A DNA stretch of 64,000 nucleotides, from NCBI RefSeq assembly GCF_021026095.1, contig NZ_JAJNCU010000004.1, forward strand, positions 1-64,000, written 5' to 3'. The notes beneath the pieces are model-generated. The model was not told the DNA's origin and did not search any database. It worked only from the letters and a program-made list of their open reading frames with translations. The stretch comes from Salinicoccus halitifaciens. GTDB lineage: Bacteria; Bacillota; Bacilli; Staphylococcales; Salinicoccaceae. The position numbers were made by a program, and so were the translations under genes. Positions 1 through 64,000 of this stretch are shown here, in pieces; within the stretch, counting starts at the first letter, position 1, and each line of letters starts with the position of its first letter.

Positions 1-177
<177 letters not shown>

Positions 178-330
178 ATGGAAAGCTCATCTTGAGCTCG
201 TATGATACTGACAGTATCAATTGCGTTTTTGAGTTGTGCGCCTCAACTGCTTCCATAATGGAAGACTTCTTTTATCGGAATTAACGTTGACATATTGTCA
301 TTCAGTTTTCAATGTTCTTAAATGTAATGG
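178..330 (-). other. 16S rRNA leader / tRNA-rRNA spacer
   Basis: This 153-nt stretch separates tRNA-Gly from 16S. On the minus strand it contains the string TTGAAAACTGAATGAC and then ATATGTCAACG, which resembles the spacer and leader sequences of staphylococcal rRNA operons. It probably carries the pre-16S processing stem and antitermination elements. I see no coding potential. Confidence 0.5.
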
Positions 331-401
331 AGCGGGTGATCGGAATCGAACCGACGACATCAGCTTGGAAGGCTGGGGTTATACCATTTAACTACACCCG
401 C
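331..401 (-). tRNA. tRNA-Gly (anticodon TCC)
   Basis: A 71-nt cloverleaf: acceptor GCGGGTG pairs with CACCCGC, the anticodon loop is CTTCCAA giving TCC, and the T-arm contains GGTTCGATTCC. It is the last tRNA before the 16S gene on the same strand, so it is probably co-transcribed with the rRNA operon. CCA is not encoded. Confidence 0.96.
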
Positions 402-453
402 ATTTGATTTTAGTATATAATAGTAATTATTTGAATCAGTATTGCAAGATTGA

Positions 454-538
<85 letters not shown>

Positions 539-669
539 ACATCATTATAATGTTGCTTTTCAGTGCTTCGCTTCTTTTTTAGCGACAAGAACTATTGTAT
601 AACATATAAATCATTATGTCAATGAGTTCGTCTATTTTGTTTTAAAAACTTTTTCTCTAAAAGAAGAAG

Positions 670-741
670 TGACCCGTACGGGATTCGAACCCGTGTTACC
701 GCCGTGAAAGGGCGGTGTCTTAACCGCTTGACCAACGGGCC
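670..741 (-). tRNA. tRNA-Glu (anticodon TTC)
   Basis: A 72-nt cloverleaf: acceptor GGCCCGT pairs with ACGGGTC, the anticodon loop CTTTCAC gives TTC, and the T-loop is GGTTCGAATCC. It is the first tRNA of the Glu-Leu-Gly cluster that runs into the 16S gene. Confidence 0.97.
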
Positions 742-1070
742 ATTGATTAGTGCAACGATATTTATAATAAAGGTTTATGTTAAATAAGTCAATACATTTT
801 TACGTGTTTTTAACATTTCCTTTATCTTTTTTAATCGACCGCCCTTTTCGATGATCAAAACTGGTATTTTGAATTTTTTCCTTCTATATAAAGGCAGTTT
901 TTATGTCTCTGAGATATTCTCCATTTCATCTGTCCGAAAATCTCTATTTAAAAATATTTTACATTACTTGGGGGTTATTTGCTTGAAATTACTTAGCAAT
1001 GTGTTAAACTTTATTTATAATCATTCTAAACAAGAATGTTATAATAATCATTCTCGGAGGGATTTTATTA
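742..1070. other. intergenic region between tRNA cluster and catalase
   Basis: This is an AT-rich, 329-nt divergent region. It should hold the promoter of the tRNA/rRNA operon on the minus strand, which I did not pin down, and the catalase promoter and PerR-like box on the plus strand at 993-1029. A 75-codon open frame at 851-1078 runs through the promoter and overlaps the katA start, so I do not regard it as a gene. Confidence 0.5.
993..1029 (+). promoter_or_regulatory. katA promoter with PerR-like operator
   Basis: TTAGCA at 993-998 and TATAAT at 1016-1021 are 17 bp apart and form a good sigma-A promoter. The 15-mer TTATAATCATTCTAA at 1015-1029 matches the PerR box consensus TTATAATNATTATAA at all specified positions but one and overlaps the -10. 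A second, weaker copy begins at 1039 (TTATAATAATCATTC). This layout implies peroxide-inducible repression by PerR. The promoter and box are seen; regulation is inferred. Confidence 0.8.
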
Positions 1071-2681
1071 ATGACTAACGAAAACCAGAATCAGTCCAAA
1101 GACGAGTTCACTGGCAATCCAAAAGATGAGTTCGCTGGTACTGCAATGGCGGGCGGTGCTCATCAAGGCAGGGAGCAAGGCGAGAACAAGCCTGCAGATC
1201 ACCTGACTACATTATTTGGTGCGCCGGTTGGCGACCGTGAAAACTCTGCTACTGCCGGTCCGCGTGGTCCGATGGTAATGCAGGATCCGTATTTCCTGGA
1301 GCAGATGGGACATTTCGACCGTGAAGTGATTCCTGAGCGCCGTATGCACGCCAAAGGTTCAGGTGCTTACGGAACTTTCACTGTAACTCATGATATCACC
1401 AAATATACGAAAGCTAAAATCTTCAGCGAAGTCGGCAAGAAAACTGAAATGTTCGCACGTTTCTCCACTGTGGCGGGCGAGCGCGGTGCAGCAGATGCAG
1501 AACGTGACATCCGCGGTTTCGCACTCAAGTTCTACACTGAGGAAGGTAACTGGGACCTCGTCGGTAACAACACACCTGTGTTCTTCTTCCGTGACCCTAA
1601 ACTTTTCGCAAGCCTTAACCACGTTGTAAAGCGTGACCCTAAGACGAACATGCATAACCCGCAAAGCAACTGGGATTTCTGGACGCTGCTTCCTGAAGCA
1701 CTCCACCAGGTGACGATCATTATGACGGACCGCGGTATTCCAAAAGGCTTCAGAAACATGCATGGTTTCGGATCACACACATACAGCATGATCAATGCTG
1801 ACAACGAGCGCGTATGGGTGAAGTTCCACTTCAGAACACAGCAGGGCATTGAAAACTACACCGGTGCAGAAGCAGAGCAGGTCATTGCAAAAGACCGCGA
1901 GTCTTCACAAAGAGATCTGTTCAATGCGATTGAAGAAGGCAACTTCCCTAAATGGAAGCTTTACATCCAGGTTATGACTGAAGAGCAGGCTAAAAACCAT
2001 TACCACAACCCGTTCGACCTGACTAAAGTATGGTACAAAGGCGAATATCCGTTGATTCCTGTAGGTGAGTTCGAACTGAACCGCAACCCTGAAAACTACT
2101 TCGCAGAAGTTGAACAGGCAGCGTTCGCACCAACGAACATCGTACCGGGCATCGGTTTCTCACCGGATAAAATGCTGCAGGGCCGTCTGTTCTCATATGG
2201 AGATACTCAGAGATACCGTCTGGGTGCCAACCACCACCAGATTCCGGTCAACTCTCCAAAAGCGGCACAGAACGTCTGCCCGTTCAGCCGTGACGGCGCA
2301 ATGAGGGTCGATGGCAACATGGGTTCACATACGAACTACTACCCTAACAGCTACAGCCAGTATCAAGATCAGCCGGAAGTGAAACAGCCGGGTCTCGAAA
2401 TCGACGGACTGGTTTACGAGCATAACTTCCGCGAAGACGACAACAATTATTACGAGCAGCCAGGTAAGCTCTTCAACCTTCTGTCAGAAGAAGATAAGCA
2501 GAACCTCTTCAAAAACACAGCAGATGAAGTCGGCGGCGCATCATTACAAGTACAGCACCGTCATATCTTCAACTGTTACCAGGCAGATCCGGCTTACGGC
2601 CGCGGTGTTGCCAATGCACTCGGCATCGACATCAATGATGTTGAGCTTGAAGACAAGAGCGTCCACCTGTTGGATAAGTAA
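1071..2681 (+). CDS. katA: heme catalase, clade 3
   Basis: This is a 536-residue monofunctional heme catalase that converts hydrogen peroxide to water and oxygen in the cytosol. The catalytic His (about residue 93, in [12 protein letters not shown]), the distal Asn in VGNNTPVFF and the proximal heme Tyr (about 376, in [14 protein letters not shown]) are all present. ATG at 1071 follows CGGAGGG. The first ~35 residues are an extra, low-complexity polar extension with a near-duplicated motif ([16 protein letters not shown]), longer than I recall for S. aureus KatA (about 505 residues). It is monocistronic, with a PerR-like promoter upstream and a strong terminator downstream. Confidence 0.97.
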
Positions 2682-2690
2682 AATCAAAAA

Positions 2691-2724
2691 AGTACAGGCC
2701 ATCTCAGTTGGCCTGTACTTTTTT
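2691..2724. terminator. bidirectional terminator katA / tex
   Basis: The stem AGTACAGGCC / GGCCTGTACT has a 9-nt loop, with T-runs downstream on the plus strand and A-runs upstream. It can therefore stop both convergent transcripts. Confidence 0.9.
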
Positions 2725-2735
2725 TGTCTTCATTT

Positions 2736-4883
2736 TTAGTTGTTCATATTTTTCATCGTCAGGGAGATTCTGCCCTTTTTCAAATCCACATCAAGCACTT
2801 TCACTTCCACGATGTCACCTGTCCCCACCGCTTCCAATGGATGTTTGATGAAGCGATCCGCCAATTGTGAAACATGCACAAGGCCGTCCTGCTTAACACC
2901 GATATCGACGAAAGCGCCGAAGTCGGTCACGTTCCTCACAGTTCCTGACATTCTCATCCCCTGCTTCAAATCTTCCATCTTCAATACATTGGACTTCAGC
3001 ATCGGGGTTTCATAATCATCCCTGATGTCCCTCGTCGGTGATTTCAGACTTTCAACGATGTCCTCAAGCGTCGGCTCCCCTACGGAGAGTTTTTCTGCAT
3101 ATTCCTTTATGTTGATGCCTTCAAGCCTCTTGCTCGTTTCATCCGAGCCGATCTGTTCTTTTTTGATTCCGAGCTGCTTCAATAATTCATTTGTGGTTTC
3201 ATACTGTTCGGGATGGATTGGTGTCCTGTCGAGCAGCTCTTCTCCCTCTGGCAGACGGAGGAATCCGATGCACTGCTCATATGTCTTCTTGCCGAGCCTC
3301 GGCACTTTGCCGATCTCCCGGCGGTTTTTGAACCGGCCGTTCTCAAGCCTGTAATTGACGATATTTTTACTGATGGAAGGTGACAGACCCGCCACATGCT
3401 CAAGCAACGTCACGGATGCCGTATTCACGTTCACCCCGACCTGGTTCACACTCGTCTCCACAACGAAGTTCAGTGATTCGGTCAAATATTTCTGATTGAC
3501 ATCATGCTGGTACTGGCCGACACCGATGGATTTCGGATCGATCTTCACCAGTTCACTGAGCGGATCCTGTACACGTCTTGCGATTGAAACGGCACTACGT
3601 TCTTCGACATTGAAATCCGGAAATTCATCCCGTGCAATCTGCGACGCCGAATAAACACTCGCTCCCGCTTCATTGACGATGATGAATGGTACATCGAGAT
3701 TTTCTTCAGTCAGGAGTTCGGCGGTGAAGAGTTCGGTTTCCCTCGAAGCTGTGCCATTACCGATTGCGATCAGGGAAACATCGTGCTTTTTGATCATGCG
3801 GAGCATTTCATTTTTCGCTTCTTCCACTCTCTTTTTTGAAGTGTGCGGATAAATGATGCTTTTATCCTGGAACTCCCCGTTGTCATTGATTACGGCAAGT
3901 TTACATCCCGACCTGAATGCAGGGTCGACCCCAAGAATCATCCTGCCCTTCAACGGCGGCTGCAACAGCAGACGTTTCAGGTTTTCTTCGAAGATATCGA
4001 CGGCATGCGCTTCACCCTCGACCGTCAAATCATTTCGGACTTCACGGTCGATGGAAGGGATGATCAGCCGCTTCAAACTGTCCTCGACCGCTCTCTCCAT
4101 ATACTCACGGGTCTTCGATTCTTCCCTGATGACCTGTTTGCCGATATAATTCTTCAGGCGTTCGAAATCATGTACGAGCTTCACGTTCAGAACTTTGAGC
4201 TGCTCACCGCGGTTGATCGCGAGCACCCTGTGAGGCACGATCTTCTTGACCGGCTCCTCATAATCGTAATATATTTCAAATACTTTATTATCATCTTCTG
4301 CATTCTTCTTTTTGGTGGAGGTGATGGAGGAAGTATCCTTCACAACTTTTAAAATGTATCTTCTGAACTTCGGCTCATCGGAAATGTCCTCGGCAATGAT
4401 GTCCAGGGCGCCGCTGATGGCTTCTTCAACCGAAGGCACTTCATCATTCAAATGACGTTCCGCATACTGATGAACATCCGCATCATCCTGTGCCTGTATG
4501 ATTTTAGCCAGGGGTTCCAGACCTTTCCGCTTTGCTTCAGTCGCCTTTGTCTTCTTCTTCTGTTTGAACGGCCTGTATAAGTCTTCCACCCTGTTCAGCA
4601 CGGTCTGCTTATTGATTTCAGCCTTCAATTCCTCCGTCAGCATGCCCTGCTCATCAATCAGGCGGATGACTTCCTCTTTCCGCTTCTGGAGAGACTCCAT
4701 ATAATTATATTCGTCCGCGATCAGTTTGATATCTTCCTCATTCATGCCGCCGGTCATTTCTTTACGGTACCGGGCGATGAATGGCACCGTGTTTTTGTCC
4801 TCAAGCAGTTCCAGCACGTTCTTTATATATTTTTCTTTGAAAGATGTCGTTTTTTCCAACGCTTTAATCAAGTCTTGTGACAT
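2736..4883 (-). CDS. tex: RNA-binding protein Tex (S1-domain)
   Basis: This 715-residue protein has the Tex architecture: an N-terminal Tex-like helical region, a YqgF/RNase H-like domain (GVDPAFRSGCKLAVI near residue 320), helix-hairpin-helix motifs (ETSVNQVGVNVNTASV, then FKNRREIGKVPRLG), and a C-terminal S1 domain (MSGTVRNVTDFGAFVDIGV to the end). Tex is a nucleic-acid-binding factor linked to transcription and toxin expression in other bacteria. Its role here is inferred from the family only. It is convergent with katA and sits just upstream (minus strand) of nothing it obviously co-operates with, about 65 nt from the sigB end. Confidence 0.95.
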   Translation of the reverse strand: MSQDLIKALEKTTSFKEKYIKNVLELLEDKNTVPFIARYRKEMTGGMNEEDIKLIADEYNYMESLQKRKEEVIRLIDEQGMLTEELKAEINKQTVLNRVEDLYRPFKQKKKTKATEAKRKGLEPLAKIIQAQDDADVHQYAERHLNDEVPSVEEAISGALDIIAEDISDEPKFRRYILKVVKDTSSITSTKKKNAEDDNKVFEIYYDYEEPVKKIVPHRVLAINRGEQLKVLNVKLVHDFERLKNYIGKQVIREESKTREYMERAVEDSLKRLIIPSIDREVRNDLTVEGEAHAVDIFEENLKRLLLQPPLKGRMILGVDPAFRSGCKLAVINDNGEFQDKSIIYPHTSKKRVEEAKNEMLRMIKKHDVSLIAIGNGTASRETELFTAELLTEENLDVPFIIVNEAGASVYSASQIARDEFPDFNVEERSAVSIARRVQDPLSELVKIDPKSIGVGQYQHDVNQKYLTESLNFVVETSVNQVGVNVNTASVTLLEHVAGLSPSISKNIVNYRLENGRFKNRREIGKVPRLGKKTYEQCIGFLRLPEGEELLDRTPIHPEQYETTNELLKQLGIKKEQIGSDETSKRLEGINIKEYAEKLSVGEPTLEDIVESLKSPTRDIRDDYETPMLKSNVLKMEDLKQGMRMSGTVRNVTDFGAFVDIGVKQDGLVHVSQLADRFIKHPLEAVGTGDIVEVKVLDVDLKKGRISLTMKNMNN

Positions 4884-4921
4884 TGTCGTTTCTCCTAAAA
4901 TTTAAGTATAGTCTTAAAAAA

Positions 4922-4948
4922 TAAAAACCCCAACCGCACGGGTCGGGG
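4922..4948 (-). terminator. terminator of the rsbUVW-sigB operon
   Basis: On the minus strand CCCCGACC-CGTGC-GGTTGGGG is followed by TTTTTAT. The hairpin begins immediately after the sigB stop codon. Confidence 0.88.
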
Positions 4949-4949
4949 G

Positions 4950-5726
4950 TCATTCATTTTCCACAACTGCCTGCCGCAGCTTATTGATTGCCGTTCTCTG
5001 CAGCCTGGAGACGTGCATCTGGCTTAAGCCTACACGTTCCCCTGTTTCTTTCTGGCTCAGGCCTTCCATGAAGGTGAACTGGATGATTTCCCTTTCCCTC
5101 TCGGTCAGTATCGGGAGAATCCTCTCAAGCATCAGCCTTTTCTCTGCAAGGTCATAGTTGTCATCCTGCTCACCCATCACATCAAGAAGGGTCACTGTTG
5201 AGCTGTCCTTGTCAGCTTCAACGGAATGGTCCACTGATAATGCATTGTAACTCTGGCCCATTTCCATCGCTTCAAGCACATCTTCATCCGTCACCTCAAG
5301 ATAATCTGCAATCTCCTGGATGGTCGGTGAGCGCTCAAGTTCAGCCACGAGGGTGTCGTTTGCATTTTTAATCTTTGGACCGATCTCTTTGATCCGTCTC
5401 GGTACATGGACACTCCATGTTTTATCACGGAGATATCTTTTGATTTCACCGACGACCGTCGGCACCAAAAAAGCTTCGAAACGCCTGTCGAAAGAAGGAT
5501 CGAACCTTTTTATCGCACCGAGCAGGCCGACCATGCCAACCTGCACCAGGTCTTCATGATGGCTCTGCCCTTTGGAGTAGCGGTATGCAAGCGATTCAAC
5601 AAGCTTCTGATAATGTTCCACCAGTTTGGTCTGGGCAATATCATCACTTTCCTGCTGATAGCTTTTGATCAGAAAGTTGATCTCCTCAGCAGAATATCCA
5701 TTATCTGTTGCTGATTGTTTCCCCAT
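4950..5726 (-). CDS. sigB: RNA polymerase sigma factor SigB
   Basis: This is the alternative general-stress sigma factor, 258 residues from the preferred ATG at 5726 (AGGTG upstream); an open frame extends to 5750. Region 2 ([24 protein letters not shown]), the group-3 sigma signature [18 protein letters not shown] and the region 4 helix-turn-helix ([24 protein letters not shown]) are all clear. The start overlaps the end of rsbW by 26 nt, implying translational coupling of the sigma factor to its anti-sigma factor. A SigB-type promoter upstream of rsbV suggests autoregulation. Confidence 0.97.
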
Positions 5727-6177
5727 CTGAATGCACCTGGCTTTCATCAATGTACTTAGTCATACTTATTGTAACACCTGGATCTTTTCTTACAACAATT
5801 TCATCCATCAGTGTATCAATCAAGAATAACCCGAGGCCGCCCTCTCTCAAGTAATTGACGTTATCATCCTCATTATACGGGCCAAGTTCAGATTTGATTT
5901 CCTCATAATTGAAGCTCTGACCTTTGTCCGATACGATGATTTCTATTTTATCGGAGTATACGGCGAATCCCACCAGGATATTGCCGTCCTCGTCTTCATT
6001 GTAGGCATGCTTCACTGCGTTGGTGACTGCTTCGGATACCGCAATTTTAGCATCCTCGATCTGATCATAGGTTGCTCCCACCCGGGAGAAAATACCGGAC
6101 AGCGTGAGCCTGATCAGCCCAACGTATTCTGCACTTGATGGAAATTTCATCTCTATATAGTCATATTGATGACTCAT
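5701..6177 (-). CDS. rsbW: anti-sigma-B factor / serine kinase RsbW
   Basis: RsbW binds and inhibits SigB and phosphorylates RsbV. The GHKL ATPase motifs are present: the N box [11 protein letters not shown], the G1 box VSDKGQSF and the G2 box [11 protein letters not shown]. Two ATGs two codons apart (6183 and 6177) are possible. I chose 6177 because it aligns residue for residue with the S. aureus N-terminus as I remember it (M-x7-IEM) and leaves 158 residues. The upstream ATG overlaps the rsbV stop as ATGA. Confidence 0.95.
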
Positions 6178-6179
6178 CC

Positions 6180-6506
6180 TCATTCCACCTCCGATGATTC
6201 ATTAATATGCATCAAGTCTCTTAAACCCGTGATTTCAAAGAGTCTCAAAATACGGTCGGAAACACCTGTCACACGCAGTTCTTTACCGTGCTTGTTCAAA
6301 TCTTTGAGTGTACCTACAAAGATGCCGAGTCCCGTCGAATCCATATATGAAACGTCACTTAAATCTATCTTCACATGATGACTGCCGTCCTGTCTGATCG
6401 GGTTCAGAACTTCCTGCAGTTCGGGAGCAGTATAGACATCAAGCTCCCCGCTCATGGCAATGATATACTCGTCTTTCTTTTCTTCTGTGCTAATGTTGAT
6501 ATTCAT
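6180..6506 (-). CDS. rsbV: anti-anti-sigma factor RsbV
   Basis: This is a 108-residue STAS-domain protein. Unphosphorylated RsbV binds RsbW and frees SigB. The phospho-acceptor serine context [17 protein letters not shown] is intact (Ser around residue 57). ATG at 6506 follows TTAGGAGTGG. It is separated from rsbU by 97 nt that contain a SigB-type promoter, so rsbV-rsbW-sigB can be transcribed apart from rsbU. Confidence 0.96.
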
Positions 6507-6553
6507 TATGTATTTCCACTCCTAACCAAATTCTAAACGCAAGTCATATATGT

Positions 6554-6578
6554 TTACCCGTCCAGAATAAGGATAAAC
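6554..6578 (-). promoter_or_regulatory. SigB-type promoter upstream of rsbV
   Basis: On the minus strand GTTTAT (6578-6573), 13 bp, GGGTAA (6559-6554) fits the staphylococcal SigB consensus GTTTAA-N12-15-GGGTAT. The promoter is framed by an 11-bp inverted repeat, ATATATGTTTA at 6546-6556 and TAAACATATAT at 6574-6584. Confidence 0.85.
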
Positions 6579-6603
6579 ATATATCACTCATTTTTTATGG
6601 ATT

Positions 6604-7617
6604 TCATCCTGTGTTTTTTAAGATGAATAAAGTGAGATCATCTTTTTTATTTGCATGCTGCATGCGCGTCAGGGATTCATATACATATTGGACGATATCC
6701 TGAGGATGATGGTCCTTCGTTTCATAAATCATGTCCTTGATATCATTCAGGTCGATGAAGGTGTCATCGTGTTTCCTGAGTTCCGTCACCCCATCGGTGC
6801 AGACGATCAGCATATCGTCCTTTTCAAGCGTCACCCGGCGCTGTTCGTATTCCGCAGAATCCGTCACCCCGAGTACGATGCCTTTGGCATCGATCTCTTC
6901 GAACTCATTCGTCGCGCTCCTGTATATCAGCCCCGGTTCATGCCCGGCGGAAGAATAGTCGAGCGTTCCGGTCTTGAGATCATAAAGGCCGTAGAACATC
7001 GTGATGAACATATTCTGGTTGACGTTCCTTTCGACCACCCTGTTGAGCTTCTGCAGACTTTCACTCGGATTTATGGTCGCACCTTGAAAATCCATGGCAA
7101 ATTTGACCATGGACATCGCTATGGCCGCAGGTATCCCTTTACCGATGACATCGGCCACACCAAAACTCAAGAGGGCATTCTCATGATTGATGATATTGAA
7201 ATAGTCCCCGCTCACCTTGCCGGCCGGGACGGAAATCGCTCCGATTTCCAGGCTCTCCAGTACCGGTATCGGCGTTTTCAGCATCGTTTCCTGAAGGCTT
7301 GAAGCAACATCCAGCTCTTTATCATGCGTTTCGAGTTTAGCCAGCATCGCCTTGTAGTCGCGGTATGTAAAGCCGAATGCAATCAGCACTTCCTGCAGTA
7401 TGTTCAATGAAGAATGAATCAATTCCCCATCTTTGATGGACATTTCTTCAAGAAGATCCATATGCAGTGTCACTATTTCCTCCGGAGAGGTATCGATTTG
7501 AATGACCTTATCACTGAAAGTGTGGCACATTTCAATCGCTTCGTACTGTTGATCGTCAAAAAGATATTTCGTCATGATATCCTTATATTCATTTGCTAAA
7601 TCATCTACATAGGTCAA
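6604..7617 (-). CDS. rsbU: PP2C-type phosphatase RsbU
   Basis: RsbU is the positive regulator that dephosphorylates RsbV and so activates SigB under stress. It has an N-terminal RsbU-type helical region (about 1-80) and a SpoIIE/PP2C catalytic domain with metal-binding signatures SGDYFNII, GVADVIGKGIPAAI and CTDGVTE. The frame is open to an ATG at 7647. However AAGGAGGTG lies 6 nt before a TTG at 7617, so I take TTG as the start (337 residues). The gene is intact, unlike the rsbU deletion carried by some laboratory S. aureus strains. Confidence 0.93.
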   Translation of the reverse strand: MTYVDDLANEYKDIMTKYLFDDQQYEAIEMCHTFSDKVIQIDTSPEEIVTLHMDLLEEMSIKDGELIHSSLNILQEVLIAFGFTYRDYKAMLAKLETHDKELDVASSLQETMLKTPIPVLESLEIGAISVPAGKVSGDYFNIINHENALLSFGVADVIGKGIPAAIAMSMVKFAMDFQGATINPSESLQKLNRVVERNVNQNMFITMFYGLYDLKTGTLDYSSAGHEPGLIYRSATNEFEEIDAKGIVLGVTDSAEYEQRRVTLEKDDMLIVCTDGVTELRKHDDTFIDLNDIKDMIYETKDHHPQDIVQYVYESLTRMQHANKKDDLTLFILKNTG

Positions 7618-7648
7618 TCGCTGCACCTCCTTATGAATTGGGGTCATA

Positions 7649-8032
7649 TCATCCTTCTGACCGCTTGTTCTTTTTCTTCTTCTTTCTCTGCTTCTGATCC
7701 AATGCGAGACTGACTTTCAGGGCAGCGTCCACTTCAGCCATTTTATCATCTTTCAAATATGTAAGTTTTTCCATCAGCCGTTTTTTATCGACGGTCCTGA
7801 TCTGTTCCAATAAAATCACTGAATCTTTATCCAAGTTATATGTATCCTTTGAAATCTCCACATGTGTAGGTATCTTTGCTTTGTTGATCCTGCCTGTAAC
7901 AGCAGCAACTATCACAGTCGGACTGTGATAGTTGCCCACATTGTTCTGAATGATAACGACAGGTCTTTTACCACCTTGCTCGGAACCTTCCACCGGTGAT
8001 AGATCCGCAAGATAAACTTCTCCTCTTTTCAT
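7649..8032 (-). CDS. mazF: MazF endoribonuclease toxin
   Basis: This is a 127-residue MazF/PemK-family toxin, an mRNA interferase. The family start [28 protein letters not shown], the TVIVAAVTG strand and the C-terminal [11 protein letters not shown] are all present. The tail ends in a lysine-rich run (KKKKKNKR). Its ATG directly abuts the mazE stop codon (TAGATG), so the two are translationally coupled. As in Staphylococcus, it precedes rsbU in the same operon. Confidence 0.95.
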
Positions 8033-8203
8033 CTATTCACCATCTTTTATATATTCAAGGTATCTTTCATTATGCTTATGCGCCTCACATTCCACAATGT
8101 GAAACTCGCTGACGATCGAGAGATTGATATCCCTCATTTCAATATAACCCTTTTTAAGTGCTGTATCCAGACTGCTCGTGTTCGGCTGATCATTCAAATT
8201 CAT
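8033..8203 (-). CDS. mazE: MazE antitoxin (short ORF)
   Basis: This is a 56-residue protein read on the minus strand, beginning MNLNDQPNTSSLDTALKKGY and ending YLEYIKDGE. The pattern SLxxALKKGYxxMxDxNLSxxxE...xECEA...NExYL matches the 56-residue S. aureus MazE as I remember it. ATG at 8203 is preceded by CAGGGGTGA. The stop codon touches the mazF ATG. It neutralises MazF and, by family knowledge, autoregulates only weakly in staphylococci. Confidence 0.93.
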   Translation of the reverse strand: MNLNDQPNTSSLDTALKKGYIEMRDINLSIVSEFHIVECEAHKHNERYLEYIKDGE

Positions 8204-8226
8204 AATTAATCACCCCTGGACGATAA

Positions 8227-8254
8227 TATATATAATCTTACCATGTTGTTTCAA
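8227..8254 (-). promoter_or_regulatory. promoter of the mazEF-rsbU operon
   Basis: On the minus strand TTGAAA (8254-8249) and TATATA (8232-8227) are separated by 16 bp, about 24 nt before the mazE start. This fits a sigma-A promoter. Confidence 0.7.
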
Positions 8255-8264
8255 AAGTGACTAG

Positions 8265-9413
8265 CTATTTCAATACCTCATTGTAAATGAAATCCACATC
8301 TTCTCCCGCATATTGCCTCGGTATGCGCCTTGCCAGGAGCGTCAGTGATTCGTACGGGATGGTGTCCACATAAGCGCTGTATTCATCCATGGACTGCGGT
8401 GAGTCGGGATCATTGCTGATGATGCATGCATGATCTCCGACTTTCGTATCCCCGGGCACCCGCACCATGATCGCATCCATGCAGACCCTGCCGACCACTG
8501 GACACTGGGCACCGCCCACCTCAATTTCATAGCCGCTTCTTTTGCGGATGAAGCCATCTGCATAACCGATCGGCAGAGTTGCGACGGTTTCTTCCTCCCC
8601 GGCTGTATAGGTCCTGCCGTAACTCACTGCATCCCCCGGCGAGAGCTGATGGACCGCCGCCACGCGCGCCGTCAGTTCTATGGAAGGTTTCAGCCGGATA
8701 TCCGTCGCAGCCTTCGTCTCCGGACTCGGATAGTAACCGTACAACGATATGCCGATCCGGATAGCGTTGCAGAAATCCACGTCATAACATAATGCGCCTG
8801 CAGAGTTTTGGATGTGGATGTATCTTGGGCGCTCCACCTGCTCGACGATGCCGCGGAATGCTTCGATCTCCTGCTCCGTGATACCCCGGTCTTCGTCGGC
8901 GGAAGTCAGGTGACTGAAGATACCTTCATATATGAACCGGTCAAAGCTGTTGATTTCCTCGATCATGGCACGGATCTCCGCCACGTCCTTTGTACCGTAG
9001 CGGTTCATGCCGGTGTTCACTTTTATGTGGATCCATACCTCTTTTTCATAAGTGTCGTTCACATTCGAGATGGCTTCCCTCACCCACTCGAGGTCTGCCG
9101 CCGTCACCGCAACCCTGTGCTGGATTGCCTTGTTGATATCTTCAGGGTCTATCCGGCCGAGGACGAGGATTTTTTCCTTGGTGCCGTGCATCCTTAAATC
9201 GATGGCTTCATCCAGTGTCGCCACGGCAAAGTAACTGACACCCCTGTCTGCCAGATATCCGGCGACTGTGTTGCTGCCGAGCCCGTAACCGTTCGCTTTC
9301 ACGACGGCGATGAACGTCTTGTCCGGGTGCCTGCCCTGGATGACTTTGTAATTATGGTGGATCGCTTCCAAGTCTACATTGACCAATGTGCTTCTATAGT
9401 ACCTTTCACTCAC
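8265..9413 (-). CDS. alr: alanine racemase
   Basis: This PLP enzyme interconverts L- and D-alanine for peptidoglycan and teichoic acid D-alanylation. It has 382 residues. The PLP lysine motif is AVVKANGYG (near residue 40) and the C-terminal beta domain includes the catalytic Tyr region VSYGRTYTAG and GRVCMDAIMV. It is 12 nt downstream of acpS on the same strand, the conserved acpS-alr order of Bacilli, and precedes the mazEF-sigB operon. Confidence 0.96.
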   Translation of the reverse strand: MSERYYRSTLVNVDLEAIHHNYKVIQGRHPDKTFIAVVKANGYGLGSNTVAGYLADRGVSYFAVATLDEAIDLRMHGTKEKILVLGRIDPEDINKAIQHRVAVTAADLEWVREAISNVNDTYEKEVWIHIKVNTGMNRYGTKDVAEIRAMIEEINSFDRFIYEGIFSHLTSADEDRGITEQEIEAFRGIVEQVERPRYIHIQNSAGALCYDVDFCNAIRIGISLYGYYPSPETKAATDIRLKPSIELTARVAAVHQLSPGDAVSYGRTYTAGEEETVATLPIGYADGFIRKRSGYEIEVGGAQCPVVGRVCMDAIMVRVPGDTKVGDHACIISNDPDSPQSMDEYSAYVDTIPYESLTLLARRIPRQYAGEDVDFIYNEVLK

Positions 9414-9425
9414 TGAACTGCCTCC

Positions 9426-9773
9426 TCATTGTGTTTCCAGGACAACCATCGCCATTGCGTAATCTTCCGAGTGCGAAATTGAAACATGGGCCCGCCGGTC
9501 ATTCACGATGGATGGCTTCCCCCGGCTGTCATTCATGCAGTTGATCTCATTGAACGCTATGGATTCGCCTATGCCGCTGCCAAGCGCTTTTGCATATGCT
9601 TCCTTGACGGCGAAACGTCCTGCCAGAAACTCGGTCTGCCTGTTTTCATTCGGGATATTCCTGTATTTGTCCAACTCTTCGTCCGCCAATATCCTTTTGG
9701 CAAGACGGTGATCTTTATTCACTCTTTTTATGCGCCCTATCTCCACTATGTCTGTACCTATGCCTAAAATCAT
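9426..9773 (-). CDS. acpS: holo-[acyl-carrier-protein] synthase
   Basis: AcpS transfers 4'-phosphopantetheine from CoA to acyl carrier protein. The 115-residue product has the family signatures GIGTDIVEIGRI at the N-terminus, FAVKEAYAKALGSGIG and HVSISHSEDYAMA. Its start overlaps the stop of the upstream PH-domain gene (9770) by 4 nt. Confidence 0.96.
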   Translation of the reverse strand: MILGIGTDIVEIGRIKRVNKDHRLAKRILADEELDKYRNIPNENRQTEFLAGRFAVKEAYAKALGSGIGESIAFNEINCMNDSRGKPSIVNDRRAHVSISHSEDYAMAMVVLETQ

Positions 9774-10243
9774 ACTTCCAACCTCGATTGATTATTGATG
9801 ATGTCGCGTATCATGGCCCTCAGCTGATCCGCGTCCCCTTCGTGAAGCTCGGGGATGTAAACTCTTTCAGCCGGCGTCCTTAAACTGATGCCTTTGAGAT
9901 TCATCCTTCTCATCAGCGGGCCGACTGTCGTATCGATATTTTGAATCCTGTATATCGGTACAGTCTTCTGCCTTTTTATGAATATGCCTTCATGGACGTG
10001 GATTTCATCATCAAATATGCCGTATCTGAAATAACGGAATTTCAATTTGGGCACAAGCCATATATCCACAACGACGATATAAACCGTGATCAAAAGGAAT
10101 ACCGCGGGTATATACCAGGGCAGGAAATCCAGGGCCGTGACGGAGAGGATGTAGACCAGTGCCGTCGCGAGTAAAAATATGAACGCATAAATGCCTGCTT
10201 TAATCCTCCATAATCTGATCGCTTTCGGAGATATTTTCTTCAT
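9770..10243 (-). CDS. bacterial PH-domain (bPH2) membrane protein
   Basis: This 157-residue protein has two membrane segments near the N-terminus (about 17-36 and 42-62), then a bPH2 domain (FRYGIFDDEIHVHEGIFIKRQKTVPIYRIQNIDTTVGPLMRR). It is the third of three consecutive, overlapping bPH2 genes related to YdbS/YdbT of Bacillus, in the same place upstream of acpS as in S. aureus. It overlaps the preceding gene by 44 nt. Its molecular function is not known to me. Confidence 0.85.
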   Translation of the reverse strand: MKKISPKAIRLWRIKAGIYAFIFLLATALVYILSVTALDFLPWYIPAVFLLITVYIVVVDIWLVPKLKFRYFRYGIFDDEIHVHEGIFIKRQKTVPIYRIQNIDTTVGPLMRRMNLKGISLRTPAERVYIPELHEGDADQLRAMIRDIINNQSRLEV

Positions 10244-11765
10244 CCGTCCTGCCCCCTTCCTTTATCCAATCCCATATGATGCCGATATCCTGCCTGTCTA
10301 TGAACCTGACCGTCGCAGTCGATCCGACGATGCCGGCTGCGGTCGTCACTGATATATTGGCGAGCTTTGAACGGATGAGAAATGGATTTTCCGTAATCTG
10401 GCCCTCGATGACTTTATCATGCTTGATGACAAAATGGCTTCTCGTGAAAAATCCCGTTGTAAGCAGGTTGATTTCATCGTCCCTGATCACATAACCATTG
10501 TTCCTTGCCGCATAGACTCCGGCCGCAATCGTGACGGCCATCACCCCGAGTCCAAGTATCCATGCCCAGCTGAGCAGGTAATACTGGACGGCTGCGGTGG
10601 CAAGGATCAGTATGACAGTTGAAACCTGGAAATATCTGCGGTAACCACGGAGCGGCACGCAGCCCTCCGGCTTGATCACGTCATAGTTCGGCAGTATCTC
10701 TTCAATGACTTCATACAAAGTGTTCCTTTTTATGAAAGGCATGAGTTCCACTGTACTGGTTGCATCCTCGCCTTCAAAAGTATCACTCGTTATCGTCACC
10801 GACAATGAATAATAACCGATCATCCTTCTGATCAGGGAATCCCTGATGATGATGTTCTGGACCCTGTTGACATTCACGCTCTTATGCTTCTTTTCAAGCA
10901 GTCCGTACTCCACTGCGAGATCATCACCTTTTTTATACAATGCGTAATCATGGTATTTGATGTAAAGGATGATCACCCCGATAGCATAGCCGACGGCCAC
11001 AAAGAATATTACAGCGACCGACAGTGCAATCATGGAGTTTTGGAACAGCGTGCCGAAATAATCGATATAACGTTCCACGATGAACTGCGTGCCGATGATG
11101 TTCAGTATCGCAAAAACAATGGCGAGGAACGCGCCGAGTGCGCCGCTCGTCATGCTCATCAGCAGCAATTCCGCACGGCTCAGCCTGTGGAGCACTTCGA
11201 AGGTCCGCTTCGGCTGTGCCTCGGCCAGTGCCGCATCCCCATCCTGCCTCGGCCATGGGCTGGCATCGCCGATCTGCACATTTTCAACATCCTTTTTATC
11301 CTGTGCAATCTTCTCCTGCTCATCATAGATGATGGACTGCAGCGCTTCGGCCTGGGTTTTCTTCATCGTATCTATGACGATGCCTTCGCCTGGTGTGAAT
11401 ACCTGGAGTTTCACGGCTTTGAACAGGCGGTGGAAAATCGGTTCCGAGAAGTCGATCGACTGGATGCGCTCTATATCAAATTCCTTTTCACGCCTCGTCA
11501 AAATCCCGTCCTTATATATGAACTTGCCGTCTTCTATCCAGAATCTCGTCCTGTACTTGTTGATGAAGTCAAGGCCGCCGAACAGGATGACCAGAAAGAG
11601 GAATATCCCAACGACCCCAAAAATCCATGTCAGTGAAATATTGCCGGACATGATCGTCTCCCTCTGGTTGAAGAAGACGATGACAAGCGGAATCCATAAA
11701 TTCCTGAACGCATTGACGACACTGCCCAGATAAGCAATCGGATGAAGCTTCTGAGGACTATACAT
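10200..11765 (-). CDS. ydbT: YdbT-like protein with three bPH2 domains
   Basis: This 521-residue membrane protein has paired transmembrane segments near residues 11-33 and 42-64, 205-270 and 365-405. Each pair is followed by a bPH2 domain with the repeating pattern 'DGxLxRREKxxxxxRIQSIDFSEP', 'LEKKHKSVNVNRVQNI', 'FFTRSHFVIKHDKVIEGQI'. B. subtilis YdbS/YdbT have been implicated in resistance to some antimicrobial peptides, so a role in envelope protection is possible but not shown here. It overlaps both neighbours, which indicates a single transcription unit. Confidence 0.86.
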   Translation of the reverse strand: MYSPQKLHPIAYLGSVVNAFRNLWIPLVIVFFNQRETIMSGNISLTWIFGVVGIFLFLVILFGGLDFINKYRTRFWIEDGKFIYKDGILTRREKEFDIERIQSIDFSEPIFHRLFKAVKLQVFTPGEGIVIDTMKKTQAEALQSIIYDEQEKIAQDKKDVENVQIGDASPWPRQDGDAALAEAQPKRTFEVLHRLSRAELLLMSMTSGALGAFLAIVFAILNIIGTQFIVERYIDYFGTLFQNSMIALSVAVIFFVAVGYAIGVIILYIKYHDYALYKKGDDLAVEYGLLEKKHKSVNVNRVQNIIIRDSLIRRMIGYYSLSVTITSDTFEGEDATSTVELMPFIKRNTLYEVIEEILPNYDVIKPEGCVPLRGYRRYFQVSTVILILATAAVQYYLLSWAWILGLGVMAVTIAAGVYAARNNGYVIRDDEINLLTTGFFTRSHFVIKHDKVIEGQITENPFLIRSKLANISVTTAAGIVGSTATVRFIDRQDIGIIWDWIKEGGRTDEENISESDQIMED

Positions 11766-12222
11766 CAGAAATCTCCTCCTTTACCATATCGATGATCTGT
11801 TTCTTGAGCTGCCCGCCTTCACTGATTTCAATCGGCGGCATATCTATGCCCATGCTGGCCGTCTTTGCGCGCAGGATGGAAAGACCGTACCTTCTCGAGA
11901 CCGGTCCGGTCGAGAGTTCCACACCCTGTATCCGCTTGATCGGTATCAGGGTGGTCCTGATGATGATGAACCCCTTTTTGACGATGATCTGTTCTTCTGC
12001 AAGCTCATACCGCGTCACCCTGTAAAATATCAATGGCCTGATGATGACATTAATGATGAATAAAACAATGAAAATGCCGGCAGCAGACCATATGACGTAA
12101 GCCGGCCAGTCGAACCACAGGCTGAGGCCTGTGACGGCACCTGCGATGATGAACCAGAACAACATATCGATCATCGCCCTCACCCTCATGTAAGGTACAG
12201 CTTCACTCGATAATCTTTTCAT
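11758..12222 (-). CDS. ydbS: YdbS-like bPH2 membrane protein
   Basis: A 154-residue protein with two transmembrane segments (about 18-37 and 42-62) and one bPH2 domain (TRYELAEEQIIVKKGFIIIRTTLIPIKRIQGVELSTGPVSRRYGLSILRAKTA). ATG at 12222 follows AGGAAGG. It is the first gene of the three-gene bPH2 cluster and overlaps the second by 8 nt. Confidence 0.86.
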   Translation of the reverse strand: MKRLSSEAVPYMRVRAMIDMLFWFIIAGAVTGLSLWFDWPAYVIWSAAGIFIVLFIINVIIRPLIFYRVTRYELAEEQIIVKKGFIIIRTTLIPIKRIQGVELSTGPVSRRYGLSILRAKTASMGIDMPPIEISEGGQLKKQIIDMVKEEISDV

Positions 12223-12293
12223 ATTGACCTTCCTTCGGCATAAAAGATTTTTCCTGCTCTGTCATTATACCTTCATTCACCATTATACTAAAT

Positions 12294-12321
12294 AAAAGCA
12301 TCCACCTTAAGGGGATGCTTT
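12294..12321 (-). terminator. cshA terminator
   Basis: On the minus strand AAGCATCC-CCTTAAGGT-GGATGCTT is followed by TTATTTA, 12 nt past the cshA stop. Confidence 0.85.
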
Positions 12322-12332
12322 CATAAGTTTCA

Positions 12333-13820
<1,488 letters not shown>

Positions 13821-13889
13821 TTAGTCTCCTTTGACTCTTAACGTTCAATTATTTAGTATAACTACTCTATACTAACACCATTTACACAA

Positions 13890-14594
13890 TTACTCAAGGA
13901 CTGTTTTCATGTCCAGGAATAAAAAGCGTTCTGCAGCGATGTTCAGCGTATGCTGGTGGTTTTCTGTATAAGCCATGATATGCGGTGCGTTTTCAATCAG
14001 TTCGACCCGGCAGTTCTTCATTTTCCTCTGGGCCTCCACGCTCGACATGTACGGCACCAACAGGTCGATCGTCCCATGGATGATCAATGTTTCCGAATCG
14101 ATCTCCTCATAATCGGGCATCTTCGCATCCATTATGGCACGGAATTCGTTGAATGCCTGCAGGGATAATTTCGGCAGCCTGCTCCTCACGACATCCATCG
14201 TCTTCAGTTTGAAATGCTCGGCCAGGCCCTCCGGCCTGAGGTTCAACCGTGCAAGCCGGTTGATGTGCGTATGTTCGAACGCCGGGGCGATCAGCAGAAG
14301 CTTATCCACACGGTTATGCTGTGCGATATGGCTCGCAAACAGGCCGCCCATCGAAAACCCGACGATGTAGATTTCATCGACTTTCCGGGAGAGGACCTCG
14401 TATGCCTCAAATGCCTCGTCATACCAGTCGTCACCCGTCACATTGTTGAAATCCAGATGATGCCCGTGGCCGGGATAGACCGGAAACTCGTATTCGAATT
14501 CATACCTGGGTTTCAGGTAACGGAACAGCGGCTCGAGCTCATAGCGCCCGCCGGTATACCCATGCAGGAATAAAACACCGATTTTACCAGATAT
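13890..14594 (-). CDS. alpha/beta hydrolase (carboxylesterase-like), non-canonical start
   Basis: This is a serine hydrolase of the Est30/carboxylesterase type. The oxyanion motif VLFLHGYTGG, nucleophile elbow GFSMGG, acid HGTIDLLVP and catalytic His in NAPHIMAYTEN are all in one frame. The first GTG (14441) would delete the oxyanion motif. Between the in-frame TGA at 14603-14601 and that motif there is no ATG, GTG or TTG. Translation may start at ATA (14594, about 10 nt after GGAGAGG) or ATC (14582), inside or next to the end of murF. The left coordinate is firm; the start is a guess. A sequencing frameshift is the main alternative. Confidence 0.75.
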   Translation of the reverse strand: MSGKIGVLFLHGYTGGRYELEPLFRYLKPRYEFEYEFPVYPGHGHHLDFNNVTGDDWYDEAFEAYEVLSRKVDEIYIVGFSMGGLFASHIAQHNRVDKLLLIAPAFEHTHINRLARLNLRPEGLAEHFKLKTMDVVRSRLPKLSLQAFNEFRAIMDAKMPDYEEIDSETLIIHGTIDLLVPYMSSVEAQRKMKNCRVELIENAPHIMAYTENHQHTLNIAAERFLFLDMKTVLE

Positions 14595-15945
14595 GACTCT
14601 TCATCCTCTCCATCTCCATGCCGCGGGAACCTTTCAAAAGCACCACCGTGTCTTCATCAAGCATCCCTTCAAGGTGTCCGGCAAGCGTTTCTATATCGTC
14701 GAAATGCCGGCTGCCGGCGATACCTGCGGCCTCAGCTATGAATTTTGCATCACTGCCGAAAGTGAACAGCTCGAAATCACTGCCGGTCCGTCCGATATGT
14801 TCACCGACGGATTGGTGGAGTGCTTCACTGTACTCACCCAGTTCGAGTATATCCGCAAGCACCAGGATCTTTTTGGAGTAATCGAGGCCGGCCACTGTGT
14901 CCACCGCACTTTTCATGCTTGAGGGGCTGGCGTTGTACGCATCATTGATGATGAGCGCCCCGCTCCGGTGGACAGCCTGTTCCATGCGCATCGATGACAC
15001 ATTCAAATTTTTGAATCTGCCGGCGACGGCTGCCATATCTTTTCCGGCCGCTTCTGCTGCAAGCAGGCTGAGGGATGCGTTCATTGCATTATGACTGCCC
15101 AGCTGCGGGATGTCAACATGGAGCCCGTCCATCTCAAATGAAGTGCCGTCCGCATTTTGTGTGATGTTGGAGATGATATGGTCATTTTCTTCGGACAGGC
15201 CTGCACTCGTCATTTTGAAATGGTGCGGCCCTTTCCCCGTCAATTCGTTCAGCAGAGGATAGTCTTTGGAGTAGATCAGCACCCCGTCCTCCTTCAGTCC
15301 GTCGACGATTTCATACTTCGCTTCCGCGATCTTCTCCCTGGATCCGAGCTTCTCTATATGCGATTCACCCACATTCGTGATGATCGCGATATCCGGCTTT
15401 GCGAGTGTGCTTAAAAAGTGGATGTCGCCTTTTTGGTCCATGCCCATTTCGAGTATCGAGATCTCGGTGTCATCATCCAGTTCGAGGAGGGTCAGGGGGA
15501 GCCCGATCTCATTGTTGTAGTTCCCGATGGTCTTTTTGACTTTGTGATCATCAGCAAGCAGGCACTCCACCATATCCTTCGTCGTCGTCTTGCCGTTTGA
15601 GCCGGTGATTGCGATGACTGTCGGATCAACCGCTTCCAGATGGCGCTTTGCGATCATCTGCAGTGCCCGGAGGCCGTCTTCGACATGGATCAGGGGACGG
15701 CCTGCATCCGTTTCTTCAAGCGGCGCTTCCGTCAGCGAGACGCCCGCCCCTTTTGAAAATGCATCCCCTATGAACCGGTGCCCGTCCACATTCTCACCTT
15801 TGAAGGGGATGAATATATTTCCTTTTTGTATCGTCCTTGTATCTATGGAAGCACCGGCGATGAATGTCTCCCCCATGGCGGCGGCCTTTTCATTCATCCT
15901 GCCGTTACAATATTCAGCAACTTGATTGATGGAAATTTTAATCAT
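14584..15945 (-). CDS. murF: UDP-N-acetylmuramoyl-tripeptide--D-Ala-D-Ala ligase
   Basis: MurF adds D-Ala-D-Ala to the UDP-MurNAc tripeptide, the last cytoplasmic step of peptidoglycan precursor synthesis. The 453-residue protein has the Mur ligase ATP site AITGSNGKTTTKDM (near residue 115), the central EMGMDQKGDI and the C-terminal domain with YNASPSSMKSAV and LLKGSRGMEME. In S. aureus ddl lies just upstream of murF. Here ddl is absent and rodA is divergent, 126 nt away. Confidence 0.96.
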   Translation of the reverse strand: MIKISINQVAEYCNGRMNEKAAAMGETFIAGASIDTRTIQKGNIFIPFKGENVDGHRFIGDAFSKGAGVSLTEAPLEETDAGRPLIHVEDGLRALQMIAKRHLEAVDPTVIAITGSNGKTTTKDMVECLLADDHKVKKTIGNYNNEIGLPLTLLELDDDTEISILEMGMDQKGDIHFLSTLAKPDIAIITNVGESHIEKLGSREKIAEAKYEIVDGLKEDGVLIYSKDYPLLNELTGKGPHHFKMTSAGLSEENDHIISNITQNADGTSFEMDGLHVDIPQLGSHNAMNASLSLLAAEAAGKDMAAVAGRFKNLNVSSMRMEQAVHRSGALIINDAYNASPSSMKSAVDTVAGLDYSKKILVLADILELGEYSEALHQSVGEHIGRTGSDFELFTFGSDAKFIAEAAGIAGSRHFDDIETLAGHLEGMLDEDTVVLLKGSRGMEMERMKSHIW

Positions 15946-16071
15946 TTTTTTAATCCGTCCATTTCACAGTTATAATAAATTTGTTGAAAATTTTATATCA
16001 TATCTCTCATATCCAATTATAAAATATAGTATACTTGAATTCACGATTTTATTTTGGATAGGGTGATATTC

Positions 16072-17253
16072 TTGCAAGATAACCAAGGATACAAAAGACA
16101 GAATACCAACTTTCTGTCCCGCATCGACTGGATACTGGTGCTGCTGCTGGCTACACTCGCCCTGATCAGCATATTCACCATCTCATCAGCAATGACCAGC
16201 GGCCAGTATGAAACTGACTTTGCGGTGCGGCAGACTTTATTTTATATACTCGGCTTCATTTCATTATTCATCATCACTTTCATACCCGTAAAATTTTTCA
16301 AGAATTATATATGGGTGCTGTACGGCATCGGTGTATTGAGCCTCGTCATATTATTCATTGCGCCCGTCTCGTCGGTCACCCCGATCATAAATGGTGCCAA
16401 GAGCTGGTACCAGTTCGGCTTCATCAGCATACAGCCGTCGGAATTCATGAAGGTGCTTTACATAATGGCGATGGCCTACGTGATACATCAGCACAACAAA
16501 TACAGGATCACCACGGATTTAAGCGCCGACATCAAATTGCTCTTCAAGCTTTTCCTCGTATCCGTACTGCCGATGATTTTCATACTCGTGCAGAATGACC
16601 TCGGTACGGTCCTTGTCCTGATTGCCATATTGTTCGGCATGATCCTCGTATCCGGCATCAGCCTGTGGATCATCCTGCCGACGCTCGCCGTCGCTGCAAC
16701 TACCGGGATGGCACTCATCCTCGGCATCCTTTACAGGCCGGACCTGCTGCAGACGTACCTCGGCGTGCGGCCCTACCAGTTTGAACGCATATATTCCTGG
16801 CTGCAGCCTGAAATGTATGCTACAGAAGGCGGTTTCCAGCTGAGCAATTCCATGCGGGCCATCGGCTCCGGCGGGATTGAAGGCAAGGGGTTCGGCCAGG
16901 GCATCGTCTATATACCCGAAAACCATACCGACTTCATCTTCACGATCATCGGGGAGGAATTCGGCTTCATCGGTGCGACGCTCGTCATCGCCCTGTTGTT
17001 CATGCTCATGCTCCATCTTGTGAGGATTGCGCTGACGGTCAAAGATCCGTTTTCCTCATATTTCATAGCCGGTTACTTATCACTGTTGATATTCCATATT
17101 TTCCAGAACATCGGCATGACCATCCAGCTTGTCCCAATCACCGGCCTGCCGCTGCCTTTCCTGAGTTACGGCGGAAGCGGCCTGTGGGCGAATATGATTG
17201 CGATGGGCATCGTGATGAGCATCTATTTCCATCAATATAAATTAAAGAAATAA
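16072..17253 (+). CDS. rodA: RodA-type SEDS peptidoglycan glycosyltransferase
   Basis: This FtsW/RodA/SpoVE-family membrane protein has about ten transmembrane helices. SEDS signatures are present: GAKSWYQFGFISIQPSEFMK, the conserved Asp in QNDLGTVLV, and the C-terminal PITGLPLPFLSYGGSG. The family polymerises glycan strands from lipid II. The frame is open to 16054, but AGGGTGA lies 7 nt before TTG at 16072, which gives 393 residues and is preferred. RodA rather than FtsW is inferred from its position next to murF, as in S. aureus. Confidence 0.9.
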   Translation: MQDNQGYKRQNTNFLSRIDWILVLLLATLALISIFTISSAMTSGQYETDFAVRQTLFYILGFISLFIITFIPVKFFKNYIWVLYGIGVLSLVILFIAPVSSVTPIINGAKSWYQFGFISIQPSEFMKVLYIMAMAYVIHQHNKYRITTDLSADIKLLFKLFLVSVLPMIFILVQNDLGTVLVLIAILFGMILVSGISLWIILPTLAVAATTGMALILGILYRPDLLQTYLGVRPYQFERIYSWLQPEMYATEGGFQLSNSMRAIGSGGIEGKGFGQGIVYIPENHTDFIFTIIGEEFGFIGATLVIALLFMLMLHLVRIALTVKDPFSSYFIAGYLSLLIFHIFQNIGMTIQLVPITGLPLPFLSYGGSGLWANMIAMGIVMSIYFHQYKLKK

Positions 17254-17257
17254 AAAA

Positions 17258-17293
17258 AGTGCAGCCGGATTTTTATCCTGACTGCATTTTTTT
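17258..17293 (+). terminator. rodA terminator
   Basis: An imperfect stem TGCAG-CCGGAT / ATCCTGA-CTGCA with one mismatch is followed by seven T. It overlaps the 3' end of the small minus-strand gene at 17292. Confidence 0.8.
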
Positions 17294-17441
17294 AAATATT
17301 TTGTTCTTTTAGTTTTAATTTTTCGTTTGTAGCGATACGATTCATAATATCGAACCTTGAGCTCGAAACCTTTACCTTGACCCCGAGTTCATTTAGCAAC
17401 GTGACGACTTGTCTGACTTTAGAATTGTCGATTTTGTGCAT
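17292..17441 (-). CDS. small conserved-looking protein, 49 residues
   Basis: This reads on the minus strand from ATG 17441 to TAA 17292. It starts MHKIDNSKVRQVVTLLNELG, has a middle VKVKVSSSRFDIMNRIA and a basic end KLKLKEQNI. A strong TAGGAGTG lies 8 nt before the ATG. The composition (no low-complexity run, a helix-loop pattern with regularly spaced L/V) is like a real small protein, possibly a DNA- or protein-binding helix pair. I do not recognise the family. It is convergent with rodA and shares its terminator region, and it is divergent from cls. Confidence 0.7.
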   Translation of the reverse strand: MHKIDNSKVRQVVTLLNELGVKVKVSSSRFDIMNRIATNEKLKLKEQNI

Positions 17442-17576
17442 AATGACACTCCTATCTCATTGGTTAATTACATATTACCACTGTTGGCACCTGAATATCC
17501 ATAACATTTTCAAATTAATTATTACGAATTTTAAAACTTCCCATTATAATATACAATAAGTGTGAGGTGAAATATT

Positions 17577-19058
17577 ATGTCATGGCTGTCATTTGAGAAT
17601 ATCGACTGGAGTTTCGTCTTATCCATAGTGATTGCGGCCCTGTTCCTCGTCAATATACTGCTTGCGATCAGTATCATATTCCTTGAGCGCAGGAGCTCCC
17701 AGAGCGTTTGGGCATGGGTGCTGGTTTTATTCTTCATACCCATTTTCGGATTCATCATCTATATGGCTTTCGGGCGGACGATATACAATCAGAAAATCTT
17801 CAAAATCGATGAAAAAGATAAAGTCGGACTGGAACACCTTGTACAGGAACAGCTGGAGGATATAAAGAATAAGGACTTCAGCTTCGTCAACCCCCTGGCA
17901 AATAAGTATAAAAAGCTCATCCATATGCTGCTCTACAATAACCATTCTTTTCTGACCAACAATAATACGATCACCACTTATACCGACATGAACGAGAAGT
18001 TCGATGCCATGCTCGAAGATATCAGGAATGCCAAAGACCACATCCATTTTCAATATTATATTTTCCGGATGGACGGCATCGGCAAAAAGCTCTATAATGC
18101 GATGCTCGAAAAGCAGAAGGAGGGCGTCGCGGTCAAGATCCTCTACGATGATATGGGATCCCGTGCCCTGAGCCTGCGCCAGTTCAGGAAGATAAAATCG
18201 TACGGCGGGCGGGTCGAAGCGTTCTTCCCCTCCTTCCTGAACCTCATCAATCCGAGGATCAACAACCGGAACCACCGTAAGATCGTCGTCATAGACGGCG
18301 AGATCGGTTACATCGGCGGATCGAATGTCGGGGATGAGTACATAGGCAAAAGCGAAAAGTTCGGCGGCTGGCGGGACACCCACCTCCGGATCAAGGGCAA
18401 TGCAGTCAAATCACTGCAGCTCCGCTTCATGCTCGACTGGAACTCCCATTCGAAACGCCACAACCTTGTATACAACGAGCAGTACTTTCCGACCATCTAC
18501 AATGACGGCGACACTTATATGCAGATCGCCTCAAGCGGGCCCGATGAAGTGTGGCAGCAGATCAAATACGGCTATTTGAAGATGATCTACCGTGCAAAGC
18601 GCAATATTTATATCCAGTCGCCCTACTTCATCCCGGACCAGTCCGTGATGGAAGCACTGCGCATCGCGATACTCAGCGGTGTCAAAGTCCATTTGATGAT
18701 ACCGAATATGCCCGATCACCCTTTCGTCTACTGGGGCACCTATTCGCGGGCTGGAGATCTCGTCAAGATGGGCGCAGAGGTGCATGTGTATGAGAAAGGA
18801 TTCCTGCATCAGAAGGTCGTCATCATCGATGATGAAGTCGTGAGCGTCGGTACGACCAACATAGATAATAGAAGCTTCCTTTTGAACTTCGAAGTGAACG
18901 CCTTCATATACAGCAGGCGGGAAGCTGAAAAACACCGTCATATATATGAAGAAGATGTGAAGCACAGTACGCGCCTTACAGAGGAGATATACAATTCAAG
19001 GAGCAAGTGGATCAGGGTGAAGGAAGGAATAGCCAATCTGATTGCTCCGATATTATAA
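17577..19058 (+). CDS. cls: cardiolipin synthase
   Basis: This enzyme condenses two phosphatidylglycerols into cardiolipin at the membrane. The 493-residue protein has two N-terminal transmembrane segments (about 12-35 and 42-64) and two PLD catalytic HxKx4D motifs: HRKIVVID (His about residue 233) with GGSN, and HQKVVIID (His about 411) with GTTNID. ATG at 17577 follows GTGAGGTGA. Cardiolipin content is commonly raised under salt stress, in keeping with a halotolerant host, though this is inference. Confidence 0.95.
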   Translation: MSWLSFENIDWSFVLSIVIAALFLVNILLAISIIFLERRSSQSVWAWVLVLFFIPIFGFIIYMAFGRTIYNQKIFKIDEKDKVGLEHLVQEQLEDIKNKDFSFVNPLANKYKKLIHMLLYNNHSFLTNNNTITTYTDMNEKFDAMLEDIRNAKDHIHFQYYIFRMDGIGKKLYNAMLEKQKEGVAVKILYDDMGSRALSLRQFRKIKSYGGRVEAFFPSFLNLINPRINNRNHRKIVVIDGEIGYIGGSNVGDEYIGKSEKFGGWRDTHLRIKGNAVKSLQLRFMLDWNSHSKRHNLVYNEQYFPTIYNDGDTYMQIASSGPDEVWQQIKYGYLKMIYRAKRNIYIQSPYFIPDQSVMEALRIAILSGVKVHLMIPNMPDHPFVYWGTYSRAGDLVKMGAEVHVYEKGFLHQKVVIIDDEVVSVGTTNIDNRSFLLNFEVNAFIYSRREAEKHRHIYEEDVKHSTRLTEEIYNSRSKWIRVKEGIANLIAPIL

Positions 19059-19063
19059 AAAGA

Positions 19064-19093
19064 AGCGGTTGAGTATATATACTCAACCGCTTT
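19064..19093. terminator. bidirectional palindromic terminator cls / yidC
   Basis: A 30-bp perfect palindrome with core GCGGTTGAGTATAT/ATACTCAACCGC is flanked by A-runs on the left and T-runs on the right. It lies between the convergent genes cls and yidC. Confidence 0.88.
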
Positions 19094-19098
19094 TTGCA

Positions 19099-19974
19099 TC
19101 ATGCTTTCTTTCTGCGTTTCTTTTTATTTTTAGGCATCAATTTGGCGTTCTTCATGCGACGCTCTTTTTCAGCCTGTTCGCGCTCGTGCGCTTCGATGAT
19201 CGGTGCCATTTCTTCGTTGACTTTCTTCTTCCAGAAAGTGTTCCCGGCCCAAGTCTGGAAAATAAGGAATATACCGCCGACAGCCCAGTACAGAGGCAGT
19301 GCCGAAGGAGAGATCAAGGAAATCCAGACGATCATCAATGGTGAAATATACATGAAGAGGCGCATCTGTTTACGCTGCTCTTCGGAAACGAACTGCATTG
19401 AAACCCAAGCCTGTCCAAGGTAGACAAGACCTGCGATGATTGTCATGAGGATGTTCGTCTGCGTCAAATCCATCCACAGGAATTCCGGATATTCGGTGAT
19501 ACCGCCCTCTGAAGGGAATCTGAGCGCAAAGTAAAGCGCCATGACGACCGGCATCTGCAGGAGGATCGGCAGACAGCCCATATTCAGCGGGTTGATGCCG
19601 TGCTTTTTGTAAAGACCCATCATTTCCTGCTGGGCTTCCATCTTCTCTTCCTGAGTTGTTGCGACTTTGACCCTCTTCTGGATCTCTTCCATTTCAGGCT
19701 TCACGATCTTCATCTTCTCGCGCATCATCATCTGGTTTTTATATGTATTCATCATGAACGGGAAAATAACAAGACGGACGATTAGTGTGATGACAATAAT
19801 TGCCAGACCATAGTTGTGATTCAGATTATCGCCGAGAAAATGCAGGAGATTATCCATCGGCTGGACAAATGTATTAAAGAAGAACCCATCTCTGTTTTCT
19901 TCCTGAGAATAATCACAGCCTGCCAATAAAAGCACAAGCCCCATCATCCCAGCCAGTAACCATTTCTTATTCAT
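19099..19974 (-). CDS. yidC: membrane protein insertase YidC (lipoprotein)
   Basis: YidC/Oxa1 inserts and folds membrane proteins alone or with Sec. The 291-residue protein has a lipoprotein signal peptide with lipobox LLAGC (Cys about residue 20), then five membrane segments including GLAIIVITLIVRLVIFPFM, and a Lys/Arg-rich C-terminal tail (KNKKKRRKKA) that in the family contacts the ribosome. The conserved LPILLQMPVVMALYFAL region is present. A 468-nt gap with a hairpin array separates it from the NERD gene upstream. Confidence 0.95.
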   Translation of the reverse strand: MNKKWLLAGMMGLVLLLAGCDYSQEENRDGFFFNTFVQPMDNLLHFLGDNLNHNYGLAIIVITLIVRLVIFPFMMNTYKNQMMMREKMKIVKPEMEEIQKRVKVATTQEEKMEAQQEMMGLYKKHGINPLNMGCLPILLQMPVVMALYFALRFPSEGGITEYPEFLWMDLTQTNILMTIIAGLVYLGQAWVSMQFVSEEQRKQMRLFMYISPLMIVWISLISPSALPLYWAVGGIFLIFQTWAGNTFWKKKVNEEMAPIIEAHEREQAEKERRMKNAKLMPKNKKKRRKKA

Positions 19975-20442
19975 TCTTTCACCTCAAAAATTTATCTCAC
20001 ATAATAGAGATTGTACCATAATTCCATACCTAAAAAAATAAATATTATGTTCATTATGCGAACTTTCCCGGTTTCCGTGAAGTTTGAACATATTGGCCCG
20101 AAGTGTTGGGCTGGTGGGGATGTCTTTATTCTTCTAGTCTCAATTTCTGTTCTGATCCTTCTATATTTGCGGAACCTTGAAGTGTTTTAGGGTCAACGTT
20201 GCGAATACAGCACTTGGTTTCGCAACCTTCTGCCGAGTTCTGGGTCAATGTTGCGAATACAGCACCCGGTTTCGCAACCCTCTGCCGAGTTCTGGGTCAA
20301 TGTTGCGAATACAGCGCCCGGTTTCGCAACCTTCTGTCGAGTTCTGGGTCAATGTTGCGAATACAACACCCGGTTTCGCAACCCTAGACCGAGTGCCGGG
20401 GCAACGTTGCGAGTACAGCAGCTCAATATTTCTAACACGCCC
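19975..20442. other. 468-nt intergenic region with hairpin array
   Basis: This lies between the NERD gene and yidC, both minus strand. It should contain the yidC promoter near 19990-20060, which I did not resolve. The upper half (20146-20420) is a 52-bp-period repeat array. Open frames here (for example 20177-20569) arise from the repeat and switch frame each unit, because 52 is not a multiple of 3, so they are not genes. Confidence 0.6.
20198..20420. repeat. 52-bp tandem repeat array of identical hairpin stems
   Basis: Unit starts fall at 20198, 20250, 20302, 20354 and 20406, an exact 52-bp period. Four units contain a perfect 8-bp inverted repeat GTTGCGAA ... TTCGCAAC with a 13-nt loop that varies slightly (TACAGCACTTGGT, TACAGCACCCGGT, TACAGCGCCCGGT, TACAACACCCGGT). 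They are joined by a linker of about 23 nt close to CTTCTGCCGAGTTCTGGGTCAAT. The fifth unit is truncated (GTTGCGAG...), and a decayed copy lies at 20146-20197. The array begins 23 bp past the NERD stop codon. Confidence 0.93.
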
Positions 20443-21342
20443 TCAAAAAGATATATGGCTCTTCTTTCGATGCCTTCTGACACAGCTTTCCGAGATTTCT
20501 CCACCCGAAAATCTGTTTATAATTGTCGGCGTGATCTCCCACGTCCGATTAAGGGTCCTTATTTCATAGACGAGTCTCTTAATCACCTCAAGTGGCATCC
20601 AGGTGCTATCGCACCTCAGACATCTGAATCTCTGTTGATTATGTCGGGCTGCCCGCTCCCCGCAATCCCCGCAGAATACCCCTGTTTTCAAATCTTCAAA
20701 TAAAACCCCGACATCGCCCTGGTATTGGGATTCGACCAGCCGCTCCGCTTCAAGCCTTTCGACCAGATCGGAATGATCATAGCGGTTTGGATGCAGCACC
20801 TTCCTCAACTTCTTCCGCACATTGCTACATAGGAGGATTTCAGGTTTATCGGGCAGCCTGAATATGGTCTGATCAGGATTTATGAAGACGATCGTGCCAT
20901 AAAGGTTGATATTGAAGCCTGCCTTGTCCAAGAACCCCTGCAACGCGACTTTCTGCCTCCCCACCTGCAGCATCGGATCCCCGAACTTCCTGCCGTTTTC
21001 ATATGTCCACTGTCCCTCTACGTAAATCAGGTCAAAATTATAGTTCTTCACTTCAAAAGTGAACATTCTGTCCCCGGCGATGATGATGTTATCGATCTGG
21101 ATTTCCTGGTCGACGCTCGACTCCGCTTTCGTCTGACTGCCGTTCCTTCCAACTTTAAAACAAAAATCCTTCATGTGAATAAACTCCACATCACGGAAAT
21201 CTTCTTCCAAAATGTGATCGAACTCCACTTCACCTGCATAACCGCCCGCCAGTACTTTCAGCTCGTTCAGATCTGCTTCCGATAAATCGCAGCGGTATGA
21301 AAGTATCTCCAGCTGCCTGTGTCTCCGGCTTTTATTCCTCAA
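20443..21342 (-). CDS. NERD-domain predicted nuclease with C-terminal zinc ribbon
   Basis: This 299-residue protein has a NERD (nuclease-related) domain. It shows GEVEFD (about 38), IDNIII with Asp 84, and FEVKNYN with Glu 97 and Lys 99, the D...ExK core of restriction-endonuclease-like folds, so catalytic activity is possible. A zinc-ribbon-like motif follows with Cys 224, 227, 241 and 244 (CGDC ... CLRC), suited to nucleic-acid binding. The start is TTG at 21342 after AAGGGGGAAA. The substrate is unknown. It is flanked 3' by the 52-bp hairpin array, and its upstream region shares sequence with the region upstream of ssb. Confidence 0.82.
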   Translation of the reverse strand: MRNKSRRHRQLEILSYRCDLSEADLNELKVLAGGYAGEVEFDHILEEDFRDVEFIHMKDFCFKVGRNGSQTKAESSVDQEIQIDNIIIAGDRMFTFEVKNYNFDLIYVEGQWTYENGRKFGDPMLQVGRQKVALQGFLDKAGFNINLYGTIVFINPDQTIFRLPDKPEILLCSNVRKKLRKVLHPNRYDHSDLVERLEAERLVESQYQGDVGVLFEDLKTGVFCGDCGERAARHNQQRFRCLRCDSTWMPLEVIKRLVYEIRTLNRTWEITPTIINRFSGGEISESCVRRHRKKSHISF

Positions 21343-21391
21343 TGGCTTTCCCCCTTATAAATTGTCCTCCTTCGTATAATATTATGGATTT

Positions 21392-21510
21392 GAATTGTGC
21401 ACACATCGCAACAATTCAATTTCTGTCGGTAAAAAATGCAGTTATCAGATTTCCGACCCCGGTTTTCAACAGAATTGCAAAAACTGCGCGCAGAAATACA
21501 AAAATCGTAA
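21392..21510. repeat. intergenic element A (related to 23669-23790)
   Basis: This segment, about 50 nt upstream of the NERD start, shares collinear blocks with element B upstream of ssb. These are GAATT, then 17 nt on CAACAATTCAATTTCTGT (21409), then 82 nt on CAGAAATAC (21491), preceded by AAAACTG and AACAGA. Spacings are preserved within 1 nt in B. Confidence 0.6.
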
Positions 21511-21517
21511 AAAACAA

Positions 21518-21553
21518 AAAAGTACGGACAAGCATCACTTGTCCGTACTTTTA
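21518..21553 (-). terminator. terminator of the LysM protein gene
   Basis: The stem AAGTACGGACAAG / CTTGTCCGTACTT has a 5-nt loop. On the minus strand it is followed by TTTTTTGTTTTTT, 15 nt after the stop codon. Confidence 0.9.
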
Positions 21554-21567
21554 AATCATAAATTATA

Positions 21568-22530
21568 TTACAGTCTAGCACCACATACAGGCCAAGGCTG
21601 TGCGCCTCTGTCCGCGTAAAGCGCCTGGGCTCTTTGTGTCTGCTCAGCTGCTGAAGCCTGGGATGGAAGTCCTGTTCCACCTACTGATTGCCAAGTCTGT
21701 ACGTCAAACTGGTAAAGACCGTGGTAAAGGCCGTTTGCACTTACGATGCTTGCATCTCCGCCTGATTCACATGCTGCAAGCGCGCCCCAGTTTTGGCCGC
21801 CGCTGTTGCTTGGTGCAGCTGCCTGGTTCTGAGTTTGAACCGGCTCCTGCTGTGCTGGTGCCTGTTCAGCTGCTGGCTCTTCATATACTTCTTCTTCAAC
21901 AACTTCTGCTGCCGGTTCTTCGTATACTACTTCTTCTTCAACAACTTCTGCTGCCGGCTCTTCATATACTACTTCTTCTTCGACAACCTCAGTTGCAGGC
22001 TCTTCGTATACTACTTCTTCTTCGACAACTTCAGCTGCTGGCTCTTCATATACTACTTCCTCTTCAACAACTTCTGCTGGCTCTTCGTATACTACTTCCT
22101 CTTCAACAACTTCCGGAGCTTGTACAGGGGCAACTTCAGCCACTGCATCTTTTGAAACGATCAATTCGTTACCAGGGAAAATCAAATCTGAAGTTAAATT
22201 ATTCAGGTCCATCAGTTCTTTGACAGTCAGGTCGAATTCCACTGCGATTTCAAACAGTGTATCGCCAGGCTGGATTACATAGACGCCGGCTTCAGTTTCT
22301 GCTTTTTCTTCTGCAACTTCAGCTACCTGAAGCACTTGTCCAGGGAAAATCAAATCTGATGAAAGATCATTTGCTGCCTTCAAAGCAGATACCGTTGTGG
22401 AATTGGCTGCTGCGATTTCCGATAAAGTGTCACCTGATTGTACTTCATGTCCTTTTTCAGAAGCTTCCGCGTTGGCTGCAATGATTGATGAAACAGCGAC
22501 TGCTGTTCCTACTGATAATAATTTTTTCAT
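21568..22530 (-). CDS. secreted LysM protein with transglycosylase-like C-terminal domain
   Basis: This 320-residue cell-wall protein has a signal peptide (about 1-23, AANAEAS cleavage region), LysM domains at about 27-70 and 82-125, six near-identical Glu/Val/Tyr/Pro repeats at 140-221, a Gln/Pro/Ala linker, and a C-terminal catalytic-type domain (QNWGALAACESGGD, Glu 255; then GLYHGLYQFDVQTWQSVGGTG). The C-terminus resembles SceD/IsaA/Rpf-like lytic transglycosylases, so peptidoglycan cleavage is the likely role. Its place before ssb-fabZ matches sceD in S. aureus. A WalR-type box upstream points to control by the WalKR wall-stress system. Confidence 0.88.
   Translation of the reverse strand: MKKLLSVGTAVAVSSIIAANAEASEKGHEVQSGDTLSEIAAANSTTVSALKAANDLSSDLIFPGQVLQVAEVAEEKAETEAGVYVIQPGDTLFEIAVEFDLTVKELMDLNNLTSDLIFPGNELIVSKDAVAEVAPVQAPEVVEEEVVYEEPAEVVEEEVVYEEPAAEVVEEEVVYEEPATEVVEEEVVYEEPAAEVVEEEVVYEEPAAEVVEEEVYEEPAAEQAPAQQEPVQTQNQAAAPSNSGGQNWGALAACESGGDASIVSANGLYHGLYQFDVQTWQSVGGTGLPSQASAAEQTQRAQALYADRGAQPWPVCGARL
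21868..22113 (-). repeat. in-frame 39/42-bp tandem repeats in the LysM gene
   Basis: Six units encode variants of EVVEEEVVYEEPAA (units of 13 or 14 residues, residues 140-221). The DNA units are nearly identical, so slippage could add or remove units without a frameshift. The acidic linker probably spans the wall between the LysM anchor and the catalytic domain. Confidence 0.9.
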
Positions 22531-22639
22531 TAAGATATTTCCTCCTGTTTTTTACCCGTATATATTAGAAATTCTATATTTGACTGATTCGTTTAATGTT
22601 TTCCTAATCGCTAAGTAGAACTATAACAGATAAAAATAT

Positions 22640-22693
22640 TTCATAGGTTACAGGAAGATAAAATGTAAAGCCTTCTTTTACAGTAATGTTACA
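22640..22693 (-). promoter_or_regulatory. promoter and WalR-type box for the LysM gene
   Basis: On the minus strand TGTAAC-ATTAC-TGTAAA (22693-22677) is an exact WalR consensus TGTWAH-N5-TGTWAH. Eight nt further is TTTACA (22669-22664), an 18-bp spacer and TATGAA (22645-22640), a plausible -35/-10. The transcript would have a ~100-nt leader. The box is seen; regulation by WalR is inferred. Confidence 0.72.
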
Positions 22694-22921
22694 AAAAGAT
22701 TTCTCAGGCCTCCTGAATGTTGCAGACAGGCATAATGAATTGTCATGATTCACAGTTTACATCTTTAGTGTTAAATAAAACCCTCGGAAAACGTTGCCAT
22801 ATCAAGGCCCAAAGCAACCGGGCAGAAAACACCGATTAATCATCCACAAATCATATAGTCAGACAACTGTAATAAACTCCCCGAGACTGTAACAAAAAAA
22901 TTCATATTTATTTTACAAACG

Positions 22922-22975
22922 ACAAAAAAAGACATCATCCGGTATCTTTACGCAGATAAAATACCGTATGATGTC
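22922..22975 (-). terminator. ssb terminator
   Basis: A long stem is formed on the minus strand by GACATCAT-ACGGTAT and ATACCG-GATGATGTC around a ~15-nt loop, with one bulge. It is followed by TTTTTTTGTCG. Confidence 0.8.
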
Positions 22976-23041
22976 AGTTGTGAGTGTGAATGGTTGGATG
23001 CAGGATGGTTAAAAGGTTTTTGGGGTGTTCGTCTGGTTCAT

Positions 23042-23629
23042 TCAGGCGAGGACTTTTTCCTCGCCCGGTTCTTCTTCATTTTCATGGGATGCTTCAATCT
23101 CAATTTCCTCAGCTTCATTGATCATTTTTTCAAGGATCTCGACATTCTTATCCTTGATTGGTTCTTTAAGTGATGCATCGCGGGCAGTTTCATTGAAATT
23201 ACTTTTTGTGAGCGTCAATATCCGTTCCTCTCCAACGAAGTCATAACGGTTGTAATTTCTGATTGCTTCATTGATCAGTTCATTCGGGTTTTTGATGTTC
23301 GGGCTGTTATTCAATTTTTCCGGTATCAGTTTGACACTTTCAGCCCATACTTCCATCCGGTATTCTTTTGTACCGGTTTCTGTCGTGTGCATGGTCGTGG
23401 CGAGCTGTCCGCTCACACAGATGATCTGGCCGTCACTGAGGCTGTCCAGTAAATTCGGGATCGCTTTGCCGAATCCTTTACAATAGATGAAATGTACTTC
23501 ATGATCGCGCTTATGATCTTTCGGTATTCTGATTGTTGCCAGGATGAACGAGTTCACTTGTGTATTGTTGCCCTGCTTCACCGAAATATTCCTGACCAGC
23601 TCCCCGACTAGCACTACTTTGTTCAGCAT
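23042..23629 (-). CDS. ssb: single-stranded DNA-binding protein, divergent
   Basis: This 195-residue protein has an N-terminal OB fold of the SSB family (MLNKVVLVGELVRNISVKQGNN ... VHFIYCKGFGKAIPNLLDSLSDGQIICVSGQLATT ... EVWAESVKLIP, to about residue 103). The C-terminal half is unusual: Glu/Lys-rich, ending EEPGEEKVLA, without the DDDIPF-type tip that recruits partner enzymes in housekeeping SSB. Its position near fabZ matches the second SSB gene (ssbB/ywpH) of Bacilli, which is competence-related there. AAGGAGGTGG precedes ATG 23629. Confidence 0.88.
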   Translation of the reverse strand: MLNKVVLVGELVRNISVKQGNNTQVNSFILATIRIPKDHKRDHEVHFIYCKGFGKAIPNLLDSLSDGQIICVSGQLATTMHTTETGTKEYRMEVWAESVKLIPEKLNNSPNIKNPNELINEAIRNYNRYDFVGEERILTLTKSNFNETARDASLKEPIKDKNVEILEKMINEAEEIEIEASHENEEEPGEEKVLA

Positions 23630-23668
23630 TGGTCCACCTCCTTCCTGCTATCAGATTAAAGTGCTGCT

Positions 23669-23790
23669 GAATTTTCTGCAAATGACAACAATTTAATTTT
23701 TGTGGCAAGTATTATACAATAAACTTATAACTGTACCCAAAAATGAACAGATATCGGAAAACTGTCTGCAGAAATACGAAATCTGTAGTT
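23669..23790. repeat. intergenic element B (related to 21392-21510)
   Basis: This lies about 40 nt upstream of the ssb start, between divergent ssb and ywpF. The blocks GAATT, CAACAATTTAATTTTTGT (23686), AACAGA, AAAACTG and CAGAAATAC (23769) occur in the order and spacing of element A. On the minus strand it includes TTGGGT, 18 bp and TATAAT, a likely ssb promoter that element A does not clearly share. Confidence 0.6.
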
Positions 23791-23812
23791 TTTGAAAATT
23801 AAGGGGGATTTC

Positions 23813-24235
23813 ATGAAGTCTTTTAAGATTGTAGAGATAAAGATGCAGGATGAAAACAACTATATCATTCTGGATTTGATTGACGGGGTCATCATAAATA
23901 ACGAAGCCGGGAAAGATTCATGGATTGTCGAAGTCGCCACCTCGGAGGATTTCAAAGATATACTTGAGAGTTTCGTCGGCACTGATGTAAGGCTTTTGAT
24001 CCGGATCACAAGGGCGTCCAACACGCCGGCACTCTTCAAGGGCAAGTTCATGGAGATGAACAGTATCAGTGTCGGATTGTCCCTCCTGTTCATCGGGGAT
24101 ATCATCCAGCAGAGTCCTCATTACGCAGAAGAACTGCTTGAAAAACTAATGGAGGAGAATTACGAGGGTGAAGCGCTGCTCAATGAGTTCAAAGCACGCA
24201 TGGAATCGAAGGAAGATATAAAAACATCCAACTGA
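23813..24235 (+). CDS. YwpF-like family protein
   Basis: A 140-residue protein beginning MKSFKIVEIKMQDENNYIILDLIDGVIINNE, which fits the YwpF-like family found near fabZ in Bacilli. Its function is unknown. The start is ATG 23813, 6 nt after AAGGGGGA; an open frame extends 21 nt upstream. It is divergent from ssb and convergent with fabZ, sharing a hairpin terminator. Confidence 0.8.
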   Translation: MKSFKIVEIKMQDENNYIILDLIDGVIINNEAGKDSWIVEVATSEDFKDILESFVGTDVRLLIRITRASNTPALFKGKFMEMNSISVGLSLLFIGDIIQQSPHYAEELLEKLMEENYEGEALLNEFKARMESKEDIKTSN

Positions 24236-24259
24236 TCTTCATCAGTTGGATGTTTTTTT
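24223..24259. terminator. bidirectional terminator ywpF-like / fabZ
   Basis: The perfect 14-bp stem AACATCCAACTGAT / ATCAGTTGGATGTT has a 4-nt loop CTTC and a T-run on the plus side and A-run on the other. Both convergent stop codons lie inside it. Confidence 0.92.
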
Positions 24260-24682
24260 GTCCTGGATGGCAAAAGTGATTTCGCACTGGCATGCCACCT
24301 CGCCATCGACAAGGGCGACTGCTTTGCCTTTGCCGATTGGACCTTTCAATTTTGTGATTTCCACAGTTAATTCAAGTGTGTCCCCGGGCGTGACCTGACG
24401 CCTGAATTTACACTTGTCGATGCCTGCAAAGAAGGCAAGCTTCCCTTTGAACTCGGGCTGCTGCAGCAATGCTACGCCGCCCACCTGGGCAAGGGCCTCC
24501 ACTATGAGGACGCCCGGCATTACAGCATATTCCGGAAAATGCCCCGGGAAGAACGGTTCATTTCCTGAAACCTGTTTTATCCCTGTGCATTTCACGCCGG
24601 GTTCGATTTCCGTTACACGGTCAATCAGTAAAAACGGGGGTCTATGCGGGATGATTGCTTTAATCTGATCATAAGTAAGCAT
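24242..24682 (-). CDS. fabZ: 3-hydroxyacyl-ACP dehydratase FabZ
   Basis: FabZ dehydrates 3-hydroxyacyl-ACP in type II fatty acid synthesis. The 146-residue hot-dog-fold protein has [13 protein letters not shown], the catalytic His in [20 protein letters not shown] with the helix Glu, and [17 protein letters not shown]. Only 3 nt separate it from the epuA-like gene upstream, so they are co-transcribed with murA. Confidence 0.96.
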
Positions 24683-24685
24683 ATT

Positions 24686-24874
24686 TTATACCTCTGTTAA
24701 ATTAATGATGTGTTCCCAGGTTTCCAGCCTGAATACTTCGAACGGATTATCCAGAATACCGTAGCCGATCATCAGTCCTGCAAAGAAAACGATGATTGCC
24801 ACGTACAGGAATAATAGAATGCGAACAACCAGGGGAAAACGTCTGTGAACCAGTTTTTTCGGCGTTTCTTCCAT
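24686..24874 (-). CDS. small membrane protein, EpuA / DUF (RNAP beta-like) family
   Basis: A 62-residue protein with a basic N-terminus (KKLVHRRFPLVVR) and one transmembrane helix (about 17-41), then a short extracytoplasmic end. Proteins of this kind between murA and fabZ are annotated as EpuA family, often mislabelled RNA polymerase beta subunit. The role is unknown. It lies 3 nt before fabZ and 14 nt after murA. Confidence 0.75.
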   Translation of the reverse strand: MEETPKKLVHRRFPLVVRILLFLYVAIIVFFAGLMIGYGILDNPFEVFRLETWEHIINLTEV

Positions 24875-24888
24875 ATTAAAACCTCACT

Positions 24889-26178
24889 CTAGTTAGTCAC
24901 CGGTTCTTTCGTCTTATCCGTGTCACTAACTCTTTCAATATCGGCACCTAACCGGCTCAATTTTCCGTGAAAATCGACATAACCGCGATCCAGATGCCTA
25001 AGTTCCGTAACTACAGTATAACCTTCGGCTGCCAATCCTGCCAGTATCAATGCTGCAGCTGCCCTCAGGTCAGTTGCTTTGACGCGCGCACCCTGCAGGT
25101 TTTCTACACCCTTCACCATCGCAGTGTTCTCATCAAGCAGGATGTTGGCATTCATATGAGAGAACTCGTCGACATGCATGAAGCGGTTTTCGAATATCGT
25201 CTCAGTGATGGTGCTCGTACCTTTGACTGTCGTCAGGAGTGCCATCATCTGACTCTGCATATCGGTCGGGAAACCCGGATGCGGCATGGTTTTGACTTTG
25301 ATGGGCTTTAAATTCTCAGCAGGGATGACCGTGACTTCGCTTCCGTTCTCCACCATTTTCACGCCCATATCTTCAAGTTTGGAGACAAGTGCGGACAGAT
25401 GATCAAGGACGACATTCTTCAAAGTGATTTCACTTTTTGTGATCGCTCCGGCAATCATGAAAGTCCCGGCTTCGATCCTGTCCGGGATGACTTCATGATC
25501 GGCCCCTCTTAATTCCTCTGCACCTTCTATGATGATATGGCTTGTTCCGGCACCTTTGACATTCCCGCCCATTGCGTTGATATACTTGGCAAGATCCTCG
25601 ATTTCCGGTTCCATCGCCACGTTTTCAAGATGCGTCGTACCGTCAGCAAGGCTTGCAGCCATTATCAGGTTCTGCGTCGCACCGACACTCGGGAAATCAA
25701 GGGTGATTCTTGCACCTTTCAACTGCCCGTCGGTGTATCCTTCAATATTGCCATCGACGTTTGAAAAAGAGGCGCCCATCTTTTCAAGCCCTTTGATATG
25801 CTGCTCAATCGGCCGGCTGCCGATTGCACAACCGCCGGGCATGGCGATCGTACATTTGCCATAACGGGCCAAAAGTGGTCCCATCACGAGCATGCTTGCC
25901 CTCATCTTGCTCACCAGGTCATATGGTGCATTATGGTTCAATCCGTTCGAAGCATCGACTGAAACCGTACTCCCGCCTGTCTCGACTTCTGCACCGAGGA
26001 GCTTCAATAATGTTGTTAAGTTATCCACGTCCGATAGATCCGGGACGTTCGTTATATATGATTTTCCCTTTTCAGGCAGTAAAGAAGCCACCAGTATGGG
26101 CAGTACGGCATTTTTAGATCCTTCTATTGTGACGGAACCCTTTAACTTTTTGCCGCCTTTGACAATTATCTTATCCAT
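24889..26178 (-). CDS. murA: UDP-N-acetylglucosamine 1-carboxyvinyltransferase MurA
   Basis: MurA catalyses the first committed step of peptidoglycan synthesis, adding enolpyruvate to UDP-GlcNAc. The 429-residue EPSP-synthase fold protein has [13 protein letters not shown] near the N-terminus and the fosfomycin-reactive Cys in [16 protein letters not shown] (Cys about 117). A second copy (murZ) is at 44021-45280. Its position upstream of fabZ and downstream of the atp operon matches murAA. Confidence 0.96.
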
Positions 26179-26273
26179 TGTTCACACTCCATTAATTAGT
26201 TAAAATACGAACTATTTAACTATAGTCTATATTATAGCTGTCTAAACATCATGTAAAGTTTTTTAGTTGCATT

Positions 26274-26507
26274 TTAATTGAATATTAATGAAGCCTGTTG
26301 AACCAGGGTGAAGAAATCCATGATGAAATTGCTCAAGGCACTGCCGAGCAACACCGATATGACGATCATAAAAAGAATAATTTTACCCGACTCGCCCTTC
26401 CGGAAAAACCTTTGGATGTTCAACCCCTGGACCAGCCAGAAACAGAACATCACACTGAGGATATGCAGTATGATATGCATGAAAGCCAGCTGTGAAAATA
26501 TCATCAA
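26274..26507 (-). CDS. DUF1146 family membrane protein (YwzB-like)
   Basis: A 77-residue protein with two transmembrane helices (about 5-24 and 40-65) and a short charged loop (NIQRFFRKGESGKI). It sits between atpC and murA as ywzB-type genes do in Bacilli. No function is known to me. A terminator after atpC separates it from the atp operon. Confidence 0.78.
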   Translation of the reverse strand: MMIFSQLAFMHIILHILSVMFCFWLVQGLNIQRFFRKGESGKIILFMIVISVLLGSALSNFIMDFFTLVQQASLIFN

Positions 26508-26517
26508 TAATCATCCT

Positions 26518-26549
26518 TTAAAAAAAGCCTGGGGATTCACCCCAAGCTT
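26518..26549 (-). terminator. terminator of the atp operon
   Basis: On the minus strand AAGCTTGGGG-TGAAT-CCCCAGGCTT is followed by TTTTT, beginning at the atpC stop codon. Confidence 0.92.
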
Positions 26550-26953
26550 TACTTGTGTTTTGAAACCTCTATGCGGTTTATTGCGCGTCGCAACGCTAAT
26601 TCTGCACGGTATCTGTCCACTTTTTCATCCTGTGACCGCTGCAGCAATTCTTCTGCACGCTGACGTGCCGCTTCGGCACGTTCCGTGTCTATATCTTCAG
26701 CGAATTCACCTGCTTGAACAAGCACAGTGACCTTGGAAGGATTGATTTCTGCAAATCCTTCAGTTACAGCAAAATATTCATATTGACCGTTTATCTTTGC
26801 CCGCAGACTACCTATTTTAAGTGCAGCTACAGTCGGGATATGTCCACCCATAATACCAAGTTCACCTTGTTTTGACTGAAGTACAATGAGTTCGCAGTCT
26901 TCTTCGAAGAAGACAGAACCATTAGGAGTCACTATGTCGAGTGAAATTGTCAT
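26549..26953 (-). CDS. atpC: ATP synthase subunit epsilon
   Basis: This 134-residue F1 central-stalk subunit couples rotation and can inhibit ATP hydrolysis. An N-terminal beta sandwich (LDIVTPNGSVFFEEDCELIVLQSKQGELGIMGGHIPTVAALKIG) is followed by a helical hairpin (RAEAARQRAEELLQRS ... AELALRRAINRIEVSK). It is the last gene of the operon, 19 nt after atpD. Confidence 0.97.
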   Translation of the reverse strand: MTISLDIVTPNGSVFFEEDCELIVLQSKQGELGIMGGHIPTVAALKIGSLRAKINGQYEYFAVTEGFAEINPSKVTVLVQAGEFAEDIDTERAEAARQRAEELLQRSQDEKVDRYRAELALRRAINRIEVSKHK

Positions 26954-26972
26954 GTGATTTTACCTCCCGATT

Positions 26973-29297
<2,325 letters not shown>

Positions 29298-29318
29298 TTA
29301 TCCTTCTTAGTTTCAGGC

Positions 29319-30839
<1,521 letters not shown>

Positions 30840-30844
30840 TCAAA

Positions 30845-31387
30845 TTAACTATTCGCGTGTGCCTTGAATTGACCTTTTAAAGTGTTCAACTGACCCCGGA
30901 TGGATGCATCGTAAACTTTCGTATCGATGAATACCCTGATGCCGCCGATCAAGTCTTCGTTCACTTCATTTTCAATCAATAATTTTTTCAGTCCGGTCTT
31001 CTTTATGAAGGTTTTGCCGATTTCATCCAGTTCTTCGCCGGATAATTTATAGACGGATTCCACAGTTACATATGCCTGGTTGAAATGCGCATTGTACAGC
31101 TTTATGAAATCCTCGTAGATGCTTTCAATATCGGCCATCTTGCCCTTGTCGGACAAAACACGCAGCATATTGAAGAGCGGCTTTTCAACTTCTTTGAATG
31201 TGTTTTCAACGACCGATTTTCTCTCATCCCTGGAAATCTTTGGATTCGATATGAAATCATGGAAATTCGGCACATTACGCACCGCTTCCATGACTTCTCT
31301 GAAATCGTCTCTGACTTTATTCAATGTTTCATCATCATGGATCGCATTGAAGAGGGCTTTGGAATAGTTATTCGCTGAAATAGCCAT
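30845..31387 (-). CDS. atpH: ATP synthase subunit delta
   Basis: This 180-residue peripheral-stalk subunit links F1 to the b dimer. It has an OSCP-type N-terminal helical domain (ANNYSKALFNAI ... NFHDFISNPKISRDERKSVVE) and the C-terminal LIGGIRVFIDTKVYDASIRGQLNTLK signature. Its start codon overlaps the end of atpF by 1 nt. Confidence 0.96.
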   Translation of the reverse strand: MAISANNYSKALFNAIHDDETLNKVRDDFREVMEAVRNVPNFHDFISNPKISRDERKSVVENTFKEVEKPLFNMLRVLSDKGKMADIESIYEDFIKLYNAHFNQAYVTVESVYKLSGEELDEIGKTFIKKTGLKKLLIENEVNEDLIGGIRVFIDTKVYDASIRGQLNTLKGQFKAHANS

Positions 31388-31896
31388 TATTTACCCCCTG
31401 CTTCCTGTAAATACTGTTTAACCAGCTGCTGCTGATCCTGATGATCGATCTCTTTGGAAATCATCTTCTCGGCGATGAGTATTGACAGCTCCGCCACCTG
31501 ATCGTTGATTTCTGCGATCGCTTTTTCTCTTTCAACATCAGCCTTTGCATTTGCCATAAGCTGATTTGCACGGGTATTCGCATCATGGATGATCGTTTCC
31601 TGTTCCTTGGTCGCCTGTGCTCTTGCATCTTCCATGATTGAAGAGATATCCGCCTGAGTCTGTTTAAGTAATTCTTCATTCTCTTTCTGAAGACGCTGTG
31701 CTTCTATCCTGCGGTTTTCCGCATCATCGATTTCAGAATGTATGAGGTTCTCTCTTTCATCCATCACATTCTTCAAAGGCTTCCAGACGAAATATGACAG
31801 AGCTCCAAGCAGAACAAGGAAACTCACAAGCAGCACAAGACTGCTTCCGATCGCCACGCCAACATCTCCAGTATTTCCTAGTATAAGAAATTCCAC
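31387..31896 (-). CDS. atpF: ATP synthase subunit b
   Basis: This 169-residue peripheral stalk has one N-terminal transmembrane helix (about 14-36) and then a long charged coiled coil rich in Glu, Lys, Arg and Ala. The 96-nt space between it and atpE is the largest inside the operon. Confidence 0.95.
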   Translation of the reverse strand: MEFLILGNTGDVGVAIGSSLVLLVSFLVLLGALSYFVWKPLKNVMDERENLIHSEIDDAENRRIEAQRLQKENEELLKQTQADISSIMEDARAQATKEQETIIHDANTRANQLMANAKADVEREKAIAEINDQVAELSILIAEKMISKEIDHQDQQQLVKQYLQEAGGK

Positions 31897-31992
31897 TTAT
31901 GTACACTCCTTTCAAGAAAGTTTCGTTCACTCTTCAGACAACATAATAAGAGGGCGAAATCTTGATGTAAGACTTCGCCATGGTAACGACTC

Positions 31993-32250
<258 letters not shown>

Positions 32251-32255
32251 TTATA

Positions 32256-33366
<1,111 letters not shown>

Positions 33367-33421
33367 TACAGTCTCCTAATGGTTTGAAGCTTCCTTGAGC
33401 AACTTTCACATTCCCCTTGTA

Positions 33422-33450
33422 ATGATATATGAGAGCAATTTTTGTGTCAA
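33422..33450 (-). promoter_or_regulatory. promoter of the atp operon
   Basis: On the minus strand TTGACA (33450-33445), 17 bp and TATCAT (33427-33422) form a near-consensus sigma-A promoter, 56 nt before the atpI start. Confidence 0.85.
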
Positions 33451-33509
33451 TAACATGCTTGGATTTATTTAATCAACTCTCCACCCCGCCATATTATCGA
33501 CACAATTTA

Positions 33510-34643
33510 TCACACCTGAAAACTTTCAGGTTTCTGCTCCGTGAATCCGTAATAATGCTTGATGTTTTCACATATCCGCCTTGAAGCCTCTCCGTCGCCG
33601 TACGGGTTGGATGCGCGGGCCATCTCTTCGTAAGTATCCCGGTCGGTGAGCAGCTGCCTGGTGAGATTGTAGATATCCGCCTTTTCAGTGCCCGCCAGCT
33701 TCAAAGTGCCTGCTTCGACACCTTCAGGGCGTTCCGTCGTATCCCTGAGCACTATGACCGGTTTACCGAGCGAAGGTGCCTCTTCCTGCACCCCGCCGGA
33801 ATCGGTCAGGATGATATGGCTTTTGGCTGCGAAATTATGAAAATCAAGCACATCCAAAGGTTCAATGATTTCGATCCGTTCATGACCCCCGAGGTGCGCT
33901 TGTGCAATTTCCCGGACTTTAGGGTTTTTATGGATCGGATAGACGACCGTGACATCCTCGAACTCGTCGACGATATCCCTGACGGCACTGAATATATTGT
34001 GCATCGGTTCACCGATGTTTTCACGTCTGTGGGCCGTCAACAGGATCACTTTATTGCTTTTGTGCCTGTCAATCACTTCACTGCAGTAACTTTCATCGAC
34101 CGTGGTCTTCAATGCATCAATCGCCGTATTCCCTGTCACACTGATGGATTCCTCTTTCTTGTTTTCAGCGAGCAGGTTCTGCCTGGAATTTTCAGTGGGC
34201 GAAAAATGGAGGTCCGCGAGGACCCCTGTCATCTGCCTGTTCATCTCTTCCGGAAACGGCGAGTGCTTGTTGTGGGTTCTGAGCCCGGCTTCCACATGGC
34301 CGATATCGAGGCCGTTATAGAACGCTGCAAGGCTGCCTGCAAAAGTCGTCGTCGTATCACCGTGCACGAGCATCATGTCCGGCTTCGAGTCTTTTATTAC
34401 ACCCTCGAGCCCTTCGATCACCCGCCCGGTCACTTCAGATAATGTCTGGCCCTGCTTCATGATGTTCAAGTCATAATCGGGTTCGATCTTGAAAGCCTCC
34501 AGCACCTGATCCAGCATTTCCCTGTGCTGTGCGGTGACCACCACAACAGGGTCAAGTTCCGGATCTTCCTTCAACGCCAAAACCAGTGGTGCCATCTTGA
34601 TCGCTTCCGGACGGGTGCCGAAAACCGTCATTATCTTTTTCAA
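33510..34643 (-). CDS. mnaA: UDP-N-acetylglucosamine 2-epimerase (non-hydrolysing)
   Basis: This enzyme interconverts UDP-GlcNAc and UDP-ManNAc, supplying ManNAc for wall teichoic acid linkage units. The 377-residue product begins KKIMTVFGTRPEAIKMAPLV. HGDTTTTFAGSLAAF, HVEAGLRTH, HRRENIGEP and the C-terminal TDSGGVQEEAPSLGKPVIVLRDTTERPE are family signatures. I chose TTG 34643, 7 nt after AGGAG; an ATG at 34649 is too close to it. Position between upp and atpI matches mnaA of S. aureus. Confidence 0.94.
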   Translation of the reverse strand: MKKIMTVFGTRPEAIKMAPLVLALKEDPELDPVVVVTAQHREMLDQVLEAFKIEPDYDLNIMKQGQTLSEVTGRVIEGLEGVIKDSKPDMMLVHGDTTTTFAGSLAAFYNGLDIGHVEAGLRTHNKHSPFPEEMNRQMTGVLADLHFSPTENSRQNLLAENKKEESISVTGNTAIDALKTTVDESYCSEVIDRHKSNKVILLTAHRRENIGEPMHNIFSAVRDIVDEFEDVTVVYPIHKNPKVREIAQAHLGGHERIEIIEPLDVLDFHNFAAKSHIILTDSGGVQEEAPSLGKPVIVLRDTTERPEGVEAGTLKLAGTEKADIYNLTRQLLTDRDTYEEMARASNPYGDGEASRRICENIKHYYGFTEQKPESFQV

Positions 34644-34665
34644 TGTCATTCTCCTGTTATCCGGA

Positions 34666-35295
34666 TTATTTTGTCCCGAACAGGCGGTCGCCTGCATCGC
34701 CGAGGCCCGGAACGATATAGCTGTGGTCATCCAGCCTGTCGTCGAGTGCTGCGATATAGATGTCCACATCAGGGTGGGCCTTCTGCAGCGTCTCTACGCC
34801 TTCCGGCGCGGCAATCAGGCAGATGAAGCGGATTTTGCTGCCGCCCCTTTTTTTGATTGCGGTGATCGCCTCGACTGCGGATGCCCCCGTGGCAAGCATC
34901 GGGTCGATGACGAAGATATCCCGTTCCTCGATATCCCCCGGGAACTTTGCATAGTACTCTATGGCCTGCAGTGTGTCTGGGTCGCGGTACAGGCCGATAT
35001 GGCCGACGCGCGCCGAGGGTATCAGCTTGTGGATGCTCTCCTGCATCCCGAGCCCCGCCCTTAAAATCGGTACAAGGCAGATTTTTTTACCGCTCAGCCT
35101 TTTCGCTGTCGTCGTCTGTATCGGCGTCTCCACCTCAACCTCTTCCAGGTCCAGGTCCCTGGTCACTTCATAGGCCATCAGCATGCCCACTTCATCGACC
35201 AGTTCCCTGAAAGTTTTCGTCGGAGTGTTCTTATCCCTTATAAAACCCATCTTATGCTGGATGAGGGGATGCTCCATCACTTGAACCTTTGACAT
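34666..35295 (-). CDS. upp: uracil phosphoribosyltransferase
   Basis: Upp salvages uracil to UMP using PRPP. The 209-residue protein has the PRPP loop [12 protein letters not shown] and the C-terminal uracil-binding [25 protein letters not shown] precedes ATG 35295; an open frame extends 21 nt upstream. It is 37 nt downstream of glyA, the usual order. Confidence 0.97.
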
Positions 35296-35332
35296 ATTTG
35301 TCCTCCTGTCCGTCAAATTCTATTTTGAGGTA

Positions 35333-36571
35333 TTATTCGCTGTATAATGGGAAATCGGCAGTCAGTGCATGGACCTGCTCCTTGATGCCTTCGAGGCTTT
35401 CCCCGTCCCTTGTACGCTTCAGCGTCTCGACCATCAGCTCAGCCACTTTTTTCATCTCTTTTTCCTTGAAGCCTCTTGTCGTCATGGCCGGTGTACCGAG
35501 ACGCACGCCGCTTGTCACGAATGGTGACTCGGTGTCGAACGGGATGGTGTTTTTATTGACGGTGATGCCAATCTCATCAAGTGCTTCCTCTGCCTGCTTG
35601 CCGGTCAGTTCGAAGCTCTTCACGTCGACAAGGACGATATGGTTGTCCGTACCTCCGGAAACGATCCTGAGACCGCCTTCAGTCAATCCTTTGGCCAGAG
35701 TCTGTGCGTTTTTGATGACCTGCTGCTGGTATTCTTTGAAGCCATCCTGCTGCGCTTCACCGAATGCCACCGCCTTTGCTGCGATGATGTGCATCAGCGG
35801 ACCGCCCTGGATGCCCGGGAAGATGACTTTATTGAGGGATTTTGCATACTTTTCCTTTGCCAGGATGATGCCGCCCCTCGGTCCTCTTAAAGTCTTATGT
35901 GTTGTGGAAGTGACGAAGTCCGCATGCGGTACCGGGTTTGGATGCAGTCCCGCTGCAACGAGGCCTGCAATATGCGCCATATCCACCATGAAATAAGCAC
36001 CGACTTCATCTGCGATCTCACGGAATTTGGCGAAATCAATCTGTCTGGAATAGGCGCTCGCACCTGCAATGATGAGTTTAGGCTGCTCTTTTTTAGCGAT
36101 TTCCATAACCACGTCATAATCGATCGTCTCGTCATCTTCTTTGACACCGTACTCGCTGAACTCATACATCGTTCCGCTGAAGTTCACCGGACTGCCGTGC
36201 GTCAGATGCCCGCCGTGGCTCAGGTTCATACCGAGGACTTTATCACCCGGCTCAAGTATGGAGAAATAAACACCCATGTTCGCCTGGGAACCGGAGTGCG
36301 GCTGGACGTTGACATACTCGGCACCGAAGATTTCCTTCAGCCTGTCCCTTGCCAGATCCTCAACCACGTCAACATGTTCACAACCGCCGTAGTAACGCTT
36401 GTTAGGGTATCCTTCTGCATATTTATTGGTCAGGATTGAACCTTGCGCTTCCAGTACAGCTTTTGAAACAAAGTTCTCCGATGCAATCAATTCAATGTTT
36501 TTATCCTGACGGTTGAATTCTGACTCTATTGCCTCAAATAATTTTGAATCCTGTGATTTGATATGTGACAT
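35333..36571 (-). CDS. glyA: serine hydroxymethyltransferase
   Basis: This PLP enzyme interconverts serine and glycine with tetrahydrofolate. It has 412 residues. The PLP lysine lies in [14 protein letters not shown], and [19 protein letters not shown]-type and [12 protein letters not shown] signatures are present. I chose ATG 36571 (GGAGAG upstream) over an in-frame codon at 36586. Confidence 0.97.
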
Positions 36572-36595
36572 ATTGACTCTCTCCATTCATCTTAT

Positions 36596-37147
36596 TTAAT
36601 TATTATATTTTGCTCTCGGACCGCCGATCAGTTTAGGCCGCGTTCTGGCCATGGTGACCACCGCCTGCCCGATCATCTTCGTATCGGTCCTGAAAGGTAC
36701 TGCTACATGTTTCAAATGCATGCCGATGAGCGTCTGGCCGATGTCGATGCCTGCATCCGCATCGACGAATTCCGCAACAGCGGCATCGTCCATCTGTTTG
36801 TATGCATGCTCACTCAGGCTGCCTCCGGCACTTCTGTGCGGTACGACGCTCACTTCACCGTAACCGAATGCATCAAGCGTCTCCCTTTCCATCGTGACGG
36901 CCCGGTTGATATGCTCACAGCCCTGGAACATCAGATGGACATCATGCTTCTCTTTGATTTCCTTAAGGCAGTCATAAATGACTTCCGCTGCTTCCATCGA
37001 GCTGTTTTTACCGATATGCTGGCCGATGACTTCCGAAGTCGAACAGCCGATGATCAGCTTTTGTCCTTCGAAGAAGAAATCTTCGGCTTCCAGCTCACTG
37101 ATAAGCGTTTCCAAATCATTCTTCAATTTTGCAAACTCTTCGTTCAT
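36596..37147 (-). CDS. DUF436 / UPF0340 family protein
   Basis: A 183-residue protein of the UPF0340 family (TIGR01440-type), found between rpiB and glyA in Bacilli. The signatures are IIGCSTSEVIGQHIGKNSS, FQGCEHINRAVTMER, HRSAGGSLSEHAYKQM and DIGQTLIGMHLKHVAVP. The function is unknown. The start at 37147 lies within rpiB (32-nt overlap) after GAGGGTGG, indicating translational coupling. Confidence 0.88.
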   Translation of the reverse strand: MNEEFAKLKNDLETLISELEAEDFFFEGQKLIIGCSTSEVIGQHIGKNSSMEAAEVIYDCLKEIKEKHDVHLMFQGCEHINRAVTMERETLDAFGYGEVSVVPHRSAGGSLSEHAYKQMDDAAVAEFVDADAGIDIGQTLIGMHLKHVAVPFRTDTKMIGQAVVTMARTRPKLIGGPRAKYNN

Positions 37148-37544
37148 GTCTACCACCCTCGAATTCAGTATTTAACCAAATATCCACGATGTCCAGCGCA
37201 AGACCTTCACCGATCACCCGCTCGCCCATCGCAAGGACGTTCGAATCATTGTGCTGTCTCGTCGCTCTTGCTGAGAACGTATCGTGCACCAGGGCACTGC
37301 GTATGCCTTTGACTTTATTTGCTGAAATGCTCATGCCGATCCCCGTACCGCAGATCAAAATGCCTTTATCATATTCTCCTGATGCAACTTTTTCCGCGAC
37401 AGGCTTTGCATAGTCCGGATAATCCACGGAATCCGCCGTTTCCGGCCCGAAATCCGTCACATCAAGGCCTTTTTCCTTCAAGTCTTCGACGACCGCGCGC
37501 TTCAGTTTGAAACCGCCGTGGTCTGAGCCAACTATTATTTTCAT
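37116..37544 (-). CDS. rpiB: ribose-5-phosphate isomerase B (RpiB/LacA family)
   Basis: A 142-residue sugar-phosphate isomerase with GSDHGGFKLKRAV at the N-terminus, the catalytic Cys in GILICGTGIGMSISANK, and HNDSNVLAMGERVIG. By family it converts ribose-5-P and ribulose-5-P. Its end overlaps the DUF436 gene. Confidence 0.93.
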   Translation of the reverse strand: MKIIVGSDHGGFKLKRAVVEDLKEKGLDVTDFGPETADSVDYPDYAKPVAEKVASGEYDKGILICGTGIGMSISANKVKGIRSALVHDTFSARATRQHNDSNVLAMGERVIGEGLALDIVDIWLNTEFEGGRHERRVCKIEE

Positions 37545-37612
37545 GTTTTCACCTCATTCATATTATATATAAAAATTTCGTACTGCAAAGTAATCATAGT
37601 ACTTTTGGCGAA

Positions 37613-38026
37613 TTATTTAAACAACTTTCCCAAAAATTTCGTCAATTGTGAATATACTGCCCTGTAATCTTCATCACTGCCGCCGATCGGATCCATTATA
37701 TCCACTGTGGATCCATCGGCATATTCACTGAGCAGGTGCACTTCCGCTTCCGGATACCGGCGCCTGATGAGTGCTTCATGCTCCCTCGTCATGGCAAGAA
37801 GGATGGAGGAGCGCACGTCTTCCTCTTCCAGCTGCCCGGGCTCATCCGGATGGACCAGGCCCTCTTCCTCGATGATCCTCATCGTGGCCGGGTTCACTTC
37901 CCCGTCAAAGACCATCAGTCCGCGTGAGGCGAAACTATGGTCCTTGAACATCGTCTTCGCATAACTTTCCGCAAGCGGGCTTCTGCAGGTGTTGCCTGTA
38001 CATACGAAAATGATCTGCCTGTTCAA
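37613..38026 (-). CDS. low-molecular-weight protein phosphatase (YwlE/PtpB-like)
   Basis: A 137-residue LMW-PTP fold protein with P-loop CTGNTCRSPLAES (Cys about 9, Arg about 15) and the general-acid loop MDPIGGSDEDY. Bacillus YwlE and S. aureus PtpB at this locus are protein-arginine phosphatases; the Thr in the loop (CTGNTCRS) is the residue associated with arginine specificity, so that activity is likely. It overlaps the sua5 stop codon by 4 nt. Confidence 0.9.
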   Translation of the reverse strand: MNRQIIFVCTGNTCRSPLAESYAKTMFKDHSFASRGLMVFDGEVNPATMRIIEEEGLVHPDEPGQLEEEDVRSSILLAMTREHEALIRRRYPEAEVHLLSEYADGSTVDIMDPIGGSDEDYRAVYSQLTKFLGKLFK

Positions 38027-39081
38027 TTTGCCTTGTCTCCTTTTATCATGACATCTCCAGTCGCTTTATAGATCCTGTTCAATAACGCCGCTGAAAAGGG
38101 CGTCTCCCTGAACCTGTAGATATAAATCATATCGACATCGGATTTATCCATTTTCCTGAGTGCCCCGTAAAGGTTTTTAGCAGCTTCCCTGTAATCATCC
38201 TCTTTTTGGCAGAGGCTGATGAATTCGACTTCCTCGGGTACCACTTCCCTGAAGGATTCAGGTGCGATGACCCCGATTTTTCTGCCCTCTTTCTCCGCAG
38301 CTAGCGTCTGTGCCATCACGATGCCTTCGATCAGGACCAGCGGCTGCTTCGGTGCATAGTGTTTGTACTTCATGCCGGGTGAAATCGGCTGGGATGCATC
38401 GCCTTCATGCACTTTGATTTCACTGTCGAGCACCCGTTCCAGATCGCTTTTCTTTATTTCGCCGGGCCTTGCGATCTGGTAGGGGAATGTCGTACAGTCG
38501 AGCACGGTGCTTTCGATGCCGTAGTCTGCAGGGGTGCTGTTGACCACGCCGTACATCTTGCCCTTCAGATCATCGACCACATGCCGGTAATCCGTCGGTG
38601 ACGGTTTTCCGCTGATGTTCGCACTCGGTGCGGCAAGCGGGATGCCGGTGTATTCCAGTATCTTCAGACCGACCGGGTGGCTCGGCATCCTCACTGCGAC
38701 CGACCTTAAGTCCGCGACCGTCTTGGCGGCGATGTGATCGCCCTTCAGCGGCAGTATGAATGAAATCGGGCCGGGCCAGAATGTGCGCATCAATTTCAAC
38801 ACCCGTTCATCCGGTATCTCCGCAAATTCCTCGAGCTGGTCGATGCTGTGTATATGGACGATCAGGGGATTGTCCTGCGGCCGTCCTTTGGCCTGGAATA
38901 TTTTCTGGATCGCTTCGGGATTCCTTGCATCTCCTGCAAGCCCATAGACAGTTTCGGTGGGCAGACCGATGATTTCACCGTATGCCAGTGCTGTTTTGAT
39001 CTCTTCAAGTTTTTCAGCCGTTTCCGGGCTGTCCAGCTCTTCTGCTGATATATGCCAGACTTTTGTTTCCAACCCTCTCAT
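38023..39081 (-). CDS. ywlC: threonylcarbamoyl-AMP synthase (Sua5/YwlC type)
   Basis: This enzyme makes the threonylcarbamoyl-adenylate used for the t6A37 tRNA modification. The 352-residue protein has the YrdC core (GEIIGLPTETVYGLAGDA, KGRPQDNPLIVHIHS, APSANISGKPSPTDYRHV, ARPGEI) and a C-terminal Sua5 domain (HYAPKQPLVLIEG onwards), so it is the long two-domain form. It overlaps prmC by 4 nt. Confidence 0.95.
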   Translation of the reverse strand: MRGLETKVWHISAEELDSPETAEKLEEIKTALAYGEIIGLPTETVYGLAGDARNPEAIQKIFQAKGRPQDNPLIVHIHSIDQLEEFAEIPDERVLKLMRTFWPGPISFILPLKGDHIAAKTVADLRSVAVRMPSHPVGLKILEYTGIPLAAPSANISGKPSPTDYRHVVDDLKGKMYGVVNSTPADYGIESTVLDCTTFPYQIARPGEIKKSDLERVLDSEIKVHEGDASQPISPGMKYKHYAPKQPLVLIEGIVMAQTLAAEKEGRKIGVIAPESFREVVPEEVEFISLCQKEDDYREAAKNLYGALRKMDKSDVDMIYIYRFRETPFSAALLNRIYKATGDVMIKGDKAN

Positions 39082-39932
39082 CCTTCCCAGGTGAAATAAA
39101 ATATTCTATCCTGCTGATTGATATCCTTAACTACCCCGTAATGGGCGGTTCCGGGCCATTTCTCCAGTAAATATTCCAGGAGCGGCGCCTTTTGATCGAA
39201 GCCGATTTCGCAGTAGACCCTGCCGCCGGCATTCAGCACCTCAGGCAGCCCGTCAATCAGCCTTTTATAAATCCGGAGGCCCGAGTCATCGGCAAAGAGC
39301 GCCTGATGCGGTTCATGACGGATGACCGAAGGCGTCATGAGGTCCGTGGCGTCCTTTGAGATATACGGCGGATTGGATATGATCACATCCGCCTTCACAC
39401 CGGCCCTGATCAGCGGTTCATACAAATCCCCTTCATAAAAAGTGATGTGGACCCCGTGCGCCGCCGCATTCTCTTTTGCAATGTGCAGGGCTGCCGGGGA
39501 GATGTCGGTGGCGATGACGGTGTTTTCAGACCATTCCTTCTGCAGCATCACCGGTATGACCCCGGTGCCGGTGCCGATATCCACGACGGTGATGCCGTCA
39601 TCACTTTCATGTTCCAGGACGAACAGCACAAGCTCTTCGGTCTCATTCCTCGGGATCAGCGTATCCTGTGTCACTTTGAATTTCTCACCGTAGAACCACG
39701 AAAACCCCACAACATATTGATAGGGTTCCCCGGTGCATACTCTTCTGACCGCTTCATCATAGCGTGCCTTGTCCGCAGCCGGAATTTCATCGCGGGCGCC
39801 AAGCATCAGCTCTGTTTTCGTCATTGAAAACAGATCCGACATCAACAGTTCTGCGATGCCCGGCTCCTGATTGCAGTCGGAGAGGATTTCCCTCCCCGCC
39901 CTTATGGCCTCCCCGTAGTTAGAGGACGGCAT
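39078..39932 (-). CDS. prmC: peptide chain release factor N5-glutamine methyltransferase
   Basis: PrmC methylates the glutamine of the GGQ motif in release factors. It is encoded next to its substrate prfA and overlaps it by 14 nt. The SAM motif [15 protein letters not shown] and the substrate motif ISNPPYIS are present. It has 284 residues with an N-terminal helical RF-binding domain. Confidence 0.96.
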
Positions 39933-40998
39933 TATTCAGCTCTTCCAGTTTCGATGTCTGCTCTTCAATGACCAGCGCATCGATGATTTCATCGAGTTTC
40001 CCTTCCATGATCTGATCGAGTTTCTGGATCGTCAGCCCGATACGGTGGTCGGTGACGCGGCTCTGCGGATAATTATATGTCCTGATGCGTTCGGAACGGT
40101 CCCCGGTGCCTACGGCGGACTTTCTCTGCTCTGCGTATTCAGCTTCAGCCTCCTGCTGCATCAGGTCATAAATCCTCGCCTTCAGCACTTTCATCGCACG
40201 TTCACGGTTTTTGATCTGGGATTTTTCATCCTGGGAAGTCACGACGACGCCTGTCGGCAGATGGGTGATCCTGACGGCCGAGTCGGTCGTGTTGACGTGC
40301 TGTCCACCCGCCCCGCTCGAACGGTAAGTGTCGATCTTCAAGTCTTCATTCCTGATGTCGATTTCGACGTCTTCGACTTCCGGCAGTACTGCGACGGTTG
40401 CGGTCGATGTATGGATGCGCCCGCCGGATTCCGTCTCCGGCACCCTCTGGACACGGTGGGCGCCGTTTTCATACTTCAGCCTTGAATATGCCCCGTGCCC
40501 CTGGATCATGAAGCTGATCTCCTTGTAGCCGCCGTGGTCGCTCGCATTCGCTTCGACCACTTCCGTTTTCCAGCCGTTGTCTTCGGCGAAACGGGAATAC
40601 ATCCGGAACAGGTCCCCTGCAAATATCTGCGCCTCGTCCCCGCCGGCTGCACCGCGGATTTCGATGATGACGTTCTTATCATCATTCGGATCTTTTGGAA
40701 TGAGTTCGAACTTCAACTTATCTTCAAGCGCCGGCAGTGCCTTTTCAGACTCGGAAATTTCCTCTTTGAGCATGTCGAGCATTTCCTTATCATCTGTTTC
40801 ACCCAGCATTTCTTTCGATTCGGAAATGGTTTCTTTGTGCTTTTTATATTCCCGGTAAAGATCGACCGTCTTCTGCAGGTCACTCTGCTCTTTGGAATAC
40901 TTCCTCAGCTTGTCGGGGTCGCTGACTATATCCGGGTCACTCAGCAGTTCTGTCAGCTGTTCATACCGGTTTTCGATTATCTCCAATTGATCAAACAT
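39919..40998 (-). CDS. prfA: peptide chain release factor 1
   Basis: RF1 recognises UAA and UAG and releases the peptide. It has 359 residues. The GGQ loop is [24 protein letters not shown], and the anticodon-like codon-recognition region lies before it. It is followed by prmC in an overlapping operon. Confidence 0.97.
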
Positions 40999-41050
40999 AT
41001 TTTCACCTTTTCCGTCTTTGTAATCTTCATTAGTATATCATATTTCCGGC

Positions 41051-41090
41051 ACAAAAAAACTGCATTGAAACTTCTGTCCCAATGCAGTCA
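41051..41090 (-). terminator. rpmE2 terminator
   Basis: On the minus strand ACTGCATTG, a 12-nt loop, CAATGCAGT and then TTTTTTT lie just after the rpmE2 stop. Confidence 0.9.
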
Positions 41091-41104
41091 TACTGCCTTC
41101 AAGC

Positions 41105-41362
41105 CTATTCGTTTTGTGATTTGAAACCGAATTTTTTGTTGAACTTCTCAACACGGCCATCCGCTGATGCGAATTTTTGGCGTCCGGTATAGAATGGGTG
41201 CGAATCGGATGAGATATCCAGGCGGATGACAGGGTATTCATTGCCATCTTCCCACTCCATCATTTCACTGGAAGTGCGTGTAGATCCGCTTAGAAATTTA
41301 TAATCCGTAGTAGAGTCCAGGAATATGACCTTATGATATTCCGGATGAGTGTTTTGTTTCAT
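41105..41362 (-). CDS. rpmE2: 50S ribosomal protein L31 type B
   Basis: An 85-residue L31 of the zinc-free type. The body ([22 protein letters not shown] ... [24 protein letters not shown]) lacks the CxxC pairs of type A. AAGGAGA precedes ATG 41362; the open frame extends 27 nt upstream. The tdk gene that lies between rpmE and prfA in Bacillus and Staphylococcus is not present. Confidence 0.95.
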
Positions 41363-41478
41363 AATATTCATCTCCTTGCCCTGAACCATCTGGAACAGAG
41401 TTATTTTGTGATTTTACTGTACAATACTTGTGTATTATACAGGATGGCAGTGCAAAAATCAACTATTTTTCAAAGCGC

Positions 41479-42795
41479 CTAAATGACGGGTTTTCCGGTC
41501 TTCTGGGAGGAGACCATCCGCTCCCGCAGCACGTCGAAAAATTCTTCGTTCGATTCCGTCTGCTTCAATATCCGGAGGAACCGTTCCGTGAAGTCCGGCG
41601 AATCCGTGAAGAGCTTCCTCAGCTGCCACAGTATGTCCAGTTCTTTTTTGTCCAGCAGGAGCTCCTCTTTCCTCGTGCTCGACCGGCGGATGTCGATTGC
41701 CGGATATATGCGTTTTTCACTCAGGCCGCGGTCAAGATGAAGTTCCATGTTTCCGGTCCCTTTGAACTCCTCGTAAATCACATCATCCATCCTGCTGCCC
41801 GTATCGACGAGCGCCGTGGACAGGATCGTGAGACTTCCGCCGGCTTCTATGTTCCGCGCTGCGCCGAAGAAGTGCTTCGGCCTGTGCAGGCTCGCAGGAT
41901 CGAGGCCGCCTGAGAGTGTGCGGCCGCTTGGCGGGATGACCAGGTTGTAGGCTCTTGCGAGACGGGTGATGGAGTCCATCAGTATGATGACATCCTCCCC
42001 CATCTCGACCATGCGCTTCGATCTTTCAAGCAGCAGCTCCGCCACTTTGACGTGGTGCTCGGGCGGCTCATCGAAAGTGGAATGGACGACGTCTGCATTT
42101 TCGACGGAACGTTCCAGATCCGTGACCTCTTCCGGCCGTTCACCGATCAGCAGAATAAAGAGCTTCGACTTCGGATGGTTGTGGGAGACGGCGTTGGCGA
42201 TCTCTTTGAGCAGCGATGTCTTCCCCGCCTTCGGAGGTGCGACGATCATACCGCGCTGGCCGAACCCGATCGGGGTAACGAGATCCATGATGCGTGTGGA
42301 TAAATCACCGGCTTTATTCTCGAGATGGATGCGCTCTTCGGGGTAGAGGGGGGTGAGTGCCTGGAAATGCGGCCGCTTCTTGACGTCTTCTGCATTCTGG
42401 TCATTGATGAAGTCCACCTGCAAGAGACCGTAGTACTTCTCGTTCTCTTTGGGCTTCCTGACTTTGCCGGTGACTTTATCGCCTTTTTTAAGTTCGAACC
42501 TGCGGATCTGTGAAGCGGAAATGTAGATGTCCTTTTCCCCTTTGGAGTAGTTGACCGTCCTGAGGAATCCGTAGCCGTCCTGCTGGATGTCATCGAGGAC
42601 GCCTTCCATATAATAATTCCCGTCTTTTTCCATTTCAGCTTCCATTATCGCCAGCACGAGCTCTTTTTTATTCAGCTTGCTGTAGTTCGTCAGCCTGAGT
42701 TCTTTTGCCCGTGCAGTGAGGACTTTTGTTGAATTATTTTTATACAGCGAATCGAAGGATTCATATTTCAATCCTTCCCTGTTTTGATCAGTCAT
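41479..42795 (-). CDS. rho: transcription termination factor Rho
   Basis: A 438-residue hexameric RNA helicase with an N-terminal Rho domain, a cold-shock-like RNA-binding domain ([20 protein letters not shown]), Walker A ([16 protein letters not shown]), Walker B ([16 protein letters not shown]) and the R-loop region [21 protein letters not shown]. It is preceded by a 147-nt gap containing the glpX terminator. Confidence 0.97.
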
Positions 42796-42913
42796 GTATT
42801 CACTTCGCTTTCATATATTTGGGTGATGTATAGTATTTTTAAAGAGATTGCAGAGGAAGTATTGGAGCGTCTCAATTAGAACAACTGTATTCTACAGCAT
42901 AATGGCCCAAAAG

Positions 42914-42941
42914 AAAAGGAGCATATTCCATGCTCCTCCTG
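42914..42941 (-). terminator. glpX terminator
   Basis: On the minus strand AGGAGCATG-GAA-TATGCTCCT is followed by TTTCTTTT, directly after the glpX stop. Confidence 0.85.
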
Positions 42942-42942
42942 T

Positions 42943-43908
42943 TCAGCTGTCCATCACCATATTCGGTTTCTTCTTCAGGCTGTGCCGGCCGTTGATGAAG
43001 CGGACTGTCCCGGACTTCGCCCTCATGACCACCGAGGACGTTTCGGCGTAGCTGCCCTTGAACTGCACGCCCTTCATCATCTCCCCGTCGGTCACCGCCG
43101 TTGCGGCAAATATCGAATCGTCCCCTTTTACCATATCGTCCATCAGGAACTTTTTGTCCACATCGACACCCATGGACTCACACCGCACCACCTCGTCATC
43201 ATTCATGGGGTGCAGGCGCCCTTGGAAATCCCCGCCCAGGCATTTGATGCCGACGGCGGAGATCACGCCTTCGGGGGCACCGCCGATCCCGAGCATGATA
43301 TCGACACCTGTCCAGTCGAAGCATGTGTTGATCGCACCGGCAACGTCACCGTTCTCGAACAGCTTGACCCGGGCGCCGGCTTCCCTTGCCGCATCGATAT
43401 ACGCCCGGTTGCGCGGACGGTTGATGATCGTCACCGTGACTTCGGAGATCTCCTTATCTTTCGCTTTGGCGACGGCATGGAGGTTATCCGCCACCGTGGC
43501 GTCCAGGTCCACCAGCCCCCGGCACTCCGGACCGACGGCGATCTTGTCCATGTACATGTCCGGTGCATGTAGCAGGTTGCCCTTATCGGCCACCGCGAGC
43601 ACCGTGAGCGCATTCCATCCTCCTGTGGCCACGATTGATGTGCCTTCCAGGGGGTCGACTGCGATATCGATGTCAGGTCCTTCCTTCGTGCCCAGTTTTT
43701 CGCCGATATAAAGCATGGGCGCCTCATCGATCTCACCTTCACCGATGACGACTTCACCTTTCATCGGTATCGTATCAAAGACGGTGCGCATCGCTTCCGT
43801 CGCTGCATCATCCGCCGCTTCCTTCAAACCTTTCCCCACCCATCTCGCACTCTGCAGGGCAGCGGCCTCGGTCACCCGGACCAGCTCCATCGATAAACTT
43901 CTTTCCAT
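42943..43908 (-). CDS. glpX: fructose-1,6-bisphosphatase class II (GlpX)
   Basis: GlpX hydrolyses fructose-1,6-bisphosphate in gluconeogenesis. The 321-residue lithium-sensitive-type phosphatase fold has [31 protein letters not shown] (metal and phosphate site), and [16 protein letters not shown]. The murZ-glpX-rho order matches B. subtilis. Confidence 0.95.
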
Positions 43909-43973
43909 AAGGGAACCTCCTGTAATTTTTTCCTCAATAGTATATCACATTGGAAAACAGTGTGACATATACA

Positions 43974-44010
43974 ATGAAAAACCGGGACTGGCCAATGACC
44001 AGTCCCGGTT
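43974..44010 (-). terminator. murZ terminator
   Basis: On the minus strand AACCGGGACTGG-TCATTGG-CCAGTCCCGGTT has a perfect 12-bp stem followed by TTTC, 11 nt after the murZ stop. Confidence 0.92.
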
Positions 44011-44020
44011 ATATGAATGA

Positions 44021-45280
44021 TTACAGTTTTTCTCTCCAGATGTCCGCACCGAGTGCTTCCAGTTTGCTGACGATGTCCGTATAGCCCCGGTCGATATGCG
44101 CGACGTTGTGGATCGTTGTGGTCCCTTCGGCAATCAGACCTGAAAGCAGCAGGCATGCGCCGGCCCGGAGGTCGCTTGCGTAGACTTCCGCACCCTGCAG
44201 GGTTGATGGATAAATCAGGGCGGTGCCGCTGTTTTTATCGATTTTGGCACCCATCCGCCTCAGCTCATCCACATGCCTGAACCTCGCGGGATAAATCGTT
44301 TCGGTGATTTTGCTCACGCCTTCGGTCATGAATAGCAGGGGGGTGATCGGCTGCTGAAGGTCTGTCGCAAAGCCCGGATAAACCTGCGTCTTCACAGACA
44401 CGGGTTTATATGTTTCCGGACGGGAAATGACTACATAATCATCACCGGTTTCGATGTGGACCCCGGCTTCCTCGAGTTTTGAAGTCAGCGACTCCATGTG
44501 CAGCGGGATGATGTTGTTCACCCGGTAATCCTTCCCTGCAATCGCACCTGCTATCATATACGTACCCGCTTCGATGCGGTCCGGGATGATGCTGTGGCGC
44601 GTGCCGTGAAGCTTTTCGACGCCGTTGATCTTGATGGTGTCCGTGCCGGCGCCTTTGATGTCCGCGCCCATCTTGTTGAGCAGCGAAGCGACATCCACGA
44701 TCTCAGGCTCCTTCGCCACATTTTCAAGGATGGTCCGGCCTTCTGCACAGCTTGCCGCCATCATCAGGTTGATGGTCGCACCGACGCTGACCACATCAAA
44801 GAATATTTTGGCACCGGTGAGCTTTTCCGCTTCCAGATACATCGCACCGTACTCATTGGTCACTTTGGCGCCGAGTGCTTCAAACCCTTTGATGTGCTGG
44901 TCGATCGGCCTCGGACCGAGCGGGCATCCTCCCGGCAGGCCGATGACGCATTTCCTGAAGCGTGCAAGCATCGCCCCCATCATATAATAGGAAGCTCTGA
45001 GTGACTGGACTTTGGTGTTTGCAAGCGGCATATTCTCCGCTTCACCGCCATTGATCTTAAGGTTCGTGCCTTCCAGTTCGGTCCTGATGTTCAAGTCGTT
45101 CAACAGGCTCATCAAGGTGGTGACATCCGATATTTCAGGCAGCCCTTCCAGAAGCACTTCCCCTTCGGATGCCATCAGTGAAGCAGGAATCAATGCCACT
45201 GCACTGTTTTTTGCGCCGCTGATGTCCACTTCCCCCGTCAGGGTCCGTCCACCGCGTACTTTTATCACTTCTTTAGTCAT
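44021..45280 (-). CDS. murZ: second UDP-GlcNAc 1-carboxyvinyltransferase (MurZ/MurAB)
   Basis: This is a paralogue of MurA, 419 residues. It retains [13 protein letters not shown] and the active Cys in [16 protein letters not shown], so it is probably active and fosfomycin-sensitive. Low-GC Gram-positives usually have two MurA enzymes, and the position tal-murZ-glpX-rho marks this as the MurAB/MurZ copy. Confidence 0.95.
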
Positions 45281-45309
45281 ATGCTTACTCCTAACTTAAA
45301 ATAGGACCT

Positions 45310-45954
45310 TTATTTGTCCTTGTTCCAGTCATTCAAAAACTGTTCGATGCCCTTGTCCGTCAGAGGATGATCCGTCAGTTTCTTCAGCACTTTGTAAGGG
45401 ATCGTCGCGATATGCGCACCTTTCAGGGCGGCACCGTGCACATGGCCTTCATTCCTGATTGATGCAGCGATGATTTCGGTGTCGATGCCATGCAGTTCAA
45501 AAATTACGCTGATGTCTTCAATCAGCTGGAGCCCTTCAAGGCCGATGTCATCCAGGCGGCCGATGAACGGGGATACGTAAGTGGCGCCGGCGCGTGCGGC
45601 AGTCAGCGCCTGCACCGTATTGAACACGAGCGTGACGTTCGTCTTGATGCCTTCCGCCGCCAATACTTTCACGGCTTTCATGCCTTCACCCGTCATCGGG
45701 ATCTTGACGATGATGTGCTTGTGGAGCTTCGCAAGCTCCCGGCCTTCTTCGATCATGCCTTCGGCATCGAGGGCGATCACTTCGCCGCTGACCGGCCCTT
45801 CAACCAGCTCGCAGATTTCAACGAGGCGGTCATGGAAGGAGATGTCCTTCTCCTTTGCAACGAGCGACGGATTCGTGGTCACACCGCTCAGCACGCCCCA
45901 CTCATGTATTTCTTTAATTTCATCCATATTTGCTGTATCAATAAAATACTTCAT
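45310..45954 (-). CDS. tal: transaldolase / fructose-6-phosphate aldolase family
   Basis: A 214-residue single-domain TalC/MipB-type aldolase with the Schiff-base Lys in [13 protein letters not shown] and the N-terminal [16 protein letters not shown] and [11 protein letters not shown]. It is either transaldolase of the pentose phosphate pathway or F6P aldolase; the Bacillus enzyme at this locus is a transaldolase. GGAGGA precedes ATG 45954; the frame is open 30 nt further. The fbaA gene found beside it in B. subtilis is missing. Confidence 0.9.
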
Positions 45955-46156
45955 AATCAAAAGTCCTCCATTATATTCTTTCATCCATTATATAAGATTA
46001 TTGTTTATGCCGGCAAAGAAAACGATGGAAATGATGCACATCCATCTTTGAAACCGATTTCCCCGCCTGATGGTGCAGTTTTTTTGATAATGCCCAAATA
46101 AATATCCAATTTAATGTTAAAATATATACACTGACTACTTTTTCGAGGTGAATATC

Positions 46157-46669
46157 ATGGATAAGATATTACAGACACAACTGAATAACATATATAACCA
46201 AATAAACGCCCAGGAAGAAGAGATCGAGATTGCAGCGAGGCTGCTTGCGCAGGCGGTGCACGGGGAAGGCCGCGTGGTGATGAAAACTTTTCATGATTTC
46301 ACCAAAATCGAACCGCTCCTCACCGGAGGGGAGCTGAAGCTCGGCAGCCCTTCCCTTTTTTCCTCCCTGGAAGCGCTCGACACCCCCGACAGGGTGCTTG
46401 TCATCGCCAATACCTTCGATGAGGAAGTCAAGGCGTTCACCGGGACATTATACGAGAATTCCGTCGAATTCGTCCTGATCTCAAACTACAACAGGCATGA
46501 AGCGGAGACGATCGACAGTTTCCATCATTATATCGACTTATCCTCACCGAGGCCGCTCATACCGACGCCGGCCTTCGACAAAATCGTCAATCCATACATC
46601 AACGCATTCACATACATCTATTACCATCTGTATGTACTGATTGATGAAATGACGAATGAGGAGTATTAA
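46157..46669 (+). CDS. DUF2529 family protein (YwjG-like)
   Basis: A 170-residue protein located, like ywjG, next to pyrG, here convergent with it. The pattern GEGRVVMKTFHDFTKIEPLL ... VLVIANTFDEEVKAFTG ... FVLISNYNRHEAETIDSFHHYIDL suggests a sugar-isomerase (SIS)-like Rossmann fold. Its function is unknown. I chose ATG 46157 after GAGGTGA; a GTG at 46148 is inside that ribosome site. Confidence 0.82.
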   Translation: MDKILQTQLNNIYNQINAQEEEIEIAARLLAQAVHGEGRVVMKTFHDFTKIEPLLTGGELKLGSPSLFSSLEALDTPDRVLVIANTFDEEVKAFTGTLYENSVEFVLISNYNRHEAETIDSFHHYIDLSSPRPLIPTPAFDKIVNPYINAFTYIYYHLYVLIDEMTNEEY

Positions 46670-46692
46670 AAAATCCCCCGGAGGGGATTTTT

Positions 46693-46695
<3 letters not shown>
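46667..46695. terminator. bidirectional terminator ywjG-like / pyrG
   Basis: The stem AAATCCCC / GGGGATTT has loop CCGGA and A/T runs on both sides, between convergent genes. Confidence 0.9.
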
Positions 46696-48363
<1,668 letters not shown>

Positions 48364-48370
48364 TCAGGGA

Positions 48371-48409
48371 GCCCAAATAAAATAATAGCACTTTCTGTAA
48401 TAAAGTCAA
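48371..48409 (-). promoter_or_regulatory. pyrG promoter with GGGC start site
   Basis: TTGACT (48409-48404), 16 bp, TATTAT (48387-48382), then 7 nt to GGGCTCCC starting at 48374. The initially transcribed GGGCU is the same as that of the reiterative-initiation promoter of B. subtilis pyrG. Confidence 0.85.
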
Positions 48410-48421
48410 CTATAATTTGGA

Positions 48422-48958
48422 TCAGACACTTTTCTCATCATCTTCATAATTGTCTTCCAGATCATCGGTATCATCATATTCCAGCGTTTCACCGAGGGGC
48501 TCATCGAGTGTTTCGTCCAATTCCTCATCCGCCCTGTCGTTCAAAGGCGAGTGCAGGTCTTCGGTGTCACTGTCAACGAGGTCCTTATCCTGATCGAATG
48601 CATCCGCCGGCGTGTCATCCTGCTCCTCTTCAAATACCACTTCATCTTCTTCTGTTGCGAGCTCGATCTTATGGATGGTCGGTGCGACTTTATCCGAGAT
48701 GTCGTCTACGGAATACCAGTCGCGGAGGCCCCAGACATTCTCGCCTGTCGATAAAAATCTGCCGTCAGTGTTCAGGTCGGTGTAGAACTGGAGTATGCGG
48801 TTTTCTATTTCTTCATCACTGTAGCCGCCGACTTCCTTGAACTTGTCTATGATGTCGTAAAGGTCAGTGTCTTCGCCCTTATCCTGGAGGTAGATATAGG
48901 ACATATCTATAAATGAATTCTCATCCATCATTTCTTTTGAATAATTGTCTATTCTCAT
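48422..48958 (-). CDS. rpoE: RNA polymerase delta subunit
   Basis: This 178-residue Gram-positive-specific subunit increases RNAP recycling and sensitivity to initiating NTPs. The N-terminal HARE-HTH domain ([30 protein letters not shown] ... [21 protein letters not shown]) is followed by a disordered tail of almost only Asp and Glu from about residue 103. It lies immediately upstream of pyrG, as in Bacilli. Confidence 0.96.
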
Positions 48959-49030
48959 TGATTTACACCCTTTCGTTCGCTCGTATCTTCAGCTATGATA
49001 CAGTTATTTATACGCCCGCGCAAGAAGTAT

Positions 49031-49870
49031 TTAATATTTCACATACTTGATATACAAGTCTGCTTTATCCGACTCTTTGAAACGCGTAAAACCGACATGT
49101 TCGAACAGTCTGTTGATGTACTGGTCCTCATTTGCCTCCACTGCCACAACCGATACATCTTCCACGTTCCGCCTGAGGAATGTGCCGAGCTGCCGCAGGG
49201 CACTGGAGGCGATGCCCCGCTCTCTTTTTTCGGCATCGACGAATACATCCTCCAGATGAAGCGTCTCCCCGTCAATCACCCCTTCAAGGTAACCGACAAC
49301 CTCCTCATTATCAAGCACTATATCGACCTTCAGATGAGGGAGCTCCTTTTCATGGTCCAGCTTCAGCTTGATGTTGCTGACATATTTCCGGTCGAGGTCC
49401 AGATAATACAGCCGCTCAAAACCCACAGGCCCGTCTTCCTTGGTCGCAGTATGGATGAAACCCGCCCTCTCATATAAGTTCCATGCCGCGGCATTTTCTG
49501 CATCCACGACGAGATGCAGGTGATCGAAATCGGAGAAATGCTCCTGGACGAAAAGCGGCAGATTCATCGCCACTTCGGTTCCATATCCCTTTCCCTGGAC
49601 GTTTTCGTTGATGGACAGGGAACGGACGAACACCGCTTCCTTCACCGTATCATAGCCTTCATGCCTGTAATGCTTATGAAGTACGAAAAAGCCGACGACC
49701 CCGTCTTCCCCGCTCTCGACGACACACGGCATGCGCGCCTCATCCTCCACTGCCTCATCAAGCACTTCCAGCGGCAGGCTGGTGTATTCGAGCTGTGCGC
49801 CGCTCAATTTGAAATTTTTAAGTTCTTCCCTGTCCGCCTCTTTGAACGGGCGGATTTCAATGTTATTCAT
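49031..49870 (-). CDS. tandem GNAT-domain N-acetyltransferase
   Basis: This 279-residue protein has two GNAT folds. The N-terminal half (about 1-150) has the acetyl-CoA loop NVQGKGYGTEVAM and the AAAWNLYERAGF motif. The C-terminal half (about 155-279) has AEKRERGIASSALRQL and INRLFEHVGF. The substrate is unknown. It is divergent from the BCCT gene by nearly 300 nt. Confidence 0.82.
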   Translation of the reverse strand: MNNIEIRPFKEADREELKNFKLSGAQLEYTSLPLEVLDEAVEDEARMPCVVESGEDGVVGFFVLHKHYRHEGYDTVKEAVFVRSLSINENVQGKGYGTEVAMNLPLFVQEHFSDFDHLHLVVDAENAAAWNLYERAGFIHTATKEDGPVGFERLYYLDLDRKYVSNIKLKLDHEKELPHLKVDIVLDNEEVVGYLEGVIDGETLHLEDVFVDAEKRERGIASSALRQLGTFLRRNVEDVSVVAVEANEDQYINRLFEHVGFTRFKESDKADLYIKYVKY

Positions 49871-50019
49871 AATTGTGACCCCTTTTTGACATATGTATTT
49901 AATTTGTTATGATACTGAATATACCTTTTCAATTATACTTCGGTCTTTATAGGTGATTAACCCGAAATGTAGTTGGACAAACATTTCAGTTTCATCAAAT
50001 CAATATCAGGGTAATTTAA

Positions 50020-50091
50020 TTGACAATCTACTCAGCAATTATTTTACTATCAGCGCGGCACCGCTGGTACAGGGTACCAGCGGTGCCTTTT
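50020..50091 (+). promoter_or_regulatory. BCCT gene promoter and 5' leader hairpin
   Basis: TTGACA at 50020-50025 with TTTACT 17 bp later (or TACTAT at 19 bp) would start transcription near 50055. Immediately after is a perfect 14-bp stem GGCACCGCTGGTAC (50057-50070), loop AGG, GTACCAGCGGTGCC (50074-50087) and TTTT. There is no upstream plus-strand gene for it to terminate. It is therefore a candidate attenuator or 5' stabilising stem of the transporter mRNA, 77 nt before the start codon. Confidence 0.65.
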
Positions 50092-50167
50092 ATGGAAACT
50101 CCCCAGAATATACATAGCCACCAGATTTCCGTAGACATGCTGAAAAAAATTTATGGAGGTTTTCAGA

Positions 50168-51751
50168 GTGAGTAAAGGAAAAGGACAGGATGAACCTAAA
50201 AATGACAGGGAGATTTTACCCGGCGAACAGAGCTCCAAGCTCGGCACCGTCTTCTGGGGTGCGGGCGGAGTCATCGCACTCGCGGCACTGCTTGCCATAA
50301 TTTTCCCCGAAACGGTGGAAAATGCCTCATACGGCATTTACGATACGATTGCCCGGAACTTCAACTGGTTATTCTTGATCAGCGTCTTCGGTTTTGGCGT
50401 ATTCCTGCTGTTTCTTGCAATTTCGCCGTACGGCCGCATCAAACTCGGAACGGATGATTCGAAGCCGGAATTTTCATTCCGTTCATGGATCGGTATGCTG
50501 TTCTCGAGCGGACTCGGAGTCGGTCTTGTGTTCTACGGGGTCGCAGAGCCGATGGAACATTTCATGATCGCGCCTTTCCCGGGCGGGGAAGTCGAATCCT
50601 ATGAAGCGGCACGCACCGCCATGGGCTACACATTCTTCCACTGGGGCATTTCCCAATGGTCGATATTCGGGGTCGCAGGCCTCGCAATCGGATACAGCCA
50701 GTACCGCAAAAAGAAGAATGGCATGGTGTCCACATCACTTGAACCTTTGTTCGGCCAGAACTATAATCAACCATCCAGAAGGCTGATCGATATTTTGGCG
50801 GTCATCGCGACAATCACGGGGATGTCCACTTCGGTCGGACTCGGGATACTGCAGATGGACGGCGGCCTGAACTTCGCCTTCGGCCTGCCTTCAGGACCTG
50901 CCACACAGATCACCCTCACCGTCCTGATGGTGGTTCTGTTCCTGTTCTCGACGATAACCGGACTGAAAAGGGGCATCAAGTGGCTGAGCAACCTGAACAT
51001 GGCACTTGCATTGTTCCTGACGCTCTTCGTCCTGTTCACGGGACCGTTCACCTTCATCATGGAAACTTTCGTACTCGGCATCGGGGACTACTTGAGGAAC
51101 TATGTCGGATATTCACTCAGGACACAGCCGTACTCAGGAGAAACCTGGGTGCAGGAATGGACCGTCTTCTACTGGGCGTGGGTCATCGCATGGAGCCCGT
51201 TCATCGGTTCATTCGTCGCCAGGGTCTCCAAAGGACGTACAATACGTGAATACGTGCTCGGCATACTGATCGTGCCTCCGCTGCTTTCATTCCTGTGGAT
51301 CGCGGCACTCGGCGGCACAGCGATGTACTCCGACTTATTCAATGGTACGAACATCGGTGAAATCGTCCTGGATGACCAGACTGCGGCACTCTTCACCATG
51401 TTCGAGCAGGTACCGATGACTGCCATCACCTCGGCCATTGCGATCATCCTGATATTCACTTTCCTGGTGACTTCTGCGGATTCGGCAACATACATCGTCG
51501 CGGGGATGACATCCGGAAATACGGAAAACCCGTCCACACGACTGAAAGTGCTTTGGGGGCTGCTGCTCGGTTTCCTGACGATCTCCCTGATCCTTGCAGG
51601 CGGGCTCAGCAGTTTACAGGCCGCTTCCCTCCTTGCGGGGCTGCCGTTCACACTGATACTGATACTGATGATCTTTGCAGTTTCAAAGTCCCTCAGACGT
51701 GAATCCAATGAAGCATTGAAACGACGTCCAAGAAGGACAAAACTTAAATAA
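50168..51751 (+). CDS. BCCT-family glycine betaine/choline/carnitine transporter
   Basis: A 527-residue betaine-choline-carnitine transporter with about twelve helices, importing compatible solutes with Na+. The glycine-rich stretch GMSTSVGLGILQMDGGL (TM5) and the aromatic signature WTVFYWAWVIAWSPFIGSFVARVSKGRTIREYVLG (TM8) are clear. The start is GTG 50168 after GGAGG; an ATG at 50153 is in the ribosome site. Substrate specificity cannot be told. It fits a halotolerant lifestyle. Confidence 0.93.
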   Translation: MSKGKGQDEPKNDREILPGEQSSKLGTVFWGAGGVIALAALLAIIFPETVENASYGIYDTIARNFNWLFLISVFGFGVFLLFLAISPYGRIKLGTDDSKPEFSFRSWIGMLFSSGLGVGLVFYGVAEPMEHFMIAPFPGGEVESYEAARTAMGYTFFHWGISQWSIFGVAGLAIGYSQYRKKKNGMVSTSLEPLFGQNYNQPSRRLIDILAVIATITGMSTSVGLGILQMDGGLNFAFGLPSGPATQITLTVLMVVLFLFSTITGLKRGIKWLSNLNMALALFLTLFVLFTGPFTFIMETFVLGIGDYLRNYVGYSLRTQPYSGETWVQEWTVFYWAWVIAWSPFIGSFVARVSKGRTIREYVLGILIVPPLLSFLWIAALGGTAMYSDLFNGTNIGEIVLDDQTAALFTMFEQVPMTAITSAIAIILIFTFLVTSADSATYIVAGMTSGNTENPSTRLKVLWGLLLGFLTISLILAGGLSSLQAASLLAGLPFTLILILMIFAVSKSLRRESNEALKRRPRRTKLK

Positions 51752-51767
51752 TTTATACAAAATTTTT

Positions 51768-51804
51768 AATGTCATTGGTATACTATTGCCAATGACATTT
51801 TTTT
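51768..51804 (+). terminator. BCCT gene terminator
   Basis: AATGTCATTGG, a 10-nt loop, CCAATGACATT and then TTTTTT, between the transporter and coaW. Confidence 0.88.
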
Positions 51805-51816
51805 GGGGGCAGATTT

Positions 51817-52620
51817 ATGAAGATAGGGATCGATGCCGGAGGCACTTTATTGAAGATCGTATTTATCAAGGATGATGGCGGCCGTGTTTTCAGGAAGGTG
51901 CCCGCCCTGGATATAGACGGCTTCGCAGATGAACTGAACCGGGAGTACCCGGAAGCGGAAATCCACCTCACCGGCGGCAAGGCAGAATACATGAGCCGCA
52001 TATTGGACCATGAAGTGAAGCATGCCATCGAGTTCGATGCCACCTACACGGGGCTCAGACAATTGATGGAAGAGCAGGATTTACATATTGAAAGATTCGT
52101 CTATTTGAATGTCGGCACCGGCACATCCTTCCACCAGGCCGACGCCCGCGGTCAGAAAAGGGCTGGCGGCACAGGGGTCGGCGGCGGGACGCTGATGGGG
52201 TTATCCTACCTGCTGACAGGCGTCGAAAAATTTGAAGATATCGTCACCCTCGCAAAAGAAGGTGACCGCGACGCAATCGACCTGAAAGTCCACCATATAT
52301 ATGCAGGGGATGCTTCACCGATACCCGGCGACCTTACGGCCAGCAATTTCGGCAACGTGAAATCCGGGGACAGGGAGAAAGCCAGGCACGCTGATGAACT
52401 CCAGGCAGTCATCGGCCTCGTCGCTGAAACCGTGAGCACGGTCGGCATTAATCTGGCGGATGGTTTCGGCACGAGGGATATCGTCTTCATCGGTTCCACC
52501 CTGCTTAATAATGATGTGATGATCGATACGATCAGACATTATGTCTCACTCAAGGGCATGCAGCCGCACTTCATCGAAAATGGTGAGTTCTCAGGCGCAC
52601 TCGGTGTATTGATGGTGTGA
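51817..52620 (+). CDS. coaW: type II pantothenate kinase
   Basis: This enzyme phosphorylates pantothenate, the first step of CoA synthesis. The 267-residue acetate/sugar-kinase fold protein has phosphate-1 motif GIDAGGTLLKIVF, LNVGTGTSFH and GGTGVGGGTLMGL. Staphylococci use this type II enzyme, which is not feedback-inhibited by CoA, and it lies near pyrG-rpoE there too. Confidence 0.94.
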   Translation: MKIGIDAGGTLLKIVFIKDDGGRVFRKVPALDIDGFADELNREYPEAEIHLTGGKAEYMSRILDHEVKHAIEFDATYTGLRQLMEEQDLHIERFVYLNVGTGTSFHQADARGQKRAGGTGVGGGTLMGLSYLLTGVEKFEDIVTLAKEGDRDAIDLKVHHIYAGDASPIPGDLTASNFGNVKSGDREKARHADELQAVIGLVAETVSTVGINLADGFGTRDIVFIGSTLLNNDVMIDTIRHYVSLKGMQPHFIENGEFSGALGVLMV

Positions 52621-52687
52621 TCTCAATATGGTTTTTATCGTTCCGGTGCTTTAAAATAGAAGGTAGAGGAATATCGGGAGGGGTTCG

Positions 52688-53308
52688 ATGAAACTCATAC
52701 TATTACTGATGTCTGTACCTTTTCTGTTCATCTCCTGCATAACGACGCTCGCCGGCCTGGATTCCGGGGATGGGGACATGCCGGAGGAAGCGGAACAGGA
52801 GGAAGTGGCGGAAATGGATGATGGTGAAGAAGCCGAAGAAGAAGATCCGGAACCTCCGGAGGTGACGCCTGTAAACATCACATCAGAAGCCTTCATTTCC
52901 AATTTTTTCACGGCTGCCTACGAGTACCGCACCATTTCGATCGGCTCGAGCTACGATTACATGACCAGCATACTGGGTGAACCGGAAGGCAGCGGCGAGA
53001 TCACCGATGGCGTTTATTACCACTATGAACATATCGGCTTCAATTTTCCGGCGTCTGCAGAAGATGCCGATACGGCGGAGCTGCGCATAGACGGGATCAT
53101 CATTTTCCTGGAGGCGTTCTCCAAGATGGACGCCGTTGAAAATTACGGCTGGCCGACCGAAGATGATGTCGGGAACTTCAGGATGCTCTATGACAGCGAC
53201 CCCGACAACGGCTACTATATCATGATGCCTTACGACCAGGAGGATTACGTGACGGCTCTGCTGCTGCACACTGAAGATTTCCAGGATACTTCCCTCGCTG
53301 ATGATTGA
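52688..53308 (+). CDS. putative lipoprotein with acidic linker
   Basis: This 206-residue protein of unknown family has a signal sequence (about 1-17) with a lipobox-like FISC (Cys about 17) and then a Glu/Asp-rich stretch (about 30-55). A folded domain follows from about residue 65 (IGSSYDYMTSILGEPEGSGEITDGVYYHYEHIGFNFP), reminiscent of small secreted domains with a 'SYDYMTSxLGEPxxxG' pattern in Gram-positives. GGGAGGGG precedes ATG 52688. It may form a unit with coaW but is 67 nt away. The function is unknown. Confidence 0.75.
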   Translation: MKLILLLMSVPFLFISCITTLAGLDSGDGDMPEEAEQEEVAEMDDGEEAEEEDPEPPEVTPVNITSEAFISNFFTAAYEYRTISIGSSYDYMTSILGEPEGSGEITDGVYYHYEHIGFNFPASAEDADTAELRIDGIIIFLEAFSKMDAVENYGWPTEDDVGNFRMLYDSDPDNGYYIMMPYDQEDYVTALLLHTEDFQDTSLADD

Positions 53309-53356
53309 AATATAAATAATGCTCCCCGGATATCCGGGGAGCATTATTTATATTTC
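53307..53356. terminator. perfect 50-bp palindrome / bidirectional terminator
   Basis: The arms are 25 bp and exactly complementary with no spacer. The core is GCTCCCCGGAT/ATCCGGGGAGC, flanked by AT-rich arms (TATAAATAAT / ATTATTTATA). It contains or touches both stop codons of the convergent lipoprotein and OsmC genes. The GC core followed by A/T-rich arms can terminate in both directions. Confidence 0.92.
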
Positions 53357-53764
53357 TTCACCATTCAAAATCGCTTTGACCGTAAAGTCTGCATTCAGTG
53401 AGTTCACGGCGGAACAGTATTTCTCATGGGATAAGTTCAGCGCGCGGTTCAATATCTTCGCAGGCACATTCCCCTCCACCTTCACTGTGATCTCGACATC
53501 CGTGAAGCGCTTCGGTTCGATTTCTGCACGTCTGCCGTCGAGTTCAAGCTCAAGTTTTTCCACTTTATCCATCTGATGCCTCATGATGACGCACATATCG
53601 ATGCCCATGCATCCGGCAACGCCGTGCAGCACCATCTCCATCGGTGACGGTGCGCTTCCGGAGCCGCCCGCCTCTTTCCTTGCATCCATTTTGACGGTGT
53701 GTCCGGAAACATCCGCCGTCGATTCGAATGAGATGTCCCCGAGCCATTTCGTATTCACTTTCAT
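53348..53764 (-). CDS. OsmC family protein
   Basis: A 138-residue OsmC/Ohr-fold protein. The two reactive cysteines are in HGVAGCMGIDMCVIM (Cys about 51, with a second Cys at 56) and EKYCSAV (about 117). Family members reduce organic hydroperoxides with thiols; this one is closer to the YhfA-like branch than to Ohr, by eye. GGAGGAATCATA precedes ATG 53764. Confidence 0.88.
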   Translation of the reverse strand: MKVNTKWLGDISFESTADVSGHTVKMDARKEAGGSGSAPSPMEMVLHGVAGCMGIDMCVIMRHQMDKVEKLELELDGRRAEIEPKRFTDVEITVKVEGNVPAKILNRALNLSHEKYCSAVNSLNADFTVKAILNGEEI

Positions 53765-53800
53765 TATGATTCCTCCGATCAGCAATAGTCACATATCATT

Positions 53801-55024
53801 CTACTGGAAAAAGCTCGTCACTGCATCAATGAAACTGTACACGCCCAAAAATGTCACGACCGCGGTGATGATCCAGCCTGCGACATTCAGGACTGTCGAG
53901 TTTTTGAAGTCGCCCATCAGGCCCTTCTTATTAATCACGATCATGATGAATATCGCGATGAGCGGCAGTATCATCCCATTCAGCGCCTGTGCGATGAGCA
54001 GCACCTCGAGCGGCTCGAAGCCGATGGCTGATGTGATGATGCCGATGATTATCACGATCGCAAATATCATTTTATACTTCCTGTTCTCGAAGCCGCCTTT
54101 CCATCTCATGAAACTGCTGACGGTCGCAGCCGCCCCCATCGGGGATGCGATGGCCGATGAGAAACCTGCAGAAAACAGGCCGACACTGATGAAGATCGGC
54201 GCCCATGCGCCCATCAGCGGCTCAAGCGGTGCCGCAAGTTCGACGACGCTTGTGACTTCAGTGCCCTGAATCAGCGCGCCTGCAGTGATCAGTATGGCAG
54301 CAGTGATGATACCGCCCGCTGTAATCATCAGGATGGTGTCGAACCTCATGCTCGAAAGCTTTGATGTGTCGCCCCACTTTTCACTTGCGGTCTGTGCATG
54401 TATGAAGAAGTTGTAAGGCACGACCGTCGTCCCGATCAAAGCGATGACCAGGATGATCGAGCCGCTCGGGATGGCCGGTACAAAAGCCCCTTCAAGTAAT
54501 GAAGGCAGATCCGGCCCGGCGATGAACATCGTCGTGATGAAGACGACGCCCATCAGGATGACGAAGAAGACCATCAGCTTTTCGACGACTTTATAGCCGC
54601 CCGCCAGTGCCAGGATCAGTATGATGACGCCCACTATTGGCGCGACGATATTCTCCGGCACATTGAATAAGTAGGATACCCCGAGTGAGGTGCCGAGCAG
54701 GTCACCACTGATGTATGCTGCACAGCCGATAGCCACTGCAATCATGATGATGTAGACTGATGCGAACTTGAGTATTTTATTGGTGAACAGCTCCCGGATG
54801 TTCTCCCCGAGACCTTCTTTCGTCACGACCCCGATCCTTGCCACCATTTCCTGAAGTATGATCGTCGCAACGATCGCAAACAGCACCGCCCACAGCAGCG
54901 CAAACCCAAATCCTGCACCGGCTCTTGTCGCGGTGGTGACGGTGCCCGGTCCGATGAACGAGGCGGTGATGATCGCCCCCGGACCGATCTCTTTCAGTTT
55001 ATTGATGATTGATGAATTCCCCAT
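53801..55024 (-). CDS. Nramp-like divalent metal transporter, copy 2
   Basis: A 407-residue membrane protein with about eleven helices, of the Nramp superfamily. The TM1 metal motif DPGN of MntH is here GPGT (SFIGPGTVTTATRAGAGFG), and the TM6 MPHN is VPYN (TTVVPYNFFIHAQTA). The canonical Mn-coordinating Asp and Met are absent, so substrate choice is expected to differ; Nramp-related Mg2+ transporters are one known kind of deviation. GGGGGGATAC precedes ATG 55024. It is a tandem paralogue of the gene at 55091. Confidence 0.85.
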   Translation of the reverse strand: MGNSSIINKLKEIGPGAIITASFIGPGTVTTATRAGAGFGFALLWAVLFAIVATIILQEMVARIGVVTKEGLGENIRELFTNKILKFASVYIIMIAVAIGCAAYISGDLLGTSLGVSYLFNVPENIVAPIVGVIILILALAGGYKVVEKLMVFFVILMGVVFITTMFIAGPDLPSLLEGAFVPAIPSGSIILVIALIGTTVVPYNFFIHAQTASEKWGDTSKLSSMRFDTILMITAGGIITAAILITAGALIQGTEVTSVVELAAPLEPLMGAWAPIFISVGLFSAGFSSAIASPMGAAATVSSFMRWKGGFENRKYKMIFAIVIIIGIITSAIGFEPLEVLLIAQALNGMILPLIAIFIMIVINKKGLMGDFKNSTVLNVAGWIITAVVTFLGVYSFIDAVTSFFQ

Positions 55025-55090
55025 GTGTATCCCCCCTGTTTTATGGCAACGGGCGTATATCCCCCGTCGACCGTGATGCTGCAAACACTC

Positions 55091-56311
55091 CTAAAACAAA
55101 CTCATAAGCGCATCAATCATGCTGTATGCACCTAAAAACGTCACGACGGCCGTCACTGCCCATCCCGCGATGTTCAAAGCCGTCGAGTTTTTGAACTCGC
55201 CCATCAGACCTTTCCTGTTGATGACAACCATGATGAATATCGCGATGATCGGCAGAATCATGCCGTTCAATGCCTGCGCAATCAATAACACTTCAAGCGG
55301 TTCAAATCCAAGCGCCGAAGTGATGATGCCGATGATGATCACCAGGCTGAAGACCATTTTATATTTTTTGTTCTGGAAACTGCCCTTCCAGCCCATGAAA
55401 CTGCTGACAGTGGCCGCCGCCCCCATCGGGGACGCGGTTGCTGAAGAGAATCCCGCAGCGAACAGCCCGACACTGATGAATATCGGCGCCCATTCGCCCA
55501 TCAAGGGTTCAAGCGGGGCAGCCAGTTCCACGATGCTCGTCACTTCCGTGCCCTGGATCAGCGCGCCTGCGGTGATCAATATCGCACCGGTGATCAGGCC
55601 GCCGACAGTGATGGACAGGATGGTATCAAACCTTGCTTCACCCAGCTGGCTGGTGTCCTGCCACTTTTCACTTGCAGTCTGGGCGTGTATGAAGAAGTTG
55701 TAGGGCACGACCGTCGTCCCGATCAAAGCGATCACCATCAAGGTGCCTCCGCTTGGAATACTCGGAATGAAGGCCCCTTCCAGCAACTCCGGTATATTCG
55801 GGCCGGCGACGAACATCGTCGTTATGAAAGTGATGCTCATGATGACGATGAAGAACACCATCAGCTTCTCTATGATTTTATAGCCGCCCGTCAGCGCCAG
55901 TATCAATATGATGGTACCGATTATCGGCGCCACAATATTCTCCGGTATGTTGAATAAGTATGAAACCCCGAGTGAGGTGCCGAGCAGGTCACCGCTGATA
56001 TAAGCTGCACAGCCCACCGCCACTGCAATCATGATGATGTACACAGAGGCGAATTTCAGGATTTTATTGGTGAACAGCTCCCTGATGTTCTCCCCGAGCC
56101 CCTGCTTTGTGACAATACCGATCCTTGCCACCATCTCCTGGAGTATGATGGTCGCAATGACCGCAAAAAGGATCGTCCAAAGCAGTGCGAAGCCGAATCC
56201 TGCGCCGGCCCGCGTCGCGGTGGTGACGGTGCCCGGGCCGATGAATGATGCCGTGACGATCGCAGCCGGGCCGATGGATTTCAGTTTGTCCATGATTGTT
56301 GATTTCGCCAT
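55091..56311 (-). CDS. Nramp-like divalent metal transporter, copy 1
   Basis: A 406-residue paralogue very similar to the downstream copy over its whole length, including the altered TM1 (SFIGPGTVTT) and TM6 (VVPYNFFIHAQ) motifs. The two genes are separated by 66 nt in the same direction, which suggests a recent tandem duplication with both copies kept intact. It follows the ureohydrolase gene, but a hairpin terminator lies between them. Confidence 0.85.
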   Translation of the reverse strand: MAKSTIMDKLKSIGPAAIVTASFIGPGTVTTATRAGAGFGFALLWTILFAVIATIILQEMVARIGIVTKQGLGENIRELFTNKILKFASVYIIMIAVAVGCAAYISGDLLGTSLGVSYLFNIPENIVAPIIGTIILILALTGGYKIIEKLMVFFIVIMSITFITTMFVAGPNIPELLEGAFIPSIPSGGTLMVIALIGTTVVPYNFFIHAQTASEKWQDTSQLGEARFDTILSITVGGLITGAILITAGALIQGTEVTSIVELAAPLEPLMGEWAPIFISVGLFAAGFSSATASPMGAAATVSSFMGWKGSFQNKKYKMVFSLVIIIGIITSALGFEPLEVLLIAQALNGMILPIIAIFIMVVINRKGLMGEFKNSTALNIAGWAVTAVVTFLGAYSMIDALMSLF

Positions 56312-56330
56312 GCTTAAATACCTCTCTTTT

Positions 56331-56363
56331 TTAAAAATAAATAGGAGATCACCTCCTATTTAT
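56331..56363 (-). terminator. ureohydrolase terminator
   Basis: On the minus strand ATAAATAGGAG-GTGAT-CTCCTATTTAT is followed by TTTTTAA. The stem includes the stop codon. It sits between the ureohydrolase and the first Nramp gene, so the transporters may have their own control or be read through. Confidence 0.8.
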
Positions 56364-57303
56364 CATGGTGACCTCCCTGCACGTGACCGGCGAGGACATA
56401 GAGTATCGCAGTGGATACGAAATGTGCGGAATTCTGGTTCGCATCCTGCATTGGATACACCTCGACGTAATCCATGCCGCAAAGACCGCGTTTGCCGAAT
56501 TCATATATCATCGTGAGCAGCTCATAGGAATTCAGCCCGTTGCCGTCGACCGGACCGCCCGGGTTGAAGGCGAAATCGAGTACGTCGCTGCAGATCGTCA
56601 GGTAGACGACATCCACATCCTTTGACGCCATATCGTAGATTTCATTTGCATATGCCTTCAAATCACTCTGCGCACGTATATCATTGATCGTGAGCGTCAC
56701 CGCGCCGGCTTCTTTTGCCGCCCTGCCGTTTTCAGGCTTGTTGCGCGGGCCTTTGATGCCTGTATGAATCATGCTTTCGTTCCTGATGCCCTCCGTTTCA
56801 TAGAGGCGCTTGAACGGTGTACTGCGCGCATACTTATCCCCTTCGAATTCCTCATTGTTGTCGTAATGGGAATCCAGGTGGATGATGCCCACTTTCTTAC
56901 CCGTCTTCGTCAGTGATTTAAGGATCGGGTAGGTGACGCTGTGGTCCCCGCCCAGGCCAACCAGGAATTTGCCGCTGCCCCACAGCTTGTCGGCAAATTC
57001 CTCAATGTTGCCGACAGTGTCCGGGACGTTATGCGGGTTGATTGTGACATCGCCCACATCCCCGAATGTCAAATGATCTTCAACATTGATGTGATCGAGT
57101 TCAGGGAGATAAGTGCTGTATCTCGCAGAAGACAGGCGGATCTGCTTCGGTCCAAGCTCCACACCCGTATAGTCCCCCCATGTACTCGAAGCTTCCCACG
57201 GCACCCCGTAGAAGAGCACATCCGTATCGTATTCACTTGCATCAGTCAGGTTTTTCGCACCGAGCATCGGCGGTGTGTTACCGTAAATATTTTTCTCAGC
57301 CAA
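56356..57303 (-). CDS. ureohydrolase superfamily enzyme (agmatinase/formimidoylglutamase-like)
   Basis: A 315-residue binuclear-metal hydrolase of the arginase fold. The metal motifs GGDHS and DSHYD are present. The third motif is TICSDVLDFAFNPG instead of SIDIDxxDPAFAPG: the first Asp is Cys, which is what I recall in S. aureus HutG (TICMDVIDSAFAPG). The agmatinase HGTPF motif is RSTPF, so the catalytic His is replaced by Arg. Agmatine is therefore doubtful as substrate; an alternative guanidino or formimino compound is possible. The start is TTG 57303 after AAAGGAGTG. Confidence 0.8.
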   Translation of the reverse strand: MAEKNIYGNTPPMLGAKNLTDASEYDTDVLFYGVPWEASSTWGDYTGVELGPKQIRLSSARYSTYLPELDHINVEDHLTFGDVGDVTINPHNVPDTVGNIEEFADKLWGSGKFLVGLGGDHSVTYPILKSLTKTGKKVGIIHLDSHYDNNEEFEGDKYARSTPFKRLYETEGIRNESMIHTGIKGPRNKPENGRAAKEAGAVTLTINDIRAQSDLKAYANEIYDMASKDVDVVYLTICSDVLDFAFNPGGPVDGNGLNSYELLTMIYEFGKRGLCGMDYVEVYPMQDANQNSAHFVSTAILYVLAGHVQGGHHDK

Positions 57304-57411
57304 GTCAAAACACTCCTTTAAATTATATATTAATCAAATATCCTAATACGCCGTTTATAAAACTATTATCCCATTATTTAATGATTAAGTATTCCAAAAA
57401 ATGCACTTTTT

Positions 57412-57759
57412 TTAATTTTCTTCTCCAACAGCTTCATCAAATGCTTCCAGCGCTTTGCCGCCGTACACCATTCCCGGGCCGCCGCCCATGACGATTGCGA
57501 CTTCGGCGACTTCCGCTATTTCCTGCCTCGAGGCGCCGAGCGCCACCAGCTTGTTGATATGGTTGCCGATGCAGCCTTCACACTTATCCGCAATTGCATA
57601 TGTGAGGGCGACAATTTCTTTCGTCTTTTTATCAAGCGCACCTGCCGCATATGCGGAATTCTGCAATTTTTTATATTCCCTCATCGTTTCAGGGGACATT
57701 TCCTGTATCCTTTTCGTATTTGCCTGGGCACGTGTGTTAAGCGCTTTCCAAGAGGTCAT
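57412..57759 (-). CDS. carboxymuconolactone decarboxylase (AhpD-like) family
   Basis: A 115-residue all-helical protein with the CxxC-x6-type redox motif KCEGCIGNHINKLVALGAS and a preceding Glu-rich helix. In the family these cysteines with the His support peroxidase or disulfide exchange; genuine decarboxylase function is unlikely. It is 108 nt upstream of the ureohydrolase in the same direction. Confidence 0.88.
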   Translation of the reverse strand: MTSWKALNTRAQANTKRIQEMSPETMREYKKLQNSAYAAGALDKKTKEIVALTYAIADKCEGCIGNHINKLVALGASRQEIAEVAEVAIVMGGGPGMVYGGKALEAFDEAVGEEN

Positions 57760-57897
57760 CCGATCACCTTTCCTGTCTTTTGTTTTTTAAAATATTTTTA
57801 CATATTAAATATAACAATGAAATATTGAAAAGGGAATTGACAATGCTTTTAAATGATGTATGATGGTGAAAGTGAATTGGAAAAGGGAGGCTTGAAA

Positions 57898-58272
57898 ATG
57901 CAAGTGGAGTTGACGAAGTTCCGCATTAAACGGGGCAAAAGCGAATTAGTGGATGAATGGATGGATTTCCTGAATCAGAACATGCAGGATGCACTGCTTT
58001 CACTGGATGGTGAAAAAATGTTTGTTGAGACGATCATGCGTGATACAATCGGTGATCGTGAGTATCTCTACTGGTATTCAATTCAGGCCGATGACGGCGA
58101 AACGAACTCACGGGCAGCCGAATGTGTCGACCGGAAGCATATCGAGTACTGGAATAAGTGCATCGATAAGGCATACCGCCCAAAAAATCTGAAGAACGAA
58201 GTCGTCATGATCCCCAACCGCTTAAAAGAATATATGAAAACTTTGGAAAAAGAAGAAGCCGTACAAGTATAA
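57898..58272 (+). CDS. DUF6176-like small protein
   Basis: A 124-residue soluble protein starting MQVELTKFRIKRGKSELVDEWMDFLN, with EKMFVETIMRD and YLYWYSIQADDGE. It resembles the DUF6176 family of about 110 residues, possibly an antibiotic-biosynthesis-monooxygenase-like fold. The function is unknown. I chose ATG 57898 after GGGAGG; the frame is open 45 nt further upstream. Confidence 0.72.
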   Translation: MQVELTKFRIKRGKSELVDEWMDFLNQNMQDALLSLDGEKMFVETIMRDTIGDREYLYWYSIQADDGETNSRAAECVDRKHIEYWNKCIDKAYRPKNLKNEVVMIPNRLKEYMKTLEKEEAVQV

Positions 58273-58309
58273 AAAAAGGTATCCATCACCTGAGATGGAT
58301 ACCTTTTTT
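58272..58309. terminator. bidirectional terminator
   Basis: A perfect 16-bp stem AAAAAAGGTATCCATC / GATGGATACCTTTTTT has loop ACCTGA, between convergent genes. Confidence 0.93.
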
Positions 58310-58313
58310 CGTT

Positions 58314-58514
58314 TCAATTGTTTTCATCGTTGCGCCTTCCGGAAGATCTGATGATGTTGAAAATCAGCCATCCGAATAAAGTGATCAAAGAAATGATCAA
58401 TATGACGCTTGCAGCAAAATTGAATGCAAAACTGTCGGGGAAGAACCCTATCCCGATGAAAATGAGAAGGAATCCAAGCAGCACTCCCCCGCCGATCAAT
58501 AAAACAGGTTTCAT
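58314..58514 (-). CDS. small membrane protein, two helices
   Basis: A 66-residue protein from ATG 58514 (TTGAGGATG upstream) with two hydrophobic segments (about 4-25 and 33-56) and a charged end SSGRRNDENN. I do not recognise a family. It may be part of a common class of small stress or envelope proteins, but nothing in the sequence says so. Confidence 0.6.
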   Translation of the reverse strand: MKPVLLIGGGVLLGFLLIFIGIGFFPDSFAFNFAASVILIISLITLFGWLIFNIIRSSGRRNDENN

Positions 58515-58578
58515 ATAACACATCCTCAAATCTTTTTACTTCATTTACACACCGTCACAGCCCGGACGCGGGCAGCAT

Positions 58579-59085
58579 CTACCTTACGAACCTGGCCATC
58601 TGGATCAGATCGGTATAGCCGTCTTTCAGCTTCACCTGATCCACCTGCCTGCCTTCCTGCACGAAGCCGAGCCTCTCATAGAACCTGATCGCCCCTTCGT
58701 TATTGGCGAACACATCCAGTACGATCTTCTCAAGGACCGGACTTTCCTCTGCATGCCTGATCGCCCGGTTGATCAGCTCGGTGCCGATGCCGTGGCCGGC
58801 AAACTCGGGCTGGAGGCTGACGCCGAACTGGCAGACATGTTCAAACTTTTTACGGTCGAGCTGCCTTAAATTCAGTATGCCGACTATGCGTCCATCCACT
58901 TCCACCACGAGGCCCAGGTCCTCCTCTTTCAGGGAAGCGATGTTGTTCTCCTGCTTTTCCAGGGAAATTCCTTTGTCCTCAATGGGAGTGGCAAGTGTAT
59001 CCGGATATTTTTCCGTCACGATTTCCTTATGTTCGATGATTTGCTGTGCATCTTCAAGTTCAGGTTTCCTGATAATGTAATCCAT
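58579..59085 (-). CDS. GNAT family N-acetyltransferase
   Basis: A 168-residue single GNAT domain: the acetyl-CoA loop PEFAGHGIGTELINRAI and the C-terminal ANNEGAIRFYERLGFVQEGRQ. It is similar to ribosomal-protein or spermidine acetyltransferases of the SpeG/RimJ type; the substrate is not known. GGAGGCACACGCT precedes ATG 59085; an ATG at 59100 is part of that ribosome site. Confidence 0.85.
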   Translation of the reverse strand: MDYIIRKPELEDAQQIIEHKEIVTEKYPDTLATPIEDKGISLEKQENNIASLKEEDLGLVVEVDGRIVGILNLRQLDRKKFEHVCQFGVSLQPEFAGHGIGTELINRAIRHAEESPVLEKIVLDVFANNEGAIRFYERLGFVQEGRQVDQVKLKDGYTDLIQMARFVR

Positions 59086-59277
59086 AGCGTGTGCCTCCAT
59101 ACTATTATACTATTGACTCAATTTTATCATGTGAATAATTTATTACAATTTAAGTGTTTGCTGCGAGGCCTGCCGCCCTCCCCGGAGAACCCCATATAGA
59201 AAACCCCTTCTGATGTTGTAAAAATACCCATAAGTCGTTTATGCTTAAGTTACTATATTTTGGCATGGGGGGTCTTT

Positions 59278-59988
59278 ATGGACAGAATGATAAATCCTGC
59301 CGAACCTTTTGTGGAACCGGGCGACTTCAGTTATTTTGCATACCTCGTCTTATTGGCACTTTGTTTTTACGTGATATACAGGATGAGATCCAGAATTTCA
59401 GGAAACGCTCAGAAAGTCCTGTTTATTTTTCTGATCATCTCGATAGGGCAAAGAATCCTGATCAATACCTGGTATCTTATCAACGACGACTATTCACTCG
59501 CCTATTCACTGCCGTTTCAAATATGCCGTGTGGTCATCTGGCTGATCATCATCCAGTACTTCGTCAGAAAGGATTTTTTGAACCAGGCCATCTTTTATAT
59601 AGGTCTGTTTGCGTACGCGGCTTTCATATACCCGATCGGCATACACCCTGTATGGCACATGGCCGGATGGGCTTTCTTCATACTTCATGCTGCGAATGTG
59701 CTCTTCCCTTTCGCGATGCATTATGCCGTCGGGTTTGTACCGAGCCTGAAAGGCGTTTTCCAGGCTTATCTTATATTCCTCGCCTACTTCTTTTTCGTAT
59801 ACTTCCTGAACCCGGTCGTCGGCGGCAACTACTTCTTCATCAACAACCGGCCGTTTTTCCATGAGATGGGGGAAGGTTTGTATGTCACGGTCAACTTAGC
59901 CGGCACGCTCATCGGGTTCCTTGCCGCCTACGCCCTCATCCGGGCGGTCATCCATATCAGGAGAAGGTTTGCCGCACCGGGAATTTGA
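59278..59988 (+). CDS. TIGR02206 / YwaF family membrane protein
   Basis: A 236-residue integral membrane protein with six to seven helices. The family signatures SLPFQICRVVIWLIII and WHMAGWAFFILHAANVLFPF and the loop NPVVGGNYFFINNRP match the YwaF family. Its function is unknown. I chose ATG 59278 after GGGGGGTC. Confidence 0.82.
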   Translation: MDRMINPAEPFVEPGDFSYFAYLVLLALCFYVIYRMRSRISGNAQKVLFIFLIISIGQRILINTWYLINDDYSLAYSLPFQICRVVIWLIIIQYFVRKDFLNQAIFYIGLFAYAAFIYPIGIHPVWHMAGWAFFILHAANVLFPFAMHYAVGFVPSLKGVFQAYLIFLAYFFFVYFLNPVVGGNYFFINNRPFFHEMGEGLYVTVNLAGTLIGFLAAYALIRAVIHIRRRFAAPGI

Positions 59989-59995
59989 AGATGGA

Positions 59996-60030
59996 AACAA
60001 AAAAGAGGCCGGGACATGAGTCCCGACCTC
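59996..60030 (-). terminator. aldo/keto reductase terminator
   Basis: On the minus strand GAGGTCGGGAC-TCAT-GTCCCGGCCTC has one mismatch and is followed by TTTTTTG. It may also stop the ywaF-like transcript. Confidence 0.85.
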
Positions 60031-60037
60031 CTTCAAT

Positions 60038-60883
60038 CTAGTCTCCGAATGTTTCAAGCGTCACTTTATCAGGGTCTTTCCCGACGCGTTCATGCCGGTC
60101 CAGTGCCGTGATCTCACTCACTTCTTCAGGAGTGAGTTCAAAATCGAATATATCCCCGTTCTCCCTCACCCTGTCGCGGCTCACTGATTTCGGGATGGTC
60201 GAGACACCCGTCTCGACGTCCCACCTCAAAATGATCTGGGCCGGTGTCTTGCCGTATTTCTCCGCCAGCCGGACGATCAGCGGTTCATCGAACATGCGCC
60301 CGCGTTTCAGCGGTGACCATGCTTCAAGCAGTATATCATGCGACTCACAGAACTTTTTCAGTTCAGGCTGTGCCAGATGCGGATGATATTCGACCTGGTT
60401 CAGCATCGGCTTGATTTCGCATTCATCGAAAATATCCTGGAGATGGTGCGGGTTGAAGTTGCTCACACCGATGGCACGCACTTTCCCGTCTTTGTATAAT
60501 TTTTCGAGGGCCTTCCACGTCTCCACGTATGTCCCCGGCATCGGCCAGTGGATCAGATAAAGGTCGATGTAATCCATATCAAGTGCTTCAAGACTTCGTT
60601 CAAAGGCTTTCAATGTTTTTTCATAGCCCTGGTCGGTGTTCCATACTTTTGTCGTGACGAATATATCTTCCCTCGGTACGCCCGAATTTTTAATCGCCTC
60701 ACCGACACCCTTTTCGTTTTTGTAGACTTTTGCCGTATCTACATGACGGTAGCCGGACTCCAAAGCACTCGTGACCGCCGTCGCAAGTTCCTGTTCATCG
60801 ACATTCTTATAGACGCCGAGCCCCATCACTGGAATTTCCACTCCATTTGCAAGCGTGTAAGTATCCTGAATCGATTTTGCCAT
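60038..60883 (-). CDS. aldo/keto reductase
   Basis: A 281-residue NADPH-dependent (beta/alpha)8 reductase of the 2,5-diketo-gluconate/glyoxal reductase type. The tetrad is seen as Asp and Tyr in RHVDTAKVYKNE, Lys in IFVTTKVW and His in YLIHWPMPG. The cofactor loop SVSRDRVRENGDIFDFEL is at the C-terminus. The physiological aldehyde is unknown. Confidence 0.94.
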   Translation of the reverse strand: MAKSIQDTYTLANGVEIPVMGLGVYKNVDEQELATAVTSALESGYRHVDTAKVYKNEKGVGEAIKNSGVPREDIFVTTKVWNTDQGYEKTLKAFERSLEALDMDYIDLYLIHWPMPGTYVETWKALEKLYKDGKVRAIGVSNFNPHHLQDIFDECEIKPMLNQVEYHPHLAQPELKKFCESHDILLEAWSPLKRGRMFDEPLIVRLAEKYGKTPAQIILRWDVETGVSTIPKSVSRDRVRENGDIFDFELTPEEVSEITALDRHERVGKDPDKVTLETFGD

Positions 60884-60907
60884 ATCGTCACCTCTTGTAT
60901 TGTTTGT

Positions 60908-61435
60908 CTAAAGCAGTATTGCGCCGTAAATCAGGCCGAATAAAATCACCAGTGCCGGATGCACTTTGAACTTCGTGAGCATCAGGAAGCTCGCGATGAT
61001 TAAAATGACTGTATGGAAGACACCCGACTGGATGAAAGCACCGCTGAAGAAATCATAGGCGATGACACCGAGAAGGATGGCCACGACCGGCCTGACGAAC
61101 AGCGTCAGCGTTTCAAACTTTTTGGTGCCTTTCAGTTTATACAATAACCCGGCGAGGAACACCATCAGCAGAAGTGAAGGCAGCACGGCGGCGGTCACTG
61201 CAATGATTGCACCAGGCACGCCGCCGACCATGAATCCGATGTAGCCGGCCATCTTGGTGATGATCGGCCCGGGCAGGGCGTTGCCGAGCGCCAGCACTTC
61301 GGCAAACTCCTGCGAGTCCATCCAGCCGTAGTTCTGCACGACCTCCTGTTCCACAAGCGGTATGGAGGCAGGGCCGCCGCCGTAGCCCAGTATGCCAGGG
61401 ATGAAGAATGCGAGAAATATCTGGAAGTATATCAT
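60908..61435 (-). CDS. chrA2: short-chain chromate transporter, second half-protein
   Basis: A 175-residue ChrA-domain membrane protein with the motif GILGYGGGPASIPLVEQEVV and FAEVLALGNALPGPIITKMAGYIGF. Short-chain ChrA proteins work as pairs with opposite topology and are linked to chromate export. GGGGAGGAAAAT precedes ATG 61435, and the ATGA overlap with the first half-gene shows tight coupling; the frame is open further upstream but out of context. Confidence 0.88.
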   Translation of the reverse strand: MIYFQIFLAFFIPGILGYGGGPASIPLVEQEVVQNYGWMDSQEFAEVLALGNALPGPIITKMAGYIGFMVGGVPGAIIAVTAAVLPSLLLMVFLAGLLYKLKGTKKFETLTLFVRPVVAILLGVIAYDFFSGAFIQSGVFHTVILIIASFLMLTKFKVHPALVILFGLIYGAILL

Positions 61436-61971
61436 ATTTTCCTCCCCTCTTTCCTGAACAGGCTGAAGATGATGATCGCTGCAATGATGATCGCCGGATG
61501 GATGTCCAGAGGCACCAGCAGTATCAATGCCGCAATGGTGAAGAGTATGAGGAACGGCCATGTCGTCTTCGCTTTTGCTTTGCTCAGGAAATCATACGTC
61601 AGCATCGCCATCATCACGCCGACGACCGGCAGGACGCCCCGGCTCATCCCCTGCACCCAGGCGAGATCCTGGAATTCCACAAACAGGGTCAGGAGGACGA
61701 TCATCAGGATGATCGTCGGGACGATTGTGGCAAGCACCGCATTGGCGAGTCCCAGCCAGCCGCTTTTTATGTAACCGATATAACCTGCCAGTTTCGTTGC
61801 GATCGGCCCGGGCAGTGTATTGCCTATTGCGAGCATGTCCTGGAATTCCTCATCCGTCATCCATTTATGGATGTCCACGACTTCCGCCTTGATCAGCGGT
61901 ATGGATGCCGGCCCGCCGCCGTAGCCCAGCATCCCCACTTTGAAAAATATCCAAAATATCTTTAACTGCAT
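61432..61971 (-). CDS. chrA1: short-chain chromate transporter, first half-protein
   Basis: A 179-residue partner with the same ChrA motif (GMLGYGGGPASIPLIKAEVV; FQDMLAIGNTLPGPIATKLAGYIGY). It lies directly downstream of the gamma-glutamyltransferase gene (15 nt) and overlaps its partner by 4 nt. Chromate specificity is a family name only; sulfate or another oxyanion is possible. Confidence 0.88.
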   Translation of the reverse strand: MQLKIFWIFFKVGMLGYGGGPASIPLIKAEVVDIHKWMTDEEFQDMLAIGNTLPGPIATKLAGYIGYIKSGWLGLANAVLATIVPTIILMIVLLTLFVEFQDLAWVQGMSRGVLPVVGVMMAMLTYDFLSKAKAKTTWPFLILFTIAALILLVPLDIHPAIIIAAIIIFSLFRKEGRKI

Positions 61972-61986
61972 GTATGATCACTTCTT

Positions 61987-63576
61987 CTAATAGATTGAAA
62001 TCGAACCGTCGGTTCTTGACTCGGTGCCGCCGACGTAGGACCCGTTGTCCTGTCTGATGATGATCTGCCCCCGGCCGAAATGGTTCGGCTCAAGGGCGAT
62101 GTTCACCTGGTGGCCCCGCCTGTTGAGTTCCCGGGCGACATCCGCCGGGAACCGGTCTTCGACATCCACACGCATGCCTTCCATGAACTGCCATCTCGGT
62201 GCATCCAGTGCGCTCTGCGGATTCATGCCGTAATCGATCAGGTTCATCGCCACCTGCAGATGGCCCTGCGGCTGCATGAATCCACCCATCACGCCGAACG
62301 GCCCGACAGGCGCACCATCCTTCGTGATGAAGCCCGGAATGATCGTATGGAGCGATTTCTTGCGCGCGCCGATGAAATTCGGATGTTTTTCATCCATCGA
62401 GAAATTGTGTCCCCTGTTCTGCAGCGCGATGCCCGTTCCCGGAACGACAACACCGGACCCGAAGCCCATGTAGTTGCTCTGGATATATGACACCATGTTG
62501 CCGTCTTTATCAGCCGTCGCAAGGTACACCGTGCCGCCTTTCGGCAGTTCCCCGTGCACCCGTTCTTCTGCATGGTCCCCGATCTCCGCTCGGCGCGCCT
62601 TCAAATAGCCTTCATCCAGCAGATCTCCGGACCCGACTTCCATATGTCCCGCATCCGAAACAAATGCCGTCGTATCGCTGAACGCCTGTTTCATCGCTTC
62701 GATCTGATGGTGGTAGTAGTTACCGCCCCTTCCGGTGAAGTCATCATCTTTCAGCATGCCGAGTGCCATCAGCGCCGCAATGCCCTGGCCGTTCGGCGGT
62801 ATTTCGTGGATGTCATAGCCCTTATAGTTGATGCTGATGGGTTTGACGTACTCCACCTTGTAGGATTTCAAGTCATCATGGGTGAGTAGGCCGCCGGACT
62901 CCTTGGCGTATCCGACGATCTTATCCGCAAGGTCCCCTTCATAAAATGATCTTGCATTCGTATCCGCGATCTCTTCCAGTGTATCTGCATGCGCCGGCAA
63001 TGTTTTCACATCACCCGCTTCCACTTCCCCGAAGACTTCGAACCAGTGTTTGATCTCCGGAAATTCTTCCACTTCTTTTTCAAACTTTTTATATGCGGCC
63101 TGCCAGAACTTTGCGACCGTCGGCGTGATGACATAACCTTCCCTTGCCGCGCGTACAGCCGGTGCAAGCACTTCCTTCAATGTAAGCCTGCCGAATTTAT
63201 TGATCAGATCCGCCCATGCCGCCGGCACACCGGGCACATTCACAGGCAGCCATCCATATACAGGCATTTTCTCGAAGCCATGGGCTTTCAGCGTCTCCAT
63301 CGATAAGTTTTCGGATGAATGCCCGCTTGCGTTCATGCCATGGAGCTCCCCGTTCATCCAGGCAATCATGAAAGCGTCCCCGCCGATTCCGTTGCTCGTC
63401 GGTTCCACCACGGTCAGCGTGGCAGCAGTTGCCACTGCAGCATCCATCGCATTGCCGCCCTGCTTCAGCATCTCGGTGCCCGCTTCAGTGGCGAGCGGAT
63501 GTGATGTGGCGACCATGCCGTTTTTTGCATATACACTGTAGCGACTGTTCTGGTACGGATAGTTGTGATGTTTCAT
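61987..63576 (-). CDS. ggt: gamma-glutamyltransferase
   Basis: This 529-residue Ntn-hydrolase is normally made as a proenzyme and cleaved before a Thr. The candidate is Thr 349 in PKGGTVYLATADKDGNMVSY. The N-terminal part has HPLATEAGTEMLKQGGNAMDAAVA and the C-terminal part FGVMGGFMQPQGHLQVAMNLI. No signal peptide is evident, so it may be the cytosolic or YwrD-like kind. It acts on gamma-glutamyl compounds such as glutathione-type thiols or poly-gamma-glutamate. AAAGGGGA precedes ATG 63576. Confidence 0.92.
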   Translation of the reverse strand: MKHHNYPYQNSRYSVYAKNGMVATSHPLATEAGTEMLKQGGNAMDAAVATAATLTVVEPTSNGIGGDAFMIAWMNGELHGMNASGHSSENLSMETLKAHGFEKMPVYGWLPVNVPGVPAAWADLINKFGRLTLKEVLAPAVRAAREGYVITPTVAKFWQAAYKKFEKEVEEFPEIKHWFEVFGEVEAGDVKTLPAHADTLEEIADTNARSFYEGDLADKIVGYAKESGGLLTHDDLKSYKVEYVKPISINYKGYDIHEIPPNGQGIAALMALGMLKDDDFTGRGGNYYHHQIEAMKQAFSDTTAFVSDAGHMEVGSGDLLDEGYLKARRAEIGDHAEERVHGELPKGGTVYLATADKDGNMVSYIQSNYMGFGSGVVVPGTGIALQNRGHNFSMDEKHPNFIGARKKSLHTIIPGFITKDGAPVGPFGVMGGFMQPQGHLQVAMNLIDYGMNPQSALDAPRWQFMEGMRVDVEDRFPADVARELNRRGHQVNIALEPNHFGRGQIIIRQDNGSYVGGTESRTDGSISIY

Positions 63577-63649
63577 AAAATCCCCTTTATTTATATTATT
63601 TTGAAAACTTAAATCAATGAATCACCCTGCATTATACAGGGTGATATTG

Positions 63650-64000
63650 TCATGCTCCGCAGCATTTTTTATATTTTTTGCCGCTGCCGCACGGGCATGG
63701 ATCATTACGGCCGACTTTCACTTCTTTGACGACCGTCTTGGTCTTCAGTTCCGATTCCTTATGTCCGCGGTATTTGAAATGACGTGTATTTTCAACGATG
63801 CCTGCGATGTTGTCGAAGAAGTCGCGCTGTTCCTGCACATTCTTGAATTCAACATCCAGGGACATCAGGTACTTCACGATTTCATCCTGCTTCTCCCCGC
63901 GCATGATTAGCTGCAGCAGGGAGATATAGATGCTCTGATGCTTGGAACGCGGCACATCGATGTTCTTTTCAATCCATTCTTTCAGCTTCTTATGGTTGGA
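63650..64000 (-). CDS. SEC-C motif protein (partial, runs off right edge)
   Basis: The C-terminal end is a zinc-binding SEC-C motif ([21 protein letters not shown]) like that at the end of SecA, preceded by a helical region ([43 protein letters not shown]). The frame stays open to the window edge (…[20 protein letters not shown]…), so the Met at 63955 is probably internal and the start lies outside. The function is unknown; it may be an RNA- or protein-binding adaptor. Confidence 0.8.

Follow-up and report, generated by a model that had tools for sequence, protein, structure and literature searches.

Tandem intergenic palindromic arrays with unit lengths of four or five helical turns in Salinicoccus and related genera

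What is a tandem array of inverted repeats doing between the gene for a NERD-domain protein and a yidC-type insertase gene, and does it belong to the neighbouring genes at all? The array in question is found in a stretch of 64,000 nucleotides from a Salinicoccus halitifaciens contig, called the window here. It lies between the NERD stop codon and yidC, both genes being on the minus strand, and its copies match at 88% with no indels in the TRF alignment. Four units consist of perfect half-sites separated by 13 nt, and the loops of these four are TACAGCACTTGGT, TACAGCACCCGGT, TACAGCGCCCGGT, and TACAACACCCGGT. Searching for the half-site pair with up to 3 mismatches gave 4 matches in the window, against 0.00 expected from 100 dinucleotide shuffles. 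An Rfam search of the array region gave no match even at E up to 1.

The first-pass annotation had described a 52-bp array with units at five positions, beginning at 20146. The period and the four perfect units stand as described. The fifth position (20406), however, holds only a lone 5' half, which lacks the 3' arm, and a start at 20146 is slightly too far out because the degenerate 3' half-unit (TTTGCGGAACCTTGAAGTG...GGGTCAAC) sits at about 20163-20197. The coordinates are collected in Table 1. Note that the minus strand given for the array is the orientation common to all arrays of this family, F1 (AAGGTTGCGAAANCRGG...ATTCGCAACRTTGACCC); the F1 consensus orientation is taken from 18 arrays.

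Table 1. Features of the NERD-yidC junction (positions in the window)
Feature	Position	Strand	Basis
Degenerate half-unit, yidC-side array edge	20163..20197	-	TTTGCGGAACCTTGAAGTGTTTTAGGGTCAAC aligns to TTTCGCAACCTTCTGCCGAGTTCTGGGTCAAT, read from sequence
52-bp palindromic tandem array, family F1	20190..20420	-	TRF period 52, 4.4 copies
Unit 1, inverted half-sites GTTGCGAA / TTCGCAAC	20198..20226	.	pattern match
Unit 2, inverted half-sites	20250..20278	.	pattern match
Unit 3, inverted half-sites	20302..20330	.	pattern match
Unit 4, inverted half-sites	20354..20382	.	pattern match
Unpaired fifth half-site GTTGCGAG, NERD-side edge	20406..20413	.	read from sequence
NERD-domain protein gene, neighbour	20443..21342	-	PF08378 E 5e-13
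yidC-type insertase gene, neighbour on other side of array	19099..19974	-	PF02096 E 3e-42

Dispersal, position and genomic context

Many such arrays exist. Searching the window's own assembly (G000, 2.68 Mb) at the DNA level returned 38 matches across many loci. A covariance model built from F1 units was then run on genomes of the genus and the family. It found at least 102 units in G000, distributed over about 15 arrays, at least 74 units in the sister species (G005), 33 in G001, and 4 and 1 in G003 and G002, respectively; in 27 genomes from five other genera of the family it found none. The F1 half-sites of G000 recur in about 15 intergenic arrays, most of which occupy matching places in the sister species. 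The idea of an element specific to the NERD gene is not borne out, since none of the other GTTGCG arrays adjoins a NERD paralogue. The further paralogues in G000, with 39-47% identity to the window protein, are found at C1:213903, C1:154881, C10:187790, and C1:311588; one is apparently split in two frames. The first-pass annotation had set selection on the fold against the alternative of an inert repeat scattered between genes. The unit is indeed scattered, but the arrays do not look inert.

The F1 consensus in the common array orientation is AAG-GTTGCG-AAANCRGGNNCYGNATY-CGCAAC-RTTGACCCGR. Its arm positions are mostly 97-100% conserved, against 35-75% for most loop positions (18 arrays, two species). 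A different half-site, GCTTACG, is found at several loci of another species, which would be expected of a sequence dictated by a trans-acting factor. Direct search with the array of Lacicoccus alkaliphilus gave no other copy in five genomes; TCCGGA-type 51-bp arrays are nonetheless present in G000 and G005, as seen by inspection and TRF. At two conserved sites a GTTGCG array is followed immediately by a second, unrelated 51-bp family (TCCGGATCCGGA type), giving composite arrays (L086:1573-1841, L163:2435-2684, L159:6428-6780).

Array positions are stable. The NERD protein of the window shares 92% identity with its counterpart in Salinicoccus kekensis and 75% with the one in L. alkaliphilus, and an array is found at the NERD-yidC junction in each of the five genus members in which this junction is readable (G004 is left out of this comparison, as its contig ends there). 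The family at the junction is GTTGCG in G000 and G005, GCTTACG in G001, TCGTGCG-like in G003, and TCCGGA in G002. Among the genomes of other genera that were examined, none showed an array upstream of yidC; G006 has a 41-bp array downstream of this gene. Every G005 array site that synteny or DNA alignment placed on G000 is an array site there as well, implying that the arrays predate the species split. Where an array of G000 has no counterpart, G005 keeps about one unit or less: under one unit at C4:340, and about 42-46 bp at C4:63 and C4:198. At C4:204 the same intergenic position carries a 52-bp GTTGCG array in G000 and a 51-bp CTGCTCATTC...GAATGAGCAG array in G005.

Many arrays begin just behind an intrinsic terminator, and gaps between convergent genes are enriched for them. 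Such gaps hold 9/18 arrays in G000 (P 0.005), 11/18 in G005 (P 0.0008), and 4/9 in G001 (P 0.07, not significant), against a background of 18-22% of intergenic gaps derived from simple heuristic ORF calls. At least one site, C4:340, was seen on inspection to be misclassified, and the enrichment is therefore approximate.

Unit lengths in whole helical turns

Unit length was surveyed by an unbiased TRF scan. The stretches covered (approximate lengths) came from G000 (390 kb), G005 (370 kb), and G001 (400 kb) and, in other genera, from G006 (g2, 188 kb), G014 (g6, 200 kb), and G043 (g4, 400 kb). Non-coding arrays longer than 75 bp were counted in the first five of these genomes, which represent three genera, with two 12-bp low-complexity rows excluded. 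The 66 arrays have fundamental periods of 51 (32 arrays), 41 (20), 52 (10), 42 (3), and 54 bp (1). Thus the unit is 41, 42, 51, or 52 bp in 65/66 arrays, which corresponds to four or five helical turns, and the two length classes lie one helical turn apart. A helical repeat of 10.25-10.35 bp fits best, and none of 20000 simulations with uniform lengths between 38 and 59 bp was as periodic as the observed set; the arrays of G000 and G005 in this set are orthologous and hence not independent. Lengths of 41 and 52 bp are not codon multiples. The stretch sampled from the g4 genome gave two TRF rows, neither of them recognisably such an array, implying that the arrays are dispensable.

At 62% identity the 41-, 42-, 51-, and 52-bp arrays cluster into 24 sequence families, although threshold and sample are our choice and some of the clusters may be distantly related. 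Each family has one unit length, and 41 and 51 bp are never mixed. A significant inverted repeat is found in 16/24 families (combined P 1.6e-13) and a significant palindrome is absent in 8/24. The A/T content of the unit follows the helical period, with raised power at the corresponding harmonic (P=0.002), a modest signal. A half-site spacing of exactly two plus three turns was considered as a further rule. The rule holds for F1 (21/31) and for the 41-bp families (21/20, 22/19) and fails for GCTTACG (24/27), so quantisation is claimed for the unit length only. Two other genera of the family have their own 41/42- and 51/52-bp families, with unrelated sequences (G006:C5 and G014:C1; L275-L294).

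The unit length is informative in itself, since units of 41-42 or 51-52 bp are the rule in about 24 unrelated families from three genera. Neither a helical quantisation of bacterial repeat units nor a report of repeats of this kind in Salinicoccus or Jeotgalicoccus was found in the open-access literature. Intergenic palindromic arrays dispersed over a genome belong to a known kind of element; as far as the open literature searched shows, fixed units of four or five turns over many unrelated families are undescribed.

Half-sites on DNA and the competing explanations

The arms of the units are kept as sequence and not as pairs. Over 19 orthologous array pairs the sister species differ at 23/320 arm positions, 56/267 loop positions, and 74/383 spacer positions (Fisher 7e-8). 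This is a divergence of 7% for arms against about 20% for loops and spacers, and none of the 19 pairs has a double arm change. The off-consensus arm cells of 32 arrays comprise 48 G-U, 44 A-C, and 54 other single mismatches, along with 5 compensated and 4 uncompensated doubles. Paired RNA or single-stranded DNA would be expected to give an excess of G-U over A-C on one strand together with compensation. Neither is seen, which argues for arms that act as half-sites in double-stranded DNA. The second hairpin in STAR units of Staphylococcus served as a positive control for the pair counts; 21 units picked by hand gave 37 both-side changes, with 84% paired. The first-pass annotation was therefore right that arms are kept while loops drift, but selection on the fold, which it drew from this, does not agree with these counts; of the roles that it offered, a protein-binding array is the one favoured by arm conservation without compensation.

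The explanation that best accommodates the dispersal, the quantised length in about 24 families, the palindromy, the arm conservation, the positional stability, and the enrichment at convergent ends is that the NERD-yidC array is one copy of a set of dispersed intergenic palindromic arrays acting as double-stranded DNA, probably as cooperative binding sites of a sequence-specific protein. We give this reading a probability of roughly one half. A putative sequence-specific DNA-binding protein would occupy the tandem inverted half-sites. With units fixed at four or five helical turns, successive sites would lie on one face of the helix and could be bound cooperatively, and the arrays may have an architectural or topological role at the ends of transcription units, as proposed for enterobacterial BIMEs. 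Against this, about 24 families would need several binding specificities or a tolerant reader protein. The quantised length turns a function otherwise recorded as unknown into a testable prediction, namely a protein that binds DNA cooperatively and responds to insertions of half a turn, and the paired orthologous arrays form a natural series for testing phased binding.

A broader proposal is offered tentatively. Genomes of the Salinicoccaceae type may possess a general intergenic array system in which unit length is selected as whole helical turns (four or five) whatever the sequence, with a co-evolving family of DNA-binding proteins. Sites would be inherited while families swap in place, making the system a bacterial counterpart of phased satellite DNA.

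The main rival to phased protein binding is that the arrays are selfish or neutral minisatellites, sized by slippage or recombination, whose 41- or 51-bp unit is set by the generating mechanism and which have no function for the host. It explains the contraction to about one unit at C4:340, C4:63, and C4:198 and the exchange of families at one site well. Whole genera may also be without arrays, and duplication by way of, for example, an intermediate in which the DNA is bridged by a protein or forms a small loop could likewise give units of whole turns. Arm conservation is explained poorly, because a purely neutral array should drift evenly, whereas the arms are constrained relative to loops and spacers both at orthologous sites and over long-diverged loci. 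On balance we regard it as somewhat unlikely.

A role as RNA is less likely still. Here the arrays would act in transcripts as hairpins that stabilise 3' ends, terminate transcription, or insulate convergent genes against read-through. Their location at gene ends, just behind intrinsic terminators, agrees with this. A search of the interval from the NERD gene to the array found no intrinsic terminator, and transcription of NERD therefore probably runs on into the array. RNA of the plus strand of the window array is also more stable than shuffles (z -4.5). NERD-sense RNA, however, is no more stable than its shuffles (z -0.76), the orientation of arrays relative to flanking genes is mixed, and the arms show neither wobble bias nor compensation within arrays, all of which speak against the mRNA stabiliser that had been suggested for this locus. 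In addition, the unit lengths fit the turns of B-DNA (10.2-10.5 bp) and not those of A-form RNA. Between species, stem changes keep pairing at 3/6 stem positions. Covariation of RNA structure was considered for these changes, but the within-array counts and the orthologue pairs do not support it, and a shift of half-site fits equally well. A pseudoknot between loop CCGGGT and downstream ACCCGG was also considered; it fits the arrays of the window and S. kekensis by eye and fails in other arrays.

That the array is a substrate or partner of the adjacent NERD nuclease, as had also been suggested, is highly improbable: an array is present at the junction in 5/5 readable genus members, but about 14 other F1 arrays are not beside NERD paralogues and the junction family differs by species.

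Comparison with known repeat classes

Membership in a known class (STAR, REP/RAYT, or CRISPR) is likewise very improbable, in spite of the dispersed intergenic palindromic repeats and the array structure; the best reading is that the arrays belong to none of the three and are analogous to BIMEs. BIME/REP arrays of enterobacteria bind gyrase, IHF, and Pol I. Like them, the arrays described here are palindromic, extragenic, found at gene ends, and enriched between convergent genes. Unlike them, they have head-to-tail units of a fixed four or five helical turns in about two dozen unrelated families. No REP tag was recognised, and no Y1 (RAYT) transposase (PF01797) is found in the near-complete genomes G000, G001, G002, G003, and G005; G004 has only a fragment at a contig end.

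Mycobacterial MIRU repeats are about 51-54 and 77 bp long. They resemble the present arrays as intergenic tandem units of about five helical turns, but are said to overlap the starts and stops of genes within operons; the two are set apart here by description and not by sequence. Bacterial intergenic minisatellites such as STAR, SIRU, and MIRU serve strain typing.

STAR elements, whose function is not described (Purves et al. 2012, PMC3532100), are similar in forming dispersed intergenic tandem arrays in a related family, with several loci per genome (about 15 arrays in G000), locus-specific spacers, and variable copy number. A start signature, GTGGGACAGAAATGAT, is among the marks of the class. 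The STAR motif TNTGTTGNGGCCC has 0 matches in G000, and paired STAR motifs are found only in genus g8, in 9/120 genomes of the order. STAR unit length drifts (about 53-63 bp among the pairs listed) and is not quantised, in contrast to the fixed 41-42 or 51-52 bp here. STAR loci are not conserved between species, whereas the present arrays are mostly conserved between two sister species. Compensatory change is strong in the second STAR hairpin (37 both-side cells) and almost absent in the arrays here. This hairpin is contained in the STAR spacers, with compensated stem changes such as AGAATTTC/GAAATTCT, AAGCTGAC/GTCAGCTT, GAAACTG/CAGTTTC, and others (Staphylococcus genomes G082-G112; L254-L273), and is not mentioned by Purves et al. 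(2012, PMC3532100).

False CRISPRs, or STAR-like elements, share the repeat-spacer look without cas genes. Only the STAR signature or tandem-repeat status delimits this class (PMC5294841), and the passages considered here describe no length quantisation. Cas1 (PF01867) is absent in G000, G005, G001, and G003, and the unique spacers of true CRISPRs are not seen, since the units of an array are nearly identical throughout, including their loops and spacers. The L. alkaliphilus-like genome G002 carries a Cas1 gene (C4:639-1508; L295), which the five remaining genomes of the genus lack.

Two minor features of the window lie on the NERD side of the array. A sub-threshold Rfam match to the ribosomal L20 leader at 21510-21600 (33 bits, cut-off 58.7) coincides with a strong terminator behind the gene of a LysM-containing cell-wall protein (21568-22530, minus strand) and is probably due to chance. 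The LysM gene itself contains a 42-bp in-frame coding repeat (PAEVVEEEVVYEE) at 21865-22113, whose copy composition differs by species.
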